Of a stretch of 64,000 nt of DNA, positions 1-64,000 are shown piece after piece. Source of the DNA: Flavobacterium azizsancarii (GTDB lineage: Bacteria; Bacteroidota; Bacteroidia; Flavobacteriales; Flavobacteriaceae); the NCBI RefSeq assembly GCF_027980145.1, contig NZ_JAMZNK010000002.1, positions 124,001-188,000 on the forward strand. Reading direction: 5' to 3'. The number at the start of each line of letters is the position of its first letter. Positions within the stretch are counted from its first letter, which is position 1. The translations under genes were made by a program, and so were the position numbers. The notes under the pieces are model-generated. The model searched no databases. It saw only the letters and a list, made by a program, of their open reading frames with translations, and had not been told where the DNA came from.

Positions 1-22
1 TAATCATGCAAATAAACCAATT

Positions 23-493
23 ATGAAACCAATTCCGAGAAGGATCATTACGGGAATAAAAAACGGAAAATCAATAATTGAAAAAGATGCAATTGTATCA
101 AATGTTTCAGAACATTTTCCTGGATTAATTATATCAGATATCTGGTCGACAGATTCTATGCCTGTAAAATTAGAAGAAGAAAAAGTGATCGAAAATACTG
201 CTTTCCCACATACACCCAAAAAAGGAAGTTATTTCAGGTATGTTCAAATACCACCCGATAAGGATCTTGGAATTGTGACGCCCAAAGGTCAGCCACATCC
301 GTTGATGCATCAAACTGAAACTTTAGATTATATCGTAATTCTTTCCGGTGAAATCTGGCTTATTGTTGATGAAGGCGAAACTTTATTGCAAGCCGGAGAT
401 ATTGTCGTGCAAAGAGGAACCAATCATGCGTGGAGCAATCGATCTGATTTGCCTTGTATTCAATTGGCGATATTATTGGATGCAGAGAAATAA
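23..493 (+). CDS. Cupin-domain protein
   Basis: A 156-residue single-domain cupin, probably cytoplasmic with no signal peptide. The first cupin motif is around residues 92-110 (HPLMHQTETLDY followed by a conserved Gly), and the second is around residues 127-140 (GDIVVQRGTNHAW). The His residues could bind a metal, but the substrate cannot be named. Related proteins often begin close to the RRIITG segment, which supports the ATG at 23. However, the frame is open to the left edge of the window, so an earlier start outside the window is not excluded. The gene stands alone and is followed by a repeat-rich region. Confidence 0.8.
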   Translation: MKPIPRRIITGIKNGKSIIEKDAIVSNVSEHFPGLIISDIWSTDSMPVKLEEEKVIENTAFPHTPKKGSYFRYVQIPPDKDLGIVTPKGQPHPLMHQTETLDYIVILSGEIWLIVDEGETLLQAGDIVVQRGTNHAWSNRSDLPCIQLAILLDAEK

Positions 494-504
494 GGTTGTT
501 GAAT

Positions 505-850
505 TTATGGCCCACGGATGACACGGATTCGCTATCGCGAAAACACGGATTTGCACGGATTTTTTTATGAATTTTACTTAGTTTTAGCCTCATTTTTGTT
601 TTTCGACGCAAAGAGAAATCTCCGCGAGAAGCTCGTCAAAAATTAGTGATTCTGATTGACGGTTTTGATTACCTATGATGGATTAAAATCCTTCCCTACA
701 ATATGTTTTTGTTCCTCCGGAACGTTCTTTAAAAATCGGAGGAATGATTTATTTTGTAGCAACGGATTTTAATCCGTTGTAAAGCAAAAAAAGAAATCCG
801 CGCAAATCTGTTTAAATCCGCATAAATCCGTGTGTCATAAAAACACCCAA
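505..850. repeat. Repeat-rich intergenic region
   Basis: This gene-free stretch contains stacked dispersed repeats. Bases 516-551 (an ACGGAT-rich segment around GCTATCGCGA) recur almost exactly, inverted, at 16147-16182. Bases 675-785 hold two self-complementary copies of a 'GGATTAAAATCC' type motif. Bases 785-835 repeat variants of AAATCCG, partly complementary to the first element. I see no gene here. Confidence 0.7.
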
Positions 851-851
851 C

Positions 852-896
852 CCTGAAACAAGTCTATTAAATTGATAGGATAAAAAAAGTTTCAGG
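852..896. repeat. Inverted repeat before the met leader
   Basis: CCTGAAAC (852-859) is the exact reverse complement of GTTTCAGG (889-896), with a 29-base loop. It ends just before the candidate -33 element of the leader promoter. It could be an operator or a weak hairpin; nothing in the sequence decides between these. Confidence 0.45.
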
Positions 897-898
897 TT

Positions 899-932
899 TT
901 GTATTAAAATTCAAATTATCTCTTTAAATTTG
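899..932 (+). promoter_or_regulatory. Candidate promoter of the met operon
   Basis: TTG at 899-901 and TAAATTTG at 925-932 are separated by 23 bases. This fits the Flavobacterium promoter pattern (TTG, 17-23 bases, TAnnTTTG) at its upper spacing limit. Transcription would start close to 938-940, almost at the leader ATG (941), so the leader may be translated from a very short or leaderless 5' end. Confidence 0.55.
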
Positions 933-940
933 CCGCAGCA

Positions 941-1030
941 ATGAAAAACAATAACCAGTATACAATTCATTACAACTGCAACACGATGTGTTGTGATGCT
1001 ATGCGATGGTATGAACTGGCTTATATATAA
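941..1030 (+). CDS. Cys/Met-rich leader peptide (attenuator ORF)
   Basis: A 29-residue open frame runs from ATG 941 to TAA 1028. It starts MKNNNQYTIHYNCNTM, and its centre is unusually rich in sulfur residues: Cys13, Met16, Cys17, Cys18 and Met21, followed by Arg-Trp-Tyr. It precedes a Rho-independent terminator and the methionine-type ABC transporter operon. Leader peptides loaded with the regulatory amino acid are the hallmark of ribosome-mediated attenuation. Cys codons 17 and 18 sit in the 3' arm of one hairpin, and the final codons form the antiterminator strand. I read it as a regulatory peptide sensing charged tRNA-Cys, possibly with tRNA-Met. I do not recognise it as a member of a named family. 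Confidence 0.75.
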   Translation: MKNNNQYTIHYNCNTMCCDAMRWYELAYI

Positions 1031-1062
1031 TAGTAAAATTATTTATTCCTGAAGCCTTTCAT
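979..1062 (+). promoter_or_regulatory. Attenuator with alternative hairpins
   Basis: Two structures are visible besides the terminator. CAACAC-GAT-GTGTTG (979-993) is a six-pair hairpin containing the Met16-Cys17-Cys18 codons. Bases 1011-1022 (ATGAACTGGCTT) can pair with 1052-1062 (AAGCCTTTCAT) in two five-pair helices around a small internal loop. That second pairing would capture the 5' arm of the terminator and act as an antiterminator. A ribosome stalled at Cys17-Cys18 would leave 1011-1022 free; one that reaches the stop codon would cover it and allow termination. Confidence 0.7.
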
Positions 1063-1088
1063 AATCAATTGAAAGGCTTTTTGATTTT
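1052..1088 (+). terminator. Intrinsic terminator in the met leader
   Basis: AAGCCTTTC (1052-1060) pairs perfectly with GAAAGGCTT (1071-1079), with a 10-base loop, and is followed by a T-rich tract interrupted by GA. It lies between the leader peptide and metN, about 70 bases before the metN start. It would stop transcription before the structural genes. Confidence 0.85.
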
Positions 1089-1159
1089 TAATTTTAGAAT
1101 TTCAGAAGCGTTAAGTATTTATGTCTGTGGATTTAGCAGGTTTAACTTGAATTATAAAA

Positions 1160-2191
1160 ATGATTGAATTAAAAAATGTAACGAAGAATTTTCATCAGAA
1201 AAACCGAATTGTTTCGGCTTTATCAGATGTTTCTCTTAAAGTTCCTCCAGGGAAAATCTTTGGCGTAATTGGAACTTCGGGAGCTGGAAAAAGTACCTTA
1301 ATTCGATGTGTAAATTTGTTGGAAAGACCAACTTTTGGAGAAATTATCGTAGACGGAAAGTGGTTAATGCAATTAACGAATGCACAACTGGCGATTGAAA
1401 GAAGACAAATCGGAATGATTTTTCAGCATTTTAATTTACTTTCCTCGAGAACGGTTTTCGAGAATGTAGCTTTTCCATTAGAATTGGCTGGTGCATCAAA
1501 AGGAGAGATCCAGACTCGTGTTTTAGAATTATTGGAATTGGTAGGTTTAGCCGAAAAAGCCAATGATTATCCTGCAAGCCTTTCAGGAGGTCAAAAACAA
1601 AGGGTTGCTATTGCGAGAACTTTAGCAAATAATCCAAAAGTACTTTTGTGCGATGAAGCGACAAGCGCATTGGATCCGGCAACGACAAGATCGATTTTGA
1701 ATTTATTGAAAGATATTAATCGTCGTTTAAACATTACGATTTTATTGATTACCCATCAGATGGAAGTTGTTAAATCAATTTGTGATGAAGTTGCTGTAAT
1801 CAGCCACGGAAAACTGATAGAACAAGGAAGTGTAGGCGAAATTTTTGCTGATCCTAAACATGAATTAACCAAGGAATTTATTGCTTCTTCCTTACATCTT
1901 GACATTCCGAGAGTATATCAGGAAAGATTACAAAAGGTAGATGGCGAAGGTTTGAGTCCGTTATTGAGATTAGAAATGACTGGGAAATCAGTAAATGAAC
2001 CTGTTATTTCTGAAGTTTCGAGATTATTTGATACCAACTTTAAAATTGTCAGCGCACAAATGGATCAGGCCGGAGATGTAAATTTTGGCGTAATGCTGAT
2101 TGAATTATCAGGTAAACGTGAAAATTACGAAGCTGCAATTGAATATTTTATTTCTAAACATATTAAAACAGAAATTATAGGTTATGTCTGA
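1160..2191 (+). CDS. metN: Methionine-type ABC transporter ATPase MetN
   Basis: This 343-residue protein is the cytoplasmic ATPase of a MetNIQ importer for methionine or related sulfur amino acids. Walker A is GTSGAGKST (38-46), the signature LSGGQKQR is at 141-148, and Walker B with [12 protein letters not shown] is at 161-172. Residues from about 265 match the C-terminal NIL domain, which in characterised MetN proteins binds substrate and inhibits transport. It is the first structural gene after the attenuator and overlaps metI by 8 bases, implying translational coupling. The leader suggests control by cysteine supply, so substrates other than methionine should be kept in mind. Confidence 0.97.
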
Positions 2192-2837
2192 TTCTATTAT
2201 TGACTTATTATTAAAAGGAACCTGGGAAACCATCGTGATGACATTTGTGTCTGGCTTTTTTGGTTTTGTATTAGGACTTCCAACAGGTGTATTGCTTTTT
2301 CTTACCCGAAAAAATCAAATTCTGGAGCAACCAATTTTAAACAGAACTTTATCGATTTTAGTAAACATTTTTCGTTCTATTCCGTTCATTATACTAATTG
2401 TCTGGATGATTCCGTTTACGCGTGCTTTGGTAGGAACTTCTATTGGTGTGAGTGCCGCTTTGGTTCCGTTAAGTATTGGCGCGGCGCCATTTATAGCACG
2501 ACTTGTTGAGAATAGTCTTCTTGGTTTGCCTTCAGGATTAATCGAAGCCGCAAGAGCTTTGGGTGCAACACCATTACAAATTGTATATAAAGTATTGCTT
2601 CCGGAAGCTTTGCCATCATTAATAAATGCCGCATCGATCACGTTAATCACACTTGTAGGTTATTCTGCAATGGGTGGAGCAGTTGGTGCAGGCGGATTGG
2701 GACAAGTTGGGTATCAATACGGATATATTGGTTATGATGCCGTAACGATGAATTCGGTTTTGGCATTATTGGTACTTTTGGTATTTATTATTCAATTTGC
2801 GGGTGACTTTTTATCAAAGCGATTTGACCATAGATAA
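2184..2837 (+). CDS. metI: Methionine-type ABC transporter permease MetI
   Basis: A 217-residue inner-membrane permease of the MetI family with about five hydrophobic segments. The EAA loop that docks on the ATPase is visible at about 121-140 ([20 protein letters not shown]). The start overlaps the end of metN and the length is normal for the family. It works with MetN and the lipoprotein MetQ. About 300 bases of repeats separate it from metQ, which is unusual inside a three-gene transport operon. Confidence 0.96.
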
Positions 2838-3110
2838 TACTTTGCGATTTTACCGCAACGAGCGTGAAGTTTTTTTTATGCTTTGTGAATACTTTGACAT
2901 TTTACCGCAAAGTGCGCGAAGTTTTTTAATTAAGCGGTTTTATAAAAACACAAAGTTCGCAAAGCTTTGTGTATATTTTGAGATTTAGCTACAAAGCTTT
3001 TGTGAACTTAAATTGTGTTTACAAACTTCAATCTTAGTGAACTTTGCGAAAAACCTTTGTGTTCTCTGCGGTAAAACCTTTGCGGTAAAAAACACATATT
3101 ACACATAAAT
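2838..3110. repeat. Dispersed repeat between metI and metQ
   Basis: The segment carries two direct copies of a TTTTACCGCAA...GCG.GAAGTTTTTT unit (from about 2848 and 2903). Further on, from about 3030, there are reverse-complementary copies of the same words (GAACTTTGCGAAAAACC, TGCGGTAAAACC, TTTGCGGTAAAA). It can fold into a long imperfect hairpin. The same family appears at 9240-9345. Short open frames here are translations of the repeat, not genes. Confidence 0.7.
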
Positions 3111-3137
3111 TAAGAATTAAAAATTAAAAAATACGAG

Positions 3138-3956
3138 ATGATTACTAAAAATAAATTTTTAAAAACGGCCGGAATTATAGCATTAGCATTTGTAGTAGCA
3201 AATTGCGGAAAAAGTAAAAATAATGATCCACATCATATTAAAGTAGGAGTTGCAACGGGACCGGAATATAAAGTGGCAGAAGCGGCTAAAAAAGTAGCAA
3301 AAGAAAAATACGGATTAGAAGTAGAGTTAATTTCTTTTAATGATTATGTGATTCCAAATGAAGCTTTGAGTCAGGGAGATATTGATGTAAATGCTTTTCA
3401 GCACAAACCATATCTTGATGAACAATCGAAACAACGCGGTTATAAATTAGCAATCATTGGTAAAACATTTATTTATCCGATTGCAGCGTATTCTAAAAAA
3501 ATCAAAAACCTTTCGGAATTAAAGGACGAAAGCACAATTATTATTCCAAATGATCCAACAAACGGTGGACGTTCTTTATTGCTTTTAGAGAAAAACGGAT
3601 TGTTGAAGCTTAAAGCAGGAATTGGCTTATTGCCTAAAGTAACGGATATTGTAAGTAATCCTAAAAAACTTAAAATATTAGAACTGGAAGCACCTCAATT
3701 GCCAAGAGCTCTGGATGATGAGAACGTAACAATTGCGATTATCAACAATACTTTTGCTTCTCAGGCAGGACTTATTCCTTCGCGTGATGCTTTGTTTGTT
3801 GAGGATAAAGACTCTCCTTATGTAAACTTGGTAGTAAGTCGTGAAGACAATAAAAACGAAGAAAAAGTAAAACAGTTTTTACAGGCTTTTCAATCTGCAG
3901 AAGTTGAGCAGGCCGCTCTGAAAGAATTTAAAGGCGGTGCTGTAAAAGGCTGGTAA
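3138..3956 (+). CDS. metQ: Methionine-binding lipoprotein MetQ
   Basis: A 272-residue substrate-binding protein of the NlpA/MetQ family. The N-terminus is a lipoprotein signal with a hydrophobic stretch ending VVANC; Cys23 would be acylated, anchoring the protein to a membrane. The mature part begins with GKSKNNDPHHIKVGV, followed by the typical NlpA segment PEYKVAEAAKKVAKEKYGLEV. It delivers substrate to MetI/MetN. A strong terminator follows at 3984, so this is the last gene of the operon. Confidence 0.96.
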   Translation: MITKNKFLKTAGIIALAFVVANCGKSKNNDPHHIKVGVATGPEYKVAEAAKKVAKEKYGLEVELISFNDYVIPNEALSQGDIDVNAFQHKPYLDEQSKQRGYKLAIIGKTFIYPIAAYSKKIKNLSELKDESTIIIPNDPTNGGRSLLLLEKNGLLKLKAGIGLLPKVTDIVSNPKKLKILELEAPQLPRALDDENVTIAIINNTFASQAGLIPSRDALFVEDKDSPYVNLVVSREDNKNEEKVKQFLQAFQSAEVEQAALKEFKGGAVKGW

Positions 3957-3983
3957 TAAAAATGAGTATCTTTTTGATATAAA

Positions 3984-4026
3984 AAAGAAGCGCTGGATCA
4001 GTAGATTTAGCGCTTCTTTGGTTTTA
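3984..4026 (+). terminator. Terminator of the met operon
   Basis: AAAGAAGCGCT (3984-3994) pairs with AGCGCTTCTTT (4009-4019) around a 14-base loop, and T-rich sequence follows. It lies 28 bases after the metQ stop. Confidence 0.9.
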
Positions 4027-4195
4027 AAAAAAAAATATTAAATAAATCATAAGAATCATTTTATGGAAGAAAAAAAGCAAAATGAAATCGTTACCTTTAT
4101 GCTGCTTATTTACAATTCCTAAAATCGAATCCATTAACAAACACGCTGAATTGATTTATTTTTCAATCGGTATATTTATTCTAAAAATCAATCCA

Positions 4196-4720
4196 ATGAA
4201 TTTTCAAACAAAAAACATTATTGCTTCACTCTTGCTTTGTTTTGGAGTTACTGCTGCACAGGCTCAACAAAAAGAGGGCGCTTCAAAATGCCGTTATGTT
4301 AAAACTGCTGCAGGTTATTTAATGGTTTTACGGGAGTCAGATAATGTTATCGAATCGATTGAAAAGCTCGTTCGGGAAGAAAAAATTCCTTCCGGAAACT
4401 TTACAGGAATTGGCTTTGCACAAGAGGTTACTTTTGGTTTTTATGATTTTAATCTCAAGAAATTTAATCCAAAAACCTATAATAAAGTCGAAATGGGAAG
4501 CCTCACGGGTTCTATCGCCTGGAATGGAGACAAACCTTCATTACACATTCATGGCGTGGCAACCGATGATAAATTTAGTGCATATGGCGGACACATTCTT
4601 GCCTTAAAAGTTGGCACAGGTTCTATGGAGGTTTACATTACAGTGAATACAGAAAAACTGGAACGAAAAATTGAGCAGCCCTTAAATGCTAATGTGCTGC
4701 AATTGCCCTGCATACAATAA
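4196..4720 (+). CDS. Exported PPC (DUF296) domain protein
   Basis: A 174-residue protein with a clear signal peptide (hydrophobic IIASLLLCFGVTAAQA, cleaved about residue 24). The PPC/DUF296 domain follows (YLMVLRESDNVIESIEKLVREE, then SGNFTGIGFAQEVTFGFYD, PSLHIHGVATDD and GGHILAL). PPC proteins are usually described as cytoplasmic trimers or fused to AT-hook DNA-binding domains; an exported version is less familiar. The frame extends upstream to an ATG at 4082, but the signal peptide begins exactly at ATG 4196, so I use that start. The function is unknown. Confidence 0.8.
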   Translation: MNFQTKNIIASLLLCFGVTAAQAQQKEGASKCRYVKTAAGYLMVLRESDNVIESIEKLVREEKIPSGNFTGIGFAQEVTFGFYDFNLKKFNPKTYNKVEMGSLTGSIAWNGDKPSLHIHGVATDDKFSAYGGHILALKVGTGSMEVYITVNTEKLERKIEQPLNANVLQLPCIQ

Positions 4721-4807
4721 AGTGCTGACTTAAATTTGCAAAAGACTGATTGAGGCAGGAATTAAAAAACTAAATGCATTTTCAATTCTTACTAAACCAA
4801 CTATTGG

Positions 4808-5410
4808 TTAGTCAATCTCTATACTTTCAATTGCTTTTTTCATTGCATTCTCTTTTACTTCCGGTACTTTAAGCCCTTCAGCACGAAATGCCGTAAGATC
4901 TGTCATGCCCAGAAACCCCAGAAATGCTTTTAGATAAGGAACTACAAAGTCATTGGCTTTGCCGGGACCTTCAGAAAATATACCACCGGAGCTCATTGCT
5001 ACGTAAACTTTTTTGCCTGTTACTTTTCCAATTGGGCCATTTTCTCCATACCCAAAAGTTATTCCTGCTCTGGTGATATGATCAATCCAGGCTTTTAATG
5101 ATGAAGGTATAGTAAAGTTATAAAGAGGTGCGCCGATAACGATAATATCTGCAGCCAATAATTGATTTACAACCTGATTAGAAAAACCAATAGATTCTTT
5201 GTCTTGTTGTGTCAGCTGATCTTCCGGAATAAAAAAAGTGCGAAGAACGTCAGGATCAAGATGTGGAATTTTGACATCGGTCAGATTCAATTCTTCAACC
5301 GTACTGTTCGGATATTTATCCTGAATTTTTTCAATTATAGCTTTACCCAATTTAATGCTGTAGGATTCATTGCTTTGTATGCTTGAAATTAAATGAAGAA
5401 TGTGTTTCAT
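4808..5410 (-). CDS. azoR: FMN-dependent NADH-azoreductase
   Basis: A 200-residue flavodoxin-fold reductase of the AzoR family, which uses FMN and NADH to reduce quinones and azo bonds in the cytoplasm. Seen are the FMN-phosphate loop region near the N-terminus (ISSIQSNESYSIKLG, about 9-23), the conserved GAPLYNFTIPSSLKAWIDHI segment (about 94-113), the ITFGYGENGPIGK region and MSSGGIFSEGPG. Its divergent neighbour is an HxlR regulator, a common control arrangement for quinone- or electrophile-induced reductases. Confidence 0.93.
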   Translation of the reverse strand: MKHILHLISSIQSNESYSIKLGKAIIEKIQDKYPNSTVEELNLTDVKIPHLDPDVLRTFFIPEDQLTQQDKESIGFSNQVVNQLLAADIIVIGAPLYNFTIPSSLKAWIDHITRAGITFGYGENGPIGKVTGKKVYVAMSSGGIFSEGPGKANDFVVPYLKAFLGFLGMTDLTAFRAEGLKVPEVKENAMKKAIESIEID

Positions 5411-5445
5411 AACGAAAATTATTAATGTTAGATTTTTGTATGAAG

Positions 5446-5453
5446 CAAAGCTA
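5446..5453 (-). promoter_or_regulatory. Candidate -7 element of azoR
   Basis: On the minus strand the sequence reads TAGCTTTG, fitting TAnnTTTG, 35 bases before the azoR start. The TTG-like triplet upstream sits at a spacing of only 15, so the -33 match is weak. Confidence 0.4.
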
Positions 5454-5473
5454 CAATTACCAACTATGCAAAA

Positions 5474-5526
5474 GTGAGTACTTACCCAAAGGAAAGCGGT
5501 TACTTTTAGGAAAGTGCCTATCTTTG
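5474..5526. promoter_or_regulatory. HxlR-type operator repeats and hxlR promoter
   Basis: Two 15-base direct repeats, TTACCCAAAGGAAAG (5482-5496) and TTACTTTTAGGAAAG (5500-5514), are spaced 18 bases apart. They share TTAC-N4-AGGAAAG. The near-perfect palindrome GTGAGTACTTAC (5474-5485) overlaps the first. TATCTTTG (5519-5526) fits the -7 consensus and ends only 4 bases before the hxlR start codon, so the mRNA would have almost no leader. The repeats are likely binding sites for the adjacent regulator. Confidence 0.55.
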
Positions 5527-5530
5527 CAGC

Positions 5531-5902
5531 ATGAAAATATTTGAAGATGAAATACTTCCTACAAAGGACGAATGCACCGGATCGCTTAAGAACATACTCG
5601 ATGCGCTCTATGTTTTAAACGGCAAATGGAAGATAGCTTTAATTCTTAGCCTTATACAATCACCCAAACGTTTTAATGAGATTCAGAAAGAAGTCACAGG
5701 AATTTCGCCAAAAGTTTTAGCCAACGAACTCAAGGATTTAGAATTGAACGAATTTATCAAACGAAATGTGTATCCTACAACTCCGGTAAGCATCATTTAT
5801 CAAGCTACGGACTACAGTCAAAGTTTAAAAAGTGTGATCCGTGAACTTAGCGCATGGGGCGAGCAACATAGGGAAAGAATTAAGGAAAGTATGCGGAAAT
5901 AG
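5531..5902 (+). CDS. HxlR-family transcriptional regulator
   Basis: A 123-residue winged-helix protein. The HxlR signature is visible: a Cys near the N-terminus (Cys16), then VLNGKWKIALILSLIQSPKRFNEIQKEV (about 29-56), GISPKVLANELKDLE and the wing segment NVYPTTPVSIIYQATDYSQSL. Family members often respond to aldehydes or quinones, sometimes through the N-terminal Cys. It is transcribed divergently from azoR across a 120-base region with direct repeats, and it probably controls azoR and itself. Confidence 0.93.
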   Translation: MKIFEDEILPTKDECTGSLKNILDALYVLNGKWKIALILSLIQSPKRFNEIQKEVTGISPKVLANELKDLELNEFIKRNVYPTTPVSIIYQATDYSQSLKSVIRELSAWGEQHRERIKESMRK

Positions 5903-6092
5903 ATGAAAAGGGAATCAAAAATAACTTTCGACATAAGCATTAAAAACAGAACCGCAATTAACCTGTGCGTTAAAATTAAAGCTATTTCAGCCTGTTTTTT
6001 TAACGTATCATAAGCTTTATTTAGGGTATATTAACTTTTGTCCTACACGGGGTTTTAGTAAATTTATAATATCAAACTATAAATATATTCTT

Positions 6093-7118
6093 ATGAAAGC
6101 AGTACGATATTATGGACACAAAGATGTTAGGATTATAAATGATTTAGAAAAACCTAAACCTTCAGGCGATGAAGTTTTATTAAAAATTGGTGGAGCAGGA
6201 GTATGTCATTCAGATTTGCACATTATTGATGAAGGAACAGTTGTAGGAACGACATTTACTTTAGGACATGAAAATGCAGGTTGGGTAGAAGAAGTGGGAC
6301 AGGATGTAAAAGGTTTTAAAAAAGGAGATGCCGTTTTAGTTTACGGTCCCTGGGGTTGCGGACATTGCAAACCCTGCCAACATTCGAACGAAAATTATTG
6401 TGATCACCAATCTGAACAAGCTTATGGCGGAGGATTAGGATTAAATGGCGGAATGGCTGATTATATGCTTGTACCTTCTTCTCGTTTATTGGTACCTATT
6501 CACGATTTAGATCCTGTAATTGCAGCTCCACTTACAGATGCTGCCCTAACACCTTATTCCGCCATAAAACGTTCGTTGCATAAATTAATGCCGGATGAAT
6601 ATGTGGTGGTTATTGGAGTTGGTGGACTTGGACATGTGGCACTTCAAATTTTATCCGAAATGTGCGGATCAACCATTATTGCGTGCGATATAACACCAGA
6701 AAGACTTGAATTTGCCAAATCACTTGGCGCAGCTCATGCGATAAATTCTACGGATAAAAATGCTGCCGAACAAATCAAAAAAATCACCGGAATAAAAAAA
6801 GCCAAAGTTGTACTTGATTTTGTGGGAGCAACTTCGACAATAGATTTAGGAACAAAAATTATCGGCTTAGATGGAGACTTAACCATTGTAGGGTTAGGCG
6901 GAGGAAAATTTGAATACAATATGAATGGATTGCCTTTTGGTGTAAGCATGACAAATCCGTATTGGGGATCCAGAACAGAATTAATGGAAGTAATAGGTCT
7001 GGCGATTCAAAAGAAAATTCACATCGAAATTGAAAAATACAATCTGGATCAGGCACTTGAAGTATACGATAAATTACGTCAGGGAAAAATTAAAGGACGC
7101 GCTGTTTTAATTCCTTAA
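6093..7118 (+). CDS. Zinc-dependent alcohol dehydrogenase (MDR)
   Basis: A 341-residue medium-chain dehydrogenase using NAD(P). The catalytic zinc ligands are expected at Cys38 and His59-Glu60 (motif GHENAGWVEEVG). The structural zinc site is Cys89, Cys92, Cys95 and Cys103. The Rossmann motif VGVGGLGHVA starts about residue 174, and a downstream acidic residue (Ala-Cys-Asp) suggests NAD preference. The length is normal for the family; the alcohol substrate cannot be deduced. It is monocistronic, with a strong terminator 35 bases downstream. Confidence 0.93.
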   Translation: MKAVRYYGHKDVRIINDLEKPKPSGDEVLLKIGGAGVCHSDLHIIDEGTVVGTTFTLGHENAGWVEEVGQDVKGFKKGDAVLVYGPWGCGHCKPCQHSNENYCDHQSEQAYGGGLGLNGGMADYMLVPSSRLLVPIHDLDPVIAAPLTDAALTPYSAIKRSLHKLMPDEYVVVIGVGGLGHVALQILSEMCGSTIIACDITPERLEFAKSLGAAHAINSTDKNAAEQIKKITGIKKAKVVLDFVGATSTIDLGTKIIGLDGDLTIVGLGGGKFEYNMNGLPFGVSMTNPYWGSRTELMEVIGLAIQKKIHIEIEKYNLDQALEVYDKLRQGKIKGRAVLIP

Positions 7119-7152
7119 TTTTAAAAATAGATGAGCTTGTTTTATTACAAGC

Positions 7153-7190
7153 AAAAAGCGCTGAACCAGTACATTCAGCGCTTTTTTTTA
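7153..7190. terminator. Bidirectional terminator
   Basis: AAAAAGCGCTGAA (7153-7165) pairs with TTCAGCGCTTTTT (7174-7186) around an 8-base loop, with T-runs on both strands. It lies between the convergent dehydrogenase and MFS genes and can serve both. Confidence 0.92.
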
Positions 7191-7230
7191 TAATAATTCG
7201 AATTAGTAAAAACAATTTAATATTGAGTAC

Positions 7231-8457
7231 TTAACTTTTTTGAGTTTTTTTCTTTCCCTCAATATTGGGAAGAAAGGTTGTCAAAACTCCAATCAATGGT
7301 AGAAAAGCACATACTTTAAAAACGTATTCAATACTTGTAGCATCAGCTAATTTTCCTAAAATTGCAGAACCTAATCCACCCATACCAAAAGCAAATCCAA
7401 AGAAAAGCCCCGCTATTAAACCTACTTTTCCCGGAACAAGCTCAGTTGCATAAACCAAAATTGCAGAAAAAGCCGATGAGATGATTAAACCAATGATTAC
7501 AGATAAAATTCCGGTCCAGAAAAGAGAAACATAAGGCAATAGTAGAGTAAAAGGAGCAACACCAAGTATCGAGATCCAAATGATATATTTTCTTCCAAAA
7601 CGGTCTCCTAATGGTCCGCCAAATAATGTTCCTGCAGCTACAGCCCCCATAAAGGTAAAAAGATAAACCTGAGATTCCTGTACAGACACATGAAACTTAT
7701 CGATAAGATAAAAAGTATAATAACTCGTCATGCTGGCCATATAAAAATACTTAGAAAAAATAAGCACCATCAAAATAGCCAATGATAATATTACTTTTTG
7801 TTTAGAAAGCGAATGATGAACCTCTTCAACAGAAGCTGATTTGTTTAAAGCTTTAAGGTTTAAATGTTCCTGATACCATTTTGCGATTCCTGAAAGAATT
7901 ATAATTCCCAGCACAGCAGCAATACAAAACCAGATAATATTAGATTGTCCGTAAGGCACCACAATTATTGCCGCAAGCAAAGGTCCTATGGCACTTCCTG
8001 CATTTCCACCTAATTGAAAAATCGATTGGGCTAAACCTCTTTTTCCTCCAGATGCCATATGCGCAACCCTCGAAGCTTCAGGATGAAAAATAGAAGATCC
8101 AATTCCTATTAAACTAACAGCAAGTAATATATTGACAAAACTGGAAGCGTAAGCAACAGCGGCCAGGCCAAGCATTGTAAAAACCATTGAAACGGCCAAA
8201 GAATAAGGACGTGGCTTTCTATCGGTATAAAATCCAACAAAAGGCTGCAGGATAGATGCTGTAAGTTGATAAGTCAGCGTAATCAATCCTATCTCAGTAA
8301 AGGTAAGATGAAATTTGTCTTTTATAATTGGATATACCGCAGGAACGACGGCCTGTAGCATATCATTAATTAAATGAGTAAAACTAATGGTGAATAAAAT
8401 AGAAAACACTGTCTTTTGGACTAACTGTTTTGAATTGGAAGTGGTATTTGTTGTCAT
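7231..8457 (-). CDS. MFS transporter, fosmidomycin-resistance (FSR) type
   Basis: A 408-residue inner-membrane exporter with about 12 hydrophobic segments. The FSR-type features are the N-terminal SFTHLINDMLQAVVPAVYPI, the FVGFYTDRKPRPY loop between helices 2 and 3, GIGSSIFHPEASRVAHMASGGKRG, and FQLGGNAGSAIGPLLAA. FSR members export fosmidomycin or other small compounds; the natural substrate here is unknown. The start is preceded by a palindromic site (8472-8483) that also precedes the GntR gene just upstream, so repression by that regulator is likely. Confidence 0.9.
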   Translation of the reverse strand: MTTNTTSNSKQLVQKTVFSILFTISFTHLINDMLQAVVPAVYPIIKDKFHLTFTEIGLITLTYQLTASILQPFVGFYTDRKPRPYSLAVSMVFTMLGLAAVAYASSFVNILLAVSLIGIGSSIFHPEASRVAHMASGGKRGLAQSIFQLGGNAGSAIGPLLAAIIVVPYGQSNIIWFCIAAVLGIIILSGIAKWYQEHLNLKALNKSASVEEVHHSLSKQKVILSLAILMVLIFSKYFYMASMTSYYTFYLIDKFHVSVQESQVYLFTFMGAVAAGTLFGGPLGDRFGRKYIIWISILGVAPFTLLLPYVSLFWTGILSVIIGLIISSAFSAILVYATELVPGKVGLIAGLFFGFAFGMGGLGSAILGKLADATSIEYVFKVCAFLPLIGVLTTFLPNIEGKKKTQKS

Positions 8458-8471
8458 AAATTTAAAATCAG

Positions 8472-8483
8472 ATCATCTGATGA
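8472..8483. promoter_or_regulatory. GntR operator before the MFS gene
   Basis: ATCATCTGATGA contains the palindrome TCATC-T-GATGA and lies 15-26 bases before the MFS start codon. The same 12 bases occur at 9175-9186, at the same distance from the gntR start codon. The flanks here add a second dyad, ATCAGA-TCA-TCTGAT (8468-8482). Confidence 0.75.
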
Positions 8484-8497
8484 ATTTGGGTAAAAAA

Positions 8498-9160
8498 TTA
8501 GTAATTAATATGTCCTGTGATTTTTGCGACAATATTCCATGTCTTTTTTTGATCTTTTGCAATAATGCTTTTTAGAAGCTGTTCGTGTATAGCATATGTT
8601 TCCTGAAATACTATAGTGTCCGGATAAAGAGTAAGAAATTCCTTTTTTAGATGTTTAGAAACGGATTTGTATAAATCGGCAAGGATCTCATTTTTTGATG
8701 CTTCTGCAATAGCAATATGAAATTGTATGTCAGCTTCAACACATTCTTCTATTAAACCTTCATTGGCCGCTTTCATACGATCAGCCAAATGTTGTTTCAT
8801 AGCAATTATATCATCTTCTGTTCTGTTAAGTGCTGCTTTTTCAGCAATTTTCAATTCAAGCAATTGTCTTACTTCATCTAAATCCTCCAGACTTGCACGT
8901 TTAAAACGTTGGTCCATTGGCTCACGTGTATTGGTAACTTCCTGAACAAATGTACCAACACCTTGCTGAATACGAAGTAACCCGGAATTAGCCAATAGCT
9001 TCATTGCCTCTCTTATAGAGGATCTTCCAACACCAAAACTTTTCATCAACTCCGCTTCAATTGGTAGCTTCTCATTGATCTTATAGTGACCCAGAGCTAT
9101 TTGCTCCTGTAATTTTGAAGCAACTTCTTCTGCGAGAGATTTTTTATTGATTAAAGTCAT
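8498..9160 (-). CDS. FadR-subfamily GntR regulator
   Basis: A 220-residue repressor-type protein. The N-terminal winged helix (about 5-75) shows the GntR pattern: LAEEVASKLQEQIALG, LPIEAELMKSFGVGRSSIREAMKLL and GLLRIQQGVGTFVQ. The C-terminal all-helical FCD domain (about 90-215) contains acidic and His residues that bind metal or ligand in this family. It sits 41 bases upstream of the MFS exporter in the same direction. Identical operator words precede both genes, pointing to autoregulation and control of the exporter. The ligand is unknown. Confidence 0.93.
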   Translation of the reverse strand: MTLINKKSLAEEVASKLQEQIALGHYKINEKLPIEAELMKSFGVGRSSIREAMKLLANSGLLRIQQGVGTFVQEVTNTREPMDQRFKRASLEDLDEVRQLLELKIAEKAALNRTEDDIIAMKQHLADRMKAANEGLIEECVEADIQFHIAIAEASKNEILADLYKSVSKHLKKEFLTLYPDTIVFQETYAIHEQLLKSIIAKDQKKTWNIVAKITGHINY

Positions 9161-9174
9161 AATTTAGTTGTCAT

Positions 9175-9187
9175 ATCATCTGATGAT
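9175..9187. promoter_or_regulatory. GntR operator before gntR
   Basis: ATCATC-T-GATGAT is a perfect palindrome with six-base arms, centred about 20 bases before the gntR start codon. It shares 12 identical bases with the site at 8472-8483. Confidence 0.75.
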
Positions 9188-9239
9188 TGCAAATGTATGA
9201 AAATATTTTAAATAACGGCAAGAGCTTAAAAATTTTAAT

Positions 9240-9345
9240 GGCAAAGTCTTTTTACCGCAGAGAACACAAAGAAAGAGCAGACAGAGTTGACAAAGGTTTT
9301 ATTTCTCTGTGAAAATCTTTGTGTTCTCTACGTTTAAAATAAAAA
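9240..9345. repeat. Dispersed imperfect hairpin repeat
   Basis: An ACCGCAGAGAACACAAAG word on the left and AATCTTTGTGTTCTCTACG on the right form an imperfect hairpin about 100 bases long. It is the same family as 2838-3110. The rest of the 9188-9478 gap is AT-rich and shows no gene. Confidence 0.7.
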
Positions 9346-9478
9346 ACCTTTTAATTAATTATGTAAATTTTCCTATAAATTATATAACTGTTTTTATTTT
9401 TAATTTAAGATTTTTACTTGGTTAAAAATTAAAGCAATACCATTTACAACTTTTTTTAATCATTAAAATCCCAAAACT

Positions 9479-10705
9479 ATGAGAAATATTAACCAGATTG
9501 CTATTGTTTCTATTGTGCTAATTACCTTATTAAGCTGCTCAAATGATAAAGAAACGAATGTAGATCCCGGCACAATTACCAATCCTGTCGAAGGTGGTGC
9601 TGCCAATACAACATATAAACCGGCATTCGAAGGGCAAACAAGAATCAGTGGTATCCAGACCAATACACCCTATGAAGGAGTTGTTATTGCTACAACATTA
9701 ACAAGTCCGTGGGGAATAAAAACGCTTCCTGATGGCCGATTATTGATTACGGAAAAAACAGGAACCATGCGTATTGCTACAACAGCCGGCGTTTTGAGTG
9801 CTCCAATTACAGGTATTCCTGCTGTTAATCCTGCTAGTCAAGGTGGTTTATTAGGTTTGGCTATTGATCCTGATTTTACGACAAACAGAATGATTTACTG
9901 GGTTTTTGCCGAAGCTACAAATGGCGGAAATAATACCGCTGTAGCGAAAGGAAAACTTTCAGCAGACGAAAAAACTATTGAAGGAGCAGCCGTTATTTAC
10001 AGAGCAAAACCAGCGAACGCAAGTACGCTTCATTATGGCGGAAGAATTCTTTTTGATAAAGCTGGTTTCTTAGTTGTAAGTACCGGAGAGCGTTCTGTTT
10101 TAGAAACACGTCCATTAGCACAATCTGTGACTTCAGGTTTAGGAAAAGTAGTCAGAATCACAAAAGAAGGTCAACCCGCAACCGGAAATCCAACTTTTAC
10201 AGGAACGGGAGCTTTACCGGAATTATATACTATTGGACACAGAAATCCGCAAGGTTTGGCGCTTAATCCTGTTACTAATGAAATTTGGTTAGCAGAACAC
10301 GGACCACGTGGAGGTGATGAAATAAATCGCCTAAAAGCAGGTTCGAATTACGGATGGCCAACAATTACTTACGGAATTGAATATAGCGGAGAAAAAGTAG
10401 GAGCGGGAATTCAGCAGCAAGATGGTTTAGAACAGCCCGTTTATTATTGGGATCCTGTAGTTTCGCCAAGCGGAATGACATTTTATACCGGAAATCGTGT
10501 TCCGGAATGGCAAAATAATCTTTTCATAGGCGCTTTAAGCGGAATGCATATCATTCGTCTTGCCATAAAAGACAATAAAGTAATTGGTGAAGAAAGACTT
10601 CTTGCATCCGAAAATCAACGTTTTAGAGATGTCACGCAAGGAAATGACGGCGCATTATATGCTGTTACGGATGGTGGAAGACTTTATAAAATTGATAAAA
10701 AATAA
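9479..10705 (+). CDS. PQQ-type aldose/sorbosone dehydrogenase lipoprotein
   Basis: A 408-residue protein of the glucose/sorbosone dehydrogenase family. It has a lipoprotein signal (TLLSC, acylated Cys20), so it acts in the periplasm or at the cell surface. The six-bladed beta-propeller starts around residue 60. Family motifs are SPWGIKTLPDGRLLITEKTG, GGLLGLAIDPDF, HYGGRILFDK, IGHRNPQGLALNP, WLAEHGPRGGDEINRL and GSNYGWPTITYG. The conserved His and Arg residues in these motifs normally surround PQQ. No PQQ synthesis genes are in the window. A terminator follows within 40 bases. Confidence 0.9.
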   Translation: MRNINQIAIVSIVLITLLSCSNDKETNVDPGTITNPVEGGAANTTYKPAFEGQTRISGIQTNTPYEGVVIATTLTSPWGIKTLPDGRLLITEKTGTMRIATTAGVLSAPITGIPAVNPASQGGLLGLAIDPDFTTNRMIYWVFAEATNGGNNTAVAKGKLSADEKTIEGAAVIYRAKPANASTLHYGGRILFDKAGFLVVSTGERSVLETRPLAQSVTSGLGKVVRITKEGQPATGNPTFTGTGALPELYTIGHRNPQGLALNPVTNEIWLAEHGPRGGDEINRLKAGSNYGWPTITYGIEYSGEKVGAGIQQQDGLEQPVYYWDPVVSPSGMTFYTGNRVPEWQNNLFIGALSGMHIIRLAIKDNKVIGEERLLASENQRFRDVTQGNDGALYAVTDGGRLYKIDKK

Positions 10706-10740
10706 GTTTCAATTTCAACATATGTTCTTTTCTAAGAACA

Positions 10741-10773
10741 AAATAATGGCGCTATTTGGCGCCATTATTTGTT
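10741..10773 (+). terminator. Terminator after the sugar dehydrogenase
   Basis: AAATAATGGCGC (10741-10752) pairs perfectly with GCGCCATTATTT (10759-10770) around a 6-base loop. It ends in T-rich sequence. Confidence 0.85.
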
Positions 10774-10822
10774 ATGCGCAAAACGGTTAAGTATATTTGA
10801 ATTGCCATTAAACCAAAAACAA

Positions 10823-11686
10823 TTGAAGAATAAAATTACAACATATTCACTCGCACATCATAAGAGTTTGTTTGCCGATGTTGATAATACGAAAGAGTAC
10901 TTTTATATTCAGGCCAAAGATCATCCTTATATAAGCGAACCTTACCGCGCAGAAAGTTATGCCATAGAATTTCTAAGAAAAGGCAGTATTGTTATGCAAA
11001 CCAAATTGAAGAAAGTCGTAATTCATGCGCCGGCAATAATCACATTAGGACCGTCAGTAATTAGAAGTTTTACAAAAGACAGCGATGAAATTCTAATTGA
11101 TATTATTTTCTTCAAATCACAATTTTTTCTTCACAATCAGGCCAATGTTTTTTTTCTTTCGCAATATGAGTTTTTTGAAAATAGCGACATGCATGTTTTT
11201 AATTTAGAGAAAAACAACGAAGAAAAGTTCGAACAAATATTTTCATTGCTAAAACAATCCCTTGATACTAATTCAGACCATCAGCCCTCTATTTTAAGAG
11301 GATATCTGTATATTTTGATTTACGAACTTGATTTTATAAAGCAAACAATAATTAATGAGAATTCACAGAATCCATTGTTTGAAAAATTTAAAGATATCCT
11401 TTCCAAAGATTTTTTAAGCCAAAGATCAGTTCAGTATTATGCCGATACTCTAAATGTAACTCGTAAATATTTATCAGAAGTAATCAAAAATAACAGCGGT
11501 AAAACAGCCAGCAACTGGATCGAAGATATTGTAATTCTCGAAGCCAAAGTATTACTTCAAAACAAAGATATCACAATCAACCAAATCAGTGATACATTAA
11601 ACTTCCAGAATCAATCCACTTTTGGTAGATTCTTTAAAAATGCCACGGGAATTTCGCCTTTAGAATATCGTAAGAAAAATATCTAA
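10823..11686 (+). CDS. AraC-family transcriptional regulator
   Basis: A protein of about 287 residues with an N-terminal ligand/cupin-like region and a C-terminal double HTH (LSQRSVQYYADTLNVTRKYL, then ITINQISDTLNFQNQSTFGR and the closing ISPLEYRKKN). The start is uncertain. The frame opens further upstream, but a TTG at 10769 lies inside the terminator stem. I prefer the TTG at 10823; the next ATG is well inside the domain. The targets are unknown. No gene with which it obviously forms an operon is adjacent. Confidence 0.8.
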   Translation: MKNKITTYSLAHHKSLFADVDNTKEYFYIQAKDHPYISEPYRAESYAIEFLRKGSIVMQTKLKKVVIHAPAIITLGPSVIRSFTKDSDEILIDIIFFKSQFFLHNQANVFFLSQYEFFENSDMHVFNLEKNNEEKFEQIFSLLKQSLDTNSDHQPSILRGYLYILIYELDFIKQTIINENSQNPLFEKFKDILSKDFLSQRSVQYYADTLNVTRKYLSEVIKNNSGKTASNWIEDIVILEAKVLLQNKDITINQISDTLNFQNQSTFGRFFKNATGISPLEYRKKNI

Positions 11687-11699
11687 CAAAATATCAAAT

Positions 11700-12020
11700 C
11701 ATATCACATTTTAAACATAGCCCGAGGTTTCACCCCTTGGGGAATGTAAGGTTATTACGAAATATAAGGTCATTTATTTCAAGTTTGTCATTTCGACGGA
11801 AGTAGAAATCACACAAGTAATTCGACAAAGATTGAGGACATTCTGTGAGGAGTTTCTATTGTGATTTCTCCTTCGTCGAAAGGACATAGAATAAGAAAAA
11901 AAATATTTTAGTCTGTATTTGAAGCTTTAGGAATGCCTTATTCTATGTGTTTTATTAAAAGTGAAATGCCTTTTTTTAAACATTATGTTAAGCTATTTTT
12001 CTATGTGTTTAAAATAAATT
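11700..12020. repeat. Three dispersed repeat elements in tandem
   Basis: This gene-free region holds three repeat types. A CATAGCCCGAGGTTTCA word (about 11716-11745) recurs in the 19.8-20.2 kb array. A 100-base imperfect hairpin (11786-11886; left arm TTTCGACGGAAGTAGAAATC, right arm GATTTCTCCTTCGTCGAAA) recurs at 15.97, 36.38 and 61.04 kb. An element with GTGAAATGCC and CTATGTGTTTAAAAT (11941-12020) recurs at 17.85 kb (inverted) and 22.05 kb. Confidence 0.75.
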
Positions 12021-12124
12021 CACCGACTTTTTGAACAAAACAAAAGACATTTAGCTCTTTCCTCATCCATCAAATCATCTCAACTTTGCACTTAAGATAA
12101 TTCAAAATTTTAAAAATAAAAGAC

Positions 12125-12631
12125 ATGTCTAAAATAGCAAGATTCGTAGTAATCATAAATGATAATGTAATTTGGATGGAAGAAAAAGCACTGAAATTCT
12201 ATTCAGATTTATTCGTTGATTCAAAAGAAATAGGAGAGAAGTATGCAAATGAAAATTTGTCAAGTCAGAAATTATTCAAAATACAAAATGACTTTTCGGT
12301 TGAAATGTTGATGGCTTACGAAGGCGAAAATCCGTTGTCTTTTATGAAACTGAATTCGTCCCGACTTTCAAATCAAAATCTTGGCGCTAATAAAGCGATT
12401 GGTGTTGATCATATTGTTTACTTTAATCAAGAAGATATTTTGATACTTTTTAAACGTGCTCAAGAAGTAGCTTTACAAAGAAAACACGATTTAATTTGGG
12501 CAAAAGCCTTTGAGATAGATACAGTTTTAATAGAAACATTGAAGTCTTTGGGGTACGTAGAATTTAATTATGAAAATGATGTGAATCGGGATACCAATCA
12601 AAAACAACTTTATTTTAAGAAATCAGTTTAG
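12125..12631 (+). CDS. Putative GNAT-like protein, hypothetical
   Basis: A 168-residue cytoplasmic protein. The C-terminal third (ALQRKHDLIWAKAFEID, then LIETLKSLGYVEFNYE) resembles the last helix and strand of GNAT acetyltransferases, where a residue after a helix precedes a 'G[YF]' strand. The central acetyl-CoA pyrophosphate loop (R/Q-x-x-G-x-G/A) is not visible, so it may be catalytically inactive or a different fold. The ATG at 12125 follows an AT-rich leader. The end overlaps the end of convergent pdeM by 9 bases. Function unknown. Confidence 0.65.
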   Translation: MSKIARFVVIINDNVIWMEEKALKFYSDLFVDSKEIGEKYANENLSSQKLFKIQNDFSVEMLMAYEGENPLSFMKLNSSRLSNQNLGANKAIGVDHIVYFNQEDILILFKRAQEVALQRKHDLIWAKAFEIDTVLIETLKSLGYVEFNYENDVNRDTNQKQLYFKKSV

Positions 12632-13258
12632 TTTTATTTTGACTACTTCATCATTTGCAATGGCATACACAATATCATTTTGTTGCGGTTTTAAAACATG
12701 CTTTCCTGTAAATTCTCCAAAAGCAGCCAGAATCATTTGGTTTTCTTTTCTGAAAAAGCAAGGTAATTTCAGAGATTGATCACCAAAGCCACGAAGAATA
12801 ATTCCCGGATGAATATGCCCTGAAAAATTAAAAAAACCTTCTTTTATGGAAGGATGATGAGTCAATAAAAAATCATCGATTTCAAGAAATTCGACAACAT
12901 CGATATCGAGTTTTATGTAATGCTTTTTGTCAATAATATCGTGATTTCCTGCAATCAGGATAATTTTGTTTGTACAGCAATCTACCCATTGCTGGAATAA
13001 ATCCCATTCAGAATTTTTAGAACTATGGAATAAATCTCCGAGGAAAATAATTTTTTCAGGTTTAAAATTTTCGACAATATCAGTCAAACGTTTAAAATTT
13101 TCCGAAACTACATTATTCGGAATCGCGACGCCATGTTTTCTGAAATGCGAGACTTTACCCAAATGCACATCAGAGATCAGAAGCAAATTTCTGGTTTCCC
13201 AAAATAAAGCACCGCTGGGATGTAAAATAAACGTTTGATTTTGTATAGTAATTGTCAT
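12623..13258 (-). CDS. pdeM: Ligase-associated phosphoesterase PdeM
   Basis: A 211-residue calcineurin-type metallophosphoesterase. Metal-binding motifs are in the expected order: SDVHLGK (Asp30, His32), GDLFHS (about 74-79), GNHD (104-107), THHPS and GHIHPG. In bacteria this family is encoded beside an ATP-dependent ligase, a DExH helicase and an MBL nuclease, and all are present here. It starts 6 bases after the helicase stop, so the two are cotranscribed. It is predicted to process nucleic-acid ends during repair. Confidence 0.93.
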   Translation of the reverse strand: MTITIQNQTFILHPSGALFWETRNLLLISDVHLGKVSHFRKHGVAIPNNVVSENFKRLTDIVENFKPEKIIFLGDLFHSSKNSEWDLFQQWVDCCTNKIILIAGNHDIIDKKHYIKLDIDVVEFLEIDDFLLTHHPSIKEGFFNFSGHIHPGIILRGFGDQSLKLPCFFRKENQMILAAFGEFTGKHVLKPQQNDIVYAIANDEVVKIKLN

Positions 13259-13264
13259 AAGTAG

Positions 13265-15724
13265 CTACTTCATATACGAAGCCGTCATTTTTTTAATTCG
13301 TTCTGCCAAAGTCTCACTCGACAATTTTTCGCGTAATCGATCTGTAATTAAGGGAAAACTAAAAGGCGTAGGTTTTAAACATTGTTTCCAGACAATTTCT
13401 TGTTTCTCAATTCGTTCCAAAGCCATAATCAAACGGCCTTCTTCAAGCTGATGCTCAAAGGTTTCACGATAAGCCTGTTGAAACAATAAATTATCAGGTT
13501 CATAATCCCTAAAAACCTCAAATAACAATTGCGAACCGCTTTGCAAATGTTTTGTCTTCACCATCTTACCAGGAAAACCAGTAAAAACCAAACCTGCAAT
13601 TACGGCAATATCCCTGAATTTACGCCTTGCCATTTCGGTAGCATTCAAACTTTTTTGTAAATCATGATGTACATATTCCGTCGAAAATAGATTATTATCT
13701 AAAACATTCTGCATATCAATTTCCTGATCTGATAATAATTCGAATCCGTAATCATTATACGCAAGCGAAAAACTAATGGGCAATAATAAACTAATTCGGT
13801 AAGCCAATAAACTAGCCAAAGCTTCATGTACAAAACGACCTTCAAAAGGATAAAAAATGGCATGATAACCTTCTCTGGTTTTAAAATTTTCAATCAAAAA
13901 CTGATTATCACCGGGAACAATAGATTCCTTTCTTTGTCTTGTAAATAGTGGTTTTAGAGCTTTTAATTCCGGCGATAAATCATCAGTGTTGGCACGATAC
14001 AATTCATGTCGCAGCAATTCACTCATTTGTGCCGAAAGTGCCATTCGGCCACCCATCCAGCTTACTACTTTTGATTTCTTTTTAGGATCTGCCTTTCGAA
14101 CTAAAACCTGCATATTTCGTATTCTGAACAATTCGAGTTGTTTACCCGCAAAGATAAAAGTATCTCCCGGTTTTAGTTTCGAAACAAACCATTCCTCAAT
14201 AGTCCCAATATAACCGCCGCTCATGAATTTTACGTTCACCACGGCATCGCCTACAATGGTACCAATTTGCATGCGGTGATGCATTGCAATTAATCTACTA
14301 TTGATTTTAAAGCGTCCGTCTTCCTCAATTTCTACTTTTTTATATTCGTCATAAGCCTGTAAACTTTGGCTTCCGTTAGAAATAAAATTCAGAATCCAGT
14401 TCCAGTTTTCCTCCGTCATTGCCTGATAACAAAACGTTCCTTTGACTTCTTTAAAAATTTCATCAGGAAGAAATCCGTCCGAAACTGCCAAAGTATTTAA
14501 ATATTGTACCAAAACATCCCAACTGTTCAAATACGGAACGCGATCTTCGATTACATTTTCTTCAACTGCTTTTTTTAATGCCGAAGCTTCGATTAGTTCA
14601 ATCGCATGCGTGGCAAGAAAATAAATCACACTTTCTTTCCCGGGTTGATGTCCGCTTCGTCCCGCTCTTTGCAAAAAGCGCGCGACACCTTTAGGTCCGC
14701 CAACTTGAATAATGGTTTCTACAGGCGCAAAATCGACGCCCAAATCCAGACTTGAAGTACAAACAACGACTTTTAATTCTTCGTCTCTAATCGCTTGTTC
14801 GACCCAAAGTCGCGTTTCTCTGTTAATGCTTCCGTGATGCATCGCCATTTCTCCCGCAAACTCAGGATATTTCTCGAGTAATCGCTGAAACCAAATTTCG
14901 CAAGCCGACCGTACATTGGTAAATATCAAAGTCGTTTTGCTGGCTTTTACAATTTTAGCCACTTCATCAATAAGATGCAAACCCATATGTCCGCGCCACG
15001 GATAGGTTTCCATTTTATCGGGAATAATCGAAATGACTTTTATTTTTTTGTGAATTTGAGCCTTTATCAAAACTGAATTATGATACGCATCTGAATCAAC
15101 TCCCAATAAAACTTCCTGAGCTTGCTGCAGATTCCCGATTGTAGCCGAAATTCCCCAAATACGCATTTTAGGTGCAATCGCTTTTAGTCGGGACAAACCA
15201 AGTTCTGTTTGTACGCCTCGTTTTGTACCTAATAATTCGTGCCATTCGTCAATGACAATTGCGGTACAATTGGCAAATATTTTGTCATAACCTTTTGTTG
15301 CCAAGAGCAATTGTAAACTTTCCGGCGTTGTGACCAATAAATCCGGCATTTTTCCTTTTTGCTTGGCTCGCTCACTTGCCGATGTATCTCCGGAACGAAT
15401 CCCGACGGTCATTTTTGTTCCTAAATCATTAACAACTCTTTCTGCAGCTTGTTTGATTTCCACCGATAATGAGCGCAAAGGCGTAATCCAAATTGCTTTA
15501 AGTCCCGGAGTATGTTTGGTTTTATAATTAGGATTGTCTTTTATGTAATTCAAAACAATAGGTAACCAGAGCGCATAGGTTTTTCCGCTGCCTGTAGGAG
15601 CGTTCAGCAAACCATTTTTTCCCTGTAAAAAAGCAGTCCAGGTTTGCGTCTGAAACGGAAATGGTTTCCATCCCTGATGCTGAAACCATTCATTTGCTAC
15701 CGCAAAAAGTTGCTCTCTGTTCAT
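13265..15724 (-). CDS. Ligase-associated DExH-box (Lhr-like) helicase
   Basis: An 819-residue SF2 helicase of the Lhr type in the ligase-associated repair set. Motif I is NAPTGSGKT (41-49) and motif II is DEWH (in VIDEWHELLG). Motif III is GISATIG, and motif VI is in FLQRAGRSGHQPG. The C-terminal region carries the Lhr core extension. It would unwind or translocate on DNA for the neighbouring ligase and nucleases. About 480 bases full of repeats separate it from the ligase gene upstream, but pdeM follows directly. Confidence 0.95.
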   Translation of the reverse strand: MNREQLFAVANEWFQHQGWKPFPFQTQTWTAFLQGKNGLLNAPTGSGKTYALWLPIVLNYIKDNPNYKTKHTPGLKAIWITPLRSLSVEIKQAAERVVNDLGTKMTVGIRSGDTSASERAKQKGKMPDLLVTTPESLQLLLATKGYDKIFANCTAIVIDEWHELLGTKRGVQTELGLSRLKAIAPKMRIWGISATIGNLQQAQEVLLGVDSDAYHNSVLIKAQIHKKIKVISIIPDKMETYPWRGHMGLHLIDEVAKIVKASKTTLIFTNVRSACEIWFQRLLEKYPEFAGEMAMHHGSINRETRLWVEQAIRDEELKVVVCTSSLDLGVDFAPVETIIQVGGPKGVARFLQRAGRSGHQPGKESVIYFLATHAIELIEASALKKAVEENVIEDRVPYLNSWDVLVQYLNTLAVSDGFLPDEIFKEVKGTFCYQAMTEENWNWILNFISNGSQSLQAYDEYKKVEIEEDGRFKINSRLIAMHHRMQIGTIVGDAVVNVKFMSGGYIGTIEEWFVSKLKPGDTFIFAGKQLELFRIRNMQVLVRKADPKKKSKVVSWMGGRMALSAQMSELLRHELYRANTDDLSPELKALKPLFTRQRKESIVPGDNQFLIENFKTREGYHAIFYPFEGRFVHEALASLLAYRISLLLPISFSLAYNDYGFELLSDQEIDMQNVLDNNLFSTEYVHHDLQKSLNATEMARRKFRDIAVIAGLVFTGFPGKMVKTKHLQSGSQLLFEVFRDYEPDNLLFQQAYRETFEHQLEEGRLIMALERIEKQEIVWKQCLKPTPFSFPLITDRLREKLSSETLAERIKKMTASYMK

Positions 15725-15849
15725 TTGTTCTTGTTATTGTTTTTTTATCATTAAGATTTTTTTAAACCATTAAGATATTAAGATTCATTAAGTTTTGAGT
15801 TATTAAAGAAAATCAAGGGAATATGTTTTTTAATTAATATTAAATTCAA

Positions 15850-16190
15850 ATGATAAAAATTTATGTAACAGAACCCCAGAGGGGTGACATAATATATGAT
15901 GATATTATTCGAAACCAATTATATATCGCTCCGCTAGAGCTTTGAAAAACTATATTAACCACAATTTTGTCATTTCAATGGAGGAGAAATCAAACTCGTA
16001 TTCGAAAATTTTTACTTCTCTGACCAGTTTCTAGTGTGATTACTCCCTTCGGTCGAAATGACAAAAAAAATGCGTAATGACAAAAAAAGCGAATAGAAAT
16101 TAGAAAAATTTAAAAACAAAAAATAAAAAATAAAAAATCCGTTTTTAATCCGCGTTTTCGCGATAGCGAATCCGTGTCATCCGCGTGCCA
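15850..16190. repeat. Dispersed repeats between ligase and helicase genes
   Basis: The gap between the two repair genes contains a copy of the 100-base hairpin family (about 15967-16064). It also contains an inverted copy of the ACGGAT/TCGCGATAGCGA element (16147-16182), which matches 516-551 with about one mismatch over 36 bases. The first 120 bases of the gap are AT-rich with short TTAAGAT repeats. No gene is seen. Confidence 0.75.
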
Positions 16191-16201
16191 TTCTGCTCAT
16201 G

Positions 16202-17803
16202 CTATATAATCATACTTTTCAAATCATCAATAGAATTCGCTTCATCTATTTTTTTATCGTGCCGCCATCTTAAAATTCTCGGAAACCGTGTTGCAATGCC
16301 ACTTTTATGTCTTTTCGAAAGTGCAATTCCTTCAAAACCAATTTCAAAAACCAATTGTGGTGTTACGCTTCGAACGGGACCAAATCGTTCCAGTGTATTT
16401 TTCTTAATCCAGTCGTCCACCATTCTGAATTCAGCATCGGTTAAACCAGAATATGCTTTTGCAAAAGTCACCAGTTCACGTTCGTTATTTTCGTTATTCT
16501 GCCATAAGGCAAACGTATAATCCGTAAATAAATTCGAGCGTCTTCCGTGCCCGCGCATGGCGTAGGTAAGAACCGCATCAATAACAAGAGGTTCAATTTT
16601 CCATTTCCACCAATCGCCTTTTTTTCTTCCTACAAGATAAGCAGAATCTTTTCGCTTTATCATCAAACCTTCGCTTTTCATTTCGCGGGAGCGCAATCTT
16701 TCCTCCGTCAATTCTTCCCAAGTTGAAAATTTTACCCGTTCAGAAAGTTGCAACGGAATATCGTGGTGTTTGATATCTTCATATAATTGTTCTAATAAGA
16801 TACGTCTTTCTTCAAAAGGAAGATTTCGAATATCAATCCCTTTCCATTCTAAAAGATCATAGGCTTTTATAATTACAGGAGATTTTTTAAGGATTGCAGC
16901 CGAAACTGTTTTACGCCCGATTCTGGTTTGAAGATCATTAAAAGTCCCAATTTCATTATTTATGTAAGGCAGAATTTCACCATCAATTACGGTTCCGTCC
17001 GGGATGATTCCAATAAACGAAGCAAATTCAGGATATTTATCCGTAACCAATTCTTCGCCACGACTCCATATAAAGATTTCATTATCACGTATTATGGTTT
17101 GCGATCTTATTCCGTCCCATTTGTGTTCAGCGCTCCAATCTTCGGGATTTCCAAGATTTGATGGTTCGCCTTCGATAGGATACGCGAGATAAAACGGATA
17201 TGGTTTTGATAAATAATCGCTATTTTTTTCATCCAGAATTAATTCCTGAAACGTGATCGTATTAGGATTCCAGTCGCCCATTAATTTGTGTGCCAAAGCA
17301 TCTTCATCAATGTTTTCGGCTTTAGAAAGTGCACGCGTCATCAATTTTTGGCTTACGCCGATTCTGAAACTTCCAGTAATTAATTTGGTAAAAACAAAAC
17401 GTTCGTAGTAATTTAAAGCCAGCCAGTTTTCGTGCAGATATTCTTTTTTCTCAATATCGGTTTTCTTTTTCAGCGCAATAATTTCCTGAAGATATTCAGT
17501 CAGACTTTTATCCGAATGTTCTTTTGTAGTAGGAATCACCAATGCAATTGTCTCGGCAAGATCGCCTACAATATGATAACTTTCCTCAAACAACCAAAGC
17601 GGAATATTTGCCAGTTCATTCGCCCATATTCTCAATAATGTAGTATTAACGGGTCTTGGCGGCCGACGATGCGAAAGTATTGCAATCGTCCAGACTTTAT
17701 CTTCGTTACTGGCATTGATGAAATAATTGGTCAAAGCATCCACTTTTACCGACGTTTTATTAGAACTGTCAAGCGCTTTAATAAGTTCGGCAAAGTTTTT
17801 CAT
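16202..17803 (-). CDS. ATP-dependent DNA ligase (ligase-associated repair set)
   Basis: A 533-residue ATP-dependent DNA ligase. It has an N-terminal DNA-binding region (about 1-200), an adenylation domain with the nucleophile in EHKWDGIRSQ (Lys228), and further motifs VIDGEIL, SEGLMIKRKDSAY and GDWWKWK. An OB-fold follows. The length and motifs fit the bacterial family encoded beside an MBL exonuclease, DExH helicase and PdeM, rather than LigD. It seals nicks using ATP, alongside the cell's NAD-dependent replicative ligase. Confidence 0.95.
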   Translation of the reverse strand: MKNFAELIKALDSSNKTSVKVDALTNYFINASNEDKVWTIAILSHRRPPRPVNTTLLRIWANELANIPLWLFEESYHIVGDLAETIALVIPTTKEHSDKSLTEYLQEIIALKKKTDIEKKEYLHENWLALNYYERFVFTKLITGSFRIGVSQKLMTRALSKAENIDEDALAHKLMGDWNPNTITFQELILDEKNSDYLSKPYPFYLAYPIEGEPSNLGNPEDWSAEHKWDGIRSQTIIRDNEIFIWSRGEELVTDKYPEFASFIGIIPDGTVIDGEILPYINNEIGTFNDLQTRIGRKTVSAAILKKSPVIIKAYDLLEWKGIDIRNLPFEERRILLEQLYEDIKHHDIPLQLSERVKFSTWEELTEERLRSREMKSEGLMIKRKDSAYLVGRKKGDWWKWKIEPLVIDAVLTYAMRGHGRRSNLFTDYTFALWQNNENNERELVTFAKAYSGLTDAEFRMVDDWIKKNTLERFGPVRSVTPQLVFEIGFEGIALSKRHKSGIATRFPRILRWRHDKKIDEANSIDDLKSMII

Positions 17804-17849
17804 TTTTGTTGTGGTTATTAATTAGGTGTCGTGGGGCTTAATTTTTAAA

Positions 17850-18010
17850 TTTAAACACATAGAGACATAGCTTTTTTAACTTAAAAAATAGGCATTTCAC
17901 TTATTTTAAATTACATAGTACTTTGCGTATTTGCTATGTGAAAGAAATGTATTTCTTTTTGTATCCTTTTTAAGCATTAAACAAATCCTATGTTTCTATA
18001 TGTTTCAAAA
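17850..18010. repeat. Dispersed CTATGTGTTT repeat, inverted copy
   Basis: The AAACACATAGAGACATAGCT...GGCATTTCACTT order is the reverse complement of the element at 11957-12012. A further ATCCTATGTTTCTATATGTTT at 17988-18008 completes a hairpin-like arrangement. It fills the gap between the exonuclease and ligase genes. Confidence 0.65.
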
Positions 18011-18031
18011 ATTTAAGCAATAGTCTATATT

Positions 18032-19084
18032 CTATTCTCTTTGTTCTATTTTCTCAGTTTCTATTTCTTCCTCAACATCTTTCTTTGAATCCATTTCTCC
18101 CAATTCTCCTTCGTATTGTGTGTGAGCGGTTCGAGCATCATAACCAATTTCCTGAAGGTATTTTGAGAAAATATCTGAGTAGCCGTGTGTACAAATTATC
18201 TTTTCGGCTCCTGTTGCTTTAATGCTTTCCAGTAAACCTGTCCAGTCACAATGATCGCTTAGAACAAAACCCCTGTCTACGGCGCGTCTGCGTCTGGCAC
18301 CTCGAAAGGTCATCCAGCCACTTGCAGAACCTGTAATAAACGGAGTCATTTTCCTGATCCATGTACTTCCGTGAGCGCTTGGCGGAGCGAGGACAATACT
18401 TCCCAGTAAATCTTCTTTTTTAGTTTCAGAAGTTACTCTCGTTGTGGGCGGAAAATCTACTAACGGACGCAATACTTCGGTCATGTTTTCGATGGCTCCA
18501 TGGGTATATATTTTTCCAATATCAGTATCCAGATATTTTAGTAAACGTTGTGCTTTTCCTAACGAATATCCAAAAAGGACTGACGTTTTGCCTTCGGCTC
18601 GATTTTCTGCCCACCAATTGTTGATATCCGTCATAACCTCGGCTTGAGGTGTCCATTTAAAAGCGGGTAATCCAAACGTACATTCGGTGATAAAAGCATC
18701 GCATTTTACCACTTCATAAGGAGTGGAAACTCCGTCATCTTCGGTTTTATAATCTCCCGTAAAAACCCAGACTTCGCCTTTGTATTCTACGCGTATCTGA
18801 GCAGAACCAATAACGTGTCCGGCAGGGTGGAGGGAAAATTGTACACCATTTACGGTAAAAGTTTCGTTCCAGTCTTTTCCGGTAACATTAATATCGCCCA
18901 AACGGTGTTTTATAATAGGCACATTTTCATAATGTGTAATGTAATTTTTATGCCCCCAACGTGCATGATCTGCATGTCCGTGTGTGATAATAGCATTTGT
19001 AACCGGACGCCATGGATCAAGATATACATCGGCCTGCTGGCAATATATTCCTTTATCGTTGAAGGCTAATAGTGGGGTTTTCAT
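18032..19084 (-). CDS. Ligase-associated MBL-fold exonuclease
   Basis: A 350-residue metallo-beta-lactamase/beta-CASP nuclease related to SNM1 and CPSF73 types. The metal-binding HGHADH motif is at 35-40, followed by AGHVIGSAQIRVE, FTGDYKTE and SDHCDWTGLLESI. The C-terminal 20 residues are highly charged (DVEEEIETEKIEQRE), probably a disordered tail. In this gene set the protein is predicted to resect or trim DNA ends for the ligase. It is the first conserved gene of the repair operon, 8 bases after an unknown gene. Confidence 0.94.
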   Translation of the reverse strand: MKTPLLAFNDKGIYCQQADVYLDPWRPVTNAIITHGHADHARWGHKNYITHYENVPIIKHRLGDINVTGKDWNETFTVNGVQFSLHPAGHVIGSAQIRVEYKGEVWVFTGDYKTEDDGVSTPYEVVKCDAFITECTFGLPAFKWTPQAEVMTDINNWWAENRAEGKTSVLFGYSLGKAQRLLKYLDTDIGKIYTHGAIENMTEVLRPLVDFPPTTRVTSETKKEDLLGSIVLAPPSAHGSTWIRKMTPFITGSASGWMTFRGARRRRAVDRGFVLSDHCDWTGLLESIKATGAEKIICTHGYSDIFSKYLQEIGYDARTAHTQYEGELGEMDSKKDVEEEIETEKIEQRE

Positions 19085-19092
19085 AATTTTAA

Positions 19093-19701
19093 TTAAGCTA
19101 TTTGTGCAATTCTTGCTGTTTTGTACAACGGATTTGCCGTCATGAAATGAGATACTTCGTCTTTCATTTTCTCATATGATTGTCCGTAAAAGTATAATCC
19201 TGTAGTCGAATTTCCTTTCCAATATCTCTCTGTAGTTTGAGAGGTATTGGTTCTTCTTGAAATCTCAGATTGAACAAAATCCAAATTATATTGTTCTTCT
19301 TTTTCTTCAGCATTTTCTTCATCAAGATATATGGCAATTCCTTCGTTTTTACCAAACGGAATTTCCTGATGGGTATTTTCTATAATTATTTTTGATCCTT
19401 TTGGAGCACCACAATCTTCAAGGCAAGTCTTAATATTTTTTAAAATATTTGGAGCAATTTTTTCATCAAAAAGTTTGATATGGATATCGCAAAAAATAAT
19501 TTCACCCGGTTCTTCTTTAAGAATTCCACCGCCTGAAATTTCACCATAATTTTTTTCTAATAATAATTCATTTAAAGGAAGAAGATAAAGATTTCTTTTG
19601 TCTAAAGGAGAAACCTTATCATTTATCTGAATCACAATATCGTATTCATTATGATCCGTTTCGTCGCTTTCGAATAGTTGTGAGATAAATTGTAGTAGCA
19701 T
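19093..19701 (-). CDS. Hypothetical protein upstream of the repair exonuclease
   Basis: A 202-residue acidic protein with no signal peptide or membrane segment; I do not recognise the family. The segment NYGEISGGGILKEEPGEIIFCDIHIKL (about 56-82) and the following helix-strand pattern suggest an alpha/beta domain of about 120 residues. An acidic linker (EENAEEKEEQ) and a less ordered C-terminus follow. It ends 8 bases before the exonuclease start and reads in the same direction, so it is probably cotranscribed with the repair genes. A role in that system is possible but is only inferred from position. Confidence 0.7.
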   Translation of the reverse strand: MLLQFISQLFESDETDHNEYDIVIQINDKVSPLDKRNLYLLPLNELLLEKNYGEISGGGILKEEPGEIIFCDIHIKLFDEKIAPNILKNIKTCLEDCGAPKGSKIIIENTHQEIPFGKNEGIAIYLDEENAEEKEEQYNLDFVQSEISRRTNTSQTTERYWKGNSTTGLYFYGQSYEKMKDEVSHFMTANPLYKTARIAQIA

Positions 19702-19799
19702 AACAATTAAGGTATTAGTGGTAAAATTACTTTCTCAAAGTTACTTCGTGAGGCAAGTTTAGAATTTATACTTTTTTCCGTAAATGTTATATGATTTCT

Positions 19800-20190
19800 T
19801 TTTGAAACTTGATGCGTATGATATCACGTTTCCAAACGGTTGAAACCGTTCGCCATGTTTTTTAGTATCTAAAACCATTTAATTTCTTCATATTTCCGCA
19901 TAGCCCGAGGTTTCGACCTTGGGAACACCCGGAGAATATTAGTCCAATGCAGGTTTGAAATCTATTGCGATATATATCACGTCCAAACAGTTTAAACCGT
20001 TCGCGATGTTTTTTAGTATTTAAAATCATTAATTTCTTCATATTTCCGCATAGCTGGAGGTTTCAACCTCTGGAACATCCAGCGTATGTTAGTGGGATTT
20101 AAGATGAAATCTATTGCGATATATATTATATCCAAATGGTTGAAACCGTTCGCGATGTTTTTCGTAATAGCCTAAGGTTTCAATTTTATA
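19800..20190. repeat. Tandem repeat of about 150 bp
   Basis: Two full units and part of a third are seen. The word TCCAAAC(G/A)GTTxAAACCGTTCGC starts at 19831, 19982 and 20131, giving periods of 151 and 149. Each unit also has TTTTTTAGTAT, ATTTCTTCATATTTCCGCATAGC, a GAGGTTTC(G/A)ACCT dyad and AAATCTATTGCGATATATAT. The words ACGGTTGAAACCGT and GGTTTCAACC are palindromic. No reading frame spans the units. It lies between the repair genes and the regulatory genes. Confidence 0.85.
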
Positions 20191-20209
20191 ATGTATGAGA
20201 TTATAAGTA

Positions 20210-20587
20210 TTACAAGATACCATCCAGTGTGCTAACTAATTCCTGAAAATTATTAGGTTTTGTAAATATTTGAACAGAATCAAATTCATTGGTTAATTTT
20301 TTTAGTGTATCATGAGAGTGCGAGGAGTAAACCACAATCTTAATTGGACTAAGTTTAGGAATTTGTCGTAGTTCTTGAATAAATTCTGCTCCGCTTAGGT
20401 AAGGCATTTGCATATCCAAAAATATAAAGTCAGGTAAAACTGTTGCTACTTTTAAATTGTTTAGAGCTTCTAATGAATTATTAGAAATCGTAGTCAGTAT
20501 ATTTTTGTTCAAAGAAGCAATGGCTGCGATAAAAAGTTCGCAATCATCTTCGTCGTCGTCCACTAATAAAATTACTGTATTTTTCAT
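20210..20587 (-). CDS. Single-domain response regulator (CheY-like)
   Basis: A 125-residue receiver domain with no output domain. The acidic cluster VDDDEDD (9-15), phospho-acceptor Asp58 (IFLDMQMP), switch Ser in VYSSHS and the conserved Lys-Pro (FTKPN) are all present, so it should be phosphorylated. It lies 72 bases downstream of a histidine kinase and in the same direction. It may receive phosphate from that kinase in addition to the sigma-54 activator encoded upstream. Confidence 0.9.
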   Translation of the reverse strand: MKNTVILLVDDDEDDCELFIAAIASLNKNILTTISNNSLEALNNLKVATVLPDFIFLDMQMPYLSGAEFIQELRQIPKLSPIKIVVYSSHSHDTLKKLTNEFDSVQIFTKPNNFQELVSTLDGIL

Positions 20588-20659
20588 TTTATGAAATTAT
20601 TTTAAAATCCGGAACTTGCGGTTATATAATTTTATAAGGATGTTACATAATATAGATGT

Positions 20660-21994
20660 TTAATCTTCGATGAAACAAATTTCAAAAACAGTTTTATGAT
20701 CTTCGGTTTTATGTGCGATATAACCGCCATGAGCTTCAATAATATTTTTGGATAAGGTTAATCCAATTCCGGCACCTTCTTGTCTTGTGGTGAAAAAAGG
20801 CAGGAATATTTTATTTTCTATTTCTTTTTCAATGCCGTTTCCGTTGTCAATAATTTTTATAAAGATTCGGTTTTCTTTTGCTTCCGCCGAAATATAAATC
20901 TGCTTATCAAATGTATCTTTCAACGCATAAATGCAATTCGTTAAAAGATTAATTAAAACCTGTTCTATTTGTTGCGCATCAATATTAATGAAGCGTTTAA
21001 GTGTTATTGCGTTTACTACTTTAACAGCATTGTCCCTGAATAGCGGATTCATAATCTGAAGACAGTTATCGATTAAATATTGTAGTTCTACTTTTTCTTT
21101 TTTTGGAGTAGGCAACATGGCTAGTTTTCGATAGCCTTCGACAAATTTTTGTAAATGATCGCTTCGTCTCAACATGGTTTCAACACTATTTTTGACATCC
21201 TCAAGATCTTCTGCCGACATTGAATCCTGTTCGACCAAATCTTGTAAATTCTGGCAAATAGAACGAATAGGCGTAATAGAATTTAATAGTTCATGAGAAA
21301 TCACCTTCATCAAATTTACCCACGCTTCTTTCTCTTTTTTCTCGACAACATTTTGAATTGAATCGAGTAAAACAATAAAATAATCCTGTTCAAAAATTTC
21401 TGTTCTGGAAGCCTGCAAAACAAATGTCTGCATGTTTTGTTCGTTTACCCGGATTTCTACCGATGTTTTAATCTCTTGAAAATTATCTTCTTCAAGGATT
21501 TCACACAAAGAAGGCAATTGGTTTTTTAGGTATTTCCATTTGGATACTTTAGGAACATTAAAGTGCGTCGAAAAGTAATCGTTCATTAAAAAAATATTCC
21601 AGTCATTATCCTGTTTTTGCAAAATGATAATTCCCGTTTCAATATTATTCAAGATAGAACGATATATGATGTCTCGTGAAACCTGTTCTTTTTGTTTGTT
21701 TTTTAAGATATCGTATAAATGAAATAAGTCATTATAATTCTTGTTGAATTTATGTTTCGAAAAATCGGAACTAAAATCATTTTGTAATATCGAAGCTATG
21801 GTTTTGCTATAAATCAAAACAAAATTACGAACATAAAAATACATTTCCCTTAGAAGCAGAAAAACGATAAAAAGTCCAAATATTCCAGTAAAAAGCAATT
21901 CTTTTTTAAAGAAAAAAATAGAAACTTCGATTCCCGCAACAATTAGAATTAATCTTAAAAAAAGAAGTTTGTATGTCTTGATGGATTGAAACAT
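20660..21994 (-). CDS. Membrane sensor histidine kinase (NtrB/NtrY type)
   Basis: A 444-residue kinase with two N-terminal membrane segments (about 12-30 and 34-52) and almost no periplasmic loop between them, so it probably senses within the membrane or cytoplasm. A PAS-like region follows (about 110-210). The H-box is VISHELLNSITPI (His near residue 233), the N-box LINLLTNCIYAL, G1 IDNGNGIE and G2 TTRQEGAGIGLTLSKN. It lies 134 bases downstream of the sigma-54 activator, its likely partner. Confidence 0.94.
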   Translation of the reverse strand: MFQSIKTYKLLFLRLILIVAGIEVSIFFFKKELLFTGIFGLFIVFLLLREMYFYVRNFVLIYSKTIASILQNDFSSDFSKHKFNKNYNDLFHLYDILKNKQKEQVSRDIIYRSILNNIETGIIILQKQDNDWNIFLMNDYFSTHFNVPKVSKWKYLKNQLPSLCEILEEDNFQEIKTSVEIRVNEQNMQTFVLQASRTEIFEQDYFIVLLDSIQNVVEKKEKEAWVNLMKVISHELLNSITPIRSICQNLQDLVEQDSMSAEDLEDVKNSVETMLRRSDHLQKFVEGYRKLAMLPTPKKEKVELQYLIDNCLQIMNPLFRDNAVKVVNAITLKRFINIDAQQIEQVLINLLTNCIYALKDTFDKQIYISAEAKENRIFIKIIDNGNGIEKEIENKIFLPFFTTRQEGAGIGLTLSKNIIEAHGGYIAHKTEDHKTVFEICFIED

Positions 21995-22034
21995 GTTTTA
22001 ATAATTAAAAATTGAGAATTAAAATTTAATTTTT

Positions 22035-22128
22035 TGAAACCATTATTTATCTCATAGCTATGCGATTTATTTTAAGTAAAACGCCTTTCAACACTATGTA
22101 ATACTATGTTTCTATGTGTTAAAATAAA
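22035..22128. repeat. Dispersed CTATGTGTT repeat
   Basis: The words ACGCCTTTCAACACTATGTA and TTTCTATGTGTTAAAATAAATT are shared with 11941-12020. It fills the gap between the activator and kinase genes. Confidence 0.6.
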
Positions 22129-23490
22129 TTAGAGACCATCTGTTTTGATGTTAATATTATATTTTTCTAAACGTCTATATAATGAACCGCGTGACAAACC
22201 CAATTCTTCGGCAGTTTTACTGATATTATTATTGTTTTTGATTAACGCTTTTTCAACGGCAGTTTTTTCGACAGCAGAAAGCTGAATGTCATCCACGTTT
22301 TCTTCATAAGCGGTGATAATTTCCAGATCTAAATCAGCAACGGTAATTTTATTGTTTTCACAAAGAATAACGGCACGTTCTATCTTATTTTCCATTTCCC
22401 TGATGTTTCCATTCCAGGCATGTTTTTCGATTTGTTCGAGAACTTTTTTATCAAAAGTAATCCTGTCCCTGCTGTATTTTTCGATCATTTTATCCAATAG
22501 ATATTCGGCCAACGGAATTTTATCTTCGTTTCGTTCGCGCAAAGGAGGCAATACAATTTCCATAGTATTGATGCGATAATACAAATCTTCCCTGAAATTT
22601 TTATCGGTAACTTCCAGTTTCAGGTTTAAGTTCGTTGCCGTAATAATACGTACATTCAATGGTCTTGCTTTCGTTTCTCCTAATCTGGTTACGGTTTTTG
22701 TCTGGATAACCTGCAATAATTTAGATTGTAGATGCAGTGGAACATTCCCAATTTCATCCAAAAATATAGTTCCGTTTTGTGCCATTTCAAAACGTCCCGG
22801 AGTATCGGTTTTTGCATCTGTAAAAGCACCTTTTGCATATCCGAATAATTCACTTTCGAAAATATTCGAATTCAAAGAACCTAAATCAACGGCCATAAAA
22901 GGGCCATTTTTTCTATCAGACTGACTGAAGATATGATGCGCCAGAACAAATTTTCCAGTTCCATTTTCGCCCAGAATTAAAACATTAGCATCAGTTTTAG
23001 CTACTTTGTCTGCGAAGGAATAAGCTTTTTTTATAATTTCAGAAGTACCAATAAAAAAGTTGTTTTCGATTTCAATCTTCTTTTCCTTTTTCTGATCTTT
23101 TCGTGCTTTATCAACGGCTTGTTTTACAGATTCGAGTAATTTTTTGTTTTCCCACGGTTTTAGGATATAATCAAATGCACCATTTTTTAATCCTTCAACA
23201 GCAGTTTCAACTTTGCCAAAAGCAGTCATTAATATCACAACAGTTTTGGGAGAAAGTGTCTTTATCTCTTTCAATAAATACAAACCTTCTTTTCCGTCTT
23301 CAAAACCAATTCGATAATTCATGTCAAGTAAAACAACATCGATGCTTTTTTTTGACAATAATTCGACAATATTTTTAGGATTATTAAGTGTATAAATGTC
23401 TTCAAAATACTTTTTCAAGAATACTTTCGACGCAAAAAGGATGTCTTCCTGATCGTCTATGATTAAAATTGAGGCATTTGTCTTTTTCAT
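22129..23490 (-). CDS. Sigma-54-dependent response regulator (NtrC family)
   Basis: A 453-residue activator with three domains. The receiver has its phospho-acceptor Asp in VVLLDMNYR (about 57). The AAA+ domain (about 145-370) has GENGTGK, the sigma-54 contact loop as GAFTDA rather than GAFTGA, and GTIFLDEIGN. A Fis-type HTH lies at the C-terminus (ISKTAEELGLSRGSLYRRLEKY). GAFTDA is, as I recall, common in Bacteroidota. It is paired with the downstream kinase and transcribed away from the ABC transporter operon. Confidence 0.95.
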   Translation of the reverse strand: MKKTNASILIIDDQEDILFASKVFLKKYFEDIYTLNNPKNIVELLSKKSIDVVLLDMNYRIGFEDGKEGLYLLKEIKTLSPKTVVILMTAFGKVETAVEGLKNGAFDYILKPWENKKLLESVKQAVDKARKDQKKEKKIEIENNFFIGTSEIIKKAYSFADKVAKTDANVLILGENGTGKFVLAHHIFSQSDRKNGPFMAVDLGSLNSNIFESELFGYAKGAFTDAKTDTPGRFEMAQNGTIFLDEIGNVPLHLQSKLLQVIQTKTVTRLGETKARPLNVRIITATNLNLKLEVTDKNFREDLYYRINTMEIVLPPLRERNEDKIPLAEYLLDKMIEKYSRDRITFDKKVLEQIEKHAWNGNIREMENKIERAVILCENNKITVADLDLEIITAYEENVDDIQLSAVEKTAVEKALIKNNNNISKTAEELGLSRGSLYRRLEKYNINIKTDGL

Positions 23491-23503
23491 TTTTGTTCGG
23501 TTT

Positions 23504-23530
23504 TGGACGAAAGCTGTCCAATAGTGGACA
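23504..23530. promoter_or_regulatory. Dyad, candidate activator-binding site
   Basis: TGTCCA-ATAG-TGGACA (23515-23530) is a perfect palindrome with six-base arms. It overlaps a second dyad, TGGAC-N7-GTCCA (from about 23503), making three evenly placed half-sites. It lies 25 bases before the NtrC-type gene and about 240 before the ABC ATPase, a reasonable place for an enhancer or autoregulatory site. Confidence 0.6.
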
Positions 23531-23590
23531 CTTTTGAATTTCTTAAATAAATAAGAATTTAAAAATAAGGCAGTTACAATCTTTAAATTT

Positions 23591-23607
23591 TTGGCATGAA
23601 AATCACA
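23591..23607 (+). promoter_or_regulatory. Possible sigma-54 promoter of the ABC operon
   Basis: TTGGCATGAAAATCACA matches the -24 half (TGGCA, then G) of the sigma-54 consensus. It retains T at -15 and C at -12 but lacks the usual G at -13. It sits about 60 bases downstream of the dyad and 165 bases before the ATPase gene. An inverted repeat ATAGATA-N14-TATCTAT (23665-23692) lies between it and the gene. Confidence 0.35.
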
Positions 23608-23771
23608 TTAAGATTAGCAAATCATCAAGTATGAGAATCATTATTACCGGTAAATGTAACAAAAATAGATATTTATAGATTATGTTATCTATTATCTTAA
23701 TTTAGGATCTGTTTTTTACTTCAGCACTTAAAATTCTCAAAAAGAAAATCAAACATCAAAAACAAATTATT

Positions 23772-24485
23772 ATGATCAGTATTACCAAACTTTCAAAAAT
23801 TTTTAGAACTGAAGAAGTTGAAACAAAAGCTTTAAGTGAAATTTCGCTAACGATTAACCAGGGGGATTTTGTGTCGATCATGGGGCCTTCCGGAAGCGGA
23901 AAGTCAACTTTATTAAATATCATTGGATTATTGGACAGTGCTTCAGGGGGAAGTTATAAATTGCTGGGACAGGAGATGATTGGCCTAAAAGAAAAATCAA
24001 AATCGAAAGCCAGAAAAGAAAACATTGGGTTTATATTTCAGAATTTCAATTTAATAGATGAATTATCGGTTTATGATAATATCGAATTGCCGCTGATTTA
24101 CAATAATGTTCCGTCATCAGAGAGAAAGAAAAAAGTAGAGGATATCGCTAAGATATTAGGTATTTCGCATCGTTTAAAACATTATCCGCAACAACTTTCA
24201 GGAGGACAACAACAGCGTGTAGCCGTTGCGAGGGCTTTGATCAATGACCCGAAAATTATTCTTGCCGATGAACCAACGGGAAATCTTGACAGTAAAAATG
24301 GTAATGAAGTGATGGAGTTATTAACGGATCTTCACGCCAGCGGTGCCACAATATTGATGGTAACACATTCTGATTATGATGCCTCGTTTTCGCAAAAAAC
24401 TATTTTGATGAAAGATGGGGTAATACTTTCTGAGAAAATGAACAATAGAAATGTCGATGTTTTTGCAGCAAACTTAAATAACTAA
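23772..24485 (+). CDS. MacB/LolD-type ABC transporter ATPase
   Basis: A 237-residue ATPase of the type that drives MacB/FtsX permeases. Walker A is GPSGSGKST (about 38-46), Q-loop [14 protein letters not shown], signature LSGGQQQR and Walker [14 protein letters not shown]. These transporters do not move substrate through the membrane in the usual way; they couple ATP hydrolysis to periplasmic movement (efflux, lipoprotein release or cell-wall control). It is followed after 4 bases by the first of three permease genes and would serve them all. Confidence 0.95.
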
Positions 24486-24489
24486 GATA

Positions 24490-26913
24490 ATGCTAAAGAA
24501 CTGGATCAACATATTTATTTACCACATCAAAAACAATAAGCTTTTTACGGCTTTGAATGTTTTGGGTTTGAGTATTGGAATCGCGGGATTAATTTTCGCT
24601 ATTTTATATTGGAATGATGAGCATTCATACGATCAGTGGAATCCTAATAAAGATAACGTATTTTTAGTCGCCAATCAAATGGATGCGACTACCTATTGGG
24701 CTTCAAGTTCAGCACCAATAGGATCTGCAGTAAAAGAAGCAAGCCCTGAAGTAGCATCTTACTGTTATTTGAACGGCAATTATGAAAATGATATTATTCG
24801 CGTTAATAATAAAAAAGTGCAGTCTGACAGAATAATTGCAGCACAAAAAAACTTCTTTGATTATTTTCCATATCAATTTATTGAAGGAAGTTCAAAAAAT
24901 GCATTACCAGATGTAAACAGTATTTGTTTGTCACAGGATTTGGCCATTCAGCTTTTTGGAAACCAACCTGCCGTAGGGAAACAAATCGTACTCCAGGGTA
25001 AAAACCTAATAGTAAGAGGTGTTTATAAACTCGATAAAAAATCAGTTTACAATCCTTCGTGCGTGGTTAATTTTATAGATACAAGAATTAAAGAAACCAT
25101 TCAGCAATGGGGTAATTTTCAATTTGTTCTGTTATTAAAATTAAAAAATCCCAATGACCAAAAGCAAGTGACTCAAAATCTTCAGAAAATATATTTTGCA
25201 AACATGACAACTCGTTTTGCAAAAGAGCAAGGTATTAAACCTGAAGAATTTATTAAGAAATATGGCGAGGTAAAACCAGGTTTAGAGTCATTATCATCTA
25301 TTCGATTACATACAAAAACCGGTGGTGTGGTAGAAGCAAACGGCAATCTTCAATTTTTGCTTATCATGGTTGGATTATCTGTTTTAATCCTAACGCTATC
25401 TATTGTAAATTATGTTAACTCTGCTACGGCAAATGCTGTAAAGAGAGCGAAAGAAGTGGGAGTTCGCAAAATCATAGGAGCTTCTAAATTTTCTATAATT
25501 CAACAATTTATTTTTGAAACTGCCATCATTTCGTTGTTTTCAATTTTAATATCATTGGTCATTGTCGAGATCTCTTTACCGTATTATAATGCTTTTTTAG
25601 ATAAATCACTCGTATTGCAAAGCGGACAGTTTTATATCCAGCTTGTTGCTATATTTTTCATAACTGTAATATTGGCAGGAATATTTCCGGCTGTGTATGT
25701 TGCTAATTTTGAACCATTAAAAGTATTAAAAGGAAATTTTGGAAGAAGTAAAAGCGGTGTGTGGCTTAGAAACGGGATGCTCATTTTTCAGTTTGCTGTA
25801 GCTGCTTTCTTTATTGTAGGATCTTATATTGTTTATGAGCAAATAGAGCTTATGAATGCAAAAGATTTGGGTTTTAGCGGAAAACAAATCCTTAATGTTT
25901 CATACCGAAATATCTATGGCGACGCAATAACTGATAAAGACCGTTTTGAACGATATAGTATTATTCAAAACCAATTAAAGCACATAAAAGGAGTGCAGCA
26001 AGTTGCAGGAGGTGGTTTTGTTTTTGGAAAAGGTGTAAAATCTGTAATAACATATCATTACAAGTATATAAAAATTGACGGAAGTAATGTACCAATAGAT
26101 TTTGGACTGCTGGAAATGATGAAAATAAAAGTTGTAAAAGGACGTTATTTGAGTCCGAAATTTGCACAGGATACCGTTACTTCGATGCTAATTAATGAAA
26201 CTGCCTTAAAGCTATTAAGTGAAAAAAATCCGATAGGTAAAAAACTGAGTTGGAACGGACAAGATGCCATTATTGTGGGAGTTGTAAAAGATTTTAATAT
26301 AGGAAATCCGGGAGATGCAATACCTCCAATGTCTTTTTTCCATTTTAAAAGCGTTCCTTGGTTTTCAGGACTTTTGAACAATATTTACATTACCGCTGAT
26401 CCTAAAACTATGCAACAAACCATAGGTGATATAGAAAATCTGTGGACAAAAAAGGTAGATACAGAATATCCATTTGTATATGATTTCGTAGATAAAGAAT
26501 ATAAGAAGTCGTATAGCAGTTATGTAAAGCAAAAAAATCTTTTCTCTTTATTGAATATTGTTGTTATTGTAATTGCACTCTTCGGGTTATTTGCTCTCGC
26601 TTCGTACTCTATAGAACGACGTATGAAAGAAATTGCGATTCGAAAAACCCTAGGCGCAGAAACAAATGTTTTATTAAAAGAACTTTGCAAACAATATGTC
26701 ATCTTTAGTATAGTAGGTTTTTTAATGGCTTTGTTTCCGGTTTATTATTTATTGGATAAGTGGTTAGAGAATTTTGCTTACCGAATTAGTATTTCTGTTT
26801 ATCCGTTTATAATTGGGTTCAGTGCTTTATTGATATTAACATTATTAGTTGTACTTACAAGAGCGTATCAGGCAACAAAAATTGATGTTTTAAAATATTT
26901 AAAATACGAATAA
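24490..26913 (+). CDS. MacB-type FtsX permease, paralog 1
   Basis: An 807-residue permease with duplicated MacB periplasmic-core plus FtsX units. Membrane segments are near residues 18-40 and about 285-405 (VKRAKEVGVRKIIGASKFS lies between), a helix lies near 425-450, and the last cluster is about 690-800 with ERRMKEIAIRKTLGAE. The two 'KEVGVRK/KEIAIRK' loops are typical FtsX coupling motifs for the ATPase. The first 111 bases differ from paralog 2 at only about nine positions, indicating recent duplication or gene conversion. Confidence 0.93.
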   Translation: MLKNWINIFIYHIKNNKLFTALNVLGLSIGIAGLIFAILYWNDEHSYDQWNPNKDNVFLVANQMDATTYWASSSAPIGSAVKEASPEVASYCYLNGNYENDIIRVNNKKVQSDRIIAAQKNFFDYFPYQFIEGSSKNALPDVNSICLSQDLAIQLFGNQPAVGKQIVLQGKNLIVRGVYKLDKKSVYNPSCVVNFIDTRIKETIQQWGNFQFVLLLKLKNPNDQKQVTQNLQKIYFANMTTRFAKEQGIKPEEFIKKYGEVKPGLESLSSIRLHTKTGGVVEANGNLQFLLIMVGLSVLILTLSIVNYVNSATANAVKRAKEVGVRKIIGASKFSIIQQFIFETAIISLFSILISLVIVEISLPYYNAFLDKSLVLQSGQFYIQLVAIFFITVILAGIFPAVYVANFEPLKVLKGNFGRSKSGVWLRNGMLIFQFAVAAFFIVGSYIVYEQIELMNAKDLGFSGKQILNVSYRNIYGDAITDKDRFERYSIIQNQLKHIKGVQQVAGGGFVFGKGVKSVITYHYKYIKIDGSNVPIDFGLLEMMKIKVVKGRYLSPKFAQDTVTSMLINETALKLLSEKNPIGKKLSWNGQDAIIVGVVKDFNIGNPGDAIPPMSFFHFKSVPWFSGLLNNIYITADPKTMQQTIGDIENLWTKKVDTEYPFVYDFVDKEYKKSYSSYVKQKNLFSLLNIVVIVIALFGLFALASYSIERRMKEIAIRKTLGAETNVLLKELCKQYVIFSIVGFLMALFPVYYLLDKWLENFAYRISISVYPFIIGFSALLILTLLVVLTRAYQATKIDVLKYLKYE

Positions 26914-26914
26914 G

Positions 26915-29323
26915 ATGCTAAAGAACTGGACCAACATATTTATATATCACATCAAAAACAATAAGCTTTTTACAGCTCTGAATATTTTGGGTTTGAGTAT
27001 TGGAATTGCGGGATTAATTTTTGCCACTTTGTATTGGAATGATGAACATTCGTATGATCAGTGGAATCCTGAAAAAGATAAAATTTACGCTGTTCTAAAT
27101 GATATTGGCGGTGGTAATGTTTGGGCTGTCAATTCTCCTGTACCGGGACCGCTCTTAAAATCAACTGCAGATGTACAGGATTATTGTTATTTTTCAAGTA
27201 ATTACGAAAAGGAAACCATACAGTACAATGGGAAAATAGAATTGGTCGATAAGATTTTTTCTGCTCAGGGCAATTTCTTTTCTTTTTTTCCTTTCGAATT
27301 TATTAGAGGTAATAAAAAAGACGCTCTTCATGACCGTAATAGTATCGCGTTTTCTGAAGAGACAGCTGCCCGTTTGTTTAAGAATGAAAACCCAATGGGA
27401 AAACAGGTTAAATATGCTGAAAATTATTATGTCGTTCGCGGTATATACAGCTTATCCAAAAAATCTTCGGTAATGCCTGCTGCAGTTACTAGTATAATAG
27501 AGGAAAATCTGGAAAAGAAGAAAGATAACTGGGGATTAAATTTTGGATTAATTCTAAAATTAAACAAACAAAGCGATACGACTGCTGTCCTTAAAAGGCT
27601 GAATACTATTTATATTGAAAATTGTTATAAAAAACAGGCAAAAGCTGAAGGAATAACCTTTGATGCTTACTTAAAGCTCTATGGCGAACTGACAAAGCCA
27701 AAATTACTGGCATTTTCAAAGTCGAGGCTTCATCAGGGAAACTGCCCTTTTCCGGAAGGAACCGGAAATCTTCAGTTTTTAAAAATTTTAATGGGATTAT
27801 CGATTCTTATTTTAGTATTATCAATTGTAAATTACATTAATCTTGCTACTGCAAATGCGGCTAAACGTGCTAAAGAGGTTGGTGTAAGAAAGATCGTTGG
27901 TGCTGCAAAGTCACAAATTATCACTCAATTTGTATTTGAAACCACATTAATTACGCTTTTTTCGCTCTTGTTAGCATTGGTAATTGTCGAACTTTCACTT
28001 CCTTTTTATAATTCACTTATAGGCACAAATTTAATCCTTGAAAGTTCTCAGTTTTATTTACAGTTAATAGTCATTTTTGTAATTGTCATTTTGGTTTCCG
28101 GAGTTTTACCCGCTATTTATGTTTCTAATTTTGAGCCTTTAAAGGTTCTAAAAGGAAATTTTTCCCGCAGTAAAAACGGAATCTGGCTTAGAAATGGTAT
28201 GCTGGTTTTGCAATTTGCGATCGCAACTTTTTTTATAATTGGTTCTTTTATAGTATATCAGCAGGTCAACTATATGGCCAATAAAGATTTAGGTTTTAAA
28301 GGAGCTCAGGTAATGGATATTTCTTTTAAACCCAAAAAAGAAAAAAATCAATTTGAACGGTACAAAATAATACAACAGGAACTTTTGAAAATAAAAGGGG
28401 TTCAGGCCGTTTCAGCTGGAGTATTTTCTATAGGAAATGATGTTAATTCTTGGTCAGGATTGCATTATAAAGACAATAAGGAAGTCATAACACAGCAAAT
28501 GCCAATTGATTTTGGAATGCTGGATCTTCTGGGAATTAAGATAGCTAAAGGAAGGGATCTGACAAGTAAATTTGCTTCTGACACTATTAACAACGTTTTG
28601 CTTAATGAAGCTGCCGCTAAGACATTACAGGAAAAAGATCCTCTTAATAAAGAAGTTATTTGGGAAGGTAAAAAATTAAAAGTAGTAGGGATCGTAAAAG
28701 ACTTCAATTATTTTGGACTTGAAAATAACATTTCGCCAATGATTTTCATGCATATCAAAGCCTTTGACTGGATGTCTAGGGACATGTCTAATATTTCGGT
28801 TAAAATTCAGCCAAAAGATATGCCTGAAACAATTGCTGCAATTGATAAATTCTGGAGAACAAAGGTAGATGCCGAATATCCTTTTGAATACAATTTTGTA
28901 GACAGAAGTTTTGCACGTACTTATAAAAATTATGAAAGTCAAAGTGAATTATTTTCTCTGTTAAACGGAATTGTGATTCTAATTGCCATTTTTGGATTGT
29001 TCGCTTTAGCTTCTTTTTCTATGGAAAGGAGGTTGCGTGAGATTGCTATCAGGAAAACACTAGGCGCTGATACAAATGTTCTGCTTAAAGATTTATCCAA
29101 ACAATATGTGATTTTTTGTGCGATTGGTTTTTTGATAGGAATTATTCCGGCATATCTTTTATTGCAAAAATGGTTAGAGGATTTCGCCTTTAGAATTGAT
29201 ATTCCCATCATTCCCTTTCTTGTAGCTTTTGTTGTTTTGATATTTTTGACATTAACTATTGTGCTTGCAAAAGCATATCAGGTCACTAAAATTGACGTTC
29301 TGAAATATTTAAAGTACGAATAA
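26915..29323 (+). CDS. MacB-type FtsX permease, paralog 2
   Basis: An 802-residue paralog starting one base after the preceding stop. It has the same layout: N-terminal membrane helix (LFTALNILGLSIGIAGLIFA), periplasmic core, FtsX segment with KRAKEVGVRKIVGAAKSQ, a second core, and a C-terminal FtsX segment with ERRLREIAIRKTLGAD, ending KIDVLKYLKYE. The periplasmic cores differ from those of paralogs 1 and 3 far more than the membrane parts, which suggests different partners or substrates outside the membrane. Confidence 0.93.
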   Translation: MLKNWTNIFIYHIKNNKLFTALNILGLSIGIAGLIFATLYWNDEHSYDQWNPEKDKIYAVLNDIGGGNVWAVNSPVPGPLLKSTADVQDYCYFSSNYEKETIQYNGKIELVDKIFSAQGNFFSFFPFEFIRGNKKDALHDRNSIAFSEETAARLFKNENPMGKQVKYAENYYVVRGIYSLSKKSSVMPAAVTSIIEENLEKKKDNWGLNFGLILKLNKQSDTTAVLKRLNTIYIENCYKKQAKAEGITFDAYLKLYGELTKPKLLAFSKSRLHQGNCPFPEGTGNLQFLKILMGLSILILVLSIVNYINLATANAAKRAKEVGVRKIVGAAKSQIITQFVFETTLITLFSLLLALVIVELSLPFYNSLIGTNLILESSQFYLQLIVIFVIVILVSGVLPAIYVSNFEPLKVLKGNFSRSKNGIWLRNGMLVLQFAIATFFIIGSFIVYQQVNYMANKDLGFKGAQVMDISFKPKKEKNQFERYKIIQQELLKIKGVQAVSAGVFSIGNDVNSWSGLHYKDNKEVITQQMPIDFGMLDLLGIKIAKGRDLTSKFASDTINNVLLNEAAAKTLQEKDPLNKEVIWEGKKLKVVGIVKDFNYFGLENNISPMIFMHIKAFDWMSRDMSNISVKIQPKDMPETIAAIDKFWRTKVDAEYPFEYNFVDRSFARTYKNYESQSELFSLLNGIVILIAIFGLFALASFSMERRLREIAIRKTLGADTNVLLKDLSKQYVIFCAIGFLIGIIPAYLLLQKWLEDFAFRIDIPIIPFLVAFVVLIFLTLTIVLAKAYQVTKIDVLKYLKYE

Positions 29324-29365
29324 AAGAGTAAATGTCTTTATTCTATTTAACCACTAACTATAACT

Positions 29366-31789
29366 ATGATACTAAACTATATCAACATATTTATTTACCG
29401 CTTAAAGCACAACAAGCTTTTCTCTTTTCTGAATATTCTAGGATTGTCAATAGGAATTTCCGGGCTGATTTTTGCACTACTTTACTGGAACGACGAACAA
29501 AATTACAATGCCTGGAATCCTGAAAAAGAAAAAGTATACCAGGTTTTGGTTCAACTAAGCGATATGCCTGCCTGGTCAGATTGTGCCTTATTCCTGAAAC
29601 CGGCTTTAGACGAAGATCCAAATATCGAATCTACATTATATGCTGATTCTGATTACTGGTATCAAAAGGATAAAATTATTTACAAAGGAAAAAAGGAATT
29701 TGTAGATAAAATTATCAATGTCGAACAAAATTTATTTTCTTTTTTTCCTTTCAAAATTATTCAGGGCGATGCAATTTCAGCTATAAAAGATGATTCCAGC
29801 ATTGCTATTTCAGATCTTACAGCTAAAAGGGTTTTTGGAAATGAAAACCCCATTGGGCAACAAATAAAATGCTTTGACCAGCTGTTTTCTGTACGGGCTG
29901 TTTATCATATTCCCGGAAATTCTTCGATTGCGCCAAATGCCATCATCAATAAAATGAAGAAACTGACCACTTCAGGAAAGACAAATCCGTTTATTTTAAA
30001 GTTATTATTAAAAGTAAAAGATCCGTCAAAAGTTGATCTGACAAGACAGAAACTCGAAAGAATTTACAACCATAATTTTATTGCGCAACTTGCCAAAGAA
30101 GCAGGTTTTACGCCCGAAGTTATGGCTAAAAAAGTAGGTCATTTTACGGTTATTCTTGAACCATTATCAAAAGCCAGATTACATTCGATAACAGATGGTT
30201 ATCCTGAAACACGAGGGAATTATCAATTTTTAATGATCATGATGGGGTTATCTCTTTTAATTCTCATTTTGTCGATTGTTAATTACATCAATCTCGCAAC
30301 CGCTAATGCCGTAAAGCGGGCGAAAGAAGTTGGAGTACGTAAAATTTCGGGTGCATCAAAAGGCGATATTATTAGTCAGTTTCTCTTTGAAACGGTTTTA
30401 ACCACGAGTTTTTCTATTTTACTGGCGTTAGTAATTGTAGAGCTGACTTTGCCGTATTACAACAATTTTTTAAACAAAAACATTGTACTTCTTGCCAGTC
30501 AGTTTTACATACAATTGATATTGATTTTTATCATTACAATTTTGACGGCAGGATTATTTCCGGCTATTTATATATCCAATTTCGAAACTTTTAAAGTTTT
30601 GAAAGGAAATTTCGAAAGAAGCAAAAACGGTATTTGGCTGCGTAACGGAATGCTTATTTTTCAGTTTGCCATTGCGGCCTTTTTTATTATTGGCTCAAAT
30701 ATAGTATACCAACAAATTAAATATTTACAGAATAAAGATTTGGGTTTTAAGGGCGATAAGGTAATTTCGGTTTCTTTAAATTTTCCATCGGTCGATTACC
30801 AGGGAGAAAATGCAGCGCAAAATATTTACAACAAATACAATATCATAAAACAGCAGCTCAACAAGATTAAAGGCGTTGAACAAATCTCGACGGGCCTTAT
30901 TGCGTTTGATGGTTCAGATAATTCTATAAATGCGGTTTTATACAATGATGAACTTTTTAAACAACGCATTATTCCTTTAGATTTTGGCATGTTTGAAATG
31001 TTGAACATCAAAATAATTAAGGGAAGAAATTTTGATAGAAAACGGGCTTCAGACACTATAAATTCTGTGATCATAAACGAAAGTGCATCAAAATTAATGA
31101 ATCTTAAAGATCCTCTTGGCAAGGAACTTTTAATTCGGGAACAAAAATTAAAAATAATTGGTATTGTTCAGGATTTTAACTTATTAAGTCCTGAATCAAA
31201 AGTACCGCCAATTGCTTTTTACAATATCAAAATGTTTGGTATGACACATAACATCAACAAAGTTTATGCAAAACTAAAACGGGATCATATGGAAAACACG
31301 ATTGCCAATATCGAAAAATTATGGTCGAAAGTTGATACCGAATATCCATTTCAATATGATTTCGTAGATAAAGAATATGCGAGAACTTATGAAGCTTACA
31401 CAAAACAAAAAAACTTGTTTTCACTGCTCAATATTGTTGTTGTTTTAATTGCTCTTTTTGGATTATTTGCACTTGCATCTTATTCCATACAAAGGCGTAT
31501 GAAAGAAATTGCAATAAGAAAAACGCTAGGAGCAGAAACAAATACTTTACTAAAAGAATTATCAAAACAATACATCCTGTACTGCGTAATAGGATTTTTA
31601 ATCGCCATTTTTCCAGTATATTATTTGCTGAATAAATGGCTAGAGAACTTTGCTTATCGAATAGAAATGTCGCTAATTCATTTCATTTTAGGCTTTGTAG
31701 TTTTATTAATTCTGACTTTAATAATTGTATTGTCAAGAGCTTATATAGCAACCAAAACTGATATTTTAAAATACTTAAAATACGAATAA
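29366..31789 (+). CDS. MacB-type FtsX permease, paralog 3
   Basis: An 807-residue paralog 42 bases after the previous gene. It starts MILNYINIFIYRLKHNKLF and ends KTDILKYLKYE, with the same two FtsX coupling loops (KRAKEVGVRKISGASKGD and QRRMKEIAIRKTLGAE). It is the most divergent of the three at the N-terminus. With a single ATPase upstream, the operon could build alternative homodimers or heterodimers. It is the last gene of the operon. Confidence 0.93.
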   Translation: MILNYINIFIYRLKHNKLFSFLNILGLSIGISGLIFALLYWNDEQNYNAWNPEKEKVYQVLVQLSDMPAWSDCALFLKPALDEDPNIESTLYADSDYWYQKDKIIYKGKKEFVDKIINVEQNLFSFFPFKIIQGDAISAIKDDSSIAISDLTAKRVFGNENPIGQQIKCFDQLFSVRAVYHIPGNSSIAPNAIINKMKKLTTSGKTNPFILKLLLKVKDPSKVDLTRQKLERIYNHNFIAQLAKEAGFTPEVMAKKVGHFTVILEPLSKARLHSITDGYPETRGNYQFLMIMMGLSLLILILSIVNYINLATANAVKRAKEVGVRKISGASKGDIISQFLFETVLTTSFSILLALVIVELTLPYYNNFLNKNIVLLASQFYIQLILIFIITILTAGLFPAIYISNFETFKVLKGNFERSKNGIWLRNGMLIFQFAIAAFFIIGSNIVYQQIKYLQNKDLGFKGDKVISVSLNFPSVDYQGENAAQNIYNKYNIIKQQLNKIKGVEQISTGLIAFDGSDNSINAVLYNDELFKQRIIPLDFGMFEMLNIKIIKGRNFDRKRASDTINSVIINESASKLMNLKDPLGKELLIREQKLKIIGIVQDFNLLSPESKVPPIAFYNIKMFGMTHNINKVYAKLKRDHMENTIANIEKLWSKVDTEYPFQYDFVDKEYARTYEAYTKQKNLFSLLNIVVVLIALFGLFALASYSIQRRMKEIAIRKTLGAETNTLLKELSKQYILYCVIGFLIAIFPVYYLLNKWLENFAYRIEMSLIHFILGFVVLLILTLIIVLSRAYIATKTDILKYLKYE

Positions 31790-31949
31790 ATCTTAAAAAA
31801 TACGGAAGTTATTTATTAAAGAGTTGTTAATTTATTTTTGATATAAAGTTTTCTACCTGATATTTAGGGCTAATTAGAGAATTGATATTTTATTTTTGTA
31901 ATAAATCAAACTCCTAAGACTAAAACAAGAATAGATTTAATAATAAACT

Positions 31950-32609
31950 ATGGAAAATTTTTTTGAACCCGTTGATCCCGAAAGTTGGGAACGACAACCT
32001 TATTTTGATTATTTTAATAATATTATAAAATGCAAATACACAATCAATGCGAATGTTGACATTACAGAATTGCTCCAAGTATCAAAAGGAAGGAAATTAA
32101 AGTTTTTCCCGTCATTTCTTTACGTAATTATGCGTTCTGTAAATCAGAACAAAGAATTTAGGATGAGTTATAATGATCAATATCAATTAGGTTATTGGAA
32201 TTACGTTGTTCCTTCATACACGATTTTTCATGAAGATGATAAAACTTTTTCAGATGTTTGGAGTGAATATCATGAAGATTTTAAGTTTTTCTATGAAACA
32301 ATAGTAGGCGATATAGAAAAATACAAGGATGTTAAAGGTATAAAAGCACGCTTAGATCGTCCTGCAAATTTTTGTTCTATTTCGGCTTTACCTTGGTTAA
32401 GTTTTACAAATTTTTCTCAAGATACATATCAGGAATCTAATTTCATGTTTCCGCTAATTCGTTTTGGAAAATACTTTAAGCAAGATGACAGAATATTAAT
32501 TCCGGTTGCAGTATTTGTAAACCATGCGGTTGCTGATGGATATCACACCAGTAAGCTGATTAATGATATGCAGGATTTTGCTAAAAATGCGGAAGATTGG
32601 ATGCTTTAA
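31950..32609 (+). CDS. Type A chloramphenicol acetyltransferase-like protein
   Basis: A 219-residue protein of the trimeric type A CAT fold, transferring acetyl from acetyl-CoA. The catalytic segment is VNHAVADGYHTSKLI (His192 and Asp196); the usual double His is Asn-His here, but the catalytic second His is kept. SALPWLSFTNF (145-155) is the other conserved active-site segment, and the length is typical. Chromosomal location beside ordinary genes, with no mobile element, suggests an intrinsic gene. Activity on chloramphenicol is not proven by sequence. Confidence 0.88.
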   Translation: MENFFEPVDPESWERQPYFDYFNNIIKCKYTINANVDITELLQVSKGRKLKFFPSFLYVIMRSVNQNKEFRMSYNDQYQLGYWNYVVPSYTIFHEDDKTFSDVWSEYHEDFKFFYETIVGDIEKYKDVKGIKARLDRPANFCSISALPWLSFTNFSQDTYQESNFMFPLIRFGKYFKQDDRILIPVAVFVNHAVADGYHTSKLINDMQDFAKNAEDWML

Positions 32610-32672
32610 TCAAAAAAAACGGAGAGTTTTATTAATCGAAAAACGGATTATCGAATGTGATTTCTAAATAAT

Positions 32673-32710
32673 AAAACCTCCAAAGTCATTGATTTTGGAG
32701 GTTTTAGTTT
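32673..32710. terminator. Bidirectional terminator
   Basis: AAAACCTCCAAA (32673-32684) pairs with TTTGGAGGTTTT (32694-32705) around a 9-base loop between the convergent CAT-like and SDR genes. Confidence 0.9.
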
Positions 32711-32728
32711 TATTGAAAATTATTTTAA

Positions 32729-33541
32729 TCAACCATGAGCAGCTACAGAAACATCAGCCCATTCTTCCCAGGTTGCTAATTTTTGCTCGTAAGTTTGTTT
32801 TGCAAATGGCAACGCTATTCTTCCTAAGAATAGGCGTAGTGGTGGATTTTCTGCTTCAACCAGTTTGATGATTGCAGGAACTGTAGCACTTGTTTTTCCG
32901 AAATTGTCAGGATCATGTCCTTCTGCTATTGCTTTTCTAAGTCCGTCATAAGCATCAATACTTTTACTATTGAAACCGTTACCCCAGATATCAGTAAAAT
33001 AACCGTTTGGTTCAACCAAAGTAACATTGATACCAAATTGTTTTACTTCCTGAGCCAGAGTTTCAGTAAGACCTTCTACGGCGAATTTAGACGCATTATA
33101 AAGACCTAAATTGGGTAAAGTGGCAATTCCTAAAATAGAAGAAACTTGTATAATATGACCGCTTTTTTGATTTCTCATAATTGGTAAAACTGCCTGAGTT
33201 AACCAAAGAGTTCCAAAGAAGTTCGTTTCAAATTGTGCTCTTGCTTCTGTTTCGCTGGCTTCTTCAACAGCTCCGTTTAGTGCATAACCTGCATTATTGA
33301 TCAGGATATCAATTGTACCAAAATGTTGTTTTACCTTTTCTACTAATGCAAATGAATCTTCGCGTTTATTTACGTCTAATGTTAAAGGCAAAATTGCGTC
33401 TCCGTATTGTGCTTTTAAGTCGGCAAGGGTATCGATATTTCGCGCTGTTGCAGCTACATTATATCCTTTTGCTAAAAGTGCTTCTGTCCAGGCTCTTCCA
33501 AATCCTTTTGATGCTCCTGAAATTAAAATTGTTTTTGACAT
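32729..33541 (-). CDS. SDR-family oxidoreductase
   Basis: A 270-residue classical short-chain dehydrogenase. The nucleotide-binding GASKGFGRAW is at 8-17, NNAGYALNG is near 87-95, the catalytic Ser is in IQVSSILG, and YNASK carries the Tyr-Lys pair at about 150. Substrate unknown. The promoter region carries a perfect TGACCG-TT-CGGTCA dyad, matching the one before the neighbouring tetR gene, so TetR control is likely. Confidence 0.93.
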   Translation of the reverse strand: MSKTILISGASKGFGRAWTEALLAKGYNVAATARNIDTLADLKAQYGDAILPLTLDVNKREDSFALVEKVKQHFGTIDILINNAGYALNGAVEEASETEARAQFETNFFGTLWLTQAVLPIMRNQKSGHIIQVSSILGIATLPNLGLYNASKFAVEGLTETLAQEVKQFGINVTLVEPNGYFTDIWGNGFNSKSIDAYDGLRKAIAEGHDPDNFGKTSATVPAIIKLVEAENPPLRLFLGRIALPFAKQTYEQKLATWEEWADVSVAAHG

Positions 33542-33605
33542 GATCTTAAATTATTAATTGTTAGTGGTGAATTATTAATGATATTGATATTTGTAATTAT
33601 TTTAG

Positions 33606-33619
33606 TGACCGTTCGGTCA
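33606..33619. promoter_or_regulatory. TetR operator before the SDR gene
   Basis: TGACCG-TT-CGGTCA is a perfect dyad with six-base arms, 65-78 bases before the SDR start. It shares TGACC-N4-GGTCA with the site at 34255-34270. Confidence 0.75.
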
Positions 33620-33638
33620 TTTTTATAAGAAAAAAAAA

Positions 33639-34238
33639 TTAAAGTGTGTTTTCCTCTATTATTTTTCTTAGGGTTTTGGTTATAATTCTCATTTTGTCAT
33701 TACTGCCTGAGACTCTTGATATAAGGTGACCACCTTCCATCATGGCAAACATAACGACTGCAAATTCCTCAGCATCCCATTCCGGTTCAAACTCTCCATT
33801 GGCAATTCCCTTATTTACACTATTAGCCAATAGCTGTTGATTAGAGTTACAGCCTTTATTTATTTTTGCTTTAACAACGGGGTTGGTATCATCTGCCTCT
33901 GTCCCGAAATTCAATAACGGACAACCGCCTGTAAGCGGAGGATTTACGGCATTGCTAAAAAAATCTATATAAGCAAAAAGCTCTTCTTTGGCCGTTTTAC
34001 TTTTACTCACTTCAGATAAAAGTTTATCACCCAATACCTTCATATTATGATCTACAGCGGCGCAAGCAAGGACATCTTTATTTTCGAAATGAACGTACAT
34101 GCTTCCCTTAGACAATTTGGTAGCCTCCATAATATCACTCATAGAAGTAGCGGCAATCCCTTTTGTGTTAAAGATTGGGGCTGCTTTCTCTAGAATGAAT
34201 TGTCTGGTTTCTTCTCCCTTTGTCATGATAGTTTTCAT
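33639..34238 (-). CDS. TetR/AcrR-family repressor
   Basis: A 199-residue regulator. The HTH is at about 10-55 (ILEKAAPIFNTKGIAATSMSDIMEATKLSKGSMYVHF). The C-terminal ligand domain resembles the TetR_C group that often has GGCPLLNFGTE. Met5 is an alternative start. It sits upstream of the SDR in the same direction, and dyads of the same sequence precede both genes, so it probably represses itself and the SDR until an unknown small molecule binds. Confidence 0.94.
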   Translation of the reverse strand: MKTIMTKGEETRQFILEKAAPIFNTKGIAATSMSDIMEATKLSKGSMYVHFENKDVLACAAVDHNMKVLGDKLLSEVSKSKTAKEELFAYIDFFSNAVNPPLTGGCPLLNFGTEADDTNPVVKAKINKGCNSNQQLLANSVNKGIANGEFEPEWDAEEFAVVMFAMMEGGHLISRVSGSNDKMRIITKTLRKIIEENTL

Positions 34239-34254
34239 TTACGGGTACAAATAT

Positions 34255-34270
34255 ATGACCGATTGGTCAT
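34255..34270. promoter_or_regulatory. TetR operator before tetR
   Basis: ATGACC-GATT-GGTCAT is a dyad with six-base arms, 17-32 bases before the tetR start. It matches the 33606-33619 site. Confidence 0.75.
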
Positions 34271-34354
34271 TTATGCAAATTGTTTTAATTTTTTGTGATA
34301 AGTTTCACATTTCATAGCTGCATTAATTGTGCGAATCTCACAAAAAGCGCAAGT

Positions 34355-34475
34355 TTATTTCACGCAGATTAGGCAGATTTAAGCAGATTTTTTAATTTAA
34401 ATGCTGACATAATAAAGAAATAAAAAATAATCTTCAATATCTGCTTAAATCTTTTTTAAATCTGCGTGAAACAAA
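34355..34475. repeat. Dispersed hairpin repeat
   Basis: Left arm CACGCAGATTAGGCAGATTT and AAGCAGATTT; right arm ATCTGCTTAAATCTTTTTTA and AAATCTGCGTGAA. The arms are complementary and separated by about 50 AT-rich bases. This element fills the gap before the GNAT gene. Confidence 0.65.
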
Positions 34476-34506
34476 AAATAACAATTTTTAATCAAATATT
34501 TTTATT

Positions 34507-34530
34507 TACGTATTTAACTACGTAGTTTTG
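34507..34530 (+). promoter_or_regulatory. Paired TACGTA sites over a -7 element
   Basis: Two palindromic TACGTA words (34507-34512 and 34519-34524) are spaced 12 bases apart. The second overlaps TAGTTTTG (34523-34530), which fits TAnnTTTG. They lie 21 bases before the GNAT-MarR operon and are candidates for MarR autoregulation. Confidence 0.45.
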
Positions 34531-34550
34531 CATTGTAAATTGTAAAAGAA

Positions 34551-35057
34551 ATGAAATCACAAATTATTCCTATCGAAAATAAATACTCTAACGAAATTGT
34601 AGAGTTAATTTTAAACATACAGCAAAAGGAATTTAATGTCGCCATTACGATCGAAGACCAACCGGATTTATTAAATATAAAGAACTTCTATTATAATGGA
34701 GGAGGTCATTTCTGGGGTGCTTTTATAAATAATGAATTAGTAGGCACAATTGCTTTAGTAAAATTTGCTGACAAAGAAGCTGCGATTAGAAAAATGTTTG
34801 TTAAGAAAGAATTTCGTGGAAAAGAGTTTTCGATTGCCCAGAAATTATTAGACACTTTACTCGATTATTGCAATGAAAATCAAATTGATGATTTATATTT
34901 GGGAACCATAACGGTATTAGAAGCTGCTTTGCGTTTTTATGAAAGAAACCATTTTATAAGAATCGAAAAAGAAGCACTTCCAAATACATTTCCTGTCATG
35001 AGTGCCGACAATGTATTTTGTCATTTAAAACTAAAAAAGAACGATGAATATAATTGA
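34551..35057 (+). CDS. GNAT-family N-acetyltransferase
   Basis: A 168-residue acetyltransferase using acetyl-CoA. The acetyl-CoA loop region is IRKMFVKKEFRGKEFSIAQKLLD (about 82-104), with the typical strand-loop-helix. The C-terminal AALRFYERNHFIRIEKEALP matches the last GNAT motif. The substrate is unknown. Its last 14 bases overlap the MarR gene start, so the two are translationally coupled, a frequent arrangement of a MarR regulator with an acetyltransferase. Confidence 0.9.
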   Translation: MKSQIIPIENKYSNEIVELILNIQQKEFNVAITIEDQPDLLNIKNFYYNGGGHFWGAFINNELVGTIALVKFADKEAAIRKMFVKKEFRGKEFSIAQKLLDTLLDYCNENQIDDLYLGTITVLEAALRFYERNHFIRIEKEALPNTFPVMSADNVFCHLKLKKNDEYN

Positions 35058-35523
35058 TGAATCAGGAATTTTAGCCATTTCAACCCGATTACAGCGTCTG
35101 AGCGAGCAATTGCGAAAAGATGGTGCGTTATTTTATAAATCATACGGCATCGATTTTGAGCCCAAATGGTTTCCTGTCATTTACACTTTACATCATAAAG
35201 AGGTTTTGAGCGTTGTCGAAATTGCAAACGAAATTGGTTATACTCATCCTTCGACCATTAGTTTATTAAAAGAGCTCGAAAAACAAAAACTAATCCGTTC
35301 AAAAAAAGACAAAGTCGACGAACGTAAAAGATTGATTTTGCTTACGCCAAAAGGCCAGGAATTGATTCTGAAAATGAAACCAGTTTGGGATGTAATGTCG
35401 AACGTCCTTAAAGAAATAGCAGACAATCAAAACAATTTACTTCAGGCGATTAACGAAGCCGAAAACAAAATAAAACAGCAGAGTTTTTTACAAAGAGCGT
35501 TACAGTTGAAGAGTTTGGAGTAA
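35044..35523 (+). CDS. MarR-family transcriptional regulator
   Basis: A 159-residue winged-helix protein. The HTH core is SVVEIANEIGYTHPSTISLLKELEKQKLI (about 59-87) and the wing is DKVDERKRLILLTPKGQEL. It overlaps the preceding GNAT gene, and the pair form an operon behind paired TACGTA sites that it may bind. The ligand is unknown. Confidence 0.92.
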   Translation: MNIIDESGILAISTRLQRLSEQLRKDGALFYKSYGIDFEPKWFPVIYTLHHKEVLSVVEIANEIGYTHPSTISLLKELEKQKLIRSKKDKVDERKRLILLTPKGQELILKMKPVWDVMSNVLKEIADNQNNLLQAINEAENKIKQQSFLQRALQLKSLE

Positions 35524-35743
35524 AGAATAGAATAAAGAGTATAGAATAAAGAGTAAGTTTTTATTGTAGAGGCGCACAGCAGTGCGTCTTCTTTGTTGTC
35601 GGAAGTTTGTGATTTATACTTTTTTTTTCGAAAACGAATACCTAACTATGATAGGAAGAAAAAAGCTTTGTCCATTTGAGCCTTTGCATCTTATAAAAAA
35701 AACCTTTGTACCTTTGCCCACTCTGAACCTTTCTACTTTTTTT

Positions 35744-36313
35744 ATGAATACCAAAGAAATACTACAGCAACATATCGCCAAAACTGCTTCATTGACAGAG
35801 GAGCAATTTGATTATTTCTTTTCGCATTTTAAGCCTTTATCTTTCAAAAAAGGGCAAACTATAATCAGCGAAGGCGACAAAGTAGAGTGCGAGTATTTTG
35901 TGATTTCAGGTTGTTTGAAAGCTTTTTTTATCAACGACGAGATCAAAATGTATATTCTGCAATTTGCCATGCCAACCTGGTGGACATCAGATTATGATGC
36001 TTTATATAATCAAACTGCCGCAACCATAAATGTAGATTGCATTTCAGATGTCGAATTACTTTGCCTTTCTAATAACGACCGTGAGAAATTATGTAATGAA
36101 TTTCATCAAATCGAGCATTTTTTCCGTTGGAGAACCAACAAAGGATATATCGCTTCTCAAAAACGACTTTTATCTTTTATGAATAATAATGTCAAAACTC
36201 GTTACGAAGAACTTATGGTATTATATCCCCAACTTTACAACTTAGTTCCTAAACATTTAATTGCTGCTTATCTTGGCGTTTCGAGAGAAACCCTAAGCCG
36301 ACTTAACGCGTGA
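35744..36313 (+). CDS. Crp/Fnr-family transcriptional regulator
   Basis: A 189-residue protein with an N-terminal cyclic-nucleotide-binding fold (about 25-120; FKKGQTIISEGDKVECEYFV) and a C-terminal HTH whose recognition helix reads SRETLSRL. The Arg-Glu-x-x-x-Arg order matches the residues that contact GTGA in E. coli CRP. The frame extends upstream to 35582, but the family pattern begins at MNTKEILQQHI (ATG 35744), and the 5' part looks non-coding. A CRP-like site lies downstream before the yceI operon. Confidence 0.9.
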   Translation: MNTKEILQQHIAKTASLTEEQFDYFFSHFKPLSFKKGQTIISEGDKVECEYFVISGCLKAFFINDEIKMYILQFAMPTWWTSDYDALYNQTAATINVDCISDVELLCLSNNDREKLCNEFHQIEHFFRWRTNKGYIASQKRLLSFMNNNVKTRYEELMVLYPQLYNLVPKHLIAAYLGVSRETLSRLNA

Positions 36314-36380
36314 TTTTTTTTATGCAGATTTTGGGAGATTTTAGGAGATGATTTATTTAATTTCTATTTTCCGGTTTGCT

Positions 36381-36477
36381 TGTCATCTCGACGAAGGAGA
36401 GATCACACCAGAAACTCCGCAAATAAAGTGACAATCTTTGTCGAGCTATATGTGATCTGTCCTTCGTCGAGATGACA
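36381..36477. repeat. Dispersed 100-base hairpin repeat
   Basis: Left arm TGTCATCTCGACGAAGGAGA, right arm TCCTTCGTCGAGATGACA, nearly perfectly complementary at the ends. It is a member of the family also at 11786, 15967 and 61038. Confidence 0.8.
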
Positions 36478-36532
36478 AAAATGAGAATGAAAATCTACGT
36501 AAAACAAAACACTTTGCACCTTAAAAAAAGAT

Positions 36533-36548
36533 TGTGATCTACATCACG
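36533..36548. promoter_or_regulatory. CRP/FNR-type operator
   Basis: TGTGATCTACATCACG is a palindrome (GTGAT-N4-ATCAC), one base away from the E. coli CRP consensus TGTGA-N6-TCACA. It lies about 56 bases before the yceI start and 220 bases after the Crp/Fnr gene, whose recognition helix suits GTGA half-sites. Confidence 0.7.
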
Positions 36549-36578
36549 TAACCAATTTTCATACCCGCCGTTCCTTTG

Positions 36579-36600
36579 TATTGTACTTTTAAATACAATA
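36579..36600. promoter_or_regulatory. Inverted repeat at the yceI start
   Basis: TATTGTA (36579-36585) and TACAATA (36594-36600) are perfect inverted repeats with an 8-base spacer, ending 3 bases before the yceI start codon. It could be a second operator or a translational hairpin. Confidence 0.45.
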
Positions 36601-36603
36601 AAA

Positions 36604-37158
36604 ATGGAAACAATAAATTTTAAAATCATAAGCTCAAATAGCAAAATCGATTGGACTGGCCGAAAAGTTACCGGTTCGCATAATGGTACAATTGGTATCG
36701 AAGAAGGTCATTTTATCCTGATTGACGGCAAAATAAAAGGCGGAAATATTGTAATCAATACAGCTTCAATACAAATACTCGATGTTACGGATTCTGCAAC
36801 AAACGCACAATTTGCCGGACATTTGGCATCGGATGATTTTTTTGCTACAGAAAAATTTCCTTTTGCAAATTTTGATATTATAGATGCAAAGGAGCAATCA
36901 GATAACAGCTATTTTCTTGAAGGAAATCTTACCATAAAAGGAATCACACATTTGGTTGGGTTTAATGTAATAATAGAAAATAATAGAAATACCATTTCCC
37001 TTAATGGTAAACTGGTAATTGATCGTACCAAATACAATATCAAATTCCGTTCAGGAAACTTCTTTGTTGATTTAGGAGATACCTTGATTTACAATGACTT
37101 CGATTTAGATTTTAATATCACTGCCGAAGCTTCATTTTCATCAGAATCTAAAAACTGA
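36604..37158 (+). CDS. YceI-family protein
   Basis: A 184-residue protein matching the YceI family of lipocalin-like beta-barrels that bind isoprenoid or other lipophilic molecules. Seen are SKIDWTGRKVTGSHNGTIGI near the N-terminus, HLASDDFFATEKFPFANFDI (about 76-95) and the GNLTIKGITHLVGFNV region. There is no signal peptide, so it is cytoplasmic. It is first in a five-gene operon and follows a CRP-like site. Confidence 0.92.
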   Translation: METINFKIISSNSKIDWTGRKVTGSHNGTIGIEEGHFILIDGKIKGGNIVINTASIQILDVTDSATNAQFAGHLASDDFFATEKFPFANFDIIDAKEQSDNSYFLEGNLTIKGITHLVGFNVIIENNRNTISLNGKLVIDRTKYNIKFRSGNFFVDLGDTLIYNDFDLDFNITAEASFSSESKN

Positions 37159-37162
37159 AGCC

Positions 37163-37381
37163 ATGCCATACGTAAAACTAGAATTGACACGTGAAGGCGT
37201 AACCCGCGAACAAAAACAGCAATTAATAAGCGGAATCACCAATTTGATTACTGATGTATTGAACAAGGATCCGCATTTAACTCAAGTTGTAATTCAGGAA
37301 ATAGAATTAGACGATTGGGGTTACGCAGGAGAACAAGTATCAATATTAAGGGAAAAAGGCATTACAACCAATAAAAAATAA
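37163..37381 (+). CDS. 4-oxalocrotonate tautomerase-family protein
   Basis: A 72-residue tautomerase. After Met removal the protein begins with Pro, the catalytic base of the family (MPYVKLELTREGVTREQKQQ). It is slightly longer than the 62-residue archetype. It lies 4 bases after yceI and 5 before the SDR, so it is part of the same operon. The substrate is unknown. Confidence 0.88.
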   Translation: MPYVKLELTREGVTREQKQQLISGITNLITDVLNKDPHLTQVVIQEIELDDWGYAGEQVSILREKGITTNKK

Positions 37382-37386
37382 GCATC

Positions 37387-38121
37387 ATGAAAAAACAAAC
37401 TATAATTGTTACCGGAGCATCATCTGGGATAGGAAAAGGAATCTCGAAATATTTTCTGGACAGAGGCGATAATGTGATCATCAACTCGTTTACAGCATCT
37501 TCTTTAGAAAGTGCTTATAATGAATTGGGAGCGGGCAATAATCTGGCAATGTTTGCCGGAGATGTGAGCAATAAAGAAACGGGCGAACAATTGGTAAAAA
37601 TTGCTTTAGACAAATTTGGTTCTGTAGATGTATTGGTTAACAATGCCGGTATCTTCGAAAGCAAACCATTCCTGGAAGTGGATGAAGCATATCTGGATAA
37701 ATTTTTGAAAACAAACCTAAAAGGAACTTATTTCACTACACAATCAGTGATTCCGCAAATGCTGAAGCAACAAGACGGAGTTGTAATTAATATTGGAACA
37801 CCTATAGTAAACCACGGATTAGGCGGTTGGCCAGCTTCGGCACCAATTGCCAGTAAAGGTGCAATTCATGCTTTGACGCTTCAGTTAGCAGCTGAATTCG
37901 GGAAACAAAATATTCGTGTAAATACTGTTGCTCCAGGCGTTATTCGTACGCCAATGCACGGCGCTAATGCTGATCAAAGTGCGGGATTACATCTTTTAAA
38001 CAGAGTAGGAGAGGTCGATGACGTAGCCGAAATGGTGTATACCGTTGCAAAAAGTAGCTTTATTACCGGTTCAATCATCAATGTTGATGGCGGTAAAGGA
38101 GCGGGGCATCATTTAAATTAA
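37387..38121 (+). CDS. Atypical SDR-family protein lacking the catalytic Tyr
   Basis: A 244-residue SDR-fold protein. The cofactor motif GASSGIGKGISKY (10-22) and NNAGIFES are intact, as is the C-terminal TGSIINVDGG. In the active-site helix the sequence reads SAPIASKGA: the Lys is present, but the position four residues before it, normally Tyr, is Pro. The usual Ser region is NIGTPIV. Classical SDR catalysis is therefore unlikely as written. It may be a binding protein or use another base. It is in the middle of the redox operon. Confidence 0.88.
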   Translation: MKKQTIIVTGASSGIGKGISKYFLDRGDNVIINSFTASSLESAYNELGAGNNLAMFAGDVSNKETGEQLVKIALDKFGSVDVLVNNAGIFESKPFLEVDEAYLDKFLKTNLKGTYFTTQSVIPQMLKQQDGVVINIGTPIVNHGLGGWPASAPIASKGAIHALTLQLAAEFGKQNIRVNTVAPGVIRTPMHGANADQSAGLHLLNRVGEVDDVAEMVYTVAKSSFITGSIINVDGGKGAGHHLN

Positions 38122-38122
38122 G

Positions 38123-38572
38123 TTGAAAAATATTTTATTAATGGCTTTTATGCTTTGTACCTTACAAGGCATAAAAGCTCAAAATAATACCAAAATGGAA
38201 AATCAGGCAGACGTATCAGCTATTACTGATGCATTAGATAATTATTATTTTAAAGGAATCTACGAAGGAGACGAAATACGTTTGGGGAGCATTTTTTATG
38301 AAGGCGCTTTACTTTTTGGAGACGTACAAGGCCAGCCTTATTTTAAAACGGTGGATCTTTATTTAAGTGGTGTAAAGAACAGGCAAAGTCCCAGGGATTC
38401 AGGAAAACCTTTCAAAGGGGAAATTCTGAAAATTTCTGTAGTGAACTCGATTGCTATGGCCGAAATTAATGTAAAAATGTACGATTTTAATTATCGGGAT
38501 TTTTTATCTTTCCATAAGATTAACGGAAAATGGCTTATCGTCAATAAAATGCTGACGGATACAAGCAATTAA
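38123..38572 (+). CDS. Exported NTF2-like (lumazine-binding type) protein
   Basis: A 149-residue protein with a signal peptide (ILLMAFMLCTLQGIKA, cleaved about residue 20) and an NTF2-like fold of the Lumazine_bd_2 type (ITDALDNYYFKGIYEGD, LSFHKINGKWLIVNKM). The start is a TTG one base after the SDR stop. It is accepted because the signal peptide begins exactly there. The role is unknown; it may bind a small ligand in the periplasm. Confidence 0.82.
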   Translation: MKNILLMAFMLCTLQGIKAQNNTKMENQADVSAITDALDNYYFKGIYEGDEIRLGSIFYEGALLFGDVQGQPYFKTVDLYLSGVKNRQSPRDSGKPFKGEILKISVVNSIAMAEINVKMYDFNYRDFLSFHKINGKWLIVNKMLTDTSN

Positions 38573-38590
38573 ACTTTAAATAAAATAGCA

Positions 38591-39676
38591 ATGTGGTACA
38601 ATACAAAAGCTACAAAATTATTAGGCATTGATTATCCTATCATGCAGGGACCATTTGGCGGTAATTTATCAACGGTAGAACTGACTGCCGCGGTATCAAA
38701 CGCAGGCGGACTTGGCGGATACGGAGCTTATACAATGTCTCCTCAGGAAATTTTTGATGCAGACAAACAATTAAAAGCTGCTACCAATAAACCTTATAAT
38801 ATCAACCTATGGGTTTCTGATCATGATATTCCACAATCAGGTCTTACAGACGAGCAATACAACAACACGAAAGCATTATATAAGCCTTATTTTGATGAAG
38901 TTGGAATTCCGATACCGGAAAAACCGGTTCCGTTTCAATCCCGATTTGAGAATCAGTTAGAAGTAATTTTGGATGTCAAACCTAAAGTATTCAGTTTTAT
39001 GTTTGGGGCACTTTCTGCAGATGTTTTAGAACAATGTAAAAGGTTAGGAATTATAACCGTTGGCGCAGCAACTACATTAGATGAGGCTATTTTTCTCGAA
39101 AATTCAGGTGCAGATATGATTATTGCATCGGGTTTTGAAGCTGGCGGACACCGGCCTTCATTTTTGGCTTCCGCCGAATCATCCTTAACGGGAACTTTTG
39201 TATTATTACAGCTTATTCGTGAAAAAGTAAAAATTCCTGTTATCGCTGCAGGCGGAATTGCAAACGGAAAAGGTGTTGCCGCAGCATTAGCTTTAGGAGC
39301 AGACGCTGCCCAGATTGGTACCGCATTTTTAGCCTGTGATGAATCGAATGCTTTACCAATTCACAGGCAAATGTTATTCTCTGATGCCGCAAAATACACC
39401 ACTTTATCCCGTGCGTACACAGGACGTTTAGGTCGAGGATTAACGAGCAGATTAGCTGAAGAAATTTTAGGTAAAGAAGAAAGTATTCTTCCCTTTCCGT
39501 TACAAACTACGCTTATATCGCCATTGCGAAAAGCAGCTCTTGATCAGCAAAAATGGGATATGATCTTATTTTGGGGTGGACAAATTGCACCTATTTTAAA
39601 GCATACCAAAGCTGTAGCATTAATGAACTCTTTGATTGAAGAAACTACGGCTTATTTTAATGATCTGAAAGGATAG
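38591..39676 (+). CDS. Nitronate monooxygenase family protein
   Basis: A 361-residue FMN-binding TIM barrel of the NMO (2-nitropropane dioxygenase) family. Motifs: YPIMQGPFGGNLS near the N-terminus, SGFEAGGHRPS (with the catalytic-type His), PVIAAGGIANGKG and QIGTAFLACDES. It oxidises nitronates with O2, or may have a related flavin role. It is the last gene of the five-gene operon, and a strong terminator follows. Confidence 0.93.
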   Translation: MWYNTKATKLLGIDYPIMQGPFGGNLSTVELTAAVSNAGGLGGYGAYTMSPQEIFDADKQLKAATNKPYNINLWVSDHDIPQSGLTDEQYNNTKALYKPYFDEVGIPIPEKPVPFQSRFENQLEVILDVKPKVFSFMFGALSADVLEQCKRLGIITVGAATTLDEAIFLENSGADMIIASGFEAGGHRPSFLASAESSLTGTFVLLQLIREKVKIPVIAAGGIANGKGVAAALALGADAAQIGTAFLACDESNALPIHRQMLFSDAAKYTTLSRAYTGRLGRGLTSRLAEEILGKEESILPFPLQTTLISPLRKAALDQQKWDMILFWGGQIAPILKHTKAVALMNSLIEETTAYFNDLKG

Positions 39677-39721
39677 TCTGATTCAAATATATAAAAGTGG
39701 AGATTCTTTCTCTCACATATT

Positions 39722-39758
39722 AAACCCGACAAGTTTTAAAAACTTGTCGGGTTTGCTG
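39722..39758. terminator. Strong bidirectional terminator
   Basis: AAACCCGACAAGTTT (39722-39736) and AAACTTGTCGGGTTT (39740-39754) form a 15-pair stem with a 3-base loop, between the convergent NMO and PepSY genes. Confidence 0.93.
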
Positions 39759-39766
39759 TAATATTA

Positions 39767-40879
39767 TTATTTAGCTGTTTTTTTCTTCTTTCCTAACCAG
39801 ATTAATAAACCCGTAATAGGTAATGTCAAAGCAAAAAGAGAAACTAAAAAAGCAAGTATTTTGGTTGGTAAACCATAAATGCTTCCGGTATGAATAGGGT
39901 AGTTCAGACGTTTTATTTTATCTCCGTTTGAAAAAGATTCGTAAGGTCTTGCTTCAATTTCCTTAGCCGTATATTTATCAAAATAAGCAGCACTGGATTG
40001 ATTGGGAATTGTTTTTTCTAAATTTTCTTTCAATACCAAAATGCTATTGATTGTATCAACAGGCATCCTGATTTGAATGTTTCCGGTATACGGAAAAATA
40101 CTGTCTGCTTTATTGTAAATGCTTTGATAAAAGGCCGTATTGTTTAGTTTAGGATCTATTTTTGTTGGATTTTTTACTTTCGCAGAAGGTCTCTTTGTTG
40201 TGCCGTCAGCCAGAAAATAAACTCCGTCCTGAAACCAGGAAAAAGCAAAGGATAATCCGGTTAGGGAAATAATCAATAAAATTAAAAAGCTGTAGAAACC
40301 AAAAGTCGAATGAAAATCCCAATTCACCCTTTTAAAAGAAGCGCCCCATTTTACAGTTAATCTTTGTTTCATGTTTTTAATCTTTTTTGGCCACCATAAA
40401 ACAATACCTGAGATAAGCATGAATACAAAGATCAGGCAGGAAGTTCCCATAATAATTTTTCCAACATCGACCATCAATAGTTGTCTGTGCAAAGAAAGAA
40501 GAAAAACAAAAAATCTTTTTTCCTGAGGTGTTGTTGCCAGAACTTTTCCAGTATAGGGATCAATAGAAAAAAATTGGGCTTTTTTCTTTGTATCCTTCCC
40601 TAAGATTTGCATTGTACGCGCAGGATCATTAAAAGTGTAAATACGCGTTATTTTCTTTATATCATAGTGTTTCTGTAGTATATCCGTACAGTAATCAATG
40701 GTTTTTTTTGTGGTACCTATAGTTGTAACATTATAAAATTCAGGATGTATGGCAGTGTCGATTTCCTTTTCAAAAACTAAAAGACTTCCTGTTAATGCAG
40801 CAATAAAAACAATTAAACCAGAACCAAGCCCCAGCCATAAGTGGATCATACCAACAGTTTTTTTTAATCCTTTCTTCAT
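39767..40879 (-). CDS. PepSY-associated membrane protein
   Basis: A 370-residue inner-membrane protein of the PepSY_TM family. Four membrane segments are seen: near 10-35 (IHLWLGLGSGLIVFIAALTG), about 145-165 (LIFVFMLISGIVLWWP), about 190-210 (FYSFLILLIISLTGLSFAF) and near the C-terminus (ILAFLVSLFALTLPITGLLIW). PepSY periplasmic regions lie between them. Conserved His residues (IHLW, LHRQL, DFHS, YPIHTG) could bind haem; members are implicated in iron-siderophore reduction. It is divergent from a TonB receptor, which supports iron uptake. Confidence 0.9.
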   Translation of the reverse strand: MKKGLKKTVGMIHLWLGLGSGLIVFIAALTGSLLVFEKEIDTAIHPEFYNVTTIGTTKKTIDYCTDILQKHYDIKKITRIYTFNDPARTMQILGKDTKKKAQFFSIDPYTGKVLATTPQEKRFFVFLLSLHRQLLMVDVGKIIMGTSCLIFVFMLISGIVLWWPKKIKNMKQRLTVKWGASFKRVNWDFHSTFGFYSFLILLIISLTGLSFAFSWFQDGVYFLADGTTKRPSAKVKNPTKIDPKLNNTAFYQSIYNKADSIFPYTGNIQIRMPVDTINSILVLKENLEKTIPNQSSAAYFDKYTAKEIEARPYESFSNGDKIKRLNYPIHTGSIYGLPTKILAFLVSLFALTLPITGLLIWLGKKKKTAK

Positions 40880-40907
40880 ACTATTTCTATATTCTAAAAT
40901 TCAGCGA

Positions 40908-40915
40908 CAAATTTA
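40908..40915 (-). promoter_or_regulatory. Candidate -7 element of the PepSY gene
   Basis: On the minus strand this reads TAAATTTG, fitting TAnnTTTG, 29 bases before the start. No good -33 TTG was seen. The 377-base gap also has TACTTTTG at 41195-41202 for the divergent receptor. Otherwise it is AT-rich, with no dyad I would call a Fur box. Confidence 0.4.
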
Positions 40916-41194
40916 TACTTATTTAGACTAATTCTACAGCATCTTTAGAAAAATAATTATGATTTAAAGACAGTTAAAGTGATGCTATTGGATGGGATAG
41001 GAAAGAAGAAAAGAGAATAATAATGAAACGTTACCTATTATTTTTTGTAATAATAAGTAATAACTATTGCATTGCGAAATTTAGAGTCACTCGTATATGT
41101 TCTAAGTAATTGATTTTTAATTAATTAATTTTTTGTTGCATAAAAAATTAACAGAATAAGCAGAAATAGTACTGCGTAAACGATTATTAATATT

Positions 41195-41202
41195 TACTTT
41201 TG
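41195..41202 (+). promoter_or_regulatory. Candidate -7 element of the TonB receptor
   Basis: TACTTTTG fits TAnnTTTG, 54 bases before the receptor start. A -33 TTG at proper spacing is not evident. Confidence 0.4.
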
Positions 41203-41256
41203 CGCTGTTTTTATTTATTCTAAATAAAAACTAAACCTAACCAAATACCAAAATCA

Positions 41257-43659
41257 ATGAACAATCTTAATTTAAGAACATCTAAGTTTTTACTTATTAT
41301 TTGCCTTCTATTTTCAGTCTTTTTATCTTTTGCACAACAAACCGGCGGAAAAATAAAAGGAGAAATAACAACTTCCAACGGAAAATCGGCTTCGGGAGCA
41401 ATCATTACTCTTAAAAACTCAAAGTATAAAACAACTGCAACTAATGACGGCAGTTTTAGATTGAATAATGTTGCAGAAAATATTTATACGATACAGGTTT
41501 CTTTAGCAGGTTATGAAACAATCGAACAACAAATTACGGTTGTAAATAATGAAAAGACTATTGTTAATCTTCAATTGAAGTTTTCAGGGAAAACGGATGA
41601 GGCACAAAACAATGAAATTTCAGAAAAAAGCGGTTCTCAGCTTGACGAAATTATTGTTTCAGCCAGCAGAAAGGTAGAAACGCTATCAAAAACACCATCT
41701 TCTGTTACGGTTATCAATGCTAAGGATATCGAAGATTTATCTATTGTGAGTCCAAACATTGCAAACATCGTGGCTTTTGCGGTTCCGGGTTTAGGATCAG
41801 CAACCAATAATACAGGGAATTACGGGCAAACCCTAAGAGGTAGAAATCCACTTGTATTAATCGACGGAATTCCGCAGTCAACGCCATTGAAATCAGCCGG
41901 ACGAGAAATGCGTTCTATTGATCCTTCTGTAATTGAGCGTATTGAGGTTATCAAGGGAGCAACAGCTATATATGGTAATGGAGCCGATGGTGGATTGATT
42001 AATTACATTACGAAATCGGGTAAAACTCAAAAGAGATTTGCCGGGTACAGTGAAGCCGGAACTACAGGAAATATAAAAGGAGATAGTACGGCAGGATACA
42101 GGTTTAACCAACAGTTTTACGGAAAAATCAATAAATTCAATTATATGGTAGCCGGAACTTACGAAAAGACAGGCGTATTTAGAGATGGTGAAGGACAGGT
42201 TATATCTCCTGAATATGGTTTGGGAGAAACTAAAACGTATAATATTTTTACTAAGGCAGGTTATAATCTAACTGACAAGCAAAGAATTGAATTAATGTAC
42301 AATTATTTTAGTTCCAATCAGGATTCTGATTTTATCCTAAAAAATGGTGTTTACGGCGTAAGTCCGGCAATTGGTGTTCTCGGGAACAGACCAGGAGTAG
42401 ACGAAGGAACACGTTACAATCACAATGCAAATCTTCAATATGTAAACAAGCAGATTTTTAGGAGTACATCATTAACGGCTAATTTGTATTTTCAGGATTT
42501 CCTGACGATATTTTCTAACTCTGCCTTTTTCTACGGAAGCGGACAATCTCAAACGGCATCTGCTAAAAAAGGTTTGAGAGTTTACTTGAATTCTCCTTTT
42601 ACAGTTTCTTCCAATTTTACAGGAGATGTAACTTATGGATTTGATTTACTTAATGATAAAACCAATCAAAAACTGGTTGACGGACGTGTTTGGGTACCTA
42701 ATATCAATATGGTCAATTTAGCGCCTTATGCACAAATATCGACACAAATTTTTGGTGATTTTAATGTAAAAGCAGGATTACGTGCAGAAAATATTAAAAT
42801 CAATATTGATGATTATAACACATTGGCAACAGGTGCAAACGGAGCAGGAAGTATTGCTGTCAAAGGAGGAGATCTTACTTATGATGCCTTTGTTTTTAAT
42901 ACGGGCCTTAGATATTCAAAATTTAAATTCTTCAATCCTTTCGTGAGTTTTTCTCAGTCTTTTTCTGTATTTGATCTGGGGCGTGTACTCACGAATGCTA
43001 AAGAAGATGCGATATCAAAACTACAGACAAAGCCTATCATCGTTAATAATTATGAAGGAGGTTTTAGCAGTCAGTTAGGGAAATTCAATTTGAATGCTGC
43101 GTATTATTTCAGTACTTCAAAACTAGGAACGAATCTGGTTCAGGTCGATGGTTATTTAGTAGCTGAACGTTTACCGGAAAGAGTTTGGGGTTATGAAGTT
43201 CAGGCAGATTATCAGATTATAAAACAATTGACAGTGGGAGGAAATTATGCTTATGTACAGGGTAGGGGTGACAAAGATTCTGACGGACATTTTTACGGAC
43301 CAACAGATATTTATCTAAAATCAAACAGAATCCCGCCGTCTAAAGTAACAGGTTATGCAAAATATGGCGATAAGAGATTAAATGTAGAATTGTACTGGAT
43401 GATGGTTGGTGATCGTGACGTTTTTCAACCTAATGCCAAAGGAGCTTATGCAATTGGTGAAGGACCAATAAAATCATTTAATTTATGGAATGTAGCTACG
43501 GCTTACAGAGTTACAGAACAGATCAGGGTAAAACTAGGAATCGAAAATCTTTTTAATACAGATTATTATACCACAACATCTCAGTTTTATGGCACTAATG
43601 CTAATTATACCAGAGGAAACGGTTCAAGGTTCAATTTAGCACTTGGTTATAGTTTCTAA
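41257..43659 (+). CDS. TonB-dependent receptor (siderophore type)
   Basis: An 800-residue outer-membrane receptor. Signal peptide 1-27 (ending LSFAQ), then a carboxypeptidase-regulatory-like domain (about 30-112), then the plug (about 135-250; LDEIIVSASRKVE, TLRGRNPLVLIDGIPQS, IERIEVIKGATAIYGNGADGGLINYITK). A 22-strand-type barrel ends in an aromatic residue (LALGYSF). The plug and barrel resemble ferric-siderophore or ferrichrome receptors. It is transcribed away from the PepSY protein, which could reduce the imported ferric complex. Confidence 0.93.
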   Translation: MNNLNLRTSKFLLIICLLFSVFLSFAQQTGGKIKGEITTSNGKSASGAIITLKNSKYKTTATNDGSFRLNNVAENIYTIQVSLAGYETIEQQITVVNNEKTIVNLQLKFSGKTDEAQNNEISEKSGSQLDEIIVSASRKVETLSKTPSSVTVINAKDIEDLSIVSPNIANIVAFAVPGLGSATNNTGNYGQTLRGRNPLVLIDGIPQSTPLKSAGREMRSIDPSVIERIEVIKGATAIYGNGADGGLINYITKSGKTQKRFAGYSEAGTTGNIKGDSTAGYRFNQQFYGKINKFNYMVAGTYEKTGVFRDGEGQVISPEYGLGETKTYNIFTKAGYNLTDKQRIELMYNYFSSNQDSDFILKNGVYGVSPAIGVLGNRPGVDEGTRYNHNANLQYVNKQIFRSTSLTANLYFQDFLTIFSNSAFFYGSGQSQTASAKKGLRVYLNSPFTVSSNFTGDVTYGFDLLNDKTNQKLVDGRVWVPNINMVNLAPYAQISTQIFGDFNVKAGLRAENIKINIDDYNTLATGANGAGSIAVKGGDLTYDAFVFNTGLRYSKFKFFNPFVSFSQSFSVFDLGRVLTNAKEDAISKLQTKPIIVNNYEGGFSSQLGKFNLNAAYYFSTSKLGTNLVQVDGYLVAERLPERVWGYEVQADYQIIKQLTVGGNYAYVQGRGDKDSDGHFYGPTDIYLKSNRIPPSKVTGYAKYGDKRLNVELYWMMVGDRDVFQPNAKGAYAIGEGPIKSFNLWNVATAYRVTEQIRVKLGIENLFNTDYYTTTSQFYGTNANYTRGNGSRFNLALGYSF

Positions 43660-43699
43660 AAAGTAGAATTTAAAAAAATATTTTTTGTTTTTTTATTGG

Positions 43700-43736
43700 A
43701 GGTTTCTGGCGATCTTTTTTGTCAGGAACCTTTTTT
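43700..43736 (+). terminator. Terminator after the receptor
   Basis: AGGTTTCTG (43700-43708) pairs with CAGGAACCT (43723-43731) with one G-U pair, followed by a T-run. Confidence 0.75.
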
Positions 43737-43765
43737 ATGTTTTTAAGAAACAACAATCCAAAAAA

Positions 43766-43803
43766 AATCCCTCAACATTTGAAATTGAGGGATTCTGTTT
43801 TTT
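43766..43803. terminator. Hairpin terminator, mainly for the META gene
   Basis: AATCCCTCAA (43766-43775) pairs with TTGAGGGATT (43785-43794). T-runs on both sides allow use from either direction. It lies 38 bases beyond the META gene stop. Confidence 0.8.
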
Positions 43804-43831
43804 TAATTGTCTTGATGTAAAGCAATCATAA

Positions 43832-44266
43832 TTATTTAATTACTTTTTTGAATCTCATCATTGGGATGTCCTTCATGATCAAATTCAATTTTCCGTCTTT
43901 ATCAATAGAGTAACTATCAATATCTTTAATAGTTTTTGTAAAAACCTGTTCTCCGCCACCTTCGCAATACATTAAAGTTGCAGGACCTTGTTCTCCAAAA
44001 GTAAGGGATTTTCCTTTTACTGTAAATGGAGCACTATAACCATTGCAACCAGCATTTCCAGAGACTTGTTTAGTCGCTTCATCAAACTTAATAAACGGTT
44101 TTTTATCAGGAAATAAACCTTCAAAAGCAATACGTGGTCCGGTAATATATTCCAGTTCCCAAGTTGTATTATAAAGATCAGCAGAGCTTGTTTTGTCTTT
44201 CATCGTTGTACAGGAATTAAAAGATAATGCTAAAACAGAAACGAATAGTAGTACGTAATTTTTCAT
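43832..44266 (-). CDS. META-domain lipoprotein
   Basis: A 144-residue protein with a lipoprotein signal (ALSFNSC, acylated Cys19) and one META/HslJ domain. Seen are LYNTTWELEYITG, PFIKFDEATKQVSGNAGCNGYSAPF with the conserved GxxGCN segment, and FGEQGPATLMYC. It acts in the periplasm or at the cell surface; family members are linked to heat, antibiotic or heavy-metal tolerance, but the activity is unknown. It is monocistronic. Confidence 0.9.
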   Translation of the reverse strand: MKNYVLLFVSVLALSFNSCTTMKDKTSSADLYNTTWELEYITGPRIAFEGLFPDKKPFIKFDEATKQVSGNAGCNGYSAPFTVKGKSLTFGEQGPATLMYCEGGGEQVFTKTIKDIDSYSIDKDGKLNLIMKDIPMMRFKKVIK

Positions 44267-44751
44267 AAAATAAGATTTTAAAACATAAATTTAAAGATTA
44301 TTAATCGAATTCGCATCAAAAATGAGCGATTATATTTACTAACTTCTTTTGATTTTTTATTGTAATTTATTCATTGGAAGTTAATTTTTTAAAAAAAGTA
44401 CAAAACCAATACAGCCATTCTAATTTTATGTTTCTATTTCGCAATAGAAATAAAATGGCAATGAAATGTCCCGTTTGTAACTTCTCCTTTATCTCTAAGA
44501 GAGCAATTATTGGAAAAGGTTGGGTGTAAAGTCAAGTTTTTTTTCAAAAAAAATCTAAAATTTAAAGCAAAACCAGTAAAACGTTTGATTATTAAGACGT
44601 AAGGGTTTTAGCTTTGCTGCTTTTATATTTTTATTCTTTCATTATATTTACTGCTCTTCAAATTTCTGTTACATATACTGGAAAGGTCCTGAATTATTAG
44701 AAATTGAATTTGACAAGATATGTGATGTTATTTTTAGAACCATTTGCATTT
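44267..44751. other. Gap of 485 bases, no clear gene
   Basis: AT-rich sequence. Only a hairpin-like segment (ATTTTATGTTTCTATT, then TCGC, then AATAGAAATAAAAT, 44423-44457) and a 24-codon frame right after it (44455-44529) stand out. Nothing here resembles a known RNA. Confidence 0.5.
44455..44529 (+). CDS. Possible 24-residue zinc-knuckle peptide or gene remnant
   Basis: The frame reads MAMKCPVCNFSFISKRAIIG and ends GKGWV. It has one CPxC knuckle, as at the start of rubredoxin or zinc-ribbon proteins, but no second pair of ligands. It could be the 5' end of a decayed gene or chance. No downstream frame continues it convincingly. Confidence 0.2.
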   Translation: MAMKCPVCNFSFISKRAIIGKGWV

Positions 44752-45585
44752 TTATTTAAAATATTCAGGCATAAATTGATTTCTGAAAATTTTCATATAT
44801 TCCTGATCTGATTTGCTGTTTCTTAAAGCAATCATAGGTTCTAAATCCGGTCCTGCAATGTAGCGCAAAGTATGACTTTGATCCGTTACGGCGCCATAAA
44901 TAATTTTAGCAACATCAGAAGGCGTGGCAATATTTTCGTTTTCAAAAGAGGAGAATAATGAATTCATTTCATCCTGAAAAGGTTTGTAATCTTCTAAAGC
45001 CGGATCGAAAGCAAAATCAGTAGCAGCCCTTTCGTGGAAAGAGGTTGGCACATATCCAGGCTCTATAATTTTGACTTTGATGTTTTGGGATTCCAGTTCA
45101 TAAGAAAGTGATTCAGAGAAACCTTCTATAGCAAATTTTGAAGCAGCATATACAGAAACCAAAGGAACCGTTATGCGTCCTACACCAGAAGTAACATTTA
45201 CAATCGTACCTTGTTTTCGGTTTCTGAAATGAGGTAAAATAGCACGCGTAACATCCATTAAGCCAAATACATTTACCTCAAACTGTTCACGGATTTTCTC
45301 TGCCGAAATAGCTTCAAACAAGCCTTGCTGTCCATAACCGGCATTATTAATCAACGCGTCAATATGTCCAAATTTCTCTATTCCCTCACTAATTGCTGTT
45401 GTAATAGATGGCAAATCAGACACGTCAAGTCGTGTTACAAAAACATTTGAAAGGTTTTTTAGTTCGGTTTCTTTTTCAGGATTTCGCATAGTAGCAATAA
45501 CATTCCAGCCTTGTTGAGCAAAAAATAAAGACGTAGCTTTTCCCAGACCGGAGGAAGCTCCGGTAACAAAGATTACTTTTTTCAT
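44752..45585 (-). CDS. SDR-family oxidoreductase
   Basis: A 277-residue classical SDR: GASSGLGKATSLF (8-20), NNAGYGQQG (about 87-95), VNVTSGVG with the catalytic Ser/Thr region, and YAASK (about 150). The length and C-terminus resemble the broad group that includes 17-beta-hydroxysteroid dehydrogenase-like proteins. It lies 45 bases downstream of an AraC regulator in the same direction and may be its target. Confidence 0.92.
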   Translation of the reverse strand: MKKVIFVTGASSGLGKATSLFFAQQGWNVIATMRNPEKETELKNLSNVFVTRLDVSDLPSITTAISEGIEKFGHIDALINNAGYGQQGLFEAISAEKIREQFEVNVFGLMDVTRAILPHFRNRKQGTIVNVTSGVGRITVPLVSVYAASKFAIEGFSESLSYELESQNIKVKIIEPGYVPTSFHERAATDFAFDPALEDYKPFQDEMNSLFSSFENENIATPSDVAKIIYGAVTDQSHTLRYIAGPDLEPMIALRNSKSDQEYMKIFRNQFMPEYFK

Positions 45586-45630
45586 AGTAAGAGTATTTAT
45601 GTTTATTAGATTATTTCAAAGTAAACAGCG

Positions 45631-46437
45631 TCAAATTGCAGATGGATTAACGCCAAATAGTTTTTTAAAGGAATAAGAAAAATGAGAAATACTTTCAAAT
45701 CCCACCTCGTGATACACGTCAGAAGGGCGTTTCTTTTTTTCTTTGATAAGATAATGAGCTTCTTCGAGGCGTCTTTTCTGTAACCAGCGATTGGGTGACA
45801 TCTGAAAGATTTTTTCAAAATCTCTCTTAAAAGTAGCCAGACTTCTACCGGTTAAAAAAGCCAGTTTTTTTAAGTCAATATTAAACTTAAAGTTTTGTTG
45901 CATAAAAGCTTCCAGATCTATTTTTCCGGGCTGATTAAAATCGAAAAGGATATTTTTTAAATCAGGATTTATTTCGAGCAACAGGAGTAAAGCTTCTTGT
46001 TTTTTTAATGCAATTAAGTGCTCCGGAATTTTCGAATCGAAATAGGTAAGTAGCGTATCGTAGAAATTTTTAAGTAAAGCATTCTCTTTCAGTTGCAAAA
46101 CTGCCTCTTTTAAGAGATAAGGTTTATCATAGACAACATGATATTGCTGACTGAATTTCTGCAAAGTATCCCTGTCAAAAATAATTGCAATTGATTTGAA
46201 CGGTTCTTTTTCGTTGGGAATCTTGGTGAACTTTGAAAGAAAATTTTTTCTGTAAAAAAGTAAATCACCTGCACCAAAAAATCTTGTTTGTCCCGCGTCT
46301 GTAACTTTTAGATTTCCGGAAATAATATACGATAATCCATGTTCGATAATAAACTGTTCGCCAATAACCTTTTGTGTTTCATAATAAGAATAGACGATTC
46401 CGGGAAGTTGGTCGGTATGTAAAAATGTTTCTTTCAT
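45631..46437 (-). CDS. AraC-family transcriptional regulator
   Basis: A protein of about 268 residues. It has an N-terminal cupin-like sensing domain (FIIEHGLSYIISGNLKVTD, FFGAGDLLFYRKN) and a C-terminal double HTH (IDLKKLAFLTGRSLATFKRDFEKIF, then RPSDVYHEVGFESISHFSYSFKKLFG). The frame opens seven codons earlier (46458), but MKETF at 46437 is the more usual beginning. It precedes the SDR gene. Confidence 0.9.
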   Translation of the reverse strand: MKETFLHTDQLPGIVYSYYETQKVIGEQFIIEHGLSYIISGNLKVTDAGQTRFFGAGDLLFYRKNFLSKFTKIPNEKEPFKSIAIIFDRDTLQKFSQQYHVVYDKPYLLKEAVLQLKENALLKNFYDTLLTYFDSKIPEHLIALKKQEALLLLLEINPDLKNILFDFNQPGKIDLEAFMQQNFKFNIDLKKLAFLTGRSLATFKRDFEKIFQMSPNRWLQKRRLEEAHYLIKEKKKRPSDVYHEVGFESISHFSYSFKKLFGVNPSAI

Positions 46438-46533
46438 CACTACTTGTTTACAGTACAAAGATCAGTAAAATTTGCCTATACTGTTTTCGTGAGAAGCTCA
46501 AAATTACTTTATTGAAAGGCTCTTTCCTGCTTA

Positions 46534-47040
46534 TTATTTATAACTAAGCGTAACCACTTTTTCATAACGCCCGTGATGACTGATAGAAACATCCTGAAGT
46601 ATATTCGATGTAGAATGGGACAGATAAGGTATTCCGTTACTGTCTTTTACAATATCTTTTCTCACGATCTCAATTACATTGTTCAAATTGTCCGGACAAG
46701 TAACCGCAATAGTATGCAAAACATCGGGAGTAATAATAGTTTTTGTGTAATAGATATTTTGCTCACAAATAACTTTTCCTGTACAATAATTAGGCTCTTT
46801 TGAGCCAATTGTACAGGCTAATTTTTTAGGGATATATTCCCTAATTTTTGTTTGTCTGTTATAGATTTTATAGGCAGCTTCTTTCATGCTCCAAAGTATC
46901 CATAACATCATCTCCGGTTCCGGATCATGTGTTATAAGCAACTGTTCGTCAATGGTAAAGAGTTTTTGCGCAAGACCTTTGCGTTGCCAATTGCTTTCCT
47001 TGCGGGATTGCACGATATCTATAACATCATTGCCTATCAT
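46534..47040 (-). CDS. 4'-phosphopantetheinyl transferase
   Basis: A 168-residue AcpS/Sfp-type transferase. GNDVID (3-8) and WSMKEAAYK (50-58) carry the Asp, Glu and Lys that bind magnesium and CoA. It would attach phosphopantetheine to the acyl carrier protein encoded immediately upstream; the two genes overlap by 4 bases. Its presence in the operon indicates a carrier protein dedicated to this pathway, not shared with fatty-acid synthesis. It is the last gene of the cluster. Confidence 0.9.
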   Translation of the reverse strand: MIGNDVIDIVQSRKESNWQRKGLAQKLFTIDEQLLITHDPEPEMMLWILWSMKEAAYKIYNRQTKIREYIPKKLACTIGSKEPNYCTGKVICEQNIYYTKTIITPDVLHTIAVTCPDNLNNVIEIVRKDIVKDSNGIPYLSHSTSNILQDVSISHHGRYEKVVTLSYK

Positions 47041-47291
47041 TTTTCGGCAAGCTTTGTTTCGATAATTTCTACTGCAGTTTTTACATCCAGCATTCGTTCC
47101 ATATCAGTATTATCAATAACAATATCAAATGCTTCTTCGATATCCAGTACAATATCAACCAGATTGGCTGAATTTATACTAAGATCGTTTATGAAATCAG
47201 TATTTTCTGTTAGATTATCAAAAGCCTCTGTATTGGTAGTATAGGGCTTGATAATAACTTTTAGTTTCGCAATAAGTTCGTCTTTATTCAT
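47037..47291 (-). CDS. Acyl carrier protein of the PKS cluster
   Basis: An 84-residue four-helix carrier protein. The phosphopantetheine site should be Ser41 in INDLSINSANLVDIVLDIEE; the usual Asp-Ser-Leu is Asn-Ser-Ala here. The flanking helices and the acidic helix II (DIVLDIEEAFDI) fit the ACP family. It sits between the ketosynthase gene (3 bases) and the PPTase gene (overlap of 4). It probably carries the growing acyl chain later given to the type III synthase. Confidence 0.9.
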   Translation of the reverse strand: MNKDELIAKLKVIIKPYTTNTEAFDNLTENTDFINDLSINSANLVDIVLDIEEAFDIVIDNTDMERMLDVKTAVEIIETKLAEK

Positions 47292-47293
47292 AA

Positions 47294-48568
47294 TTAGTTT
47301 TTAAATTTTTTAAAGATAATACAGGCATTTACATCACCAAAACCAAAGCTGGCTTTAGCAATTATATTTAGATTCGTGTTTATTGTTTTTAACGGAACTT
47401 TCGAAGAATCAATTAGTGTTGTAATTTCCGGATTCAGATCTTCGCAATTCAGGTTACCAAATAAAAAACCTTCATGAAGCTGCAAAACGGTAGCTACGCT
47501 TTCTATGCTTCCGGCGGCACTAAGACAATGCCCGGTCATACTTTTTAAGGAATTAATGTACGGAAAATTATCCCCTTTTCGATTTAATGCTTTCGTCCAG
47601 TTTTCTATTTCCAGACTGTCTTTTGTCGTTGCTGTAAGATGACCGTTTATGGCATCAATATCATTTGCTGCAATACCTGCATTTCTCAATGCGCTCATAA
47701 TGCATTCTTGTACAGCTTTGCTGTTAGGAGCAGTCATGCTTCCGGTGCCGCGCTGTCCTCCGGAGTTTACATTACCTCCCAGTATTTCGGCATAAATGGT
47801 TGCGCCTCTTTCTATGGCAGTATCTAAATCTTCTATTACTAATGCTCCTGCGCCACTACCGGGTACAAATCCTGCTGCCGAAGCACTCATGGGACGGGAA
47901 CCGCTTTCCGGATCTTCATTATATTTAGAACTGCACACACGCAAAGCATCAAATCCAGCCCAAATATACGGACCGCTATCGCCAGTACTTCCTGCCAGTA
48001 TTCGTTTTGCCTGTCCGGATTGTATGCGGTCATAGGCCATCATAATAGCTTCTGTTCCTGTTGCACAAGCAGAGGAATTGGTTGTGACCTGATTGCCAAG
48101 TCCTAATTTACCGCCAAGATAAGCGCTAATGCCACTGTTCATCGTTTGTGCCACTACGGTACTGCCAAGTCTTCGAACTTGTAATTCGTCTATTTTATAA
48201 ATACTTTCGCGAAACTTATCAATTCCTGATGTTCCGGATCCAAAAATTGTTCCGCTGTCCCAATCAGGATCTTCATTAACTTCAGTTGATAATCCGGCAT
48301 TTTTCCAAGCTTCTATTCCGGCAATTACGCCGTATAAAATACCCGTACTGTTAAACCCCCGCAATTCAAGTTCTGTAAAATACGCTGATTTTAATTCCTC
48401 TGAAATTTGTGGCTGACCTGCGATCTGACAAGAGAATTGCAATTCCTGCAATTGTGCATCGTGCCGAATTCCCGAAATACCATTTTTTAAGGAATGTGTA
48501 AACGCAGGAATTCCAACCCCGTTTGGAGCTGCTACACCCAGACCTGTTATTACAACTCTTTTGTTCAT
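47294..48568 (-). CDS. Beta-ketoacyl-ACP synthase (FabF-like)
   Basis: A 424-residue elongating ketosynthase. The catalytic triad is intact: Cys168 in NSSACATGTEAI, His310 in NGHLTATTKDS and His347 in SMTGHCLSAAGSIE. The C-terminal GFGDVNACI is typical. It condenses malonyl units with an acyl-ACP. It overlaps the dehydratase gene by 4 bases and precedes the ACP gene, so it likely builds the acyl starter on the dedicated ACP. Confidence 0.94.
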   Translation of the reverse strand: MNKRVVITGLGVAAPNGVGIPAFTHSLKNGISGIRHDAQLQELQFSCQIAGQPQISEELKSAYFTELELRGFNSTGILYGVIAGIEAWKNAGLSTEVNEDPDWDSGTIFGSGTSGIDKFRESIYKIDELQVRRLGSTVVAQTMNSGISAYLGGKLGLGNQVTTNSSACATGTEAIMMAYDRIQSGQAKRILAGSTGDSGPYIWAGFDALRVCSSKYNEDPESGSRPMSASAAGFVPGSGAGALVIEDLDTAIERGATIYAEILGGNVNSGGQRGTGSMTAPNSKAVQECIMSALRNAGIAANDIDAINGHLTATTKDSLEIENWTKALNRKGDNFPYINSLKSMTGHCLSAAGSIESVATVLQLHEGFLFGNLNCEDLNPEITTLIDSSKVPLKTINTNLNIIAKASFGFGDVNACIIFKKFKN

Positions 48569-49002
48569 AGTTTTGTGGTAATCATACCCGCCAAAATGCC
48601 TTTGCAGACTTCTTGTCCGGCTTCGTTTGTCATAATTACATCACACTTTAATTTACCAAATCTAAAAAAAGATTTTTGAGACGTAACCGTTACTTTTTCG
48701 TTAGGATAAACCGGTTTTAAAAATTGCATATCTGCAGATGTAAAAGCAATTACTGTATCCTTACTAAATTTTTCTCCCAGTAAATAGATTCCCAGGCAAA
48801 CCATACCAATCTGAGCCATAGTCTCAGTTAAAATTACGCCCGGAGTTACAGGATTATCTTTAAAATGACCTTTATAAAAATCAAGATCTTCATTAAAAGT
48901 ATACGTTCCGGTTATTCCGTTTTCATCGACTTGCAATAGCTCATCTACAAAAAGAAAAGGTTTACTGTAAGGCAGCTTTGCTAAAATATTTTTTAAAGTC
49001 AT
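48565..49002 (-). CDS. FabZ-like 3-hydroxyacyl-ACP dehydratase
   Basis: A 145-residue hot-dog-fold protein. The active-site region YKGHFKDNPVTPGVILTETMAQ has the His46 and Glu60 expected of FabA/FabZ enzymes. It would remove water from 3-hydroxyacyl-ACP during chain elongation. No ketoreductase or enoyl reductase is in the cluster, so these steps must come from general fatty-acid synthesis if they occur. It overlaps the ketosynthase gene. Confidence 0.88.
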   Translation of the reverse strand: MTLKNILAKLPYSKPFLFVDELLQVDENGITGTYTFNEDLDFYKGHFKDNPVTPGVILTETMAQIGMVCLGIYLLGEKFSKDTVIAFTSADMQFLKPVYPNEKVTVTSQKSFFRFGKLKCDVIMTNEAGQEVCKGILAGMITTKL

Positions 49003-49045
49003 AGTTTGTTTCGTTTAATAAGTTGATGTTTAATTGAACGCAAAT

Positions 49046-49139
49046 AAAACGGATTTACTTCGTAAAGACGCGGATAAAAACAGATTTCTTTTCCTAATTT
49101 GAAGCAAACGAAATTTCAATTTTTTTTTAAATCCGTTTT
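49046..49139. repeat. Inverted repeat inside the PKS cluster
   Basis: AAAACGGATTT (49046-49056) and AAATCCGTTTT (49129-49139) are perfect 11-base inverted repeats about 70 bases apart. They lie in the 223-base gap between the type III PKS and dehydratase genes. The words resemble the ACGGAT repeats elsewhere in the window, so this is probably a dispersed element. It may split the cluster into two transcription units. Confidence 0.65.
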
Positions 49140-49225
49140 GATGTGCATCTTCGTCTGGCGAATCAGAAAAATTCACGTCTAATTTTATATAACAATAATC
49201 AAATTCCAAAATCAATTAGTTAATA

Positions 49226-50278
49226 TTACCATTGTAATAAAACGCGTTGTGCCGAAAATCCAGGTCCAAAACTAAGCATCAATCCTCTTTCTCCCGACTT
49301 TGGTTTTTCATTCATAATACGTTCCAAAACATACAACACCGTTGCACTAGACATATTGCCATACTGTTTAAGTACTTCTTTAGTTGCTTCTATGTTTTTA
49401 CCTAATCCTGAGAAAAGTGACTCAACAGTTGTAACTATTTTTTTTCCGCCGGGATGAAAAATCATATGGTCAATATCGCTAATCCCTAAATTGTTTTTTT
49501 GCAGGAAAGGATGAATAATATCTTCAAAATGTGATGCAATAGTATCCGGAACTTCAATGTCTAATACCATTTGTAAACCTGTGTTGGTAAGTTTAAATCC
49601 CATCATATGTTCTGCATCATAAAAATGATACATTTCCTCGGCTATTATTTCAGGACCGTTATCTTCTTCATGAGATGACAAAAGACAGCAGGCAGCTCCG
49701 TCACCAAAAATGGCGGCACTTACAATATTAGGCATCGAAAAATCATTGAGCTGAAAAGTTGCCGTTGGCGATTCGACCGCGATAACTGCAGCACGTTTAC
49801 CCGGATTTGCCTTAAGGAAATTTTTAGCATATATAATTCCTGATATTCCCGCCGCACAACCCATTTCGGTTACAGGAAGCCGGACAATATCCTGTCTTAA
49901 TTTCATTTTGTTGATTAAATAAGCATCTAAAGACGGAATCATAATTCCGGTACAGCTTACCGTAATAATATAGTCGATTGTCTGCGGATCCCAGTTTGCC
50001 TTAGCAAGTGCTTTTTCCAATACCTGCTCGCCCAGAATAATAACTTCCCGGCTGTAAATATCGTTTTTGTCTTCAAAGGATGTTGCTGTAAAAACTTCCG
50101 CCGGATCCATGATAGAGTAGCGTTTTTCTACGGCAGCACCTTCAAAAATTTTCTTCACTTTTTTTATAAAACGTTCGTCCTGACCGTGCAGCCATCCATC
50201 CAGTAACGGAAGTATATCTGCCGTGGTACGCGAATATTTGGGTAGTTGCTTTGCAACAGTAATAATTTTTACACTCAT
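49226..50278 (-). CDS. Type III polyketide synthase
   Basis: A 350-residue chalcone/stilbene-synthase-type enzyme. The Cys-His-Asn triad is Cys141 (EMGCAAG), His275 (FHPGGKK) and Asn308 (YGNMSSATV). It ends with GPGFSAQRVLL, the usual GFGPG-like motif written SFGPG. It would extend an acyl starter with malonyl-CoA and cyclise it to a resorcinol, phloroglucinol or pyrone. Bacterial relatives next to a methyltransferase and a flavoprotein (SrsA-type) make alkylresorcinols. It overlaps the methyltransferase gene by 4 bases. Confidence 0.95.
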   Translation of the reverse strand: MSVKIITVAKQLPKYSRTTADILPLLDGWLHGQDERFIKKVKKIFEGAAVEKRYSIMDPAEVFTATSFEDKNDIYSREVIILGEQVLEKALAKANWDPQTIDYIITVSCTGIMIPSLDAYLINKMKLRQDIVRLPVTEMGCAAGISGIIYAKNFLKANPGKRAAVIAVESPTATFQLNDFSMPNIVSAAIFGDGAACCLLSSHEEDNGPEIIAEEMYHFYDAEHMMGFKLTNTGLQMVLDIEVPDTIASHFEDIIHPFLQKNNLGISDIDHMIFHPGGKKIVTTVESLFSGLGKNIEATKEVLKQYGNMSSATVLYVLERIMNEKPKSGERGLMLSFGPGFSAQRVLLQW

Positions 50279-50988
50279 TTTTTAGCAATTATCCATTGGT
50301 AACGAAAAGCCCATTTCCAGTTTATGGTATAGTTTTTTAAATTCAGTTTTTTAGAGAAGTCTTCCAGTTCTTTTTTCTTGAATCCTCTCAAAATAGACAC
50401 AAGTCCATCTTCACGAGACATCCTGTTTAAATTAAAAACAGCACATACTTTTTCAAAAAGGCGGTATGCTAATTTACTGCGATGCAGGTCATTAATGATT
50501 ACGCCAACTTGAGCATTGCTATTAAAGGTAGTAATTATATCTATTATTTGCTCATTAGTAAAATGGTGCAGGGTTAGAGTACATAAAACAATATCATATT
50601 TCAGAGTACGAAAATCATCATTAAAAATATCGAAACATTGATATTCGATATTAGGAAATTCAGTCGACAATGTTTTAGCATAATTCACCGTATAAGCATT
50701 TGCATCTATACCAATAAGCTTAAAATTTAGATTATTTTTCTGTCCGTATTTCGCCAGCATGCGCAACATATCGCCATTGCCGCAACCAATGTCAGCAATT
50801 ACTATTGGCTGTCTTGTATTGGCAATTTTTAGTAATCGTTTTATTCCGTGAAGCGTAAGTTTATTACCGCCTAATAATCGATTAATGCTGGCGATTTTAT
50901 CCAATGCATCACGTAATTCTTTTCCCTGAAGAAAAAAATCATCCATGATCTCCGTTTCCTGTGTTCTATATTTTGTATCTACAGCCAT
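50275..50988 (-). CDS. SAM-dependent methyltransferase of the PKS cluster
   Basis: A 237-residue class I methyltransferase. The SAM-binding motif is VIADIGCGNGDMLRMLAKYG (about 57-76), with the following acidic residue in LIGIDANAYTV and the LCTLTLHHFT post-motif. It overlaps the PKS gene and starts directly after the FAD oxidoreductase stop. It probably methylates the polyketide product on carbon or oxygen, as SrsB does in the Streptomyces alkylresorcinol pathway. Confidence 0.92.
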   Translation of the reverse strand: MAVDTKYRTQETEIMDDFFLQGKELRDALDKIASINRLLGGNKLTLHGIKRLLKIANTRQPIVIADIGCGNGDMLRMLAKYGQKNNLNFKLIGIDANAYTVNYAKTLSTEFPNIEYQCFDIFNDDFRTLKYDIVLCTLTLHHFTNEQIIDIITTFNSNAQVGVIINDLHRSKLAYRLFEKVCAVFNLNRMSREDGLVSILRGFKKKELEDFSKKLNLKNYTINWKWAFRYQWIIAKK

Positions 50989-52125
50989 TTAATTGATTAC
51001 TATTGATTTGCCGTGTGTTTGTTTAATGATCGTGGGTAATAGTGCAGGCAAAGCTACCGTAATGGCAACCAGGGCATTTGTGATCGTTTTGTTTCTTAAT
51101 ACTTTTGCCAGGATTCTCCCCATAAATAAACGTTTGCCAAAATGTTTTTTCCATTGTTCTCTATAACCATTTTCTAATGCTTCTCTCGATTGTATCTTAC
51201 CGGAGTAATAATCAAGCACCTGTTCTGAAGCTATTTTTGCACTATGAATCGCCATTGCCATTCCGTTACCACATAAAGGGTGAATAAGTCCAGCGGTATC
51301 GCCAATCATCAATATGTGGTTTTCTACAGCTTGTTTTTTATCAAAAGAAATTTGACTTATCGTTAATGGTTTATCAAAAAGAAGCGTACTGTTTTCTAAA
51401 ATAGCCTTAAGATGTTTGTTTTTATAAAGTACATTAAGCTGATATTCTTCAATATTTTTGTATTGTTTAAAAGTGGCATAATCGGCGAGATAACAAATGT
51501 TTATAATGTTATTTTCTACCTTAGAAACACCGCAATAACCACCTTTAAAATTATGCAGCGCCACCACATCATTAGGGAATTCGCTGTAGTAATGTGCTTT
51601 AACGGCTAACCACGGCGACTTTTTTATAAAAAAATCACGGGATAATACCTGATCTATATTAGAGCGTTTCCCAAAAGCACCTAATACTATTTTTGATGAT
51701 AAAACTTGGTCAGGAGTTGTAATGGTAAACAAATCATTATCGAAAGAAACGTCATTTACCATTTCTTTAATAATGACACAGCCGTTTGAGATTGCTTTTT
51801 GATATAAAAAATTATCCAGTTGATATCTGCTAATGCCAAAACCGCCTAACGGAAGATTTGCCGAGGCGACTTTTCCCTTTGAGGTACTAAACTCAAATTT
51901 GCTGATGTTTGCAGGGTGTAATTTAGAGATCTCGATATCAAGCCATTTAAGATAAGGCAGAATTTCGTTAGAGACATATTCACCACATACTTTATGGCGA
52001 GGATAAGATGATTTTTCTATTAATGTCACTGACAATCCTTTCTGAGATAGATGTAGAGCACTTGCTAAACCGGCAAGACCACCGCCTATAATTACTACAT
52101 CTGAATTTGTTCTCATACTAAGCAA
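50989..52125 (-). CDS. FAD-dependent oxidoreductase (GGR/hydroxylase type)
   Basis: A 378-residue flavoprotein. The FAD-binding VVIIGGGLAGLASALHLSQKG is at about 9-29, then the CGEYVSNEILPYL segment, and MIGDTAGLIHPLCGNGMAMA (about 271-290) is the second FAD motif. It belongs to the geranylgeranyl-reductase/PHBH-like superfamily. It is the first gene of the cluster. By comparison with SrsC it may hydroxylate the aromatic ring to a quinone, but a reductase role is also possible. Confidence 0.9.
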   Translation of the reverse strand: MLSMRTNSDVVIIGGGLAGLASALHLSQKGLSVTLIEKSSYPRHKVCGEYVSNEILPYLKWLDIEISKLHPANISKFEFSTSKGKVASANLPLGGFGISRYQLDNFLYQKAISNGCVIIKEMVNDVSFDNDLFTITTPDQVLSSKIVLGAFGKRSNIDQVLSRDFFIKKSPWLAVKAHYYSEFPNDVVALHNFKGGYCGVSKVENNIINICYLADYATFKQYKNIEEYQLNVLYKNKHLKAILENSTLLFDKPLTISQISFDKKQAVENHILMIGDTAGLIHPLCGNGMAMAIHSAKIASEQVLDYYSGKIQSREALENGYREQWKKHFGKRLFMGRILAKVLRNKTITNALVAITVALPALLPTIIKQTHGKSIVIN

Positions 52126-52292
52126 TTTAGCTATTATATCTCAAATAGTATATACATATTGTTAAAATTACCTTGATTTCTTAGTAAAAAAATATGTTTG
52201 TGAATAATTATTTACTACAAAGATCATAAACTGAGCAGTTTCCTGAATTACATAATTTTCTTTGATGCTTATAGAATTACTGTCTTAAAATA

Positions 52293-52328
52293 AAAAAACG
52301 GGAAGCAGAAGCGTTCCCGTTTTTTGTT
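52293..52328. terminator. Terminator downstream of the DoxD-like gene
   Basis: AAAAAACGGGAA (52293-52304) pairs with TTCCCGTTTTTT (52314-52325), with a 9-base loop. It separates the DoxD transcription unit from the PKS cluster that starts 170 bases further on. The remaining sequence up to 52126 is AT-rich with no clear promoter match. Confidence 0.88.
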
Positions 52329-52331
52329 TAA

Positions 52332-53336
52332 TTATAAATGCGCGGTCCAGACAAGACCACTTATATCTGTTAGTGTTAGTGTATAATGCCCGTTTTGAAG
52401 GTTGGGCTGACCAAATATCGGAATCCGAATTGTTGCTTTTGCTCCAAGCGGAATAATTAAACTATGTGCTCCAGGTTTTATTTTTGCTACATAGTGATTG
52501 TTTATCGTTTTAGGAGATAGTTTGGCTAAATCACTTCCGTTCAATTGCAAAAGATAGTTATCGGCAGCATCCTGTAGAGAAATTCCAATCAGGAACGAGC
52601 CATACACATCAACGCCTTCTACACGAAAAACCTCAAAGCTTATTTCATTTCTATCTATTTTTAAGTTGCTGATTTCAAGTTTAGGTTTTACTGATTTATT
52701 ATGAAGAGTGCCAAAAACACCACCATGAAAATATTGGTTGGTAAATAAAGTAAGCCCTATAATAAAAACAACTACCGCCAGAAGAATTCGTTTATAAGGC
52801 AATAAATTCAATTCTCCCGAACCCAATATTTTAAACCATTTTGTTTGTGTAAAACGAAGATTCTTTTGCATAAAATAAGCATCCAGAGAAAGGTAACTGC
52901 TGCCCGTTAAGAACAAAGTAAATCCTGAAGCCAGTCCTAAAATCCCAATTTGCCATTCGTCCAGACAGGTAGTTCCGATCCAGCCCGAAGCCAGTAAAAT
53001 ACCAAATGCCAATAAGAAAATTCCAATACTCATAAGTCGGGTAAAAAGCCCCAGAATCATTGCCAGACCAACAATCCCTTCAATAATAGTAAAAGCTACC
53101 ATATTGATCCATAAAGCATCAGGATGTGTGACTAAATATTCTATGACTGGTTTTATTCCAAGAGCATTAGGTAAAAAATGATTGAATTTTTCTCCAATAT
53201 AACCAGCTTCGTCCTGAATTAATTTATTTTCGAGAACAAGTCGCCTCCAAAAGGCAGAAAAATAAGTCCAGCCCACAACCAGACGCAAGGCTAAAGCAGC
53301 TATAGAAGCGGCATTAAAAGTTTTTTGATGTTGCAT
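52332..53336 (-). CDS. DoxD-DoxA-like membrane protein (TQO family)
   Basis: A 334-residue inner-membrane protein. Residues 1-165 match DoxX/DoxD with four membrane helices (LALRLVVGWTYFSAFWRRL; MVAFTIIEGIVGLAMILGLF; IGIFLLAFGILLASGWIG; ILGLASGFTLFLTGSSYLS), followed by a fifth helix near 185. The C-terminal 130 residues, outside the membrane, correspond to the DoxA subunit of thiosulfate:quinone oxidoreductase and end FGQPNLQNGHYTLTLTD. Fusion of the two subunits is known in this family. The electron donor here is not certain. Confidence 0.85.
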   Translation of the reverse strand: MQHQKTFNAASIAALALRLVVGWTYFSAFWRRLVLENKLIQDEAGYIGEKFNHFLPNALGIKPVIEYLVTHPDALWINMVAFTIIEGIVGLAMILGLFTRLMSIGIFLLAFGILLASGWIGTTCLDEWQIGILGLASGFTLFLTGSSYLSLDAYFMQKNLRFTQTKWFKILGSGELNLLPYKRILLAVVVFIIGLTLFTNQYFHGGVFGTLHNKSVKPKLEISNLKIDRNEISFEVFRVEGVDVYGSFLIGISLQDAADNYLLQLNGSDLAKLSPKTINNHYVAKIKPGAHSLIIPLGAKATIRIPIFGQPNLQNGHYTLTLTDISGLVWTAHL

Positions 53337-53366
53337 TTTATAAAATTTTAAAAAATAATAATTGTT

Positions 53367-53783
53367 TTAAGCAAGGCATGAAGCAACCGGCGGGGCAATT
53401 TTTAGATTTTTAAAGACTATAAAAAGAGCAGGATAATGAATAGAACTCTTTTCGAATTCGAATCCAGGATGAATTTGTAATGAATAGGAAAGTAAGTTTT
53501 CCTGTATTTGAAAACGAAATACTTGCAATCCCGGAATTACTGGTGACTGAGGTATCGAAAAGGATTTTTTGTAAACAGTGCTTTTCTGAATTATATGAAC
53601 GCTACAAGATCCCTGAACAGGCAAGGAGGTAAGACTTTTTTGAGAAATTTCTACAGATTCGATTCCCGCAAGATGCAGGACAGATTTTTTGACATGGCAA
53701 TGAGAAAAAGCGTAGATCAAACCCACAACCAGCAAAAGCTGCTTGAAATAACCAAGGAAAAGAGTTGGGGTTTTTAATTTCAT
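53367..53783 (-). CDS. Small hypothetical protein, membrane or exported
   Basis: A protein of about 138 residues with an N-terminal hydrophobic segment (YFKQLLLVVGLIYAFSHC). A region follows that looks like strands, with Cys residues (CSVHIIQKS) and a final APPVASC. I do not recognise the family. Met10 of the longer frame (53783) is the better start because the hydrophobic segment then lies close to the N-terminus. It lies 30 bases before the DoxD-like gene, and the two are likely cotranscribed. Confidence 0.65.
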   Translation of the reverse strand: MKLKTPTLFLGYFKQLLLVVGLIYAFSHCHVKKSVLHLAGIESVEISQKSLTSLPVQGSCSVHIIQKSTVYKKSFSIPQSPVIPGLQVFRFQIQENLLSYSLQIHPGFEFEKSSIHYPALFIVFKNLKIAPPVASCLA

Positions 53784-54167
53784 TTTATAAAAATAGTATT
53801 TAAAAAACACTTACGCCACTTTTTTTATAATGTTAACACCATCAAAGTTCCGGTTATGCTTCCGAATTAGAAAGAGAGAAACGGAATCTGCGGATTTACG
53901 AAGCAATATAGAAAACTGTTTTTTTAGTAGAATAAAGTCAGTTATCCTTTATTTTGATTCAATATATTTTTTGTCGAATTATAGCGATTATGCCATTAGG
54001 AAAATGTACCATTTCAGAAATTACGCGGTTGTACTATAATAATGATTATATTTATTGTAGGATTAATTTACCTATAACCAGTACTAATCCAGGGGATATC
54101 TAGTATAAATATCGTTTAAAGTTATATTTTAAGTAGCCAGTAATAATCAATTAACAACTTAGTAGTT
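53784..54167. other. Gap of about 380 bases, nothing recognised
   Basis: AT-rich divergent region between the small DoxD-associated gene and the lipase gene. No convincing gene, terminator or consensus promoter was seen. Confidence 0.5.
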
Positions 54168-55271
54168 ATGAAATTTTTTAAATTATTATTAGTAATCGTA
54201 TGTTTTTTATTTTCTATGGCCTATAGTAATGCGCAGGATTTAAAACCCGGGTTTGATAAAGAAGAATATAGGGAGTTGATTTATATCGCTGCTCAATCGA
54301 CGGAATCTCCGGAAAAAGCTAAGACAATCCCTCAACCTGAACACTCAAAACTAATATACAGAAGCAAACCAATTGGCTTAGACAATCTATGGGAATTATG
54401 GCTCAAAGATGGTAATACAGCTGTGTTATGCACCAGAGGAACTACTGAAAAAAGCGAAAGCTGGCTTGCGAATCTTTATGCGGCAATGACTCCGGCAAAA
54501 GGAGAATTGAAAATATCTAATACCGATACTTTTAAATATGAATTGTCAGACAATAAAAATGCGGCCGTTCATACTGGATATCTTTTAAGTACCGCTTTTA
54601 TTTCTAAAGAAATGGTTCCAAAAATTGATTCCTGTTACAAAGCAGGAATTAAGAATTTCATAATTATGGGACATAGTCAGGGTGGAGGCATAAGTTATTT
54701 GCTGACGGCTCATTTTTATAATTTGCAAAGCAAAGGAGTTTTACCGGCTGATATTCGTTTTAAAACCTATTGTAGTGCAGCTCCTAAACCCGGAAATTTA
54801 TATTTTGCCTATGATTACGAAAACAAGACCCAAAATGGCTGGGCATACAATGTTGTGAGTGCTGTAGATTGGGTTCCTCAAACTCCTTTTTCAGTCGAAA
54901 TGCCGGACGATTTACCCGTTGTAAGTCCAGTGGCAATGCTGGAAGAAACAATAAAAAAACAATCTTTTTTTAAAAGAATGTTCTTAAATATGGTATACGG
55001 CAAACTCACTAATCCATCACTTAAAACGGTTAAGACATATCAAAAATTATTAGGGCAGGAAATGGCAAAAAGAGTACAAAAAATTCTACCGGAATTTGTT
55101 CCTCCTAAATTTTATAATAGCAATAATTATGTTCGAACAGGTACTACTATTGTACTTTATCCAAATGACAATGACGAGAATTATTATAAAAAATTCCCTA
55201 ATGACAGTAAAGATTTAATGATACATCATTCTTTTCCTCCATACTTGTATCTTTTAGACCAACTTAAATAG
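54168..55271 (+). CDS. Exported class 3 lipase
   Basis: A 367-residue protein with a signal peptide (FKLLLVIVCFLFSMAYSNAQ, cleaved about residue 23) and an alpha/beta-hydrolase fold of the Lipase_3 family. The nucleophile elbow is MGHSQGGG (about residue 167-174), preceded by a conserved VLCTRGTTE segment. YCSAAPKPGN and a late His (IHHSFPPY) could complete the triad. It hydrolyses an ester outside the cytoplasm. It is monocistronic. Confidence 0.88.
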   Translation: MKFFKLLLVIVCFLFSMAYSNAQDLKPGFDKEEYRELIYIAAQSTESPEKAKTIPQPEHSKLIYRSKPIGLDNLWELWLKDGNTAVLCTRGTTEKSESWLANLYAAMTPAKGELKISNTDTFKYELSDNKNAAVHTGYLLSTAFISKEMVPKIDSCYKAGIKNFIIMGHSQGGGISYLLTAHFYNLQSKGVLPADIRFKTYCSAAPKPGNLYFAYDYENKTQNGWAYNVVSAVDWVPQTPFSVEMPDDLPVVSPVAMLEETIKKQSFFKRMFLNMVYGKLTNPSLKTVKTYQKLLGQEMAKRVQKILPEFVPPKFYNSNNYVRTGTTIVLYPNDNDENYYKKFPNDSKDLMIHHSFPPYLYLLDQLK

Positions 55272-55295
55272 CGATATTAAGCATTGCAAAATTAG

Positions 55296-55332
55296 AAAAC
55301 AGAACGGTTAAGTATAATTGTTCTGTTTTTTT
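55296..55332 (+). terminator. Terminator after the lipase gene
   Basis: AAAACAGAAC (55296-55305) pairs with GTTCTGTTTT (55320-55329), then more T. The gap to the SusC gene is 756 bases in all; apart from this and the promoter below it is AT-rich, with no gene seen. Confidence 0.85.
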
Positions 55333-55893
55333 TGTGCCTTATTGTTTCAGAAATGTGCAATGCCTAATTCTTTTCAATTTATCAGAACAGATTAAATCCT
55401 ATAGTAATAACTTCAATACTAACAGGTCCTTAAATCCCGTACAACAAGCCTGTTTGCAATAACTATTTCCAAAGTTAGAATTGTGTTTTAACTACATTAA
55501 GATACAAAGCTAAAAAGCGAATAAGCCCTGTAAAACGTCTTGTTTTGGACAACCGATTGTTTTTTTTAAGCGTTCTCCTGACTATTGTTTTATTCTTTAT
55601 AAATGGGGAATAAATTTGTTATATATAATGTTTTTCAAACTCGTATTGTATTTTTAGCACGTTTTTCTTCTAATTTTTAATTTTTTAAGAGCTGTAAATT
55701 TAAAATAATTATGAAATGCTTTCTTTTATGTTTTTTTTACTGTTTTTCTAAATTGCCTGTTAAATCAAAAAAATAATTATCTTATTTGTTTAATTTTTAG
55801 AATAATACTTATTTTTTTAACTTTAAAAATAAGTATAGTGTATTATTATGGGTCGATTTTTTTGTAATATGTAAAAATAAATAACACAACCGA

Positions 55894-55923
55894 TTGCGTA
55901 TTATTTAAATTTATTTACTTTTG
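55894..55923 (+). promoter_or_regulatory. Promoter of the SusC/SusD operon
   Basis: TTG (55894-55896), 19 bases, then TACTTTTG (55916-55923). This is a full match to the Flavobacterium promoter consensus, placed about 105 bases before the SusC start. Confidence 0.65.
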
Positions 55924-56027
55924 TTTCATTCGTTAGAATTTTAGTAGGAACTGACTATCGAAAAAAGATGTTCTTATTGTTTAATGAAACTTACTAACCA
56001 AAGTATTAACCAACTAAATTAATTTCT

Positions 56028-59000
56028 ATGATTAACTTTTTTATTATTAAAAAAACAAAACTCTTAAATTGTTTTGGGTTTTTATGCCTGATGTTTTTGT
56101 TTTCGCAAAACACCTCGGCACAAACCACAGTAACTGGAATCGTTTCTGACAGCAACGGTCCTATACCGGGAGCTAATGTGAGTATTAAAGGCACTAAAAC
56201 GGGTGTCATTACAGGTTTTGACGGGAATTATTCTATTGCAAATGTGCCTAATAATGCTGTTTTAATTTTTAGTTTTTTAGGTTTAACGAATAAAGAAATT
56301 GCTGTTCAGGGCAAAAATAATATCAATGTGGTGCTCGAAGAAAACTTAAGCAATCTTCAGGAAGTGGTTGTGATAGGGTACGGTGCACAGCGCAAAGAAG
56401 CTGTAACGGGTTCTGTTGCTTCTATAACCGGAGATGATTTGAGGGAAGTTCCGGGAGCCAATATTACGCAGGCTTTGCAAGGGAGAATTGCGGGGGTCGA
56501 AATGACACAAACCTCATCAAAACCGGGTGCTTCAATGCAAATCAGAATTCGTGGTACGCGCTCACTTAATGCGAGCAATGATCCGCTGGTAGTTCTTGAC
56601 GGTATTCCTTTTGCGGGATCAATTGGTGATATTAATCCAACGGATATTAAAAGCGTTGACATCCTTAAAGATGCTTCGGCTACTGCGATTTACGGATCTC
56701 GTGGTGCAAATGGGGTTATATTAGTAACCACCAATAAAGGTAAAAAAGGACAAAAGGCAAGATTTACTTTTGATAATTATTACGGTTTGAAAAGTGTATT
56801 TGCCCGCTACCCAATGATGGACGGCGAGAAATTTGTAAAGCTTCGTACAGCCGCAGGAATTTATACCAATGGTTTAGACGAATCTAATACTACAAATACA
56901 GACTGGCAGGATTTATTTTACGGAACGGGTATGGTTACAAGTAATGATTTTGGAGTGTCCGGCGGAACAGAAAACGGTTCTTATAATTTTGGTATCGGAC
57001 ATTATAAAGACGAAGCAGTTATTCCGGGTCAGGATTACGAGCGTATTTCACTGCGTGCTTCTGTAGATCAGGAAATAGGCAGGTCTTTTCGCTTTGGTAT
57101 TACTACAAATAATAATTATTCGATTACCAACGGAAGTAATTTGTCAATGTATGGTGTACTGAACAGTTCGCCAATAGCGAATCCTTACAATCCGGATGGC
57201 TCTTTAAAAAGAGTAATTGAGATGCCGTTGGACCAGCAATGGGTTTATACCAGAGAAAGTGTAGAGAATCTGGGAGATAAATGGATCAACCAGACCAGAG
57301 CGTTCGGTTCTTATAATAATATCTATGGCGAGGTGAAGATTCCCGGAATAGAAGGTTTAAAATACCGTGCCAATGTAGGTCTTAATTTCCGCATGACGGA
57401 TTCGGGAAGTTACACGGGCGAAGGTGTTTTTAGTGCAACGCCTACTACGCCTTCAACTGCTAATATAGGACATTCACTAACTACCAACTGGGTGCTTGAA
57501 AATCTATTGACATATGATCGTACTTTCTCAGAAAAACACAAAATAAATGTGGTTGGATTGTATTCTGCAGAACAAACTTCTTTCAACAGTTCGTCTGTAT
57601 CGGCAAGAGATATTCCTTCAGATGCTTTTCAATTTTATAATTTAGGACATGCAGCAGGTGAAATCACAATTAACCCCAACGATCAAAATTATTACAAAAG
57701 TGGCTTGATGTCCTGGATGGGGCGCGCGATGTATTCGTATGACAACCGCTATATGATAACGGCTACGGTACGTTCTGATGCTTCTTCTAGGTTGGCAGAC
57801 GGGCATAAATGGAATACTTATCCGGCAGTATCGGTGGGATGGAATGTTAAAAATGAATCATTCTTAAAAGAGGTTGGATTTCTGGACGCCTTAAAACTTC
57901 GTGTGGGTTATGGAGAAACGTCAAACCAATCGATTAATCCTTATGCAACACTTGGACGTTTGAGCACTAGACCATACAATTTTGGTACTGATTACGCTGT
58001 TGGATATTATGTGTCTGAATTGCCTAACCCGAATTTAGGTTGGGAATATTCTTCGACATGGAACTACGGACTGGATTTTTCTATCTTAAAAAATCGTTTG
58101 TCAGCGACTGTAGAGTATTATGTAACAGATACAAAAGATATTTTGCTGGGTGTTAATCTTCCAAGTACATCCGGGGTAACAAGTTATACAGGAAATATAG
58201 GACAGTCTCAGAATAAAGGTATCGAATTTTCATTAAACGGTGTCATATTAGACAATGCCGGTGGCTGGACTTGGGAAGCAGGAGTTAATTTCTATTCTAA
58301 TAAAAACAAATTAGTAGCATTGGCTTCAGGACAAGACAGGGACGAAAGCAACTGGTGGTTTGTGGGCAAGCCAATCAATGTAATTTATGATTATGAAAAA
58401 ATTGGACTTTGGCAGCAAGGAGATGCTAACTTAACAAAATACGAACCGGGAGGAAATGCGGGAATGATTAAAGTAAAATATACGGGAGATTTTAATGCAG
58501 ATGGAAGTCCAACAAGACAAATAGGACCAGAGGACAGACAGGTAATGAAAGTTGATCCTGATTTTCAGGGCGGTTTTAATACTCGTGTAGCGTACAAAGG
58601 ATTCGATTTAACAGCAGTTGGAGCTTTCCAGAGCGGAGGTATTTTAATCAGTACACTTTATTCTTCGTCTGGTTATCTTAATATGTTGAGTGGGCGCAGA
58701 GGAAATGTTGATGTAGATTACTGGACACCGGAAAATACAGATGCCAAATATCCAAAACCGGGTGGTATTGCAAGCGGTGATAATCCGAAATACGGTTCTA
58801 CTTTAGGATATTTTGATGCGTCGTATTTAAAAATTCGTACCATTTCGTTGGGTTATAATTTCAAACAGAAATTTATTGAAGATGCAGGATTGCAAAAATT
58901 CCGTATTTACTGTACCATACAAAATCCATTTGTTATGTTTTCGCCTTACCACAAAGAGTCAGGAATGGATCCTGAAACAAACTCATACGGTGATGAGAAT

Positions 59001-59099
59001 GCTGCGGTAACCACTGAGTATAAAAAACGTTTACTGACTTTAGGAACGAATACTCCGGCAACACGTAACTTCTTGATTGGTTTTAATTTAACATTTTAA
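56028..59099 (+). CDS. SusC/RagA TonB-linked outer-membrane protein
   Basis: A 1023-residue SusC-type transporter. Signal peptide to about 34 (FLFSQNTSAQ), then a carboxypeptidase-regulatory domain (about 36-115; GPIPGANVSIKGT, VITGFDGNYSI), then the plug with EVVVIGYGAQRKEAVTGSV, RIRGTRSLNASNDPLVVLDG and AIYGSRGANGVILVTT. The barrel ends in Phe. It imports a nutrient bound by the SusD lipoprotein encoded 11 bases downstream. No glycosidase is nearby, so the substrate (glycan, peptide or other) is unknown. Confidence 0.96.
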   Translation: MINFFIIKKTKLLNCFGFLCLMFLFSQNTSAQTTVTGIVSDSNGPIPGANVSIKGTKTGVITGFDGNYSIANVPNNAVLIFSFLGLTNKEIAVQGKNNINVVLEENLSNLQEVVVIGYGAQRKEAVTGSVASITGDDLREVPGANITQALQGRIAGVEMTQTSSKPGASMQIRIRGTRSLNASNDPLVVLDGIPFAGSIGDINPTDIKSVDILKDASATAIYGSRGANGVILVTTNKGKKGQKARFTFDNYYGLKSVFARYPMMDGEKFVKLRTAAGIYTNGLDESNTTNTDWQDLFYGTGMVTSNDFGVSGGTENGSYNFGIGHYKDEAVIPGQDYERISLRASVDQEIGRSFRFGITTNNNYSITNGSNLSMYGVLNSSPIANPYNPDGSLKRVIEMPLDQQWVYTRESVENLGDKWINQTRAFGSYNNIYGEVKIPGIEGLKYRANVGLNFRMTDSGSYTGEGVFSATPTTPSTANIGHSLTTNWVLENLLTYDRTFSEKHKINVVGLYSAEQTSFNSSSVSARDIPSDAFQFYNLGHAAGEITINPNDQNYYKSGLMSWMGRAMYSYDNRYMITATVRSDASSRLADGHKWNTYPAVSVGWNVKNESFLKEVGFLDALKLRVGYGETSNQSINPYATLGRLSTRPYNFGTDYAVGYYVSELPNPNLGWEYSSTWNYGLDFSILKNRLSATVEYYVTDTKDILLGVNLPSTSGVTSYTGNIGQSQNKGIEFSLNGVILDNAGGWTWEAGVNFYSNKNKLVALASGQDRDESNWWFVGKPINVIYDYEKIGLWQQGDANLTKYEPGGNAGMIKVKYTGDFNADGSPTRQIGPEDRQVMKVDPDFQGGFNTRVAYKGFDLTAVGAFQSGGILISTLYSSSGYLNMLSGRRGNVDVDYWTPENTDAKYPKPGGIASGDNPKYGSTLGYFDASYLKIRTISLGYNFKQKFIEDAGLQKFRIYCTIQNPFVMFSPYHKESGMDPETNSYGDENAAVTTEYKKRLLTLGTNTPATRNFLIGFNLTF

Positions 59100-59110
59100 A
59101 AAAGAAAAAA

Positions 59111-61033
59111 ATGAAACGTATACAAATAAGAACTTTTATAGCAACAACGATTATGATGTTGTTTTTAGGGTCGTGCAACGAAATTTTAGATGAACAGCCA
59201 AGAAGCATTTACGAGCCCGGATTTTTTAAGACAGAAAAAGGGGTTTACGGAGGATTAACTTCCATGTATGCTCACTTGCGTTATATTTACGGACCTGCTT
59301 ATTATTACAATACATTGGTAACAGGTACAGACGAAGCTACCTACGGACAAAGTGCTGACAATAACTTTAAGGATATGGATTTGTCCGGAGTAGGTTCTGT
59401 CACATCAACAAGCAGTCGTACAGATGGATTATGGACTTCTACATTTCCTAATATTAATACGGCAAGTGGTATTATAGAAAATGCGGCGGCAGTAGGAACG
59501 ATCTCTGAGGGTCTGATTGCGGAAGCAAGGTTTTTTCGCGCTTTTGATTATTTTCTTTTAGTGCAGACTTTTGGCGGTGTGCCTTTAGATTTGGGTGCAG
59601 GAGAGTTAAAATTCAATACAAACCCTGTGAGGACTTCAACTCGTAATACGGTTCCTGAGGTATATACCAAAGGGATATTTCCTGATTTATTAACGGCAAT
59701 AAATGATTTGCCAGCACTGGGTAGAGTAAAGGGGGGAGTGACTAAAACAGTTGCAAGATTGTATTTGTCTAAAGCATATTTAACTTATGCATGGTGGCTT
59801 CAAAATCCTAATAATATCCCAACTTATCCTGCTGCTGACAGAACAGATCCTGATGGACATGATGCGCAGTGGTATTTTCAAAAAGCATATGATATAGCAA
59901 CAGAAGGTATTGACAATCCCGGACCTTTTAATTTACAAAATACATATTATGATGTTAATGTAGGCGTAAATGATCGTAATAGCGAAATACTGTTATATGC
60001 AGATCATACAGAAACAAGTGAATTTTATAACGCGAGCAGTCTTACGTATTCTAATGGTGCCGCACCCGAGAATTTTTCAGGATGGATGATGACTTGGAAT
60101 TACACAAATATCAGAAGTGCAGGTGTCAGTTCTATTCAGCGTGAAGCCTCACAACCATTAGGGCGTCCCTGGGTACGTATGTGTCCAACAATTGGTGTAA
60201 TAACAAACACTTTTGCTGACAAAACAAATGACTCACGCTACGATGGTACTTTTACGACGGTATATCGTGGTAACTGGAATAAAGCAGGAAATACTGCTGC
60301 AACACTTATCAATGCAAATGGTTTACCGGTTAGTCCTGGTGGTGCAATTCTAACTTTCCTGAACACGGATAATCCGGGTGTTGTATATGCAACAGCTACA
60401 GCAAACATTGGCGCAGGATTATTGGCAGGAAGATCAGATTTTGTTATTAACCCAAGTGGAATTAGCAGAATTGTATATCCGGGTCTATGGAAATTAGGCG
60501 TTTATCGCACGGATAACGGAACGGGATTAGGACAGCCCAATGCAGCAAGTACACGCCCTTTTAATATCGCCAAGTTCTCTGAGTTGTATTTTGTTGCAGC
60601 TGAAGCAGCTGTAAAAGGAGCATCACCAAAAGGAGGAAAAAGTGCCAGAGAATTAATTAATGTGATTCGTGCACGTGCCGGAAAATGGAGATGGGATAAT
60701 AACGGAAATACTGCAAAAGTAGCAGACAACAGTACTGCTCTAACAGCGGCTACTCCAGCAATTATTGATCTTAATTATATTTTGGCAGAGCGTTCACGAG
60801 AATATTATGCTGAAGGATACCGTTGGTTTGATTTAGTGCGTACCCAAAAATGGGAAGAATTAGCAGGCTCTTATCAAATTTGCGGAAGTAATTACGGCGA
60901 TCACACTCCTGTAACTGTAACGAGAACAATAGACAAACATCATTATTTGCGCCCTATTCCGCAGGCTCAACTCGACGGAATGGTCATGACGCCTTCAGAG
61001 AAAGCAGCGTATCAGAATCCGGGTTATGAATAA
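59111..61033 (+). CDS. SusD/RagB surface nutrient-binding lipoprotein
   Basis: A 640-residue SusD-family protein. The lipoprotein signal ends LFLGSC (acylated Cys22) and is followed by NEILDEQPRS. The SusD TPR-like core and C-terminal RagB motifs are present (AEARFFRAFDYFLLVQTFGGVPL, ISRIVYPGLWKLG, ELYFVAAEAAVKGA, ILAERSREYYAEGYRWFDLVRT, HHYLRPIPQAQ). It sits on the outside of the outer membrane as the lid of SusC. It is longer than many SusD proteins (about 500-600), mostly in the central loops. Confidence 0.96.
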   Translation: MKRIQIRTFIATTIMMLFLGSCNEILDEQPRSIYEPGFFKTEKGVYGGLTSMYAHLRYIYGPAYYYNTLVTGTDEATYGQSADNNFKDMDLSGVGSVTSTSSRTDGLWTSTFPNINTASGIIENAAAVGTISEGLIAEARFFRAFDYFLLVQTFGGVPLDLGAGELKFNTNPVRTSTRNTVPEVYTKGIFPDLLTAINDLPALGRVKGGVTKTVARLYLSKAYLTYAWWLQNPNNIPTYPAADRTDPDGHDAQWYFQKAYDIATEGIDNPGPFNLQNTYYDVNVGVNDRNSEILLYADHTETSEFYNASSLTYSNGAAPENFSGWMMTWNYTNIRSAGVSSIQREASQPLGRPWVRMCPTIGVITNTFADKTNDSRYDGTFTTVYRGNWNKAGNTAATLINANGLPVSPGGAILTFLNTDNPGVVYATATANIGAGLLAGRSDFVINPSGISRIVYPGLWKLGVYRTDNGTGLGQPNAASTRPFNIAKFSELYFVAAEAAVKGASPKGGKSARELINVIRARAGKWRWDNNGNTAKVADNSTALTAATPAIIDLNYILAERSREYYAEGYRWFDLVRTQKWEELAGSYQICGSNYGDHTPVTVTRTIDKHHYLRPIPQAQLDGMVMTPSEKAAYQNPGYE

Positions 61034-61037
61034 AGAT

Positions 61038-61149
61038 TGTTATTTCGATTCCGAAACTTAGGGAGAGAAATCGTACTGAAAATTCAGCAAAGATTGGTGT
61101 TTTTAGGAATGAAGTTACGATTGCGATTTCTCATTCTTCGAAATGACAA
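61038..61149. repeat. Dispersed hairpin repeat after susD
   Basis: Left arm GTTATTTCGATTCCGAAACT and GAGAGAAATC; right arm GCGATTTCTCATTCTTCGAA and ATGAC. It is a divergent member of the family at 11786, 15967 and 36381. Confidence 0.7.
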
Positions 61150-61233
61150 GATTGCGATGATTTATCGAGAAGGAAATTTTAAATAAAGCATTATTACGGC
61201 ATTTCATATAAGTGGTTATCGTTAGTTTTTGTA

Positions 61234-61272
61234 AAAAGCCGGGAGTTTATTCTTCCGGCTTTTGTTTTTTAT
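61234..61272 (+). terminator. Terminator after SusC/SusD
   Basis: AAAAGCCGG (61234-61242) pairs with CCGGCTTTT (61255-61263), extended by one G-U and one A-T pair, followed by T-rich sequence. Confidence 0.85.
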
Positions 61273-61512
61273 TTGAGGTTTATAATCTGATATATTTTGA
61301 ACAATCAAAAACGACCAGGTTTTCTTAATGAAAAGTTAAGTTTACGTTTTTTGATACTATATTTTTTTTGTCAGAAAATTTTAGAATAAATTTTCTGTTC
61401 TTTGTAGATTAAATTTCACTAAAAAAGTAACAAAGTATAAGTCTTAGCGACCAATTTAAAGTACAATATTATTAGGTAATTTAAGTTAAGACTAATCATC
61501 GTATTTGCGTTT

Positions 61513-62034
61513 ATGGACAACAAGAAGTTTATATTAAGTTTAAAAAAAGGTAATGAGGCTTCCTTCAAAGAAGCTTACCTTAATTACTATGATAAACTGA
61601 TAAGTATTGCCAGACGTTTTGATTTTACCGTTCTTACCCCACAGGATTTTGTTCAGGAAACTTTCTTACGATTATACAATAAAAGAGAATTGCTTAATGA
61701 AGAGGTTTTATTCGACAAACAATTGTTTACGATCTGCAAGAATATCATTCTCAATCACGTTAATAGAGAAAATAAGATAATTCAGCTTGATCCGGAGTTC
61801 GAAAAAATGGAACCCGAAGATACAGAAACAATAATTTTTGAAGAAAGAAGAGAAAAACTGCATAATTTTATTAATCTTCTTCCGGAGCAGCAACAAAAAA
61901 TATTTACTTTACACAAACTGGAAAACCTTAGCTATAAGGAGATTGCAGCAATGACAGATCTTTCTGAAAAGACAATTGCCAATCATATTTATCTTGCCAG
62001 TAAATTTATTCGAAAAAAAATCGAAGAGCATTAG
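61513..62034 (+). CDS. ECF sigma factor (FecI-like)
   Basis: A 173-residue extracytoplasmic-function sigma factor. Region 2 has FDFTVLTPQDFVQETFLRLY (about 38-57). Region 4 has LPEQQQKIFTLHKLENLSYKEIAAMTDLSEKTIANHIYLASKFI (about 123-166). It directs RNA polymerase to target promoters when released by the FecR-type anti-sigma encoded 270 bases downstream. The SusC/SusD operon upstream or the STN receptor downstream could be its target. A terminator separates it from susD. Confidence 0.93.
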   Translation: MDNKKFILSLKKGNEASFKEAYLNYYDKLISIARRFDFTVLTPQDFVQETFLRLYNKRELLNEEVLFDKQLFTICKNIILNHVNRENKIIQLDPEFEKMEPEDTETIIFEERREKLHNFINLLPEQQQKIFTLHKLENLSYKEIAAMTDLSEKTIANHIYLASKFIRKKIEEH

Positions 62035-62080
62035 GAACTTTTGTGTTCTCGTTTGTTATATCTATAAACGGAAACATAAA

Positions 62081-62290
62081 ATGTATATTGAATCTTATAA
62101 AACGGATGTAAAAACAAAGGAAGACGCAAAATTTATTGTCGTGCTTCTGCAGTTTATTATTTCTGATTGCATAATGAATTTTGACAAAGAGAATCACGAT
62201 CTTATTCTAAGAATCGAAACCAACAGGGATATAAAAGAAATGGTTTATGGTGTTTTTAATAAACAGGGATTTTACTGTCAAAAAATATAA
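62081..62290 (+). CDS. Small ferredoxin-like protein between sigma and anti-sigma genes
   Basis: A 69-residue protein starting MYIESYKTDVKTKEDAKFIV. The order strand, helix (KEDAKFIVVLLQFI), strand, strand (NHDLILRIET), helix (DIKEMVYGVFNKQG), strand fits a small ferredoxin-like fold as in HMA domains, but no CxxC metal motif is present. The frame opens upstream at 61976 inside the sigma gene; the ATG at 62081 is 46 bases after its stop and fits the domain. Function unknown; the placement suggests a role in the sigma/FecR circuit. Confidence 0.7.
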   Translation: MYIESYKTDVKTKEDAKFIVVLLQFIISDCIMNFDKENHDLILRIETNRDIKEMVYGVFNKQGFYCQKI

Positions 62291-62302
62291 AGCTTCAAAG
62301 AC

Positions 62303-63142
62303 ATGGATGAAAAAAAAATAGAAGAAGAATTGAAAAAAGTGTGGGACGAAACTCCTGTTTCACATTCTGATAATGAAAAAGAGATTTCCTGGGAACAGTT
62401 TCAGGCAAAGGCATTTGCTTCAGAAAAGAAGAAATCTAAGGCTTGGTTTTATTATGCAGCGGCAGCAGCAGTTTTAATTTTTGTTGGTACCAGAATTTAC
62501 TTTAATAGTAATCCTGCAGAAAAGGCAATTCAATTTGCTTCGAATGTAATTGAAAACCGGACTTCAAAAGTAAAAACTATTTTCTTGCCGGATAGTTCGA
62601 AAGTAGAATTAAGCCCAAATTCTAAAATTGCTTATGCCAATAATTTTGAGATCAATAGAAAAATTGACATGGAGGGTGAGGCTTATTTTAAAGTAAAAAA
62701 AGATAAAAAGCATCCTTTTCAGGTTTTTTGCAATGAAACTACAACTACGGTTTTAGGAACTTCTTTTACTGTATTAGGGCAAGATGGAAAAGGTGTAGTA
62801 GTGCAACTTTTTGAAGGAAGTGTGCAGATGAGTGTAAAAGATCAGGATAAAAAATGGATACTGAAACCGGGTGATAAGTTTACTTATGCAAACTCAATTG
62901 TATCGGTCGTAGAATTTAACAGGTTTACGGATTTTGAGAATGAAAAACTGATGGTTGTGAGTGCTTATATTGAGGCGCATTACGGTTATAAAGTAATTAT
63001 ACCACAAGAATATTACAACCAGCGAATTACAGTAAGAATAAATAAAAAAGAAGATTTAAAAACAATTGTCGAATTAATATCAGAAATGTATAACCTAAAC
63101 TTTGAAATAAATGAAGATTTAAAACAGATTACTTTTCAATAG
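62303..63142 (+). CDS. FecR-family anti-sigma factor
   Basis: A 279-residue inner-membrane regulator. The cytoplasmic N-terminus (about 1-50) binds the sigma factor, one membrane helix lies at about 51-69 (AWFYYAAAAAVLIFVGTRIYF), and the periplasmic FecR domain follows (FLPDSSKVELSPNSKIAYAN, EGEAYFKVKKDKKHPFQV, TTVLGTSFTVLGQD, LFEGSVQM). A C-terminal STN-like part contacts the receptor. It passes a signal from the STN receptor encoded next to the ECF sigma factor. Confidence 0.93.
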   Translation: MDEKKIEEELKKVWDETPVSHSDNEKEISWEQFQAKAFASEKKKSKAWFYYAAAAAVLIFVGTRIYFNSNPAEKAIQFASNVIENRTSKVKTIFLPDSSKVELSPNSKIAYANNFEINRKIDMEGEAYFKVKKDKKHPFQVFCNETTTTVLGTSFTVLGQDGKGVVVQLFEGSVQMSVKDQDKKWILKPGDKFTYANSIVSVVEFNRFTDFENEKLMVVSAYIEAHYGYKVIIPQEYYNQRITVRINKKEDLKTIVELISEMYNLNFEINEDLKQITFQ

Positions 63143-63149
63143 AAAAGAA

Positions 63150-63182
63150 AAGGATGCACTAGCCGCGAAACTAAACATCCTT
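63150..63182 (+). other. Hairpin between the FecR and receptor genes
   Basis: AAGGATG (63150-63156) pairs with CATCCTT (63176-63182), but no T-run follows, so it is a weak terminator at most. It may reduce read-through from fecR to the receptor gene. Confidence 0.4.
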
Positions 63183-63243
63183 CCTTATAGTCAGGGTAGT
63201 ATAAAACTATCCCATTTAATAATATTCAAAAATACAAAATTTC

Positions 63244-64000
63244 ATGAAGCATATAATTTCAGCATGCTTTTTTTTATTCAGTTTGTCTGTGTTCTCCCAG
63301 AACATTACCGTTACGGTAGATCAAACGGTTACATTAAAAGAATTTTTTAAGGAAATTGAGAATCAAACCGACTTTAAATTTGCTTTTACAGATCAGATTA
63401 ATACAGAACAAAAATACTTTACAAAAAAGCACAGCTATAAAAATATCAAAATAGAAAATCTTTTAAACGACTTGAATACAAGTGCATCTATTCAGTTTTC
63501 GATAGTAGGGAATAATATTTTTGTGAAGAAAAAAACGTCTAAATCAACTACAGCTAAAAAAAAAAACAAGCTGACAGGACAGGTTCTTGATGATGGTAAC
63601 GAACCTATTATTGGTGCGAATGTCTATGTCAAAGAAGTAGAAACCGGTGTGATAACGGACAAAAACGGAATGTTTTCTATAGAGCTTGATAACGGAACTT
63701 ATACTGTTGCGGTTAGTTATATAGGGCTTACCAATAAGGAAAGAAAGGTTGAAATAACTGATGATGCAAGAATGAAATTTATAATGGATTCTGACAGTCA
63801 GCAATTAGAGCAGGTGATTATCACGACAAGCAAGGCCGTTGACGTAAAGAATACTCAAATGAGTGTAAACAAGCTTTCGATGGCTGAGATTAAAAGACTG
63901 CCGACTGCTATGGGGGAACCGGATCCCTTAAAATCATTACTAACTTTGCCTGGGGTTACAAGTGCCGGAGAAGCTTCGTCAGGTTTTAATGTACGTGGGG
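63244..64000 (+). CDS. STN-containing TonB-dependent receptor, 3' end outside window
   Basis: At least 252 residues are visible, beginning ATG 63244 and open to the right edge. The signal peptide is MKHIISACFFLFSLSVFSQ. The STN secretin/TonB N-terminal domain follows (about 20-100; VTVDQTVTLKEFFKEIENQT, FKFAFTD), then a carboxypeptidase-regulatory domain (about 112-195; GANVYVKEVETGVITD), then the plug start (LEQVIITTSKAVDV, DPLKSLLTLPGVTSAGEA, GFNVRG). Such receptors both import a ligand and signal to FecR. It should form a FecI-FecR-FecA-like unit with the two preceding regulators. Confidence 0.9.
   Translation, partial: MKHIISACFFLFSLSVFSQNITVTVDQTVTLKEFFKEIENQTDFKFAFTDQINTEQKYFTKKHSYKNIKIENLLNDLNTSASIQFSIVGNNIFVKKKTSKSTTAKKKNKLTGQVLDDGNEPIIGANVYVKEVETGVITDKNGMFSIELDNGTYTVAVSYIGLTNKERKVEITDDARMKFIMDSDSQQLEQVIITTSKAVDVKNTQMSVNKLSMAEIKRLPTAMGEPDPLKSLLTLPGVTSAGEASSGFNVRG

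Follow-up and report, generated by a model that had tools for sequence, protein, structure and literature searches.

The window, i.e., the whole stretch of 64,000 nucleotides from Flavobacterium azizsancarii that we analyzed, carries a methionine ABC transporter operon on its forward strand. metN (1160–2191) encodes the ATPase, metI (2184–2837) the permease and metQ (3138–3956) the substrate-binding lipoprotein. All three products exceed the cut-offs of NCBIfam methionine-transporter models (TIGR02314, 540 bits against 500; NF008049, 382 against 212; NF008285, 426 against 374, respectively). The gap between metI and metQ (2838–3137) contains near-repeats, read by eye, and a terminator-like hairpin (2948–2972); it may reduce co-transcription of metQ or consist of degenerate repeats. 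Upstream of metN, positions 864–1087 hold, in this order, a dyad-like element, a −7 box, a 29-codon ORF and a terminator.

The ORF lies at 941–1030 on the forward strand (stop codon 1028–1030) and encodes the peptide MKNNNQYTIHYNCNTMCCDAMRWYELAYI, with Cys13 (977–979), Met16 (986–988), Cys17 (989–991), Cys18 (992–994) and Met21 (1001–1003) as control codons. The promoter match that the original prediction had placed before this ORF is present as a Bacteroidetes-type −7 box, TAAATTTG (925–932, forward strand). It fits TAnnTTTG, the −7 box consensus given for Flavobacterium psychrophilum in the accessible part of PMC9723704. As the ATG starts only 8 nt downstream of the box, the transcription start probably lies just before the ATG and the leader mRNA would be nearly leaderless. 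In an E. coli-type promoter scan of window positions 1–5000, the leader promoter was not among the predictions. On both strands of the window we counted 245 ATG-initiated ORFs of 20–40 amino acids; four of them have at least five Cys plus Met, eight have CC, and MCC occurs in a single one, the leader ORF itself. An NCBIfam search of three leaders gave no match to any leader family, and in an Rfam scan of the window no family, SAM riboswitch included, reached its gathering score.

The dyad-like element, CTATTAAATTGATAGG (864–879, no strand assigned), is conserved 61 nt upstream of the −7 box. CTA...GATAG recurs at −61 to −64 from the box at 27 of 27 leader-bearing metN loci (25 of them distinct), and a stricter pattern, CTA[TC]TAn(2-4)TTGATAGG, is found at 23 of the 27. 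At locus L098 the element is a perfect inverted repeat, CCTATCAtttTGATAGG. From this conservation we consider it a possible transcription-factor site. A half-site resembling the element, CTATCAAATTAG, was also seen by eye near metY.

RNA structures in the leader

A hairpin over the Met16-Cys17-Cys18 codons, originally predicted at 979–993, is present on the forward strand and its fold extends to 978–994 (z −2.4, 2 of 200 shuffles as good); it is possibly a pause hairpin. The intrinsic terminator, for which 1052–1079 had been given, spans 1051–1080 on the same strand, with region 3 at 1052–1063, region 4 at 1070–1080 and a T-rich tail to 1087. Its fold has a z of −4.6, with 0 of 200 shuffles as good. 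The 5′ strand of the antiterminator, i.e., region 2 (ATGAACTGGCTT), occupies 1010–1022 on the forward strand. The claimed complementarity of 1011–1022 to the terminator arm 1052–1062 amounts to 5+5 pairs and −9.6 kcal/mol; shuffled sequences average −2.9, and a single one of 200 was equally good. Taken as a fold of the entire stretch 1004–1066, the antiterminator stands out less (z −1.65, equaled by 11 of 200 shuffles). Antiterminator and terminator are mutually exclusive, as the 10-pair antiterminator uses the terminator 5′ arm. The entire leader (935–1130) folds with a z of −2.7 (1 of 200 shuffles as good).

Region 1 (CCAG, 955–958, forward strand) has CTGG at 1016–1019 as its partner in the RNAalifold consensus fold. 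In the window's own leader, the predicted fold lacks this region 1–region 2 pairing and joins region 1 to about 1007–1010; in several other leaders the region 1–region 2 pairing is weak as well. Window positions 1–5000 contain four terminator-like sites, the leader terminator included, versus 3.9 expected; simple scans for terminator and promoter patterns are insufficient alone to reveal the attenuator, and the comparative evidence is stronger.

Conservation of the leader upstream of metN

We found a leader upstream of metN at 25 of 29 distinct Flavobacterium loci, and all 25 leaders differ. The loci without a leader are L104–L106, where metN is diverged, and L005, which has just 21 nt upstream. 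Among 150 Flavobacterium genomes, 26 have a close metN (E 2.3e-141 or better); the leader is present in 23 of them, all with metN at about 89% identity or above, and absent in L104–L106. Five further metN loci came from named records; two of them, L001 and L002, duplicate L083 and L084 and were counted once, and L003 and L004 are two more loci with a leader. The −7 box is found at 27 of 27 metN loci with leader, an invariance that is partly by construction since loci entered the alignment via their TAAATTTGC box, on which it is anchored. Every locus with a close metN carried the TAAATTTGC box.

Alignment upstream of metN, the check suggested with the original prediction, showed a short ORF with MCC or CC whose frame and Cys/Met codons are kept among the relatives. 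The peptide consensus is roughly M[KR]xxxQ...Y....(M)MCC....M, and at least one Cys and at least one internal Met occur in 25 of 25 distinct metN leaders; one Cys of the pair has been lost in three lineages (L094, L097, L100). The finding that would have counted against the original prediction, a lack of conservation or a loss of Cys/Met, did not turn up. Length differences between the start codon and the Cys pair are multiples of three, and the frame drifts 3′ of the pair. The homologues have 22–32 amino acids, with the peptide kept over its first half and variable C-terminal frames, and the leader stop codon begins anywhere from 9 nt before to 11 nt behind the start of TGGCT.

Codon content and covariation

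For comparison we pooled 43 distinct leaders, i.e., the 25 at metN and 18 second-class leaders in front of other genes (see below). Their 1196 residues include 116 Cys (9.7%) and 157 internal Met (13.1%), compared with 0.6% Cys and 1.7% Met in a set of 40 large window ORFs. MCC is found in 35 and CC in 37 of the 43 leaders. The Cys pair is spelled in four ways that differ by silent changes (TGCTGT 16, TGTTGT 7, TGTTGC 7, TGCTGC 7). The silent position of the first Cys codon is tracked by its hairpin partner, the middle base of the closest AAY/AGY (Asn/Ser) codon upstream. In the 37 of 43 leaders having such a codon, the base pairs are A-U 13, G-C 21, G-U 1 and A-C 2 (Fisher p 3.8e-7, kinship uncorrected). 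Moreover, the terminator covaries, with both sides changed at 5 of 10 pairs (29 sequences, 0 of 500 shuffles as high).

The search for covarying structure was thus borne out for hairpin and terminator, whereas the antiterminator is conserved without covariation. Its cells are paired to 82%, compared with 29–54% in other registers. Region 2 could be placed in 40 of the 43 leaders (not found in three, mis-picked in L086), and there the antiterminator duplex has a mean of −8.0 versus −3.1 kcal/mol for shuffled sequences. For the 10-pair antiterminator, 318 of 500 shuffles were as high on covariation score and 367 of 500 on pairing; for the 6-pair antiterminator, 485 of 500 were as high on pairing. 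The antiterminator core is nearly invariant across the leaders, and the missing covariation would be expected if GGC must pair with two partners, which is not proof. The region 1–region 2 pairing is conserved as well, with 71.8% of its cells paired, a value reached by 18 of 500 shuffles, and its covariation score is unremarkable (108 of 500 shuffles as high).

Proposed attenuation mechanism

The leader is very probably a ribosome-mediated transcription attenuator controlling metNIQ, and the sensed signal is most likely the joint supply of Met-tRNA and Cys-tRNA. Its parts, their conservation, the covariation of hairpin and terminator and the mutually exclusive pairing are observed directly in the sequences. 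From these we infer leader translation, stalling, read-through and the direction of the response. Transcription would begin just 5′ of the leader ATG. With Cys or Met scarce, the ribosome would stall at the Met16-Cys17-Cys18 block, leaving 1010–1022 free to pair with 1052–1063; once 1052–1063 is occupied, the terminator 5′ arm could not close and RNA polymerase would enter metNIQ. With both Cys and Met ample, the ribosome would reach the stop codon and cover 1010–1022, and the terminator would form.

Modelled ribosome positions agree with the claim that a stall at Cys17-Cys18 frees the antiterminator. For a ribosome whose A site holds the second Cys codon, pairing of region 2 with region 3 rose above the shuffled control in 40 of 43 leaders, with a mean of 4.7 pairs versus 0.9 in shuffled sequences before region 4 is made. 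A ribosome simulated at the stop codon covered region 2 in 43 of 43 leaders and the terminator formed; these simulations relied on a simple rule for placing region 2, which chose a wrong place in L091 and a poor one in L176 and L178. Once region 4 is present, the terminator beats the antiterminator at equilibrium in 43 of 43 leaders; antitermination must hence be kinetic, i.e., rely on kinetic trapping. Without a ribosome, the window leader RNA is predicted to fold as the antiterminator and not as region 1–region 2, which means that read-through should be high without translation, unlike in trp. Apart from this behavior of the untranslated RNA, the modelled order would be the classical one of stalling and antitermination or run-through and termination, with Met and Cys codons. 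Of the features of a trp-type transcription attenuator that we tested, most are recognizable in the leader sequences. Conserved frame, Cys/Met codons, hairpin, antiterminator and terminator, together with the modelled ribosome positions, support the original reading as leader-peptide attenuation.

Sensed amino acids and alternative explanations

MetNIQ is best read as a methionine importer under sulfur-amino-acid control. The original prediction had assumed a sensor of cysteine supply and an importer that may carry cyst(e)ine. We depart from both: internal Met exceeds Cys in the 43 leaders, and Met/Cys leaders also precede metY; the three subunits match methionine-transporter models, and a Met/Cys leader of Streptomyces metNIQ has already been predicted in the accessible part of PMC8079986. 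The leader itself would be no evidence for cyst(e)ine transport. As the leaders are at least as Met-rich as Cys-rich, a joint sensor of Met and Cys supply is the best reading. A switch that senses cysteine only, in front of a cyst(e)ine importer, would explain why tandem Cys codons are placed where a stalled ribosome frees the antiterminator, but the Met frequency, the metY association and the transporter family matches make it very unlikely. Conversely, methionine could be the only amino acid sensed, with Cys codons incidental or tuning translation speed. metNIQ and metY are indeed methionine genes, Met is the commoner residue in the leaders, and metY carries a SAM riboswitch in other genera; we nevertheless consider this version unlikely, since 37 of 43 leaders retain CC at the position best suited for stalling and Cys makes up about 1 in 10 leader residues. 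Our strong confidence in attenuation concerns the mechanism, and the two single-amino-acid versions overlap with it.

Two other explanations do without amino-acid sensing. In a metal- or redox-sensing Cys-rich uORF of the CruR type, the nascent peptide would bind copper or react via its thiols and so alter ribosome arrest. The Cys/Met clusters could bind Cu(I), and the order MCC is largely kept (35 of 43 leaders). CruR-type uORFs are described with CXXC and a RAPP arrest motif (accessible part of PMC9426467), the window leader however has neither; moreover, methionine genes are among those downstream of the leaders, the Met/Cys order drifts in metY leaders with both residues frequent, and the leader has an intrinsic terminator, which does not exclude Rho-dependent termination. 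We regard this explanation as highly improbable, and give slightly less credence still to a small functional protein encoded by the ORF, followed by a constitutive terminator. The conserved first half of the peptide would suit such a protein; the length range of 22–32 amino acids, the variable C-terminal frames and the missing NCBIfam match for three leaders argue against it, as does conservation that tracks the control codons and the RNA pairing.

Relation to known leader peptides

The transcription attenuator proposed here resembles metL, the predicted attenuator of metNIQ in Streptomyces lividans TK24, which likewise encodes 29 amino acids with Met and Cys (MSTTSDRTPATEATTTPGARCMCRRMCAF) on a leaderless transcript (PMC8079986). 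metL belongs to another phylum, is named methionine-dependent and, according to its authors in the accessible part of that paper, has no typical Rho-independent terminator, whereas terminator and antiterminator are clear and conserved in Flavobacterium. In Rhodobacterales, uORFC-8-2 before cysS shares with our leader the tandem Cys codons, a stem containing them and an intrinsic terminator; it differs in having Cys only, in its alphaproteobacterial origin and in its target, a tRNA-synthetase gene (accessible part of PMC8632094). Mycobacterial and actinobacterial Cys leaders are likewise short ORFs that contain runs of Cys and lie ahead of cysteine genes, but no conserved terminators are reported for Mycobacterium in the accessible parts of PMC1262725 and PMC4633059, and translation attenuation is cited for M. 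smegmatis cysteine genes (excerpt of PMC13236596). Leader attenuation upstream of amino-acid operons is described for F. psychrophilum, and these Flavobacteriaceae leaders have the same layout of a short ORF rich in the regulated residue, a terminator and the operon (PMC9723704). The Flavobacteriaceae leaders otherwise met are Ile/Val-rich and of ilv type, and the accessible part of PMC9723704 names no Met/Cys leader.

We recognized no Met/Cys leader in Bacteroidota in the literature searched, mostly without subscription papers, and the F. psychrophilum supplementary table may list such loci. The switch type is known, its use for Met/Cys in Flavobacterium seems undescribed. New are the phylum, the complete attenuator, the regulon, the tandem units and the proposed exchange with SAM riboswitches. 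Codon-reading leader control of methionine genes seems hardly documented, with the predicted S. lividans case as the one example in the accessible literature searched, and Bacteroidota leaders are little studied.

Leaders in front of other genes

With a covariance model of the metN leader, a further leader turned up in the window's genome (C128:10222-10387, E 1.6e-7), and 119 of the 398 Flavobacterium genomes had matches with E up to 0.01; the weakest matches may be due to chance. We fetched 20 second-class loci, hand-picked from these matches. Downstream lies a glutamate/leucine-dehydrogenase-type gene at nine, an EamA-type transporter at five, an amino-acid permease directly at one, metY at one and another gene, which we take to be CpeT-like, at two. 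Family names were confirmed on one representative each for dehydrogenase, EamA and permease, and on the own-genome metY. L180 was a false hit (E 1.4e-4), and at L177 no convincing target gene follows the leader. The window match at 7032–7187 is a chance hit.

Judged by their sequences, the leaders are best interpreted as forming an attenuation regulon for sulfur amino acids in Flavobacterium and near genera, because leaders of the same kind also precede metY and a few other genes. The nine leaders before a glutamate-dehydrogenase-like gene, for which a link to sulfur is puzzling, count against this reading.

A second short Cys-containing ORF lies 3′ of the terminator at the nine dehydrogenase-type and the five EamA-type loci. 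In the own genome (L112), this Cys-rich ORF (MRSNRNTNIIMQCCLIKIPCCGCRH, 1691–1767) is located between the first leader and the glutamate-dehydrogenase-type gene, and the double-ORF arrangement has homologues at L162, L164, L166 and others.

Own-genome matches of model R1 at L113–L116 appear by eye to be ordinary terminators, except L115, by eye an Ile/Val leader before an ilvD-like gene; L117–L130 were left out. Model R2, run with stricter filters on 397 family genomes, gave matches outside Flavobacterium in four genomes, in each case an Ile-rich ORF in front of a gene resembling ilvE or ilvD (named by eye). R2 missed the metY leaders L200, L201 and L203, it can hence not show that metN-type leaders are confined to Flavobacterium. 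At L195–L198 and L115, short ORFs rich in Ile/Val and accompanied by a terminator precede genes that look by eye like ilvE or ilvD; they are ordinary branched-chain attenuators.

metY leaders and SAM riboswitches

In the genome of the window, metY (O-acetylhomoserine sulfhydrylase) is preceded by the leader MIMKTIANNMMICCEMMQMCIQNRCC and a terminator (position 8654 of L191, i.e., C110). metY matches occur in 37 of 61 Flavobacterium genomes. We oriented the loci by tblastn and defined a leader as a short ORF with at least three Cys plus Met and a terminator within 110 nt. Among the best 30 of the 37 loci, 29 have leader and terminator, and L257 has none; two leader–terminator units in series are found at 12 of these best 30, excluding one L253 ORF judged spurious. 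Of the 1170 residues in the 47 pooled metY leaders from Flavobacterium and three other genera, 18.6% are internal Met and 14.4% Cys; these leaders remain rich in both residues, whose order drifts. Their antiterminator is written differently, with CCAAAAG at the leader stop codon versus CTTTTGG in the terminator 5′ arm, as read by eye at 14 loci; the own genome has CTAAAAG at the stop codon.

In Flavobacteriaceae, 77 of 120 genomes of different genera have metY. Among the best 30 of these 77, a SAM-I riboswitch lies just upstream of metY in 23, a leader in four (Flavobacterium, L200, L201, L203), neither in three (L209–L211, where L209 has just 383 nt upstream) and both in none. An Rfam scan of 29 of the 30 Flavobacterium metY loci (L256 left out) found no SAM riboswitch upstream of metY. 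At metN, none was found at 16 loci without leader, the exchange of leader and SAM riboswitch is hence seen for metY only. The leader-bearing genera may be close kin, which would mean few independent exchange events. We see about even chances that Flavobacterium and near genera swapped the SAM riboswitches of methionine genes for leaders with Met and Cys codons, and that the tandem metY units act as a serial graded or two-input gate. A lineage-specific regulon that combines two control amino acids with tandem units and a visible exchange with SAM riboswitches makes two questions directly testable, i.e., how translation and attenuation are coupled in bacteria without Shine-Dalgarno-driven initiation, and why a sensor of a metabolite, SAM, is traded for a sensor of tRNA charging.

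Further regions of L191 are worth recording. At about 12147–12900, three elements in series precede a gene that looks by eye like metX: an ORF of leader type that ends in ...ICVCVC, with a terminator, a small ORF and a SAM-I riboswitch (12789–12897). The small ORF at 12397–12600 (67 amino acids), between leader and riboswitch, and another at 8834–9022 (62 amino acids, no match in a Pfam search), between leader and metY, share a similar C-terminal part (SLLF.MY). Near metY, a SAM-II riboswitch lies on the reverse strand (4942–5050) upstream of a metK-like gene (by eye), so that SAM sensing and leader control coexist in this genome.
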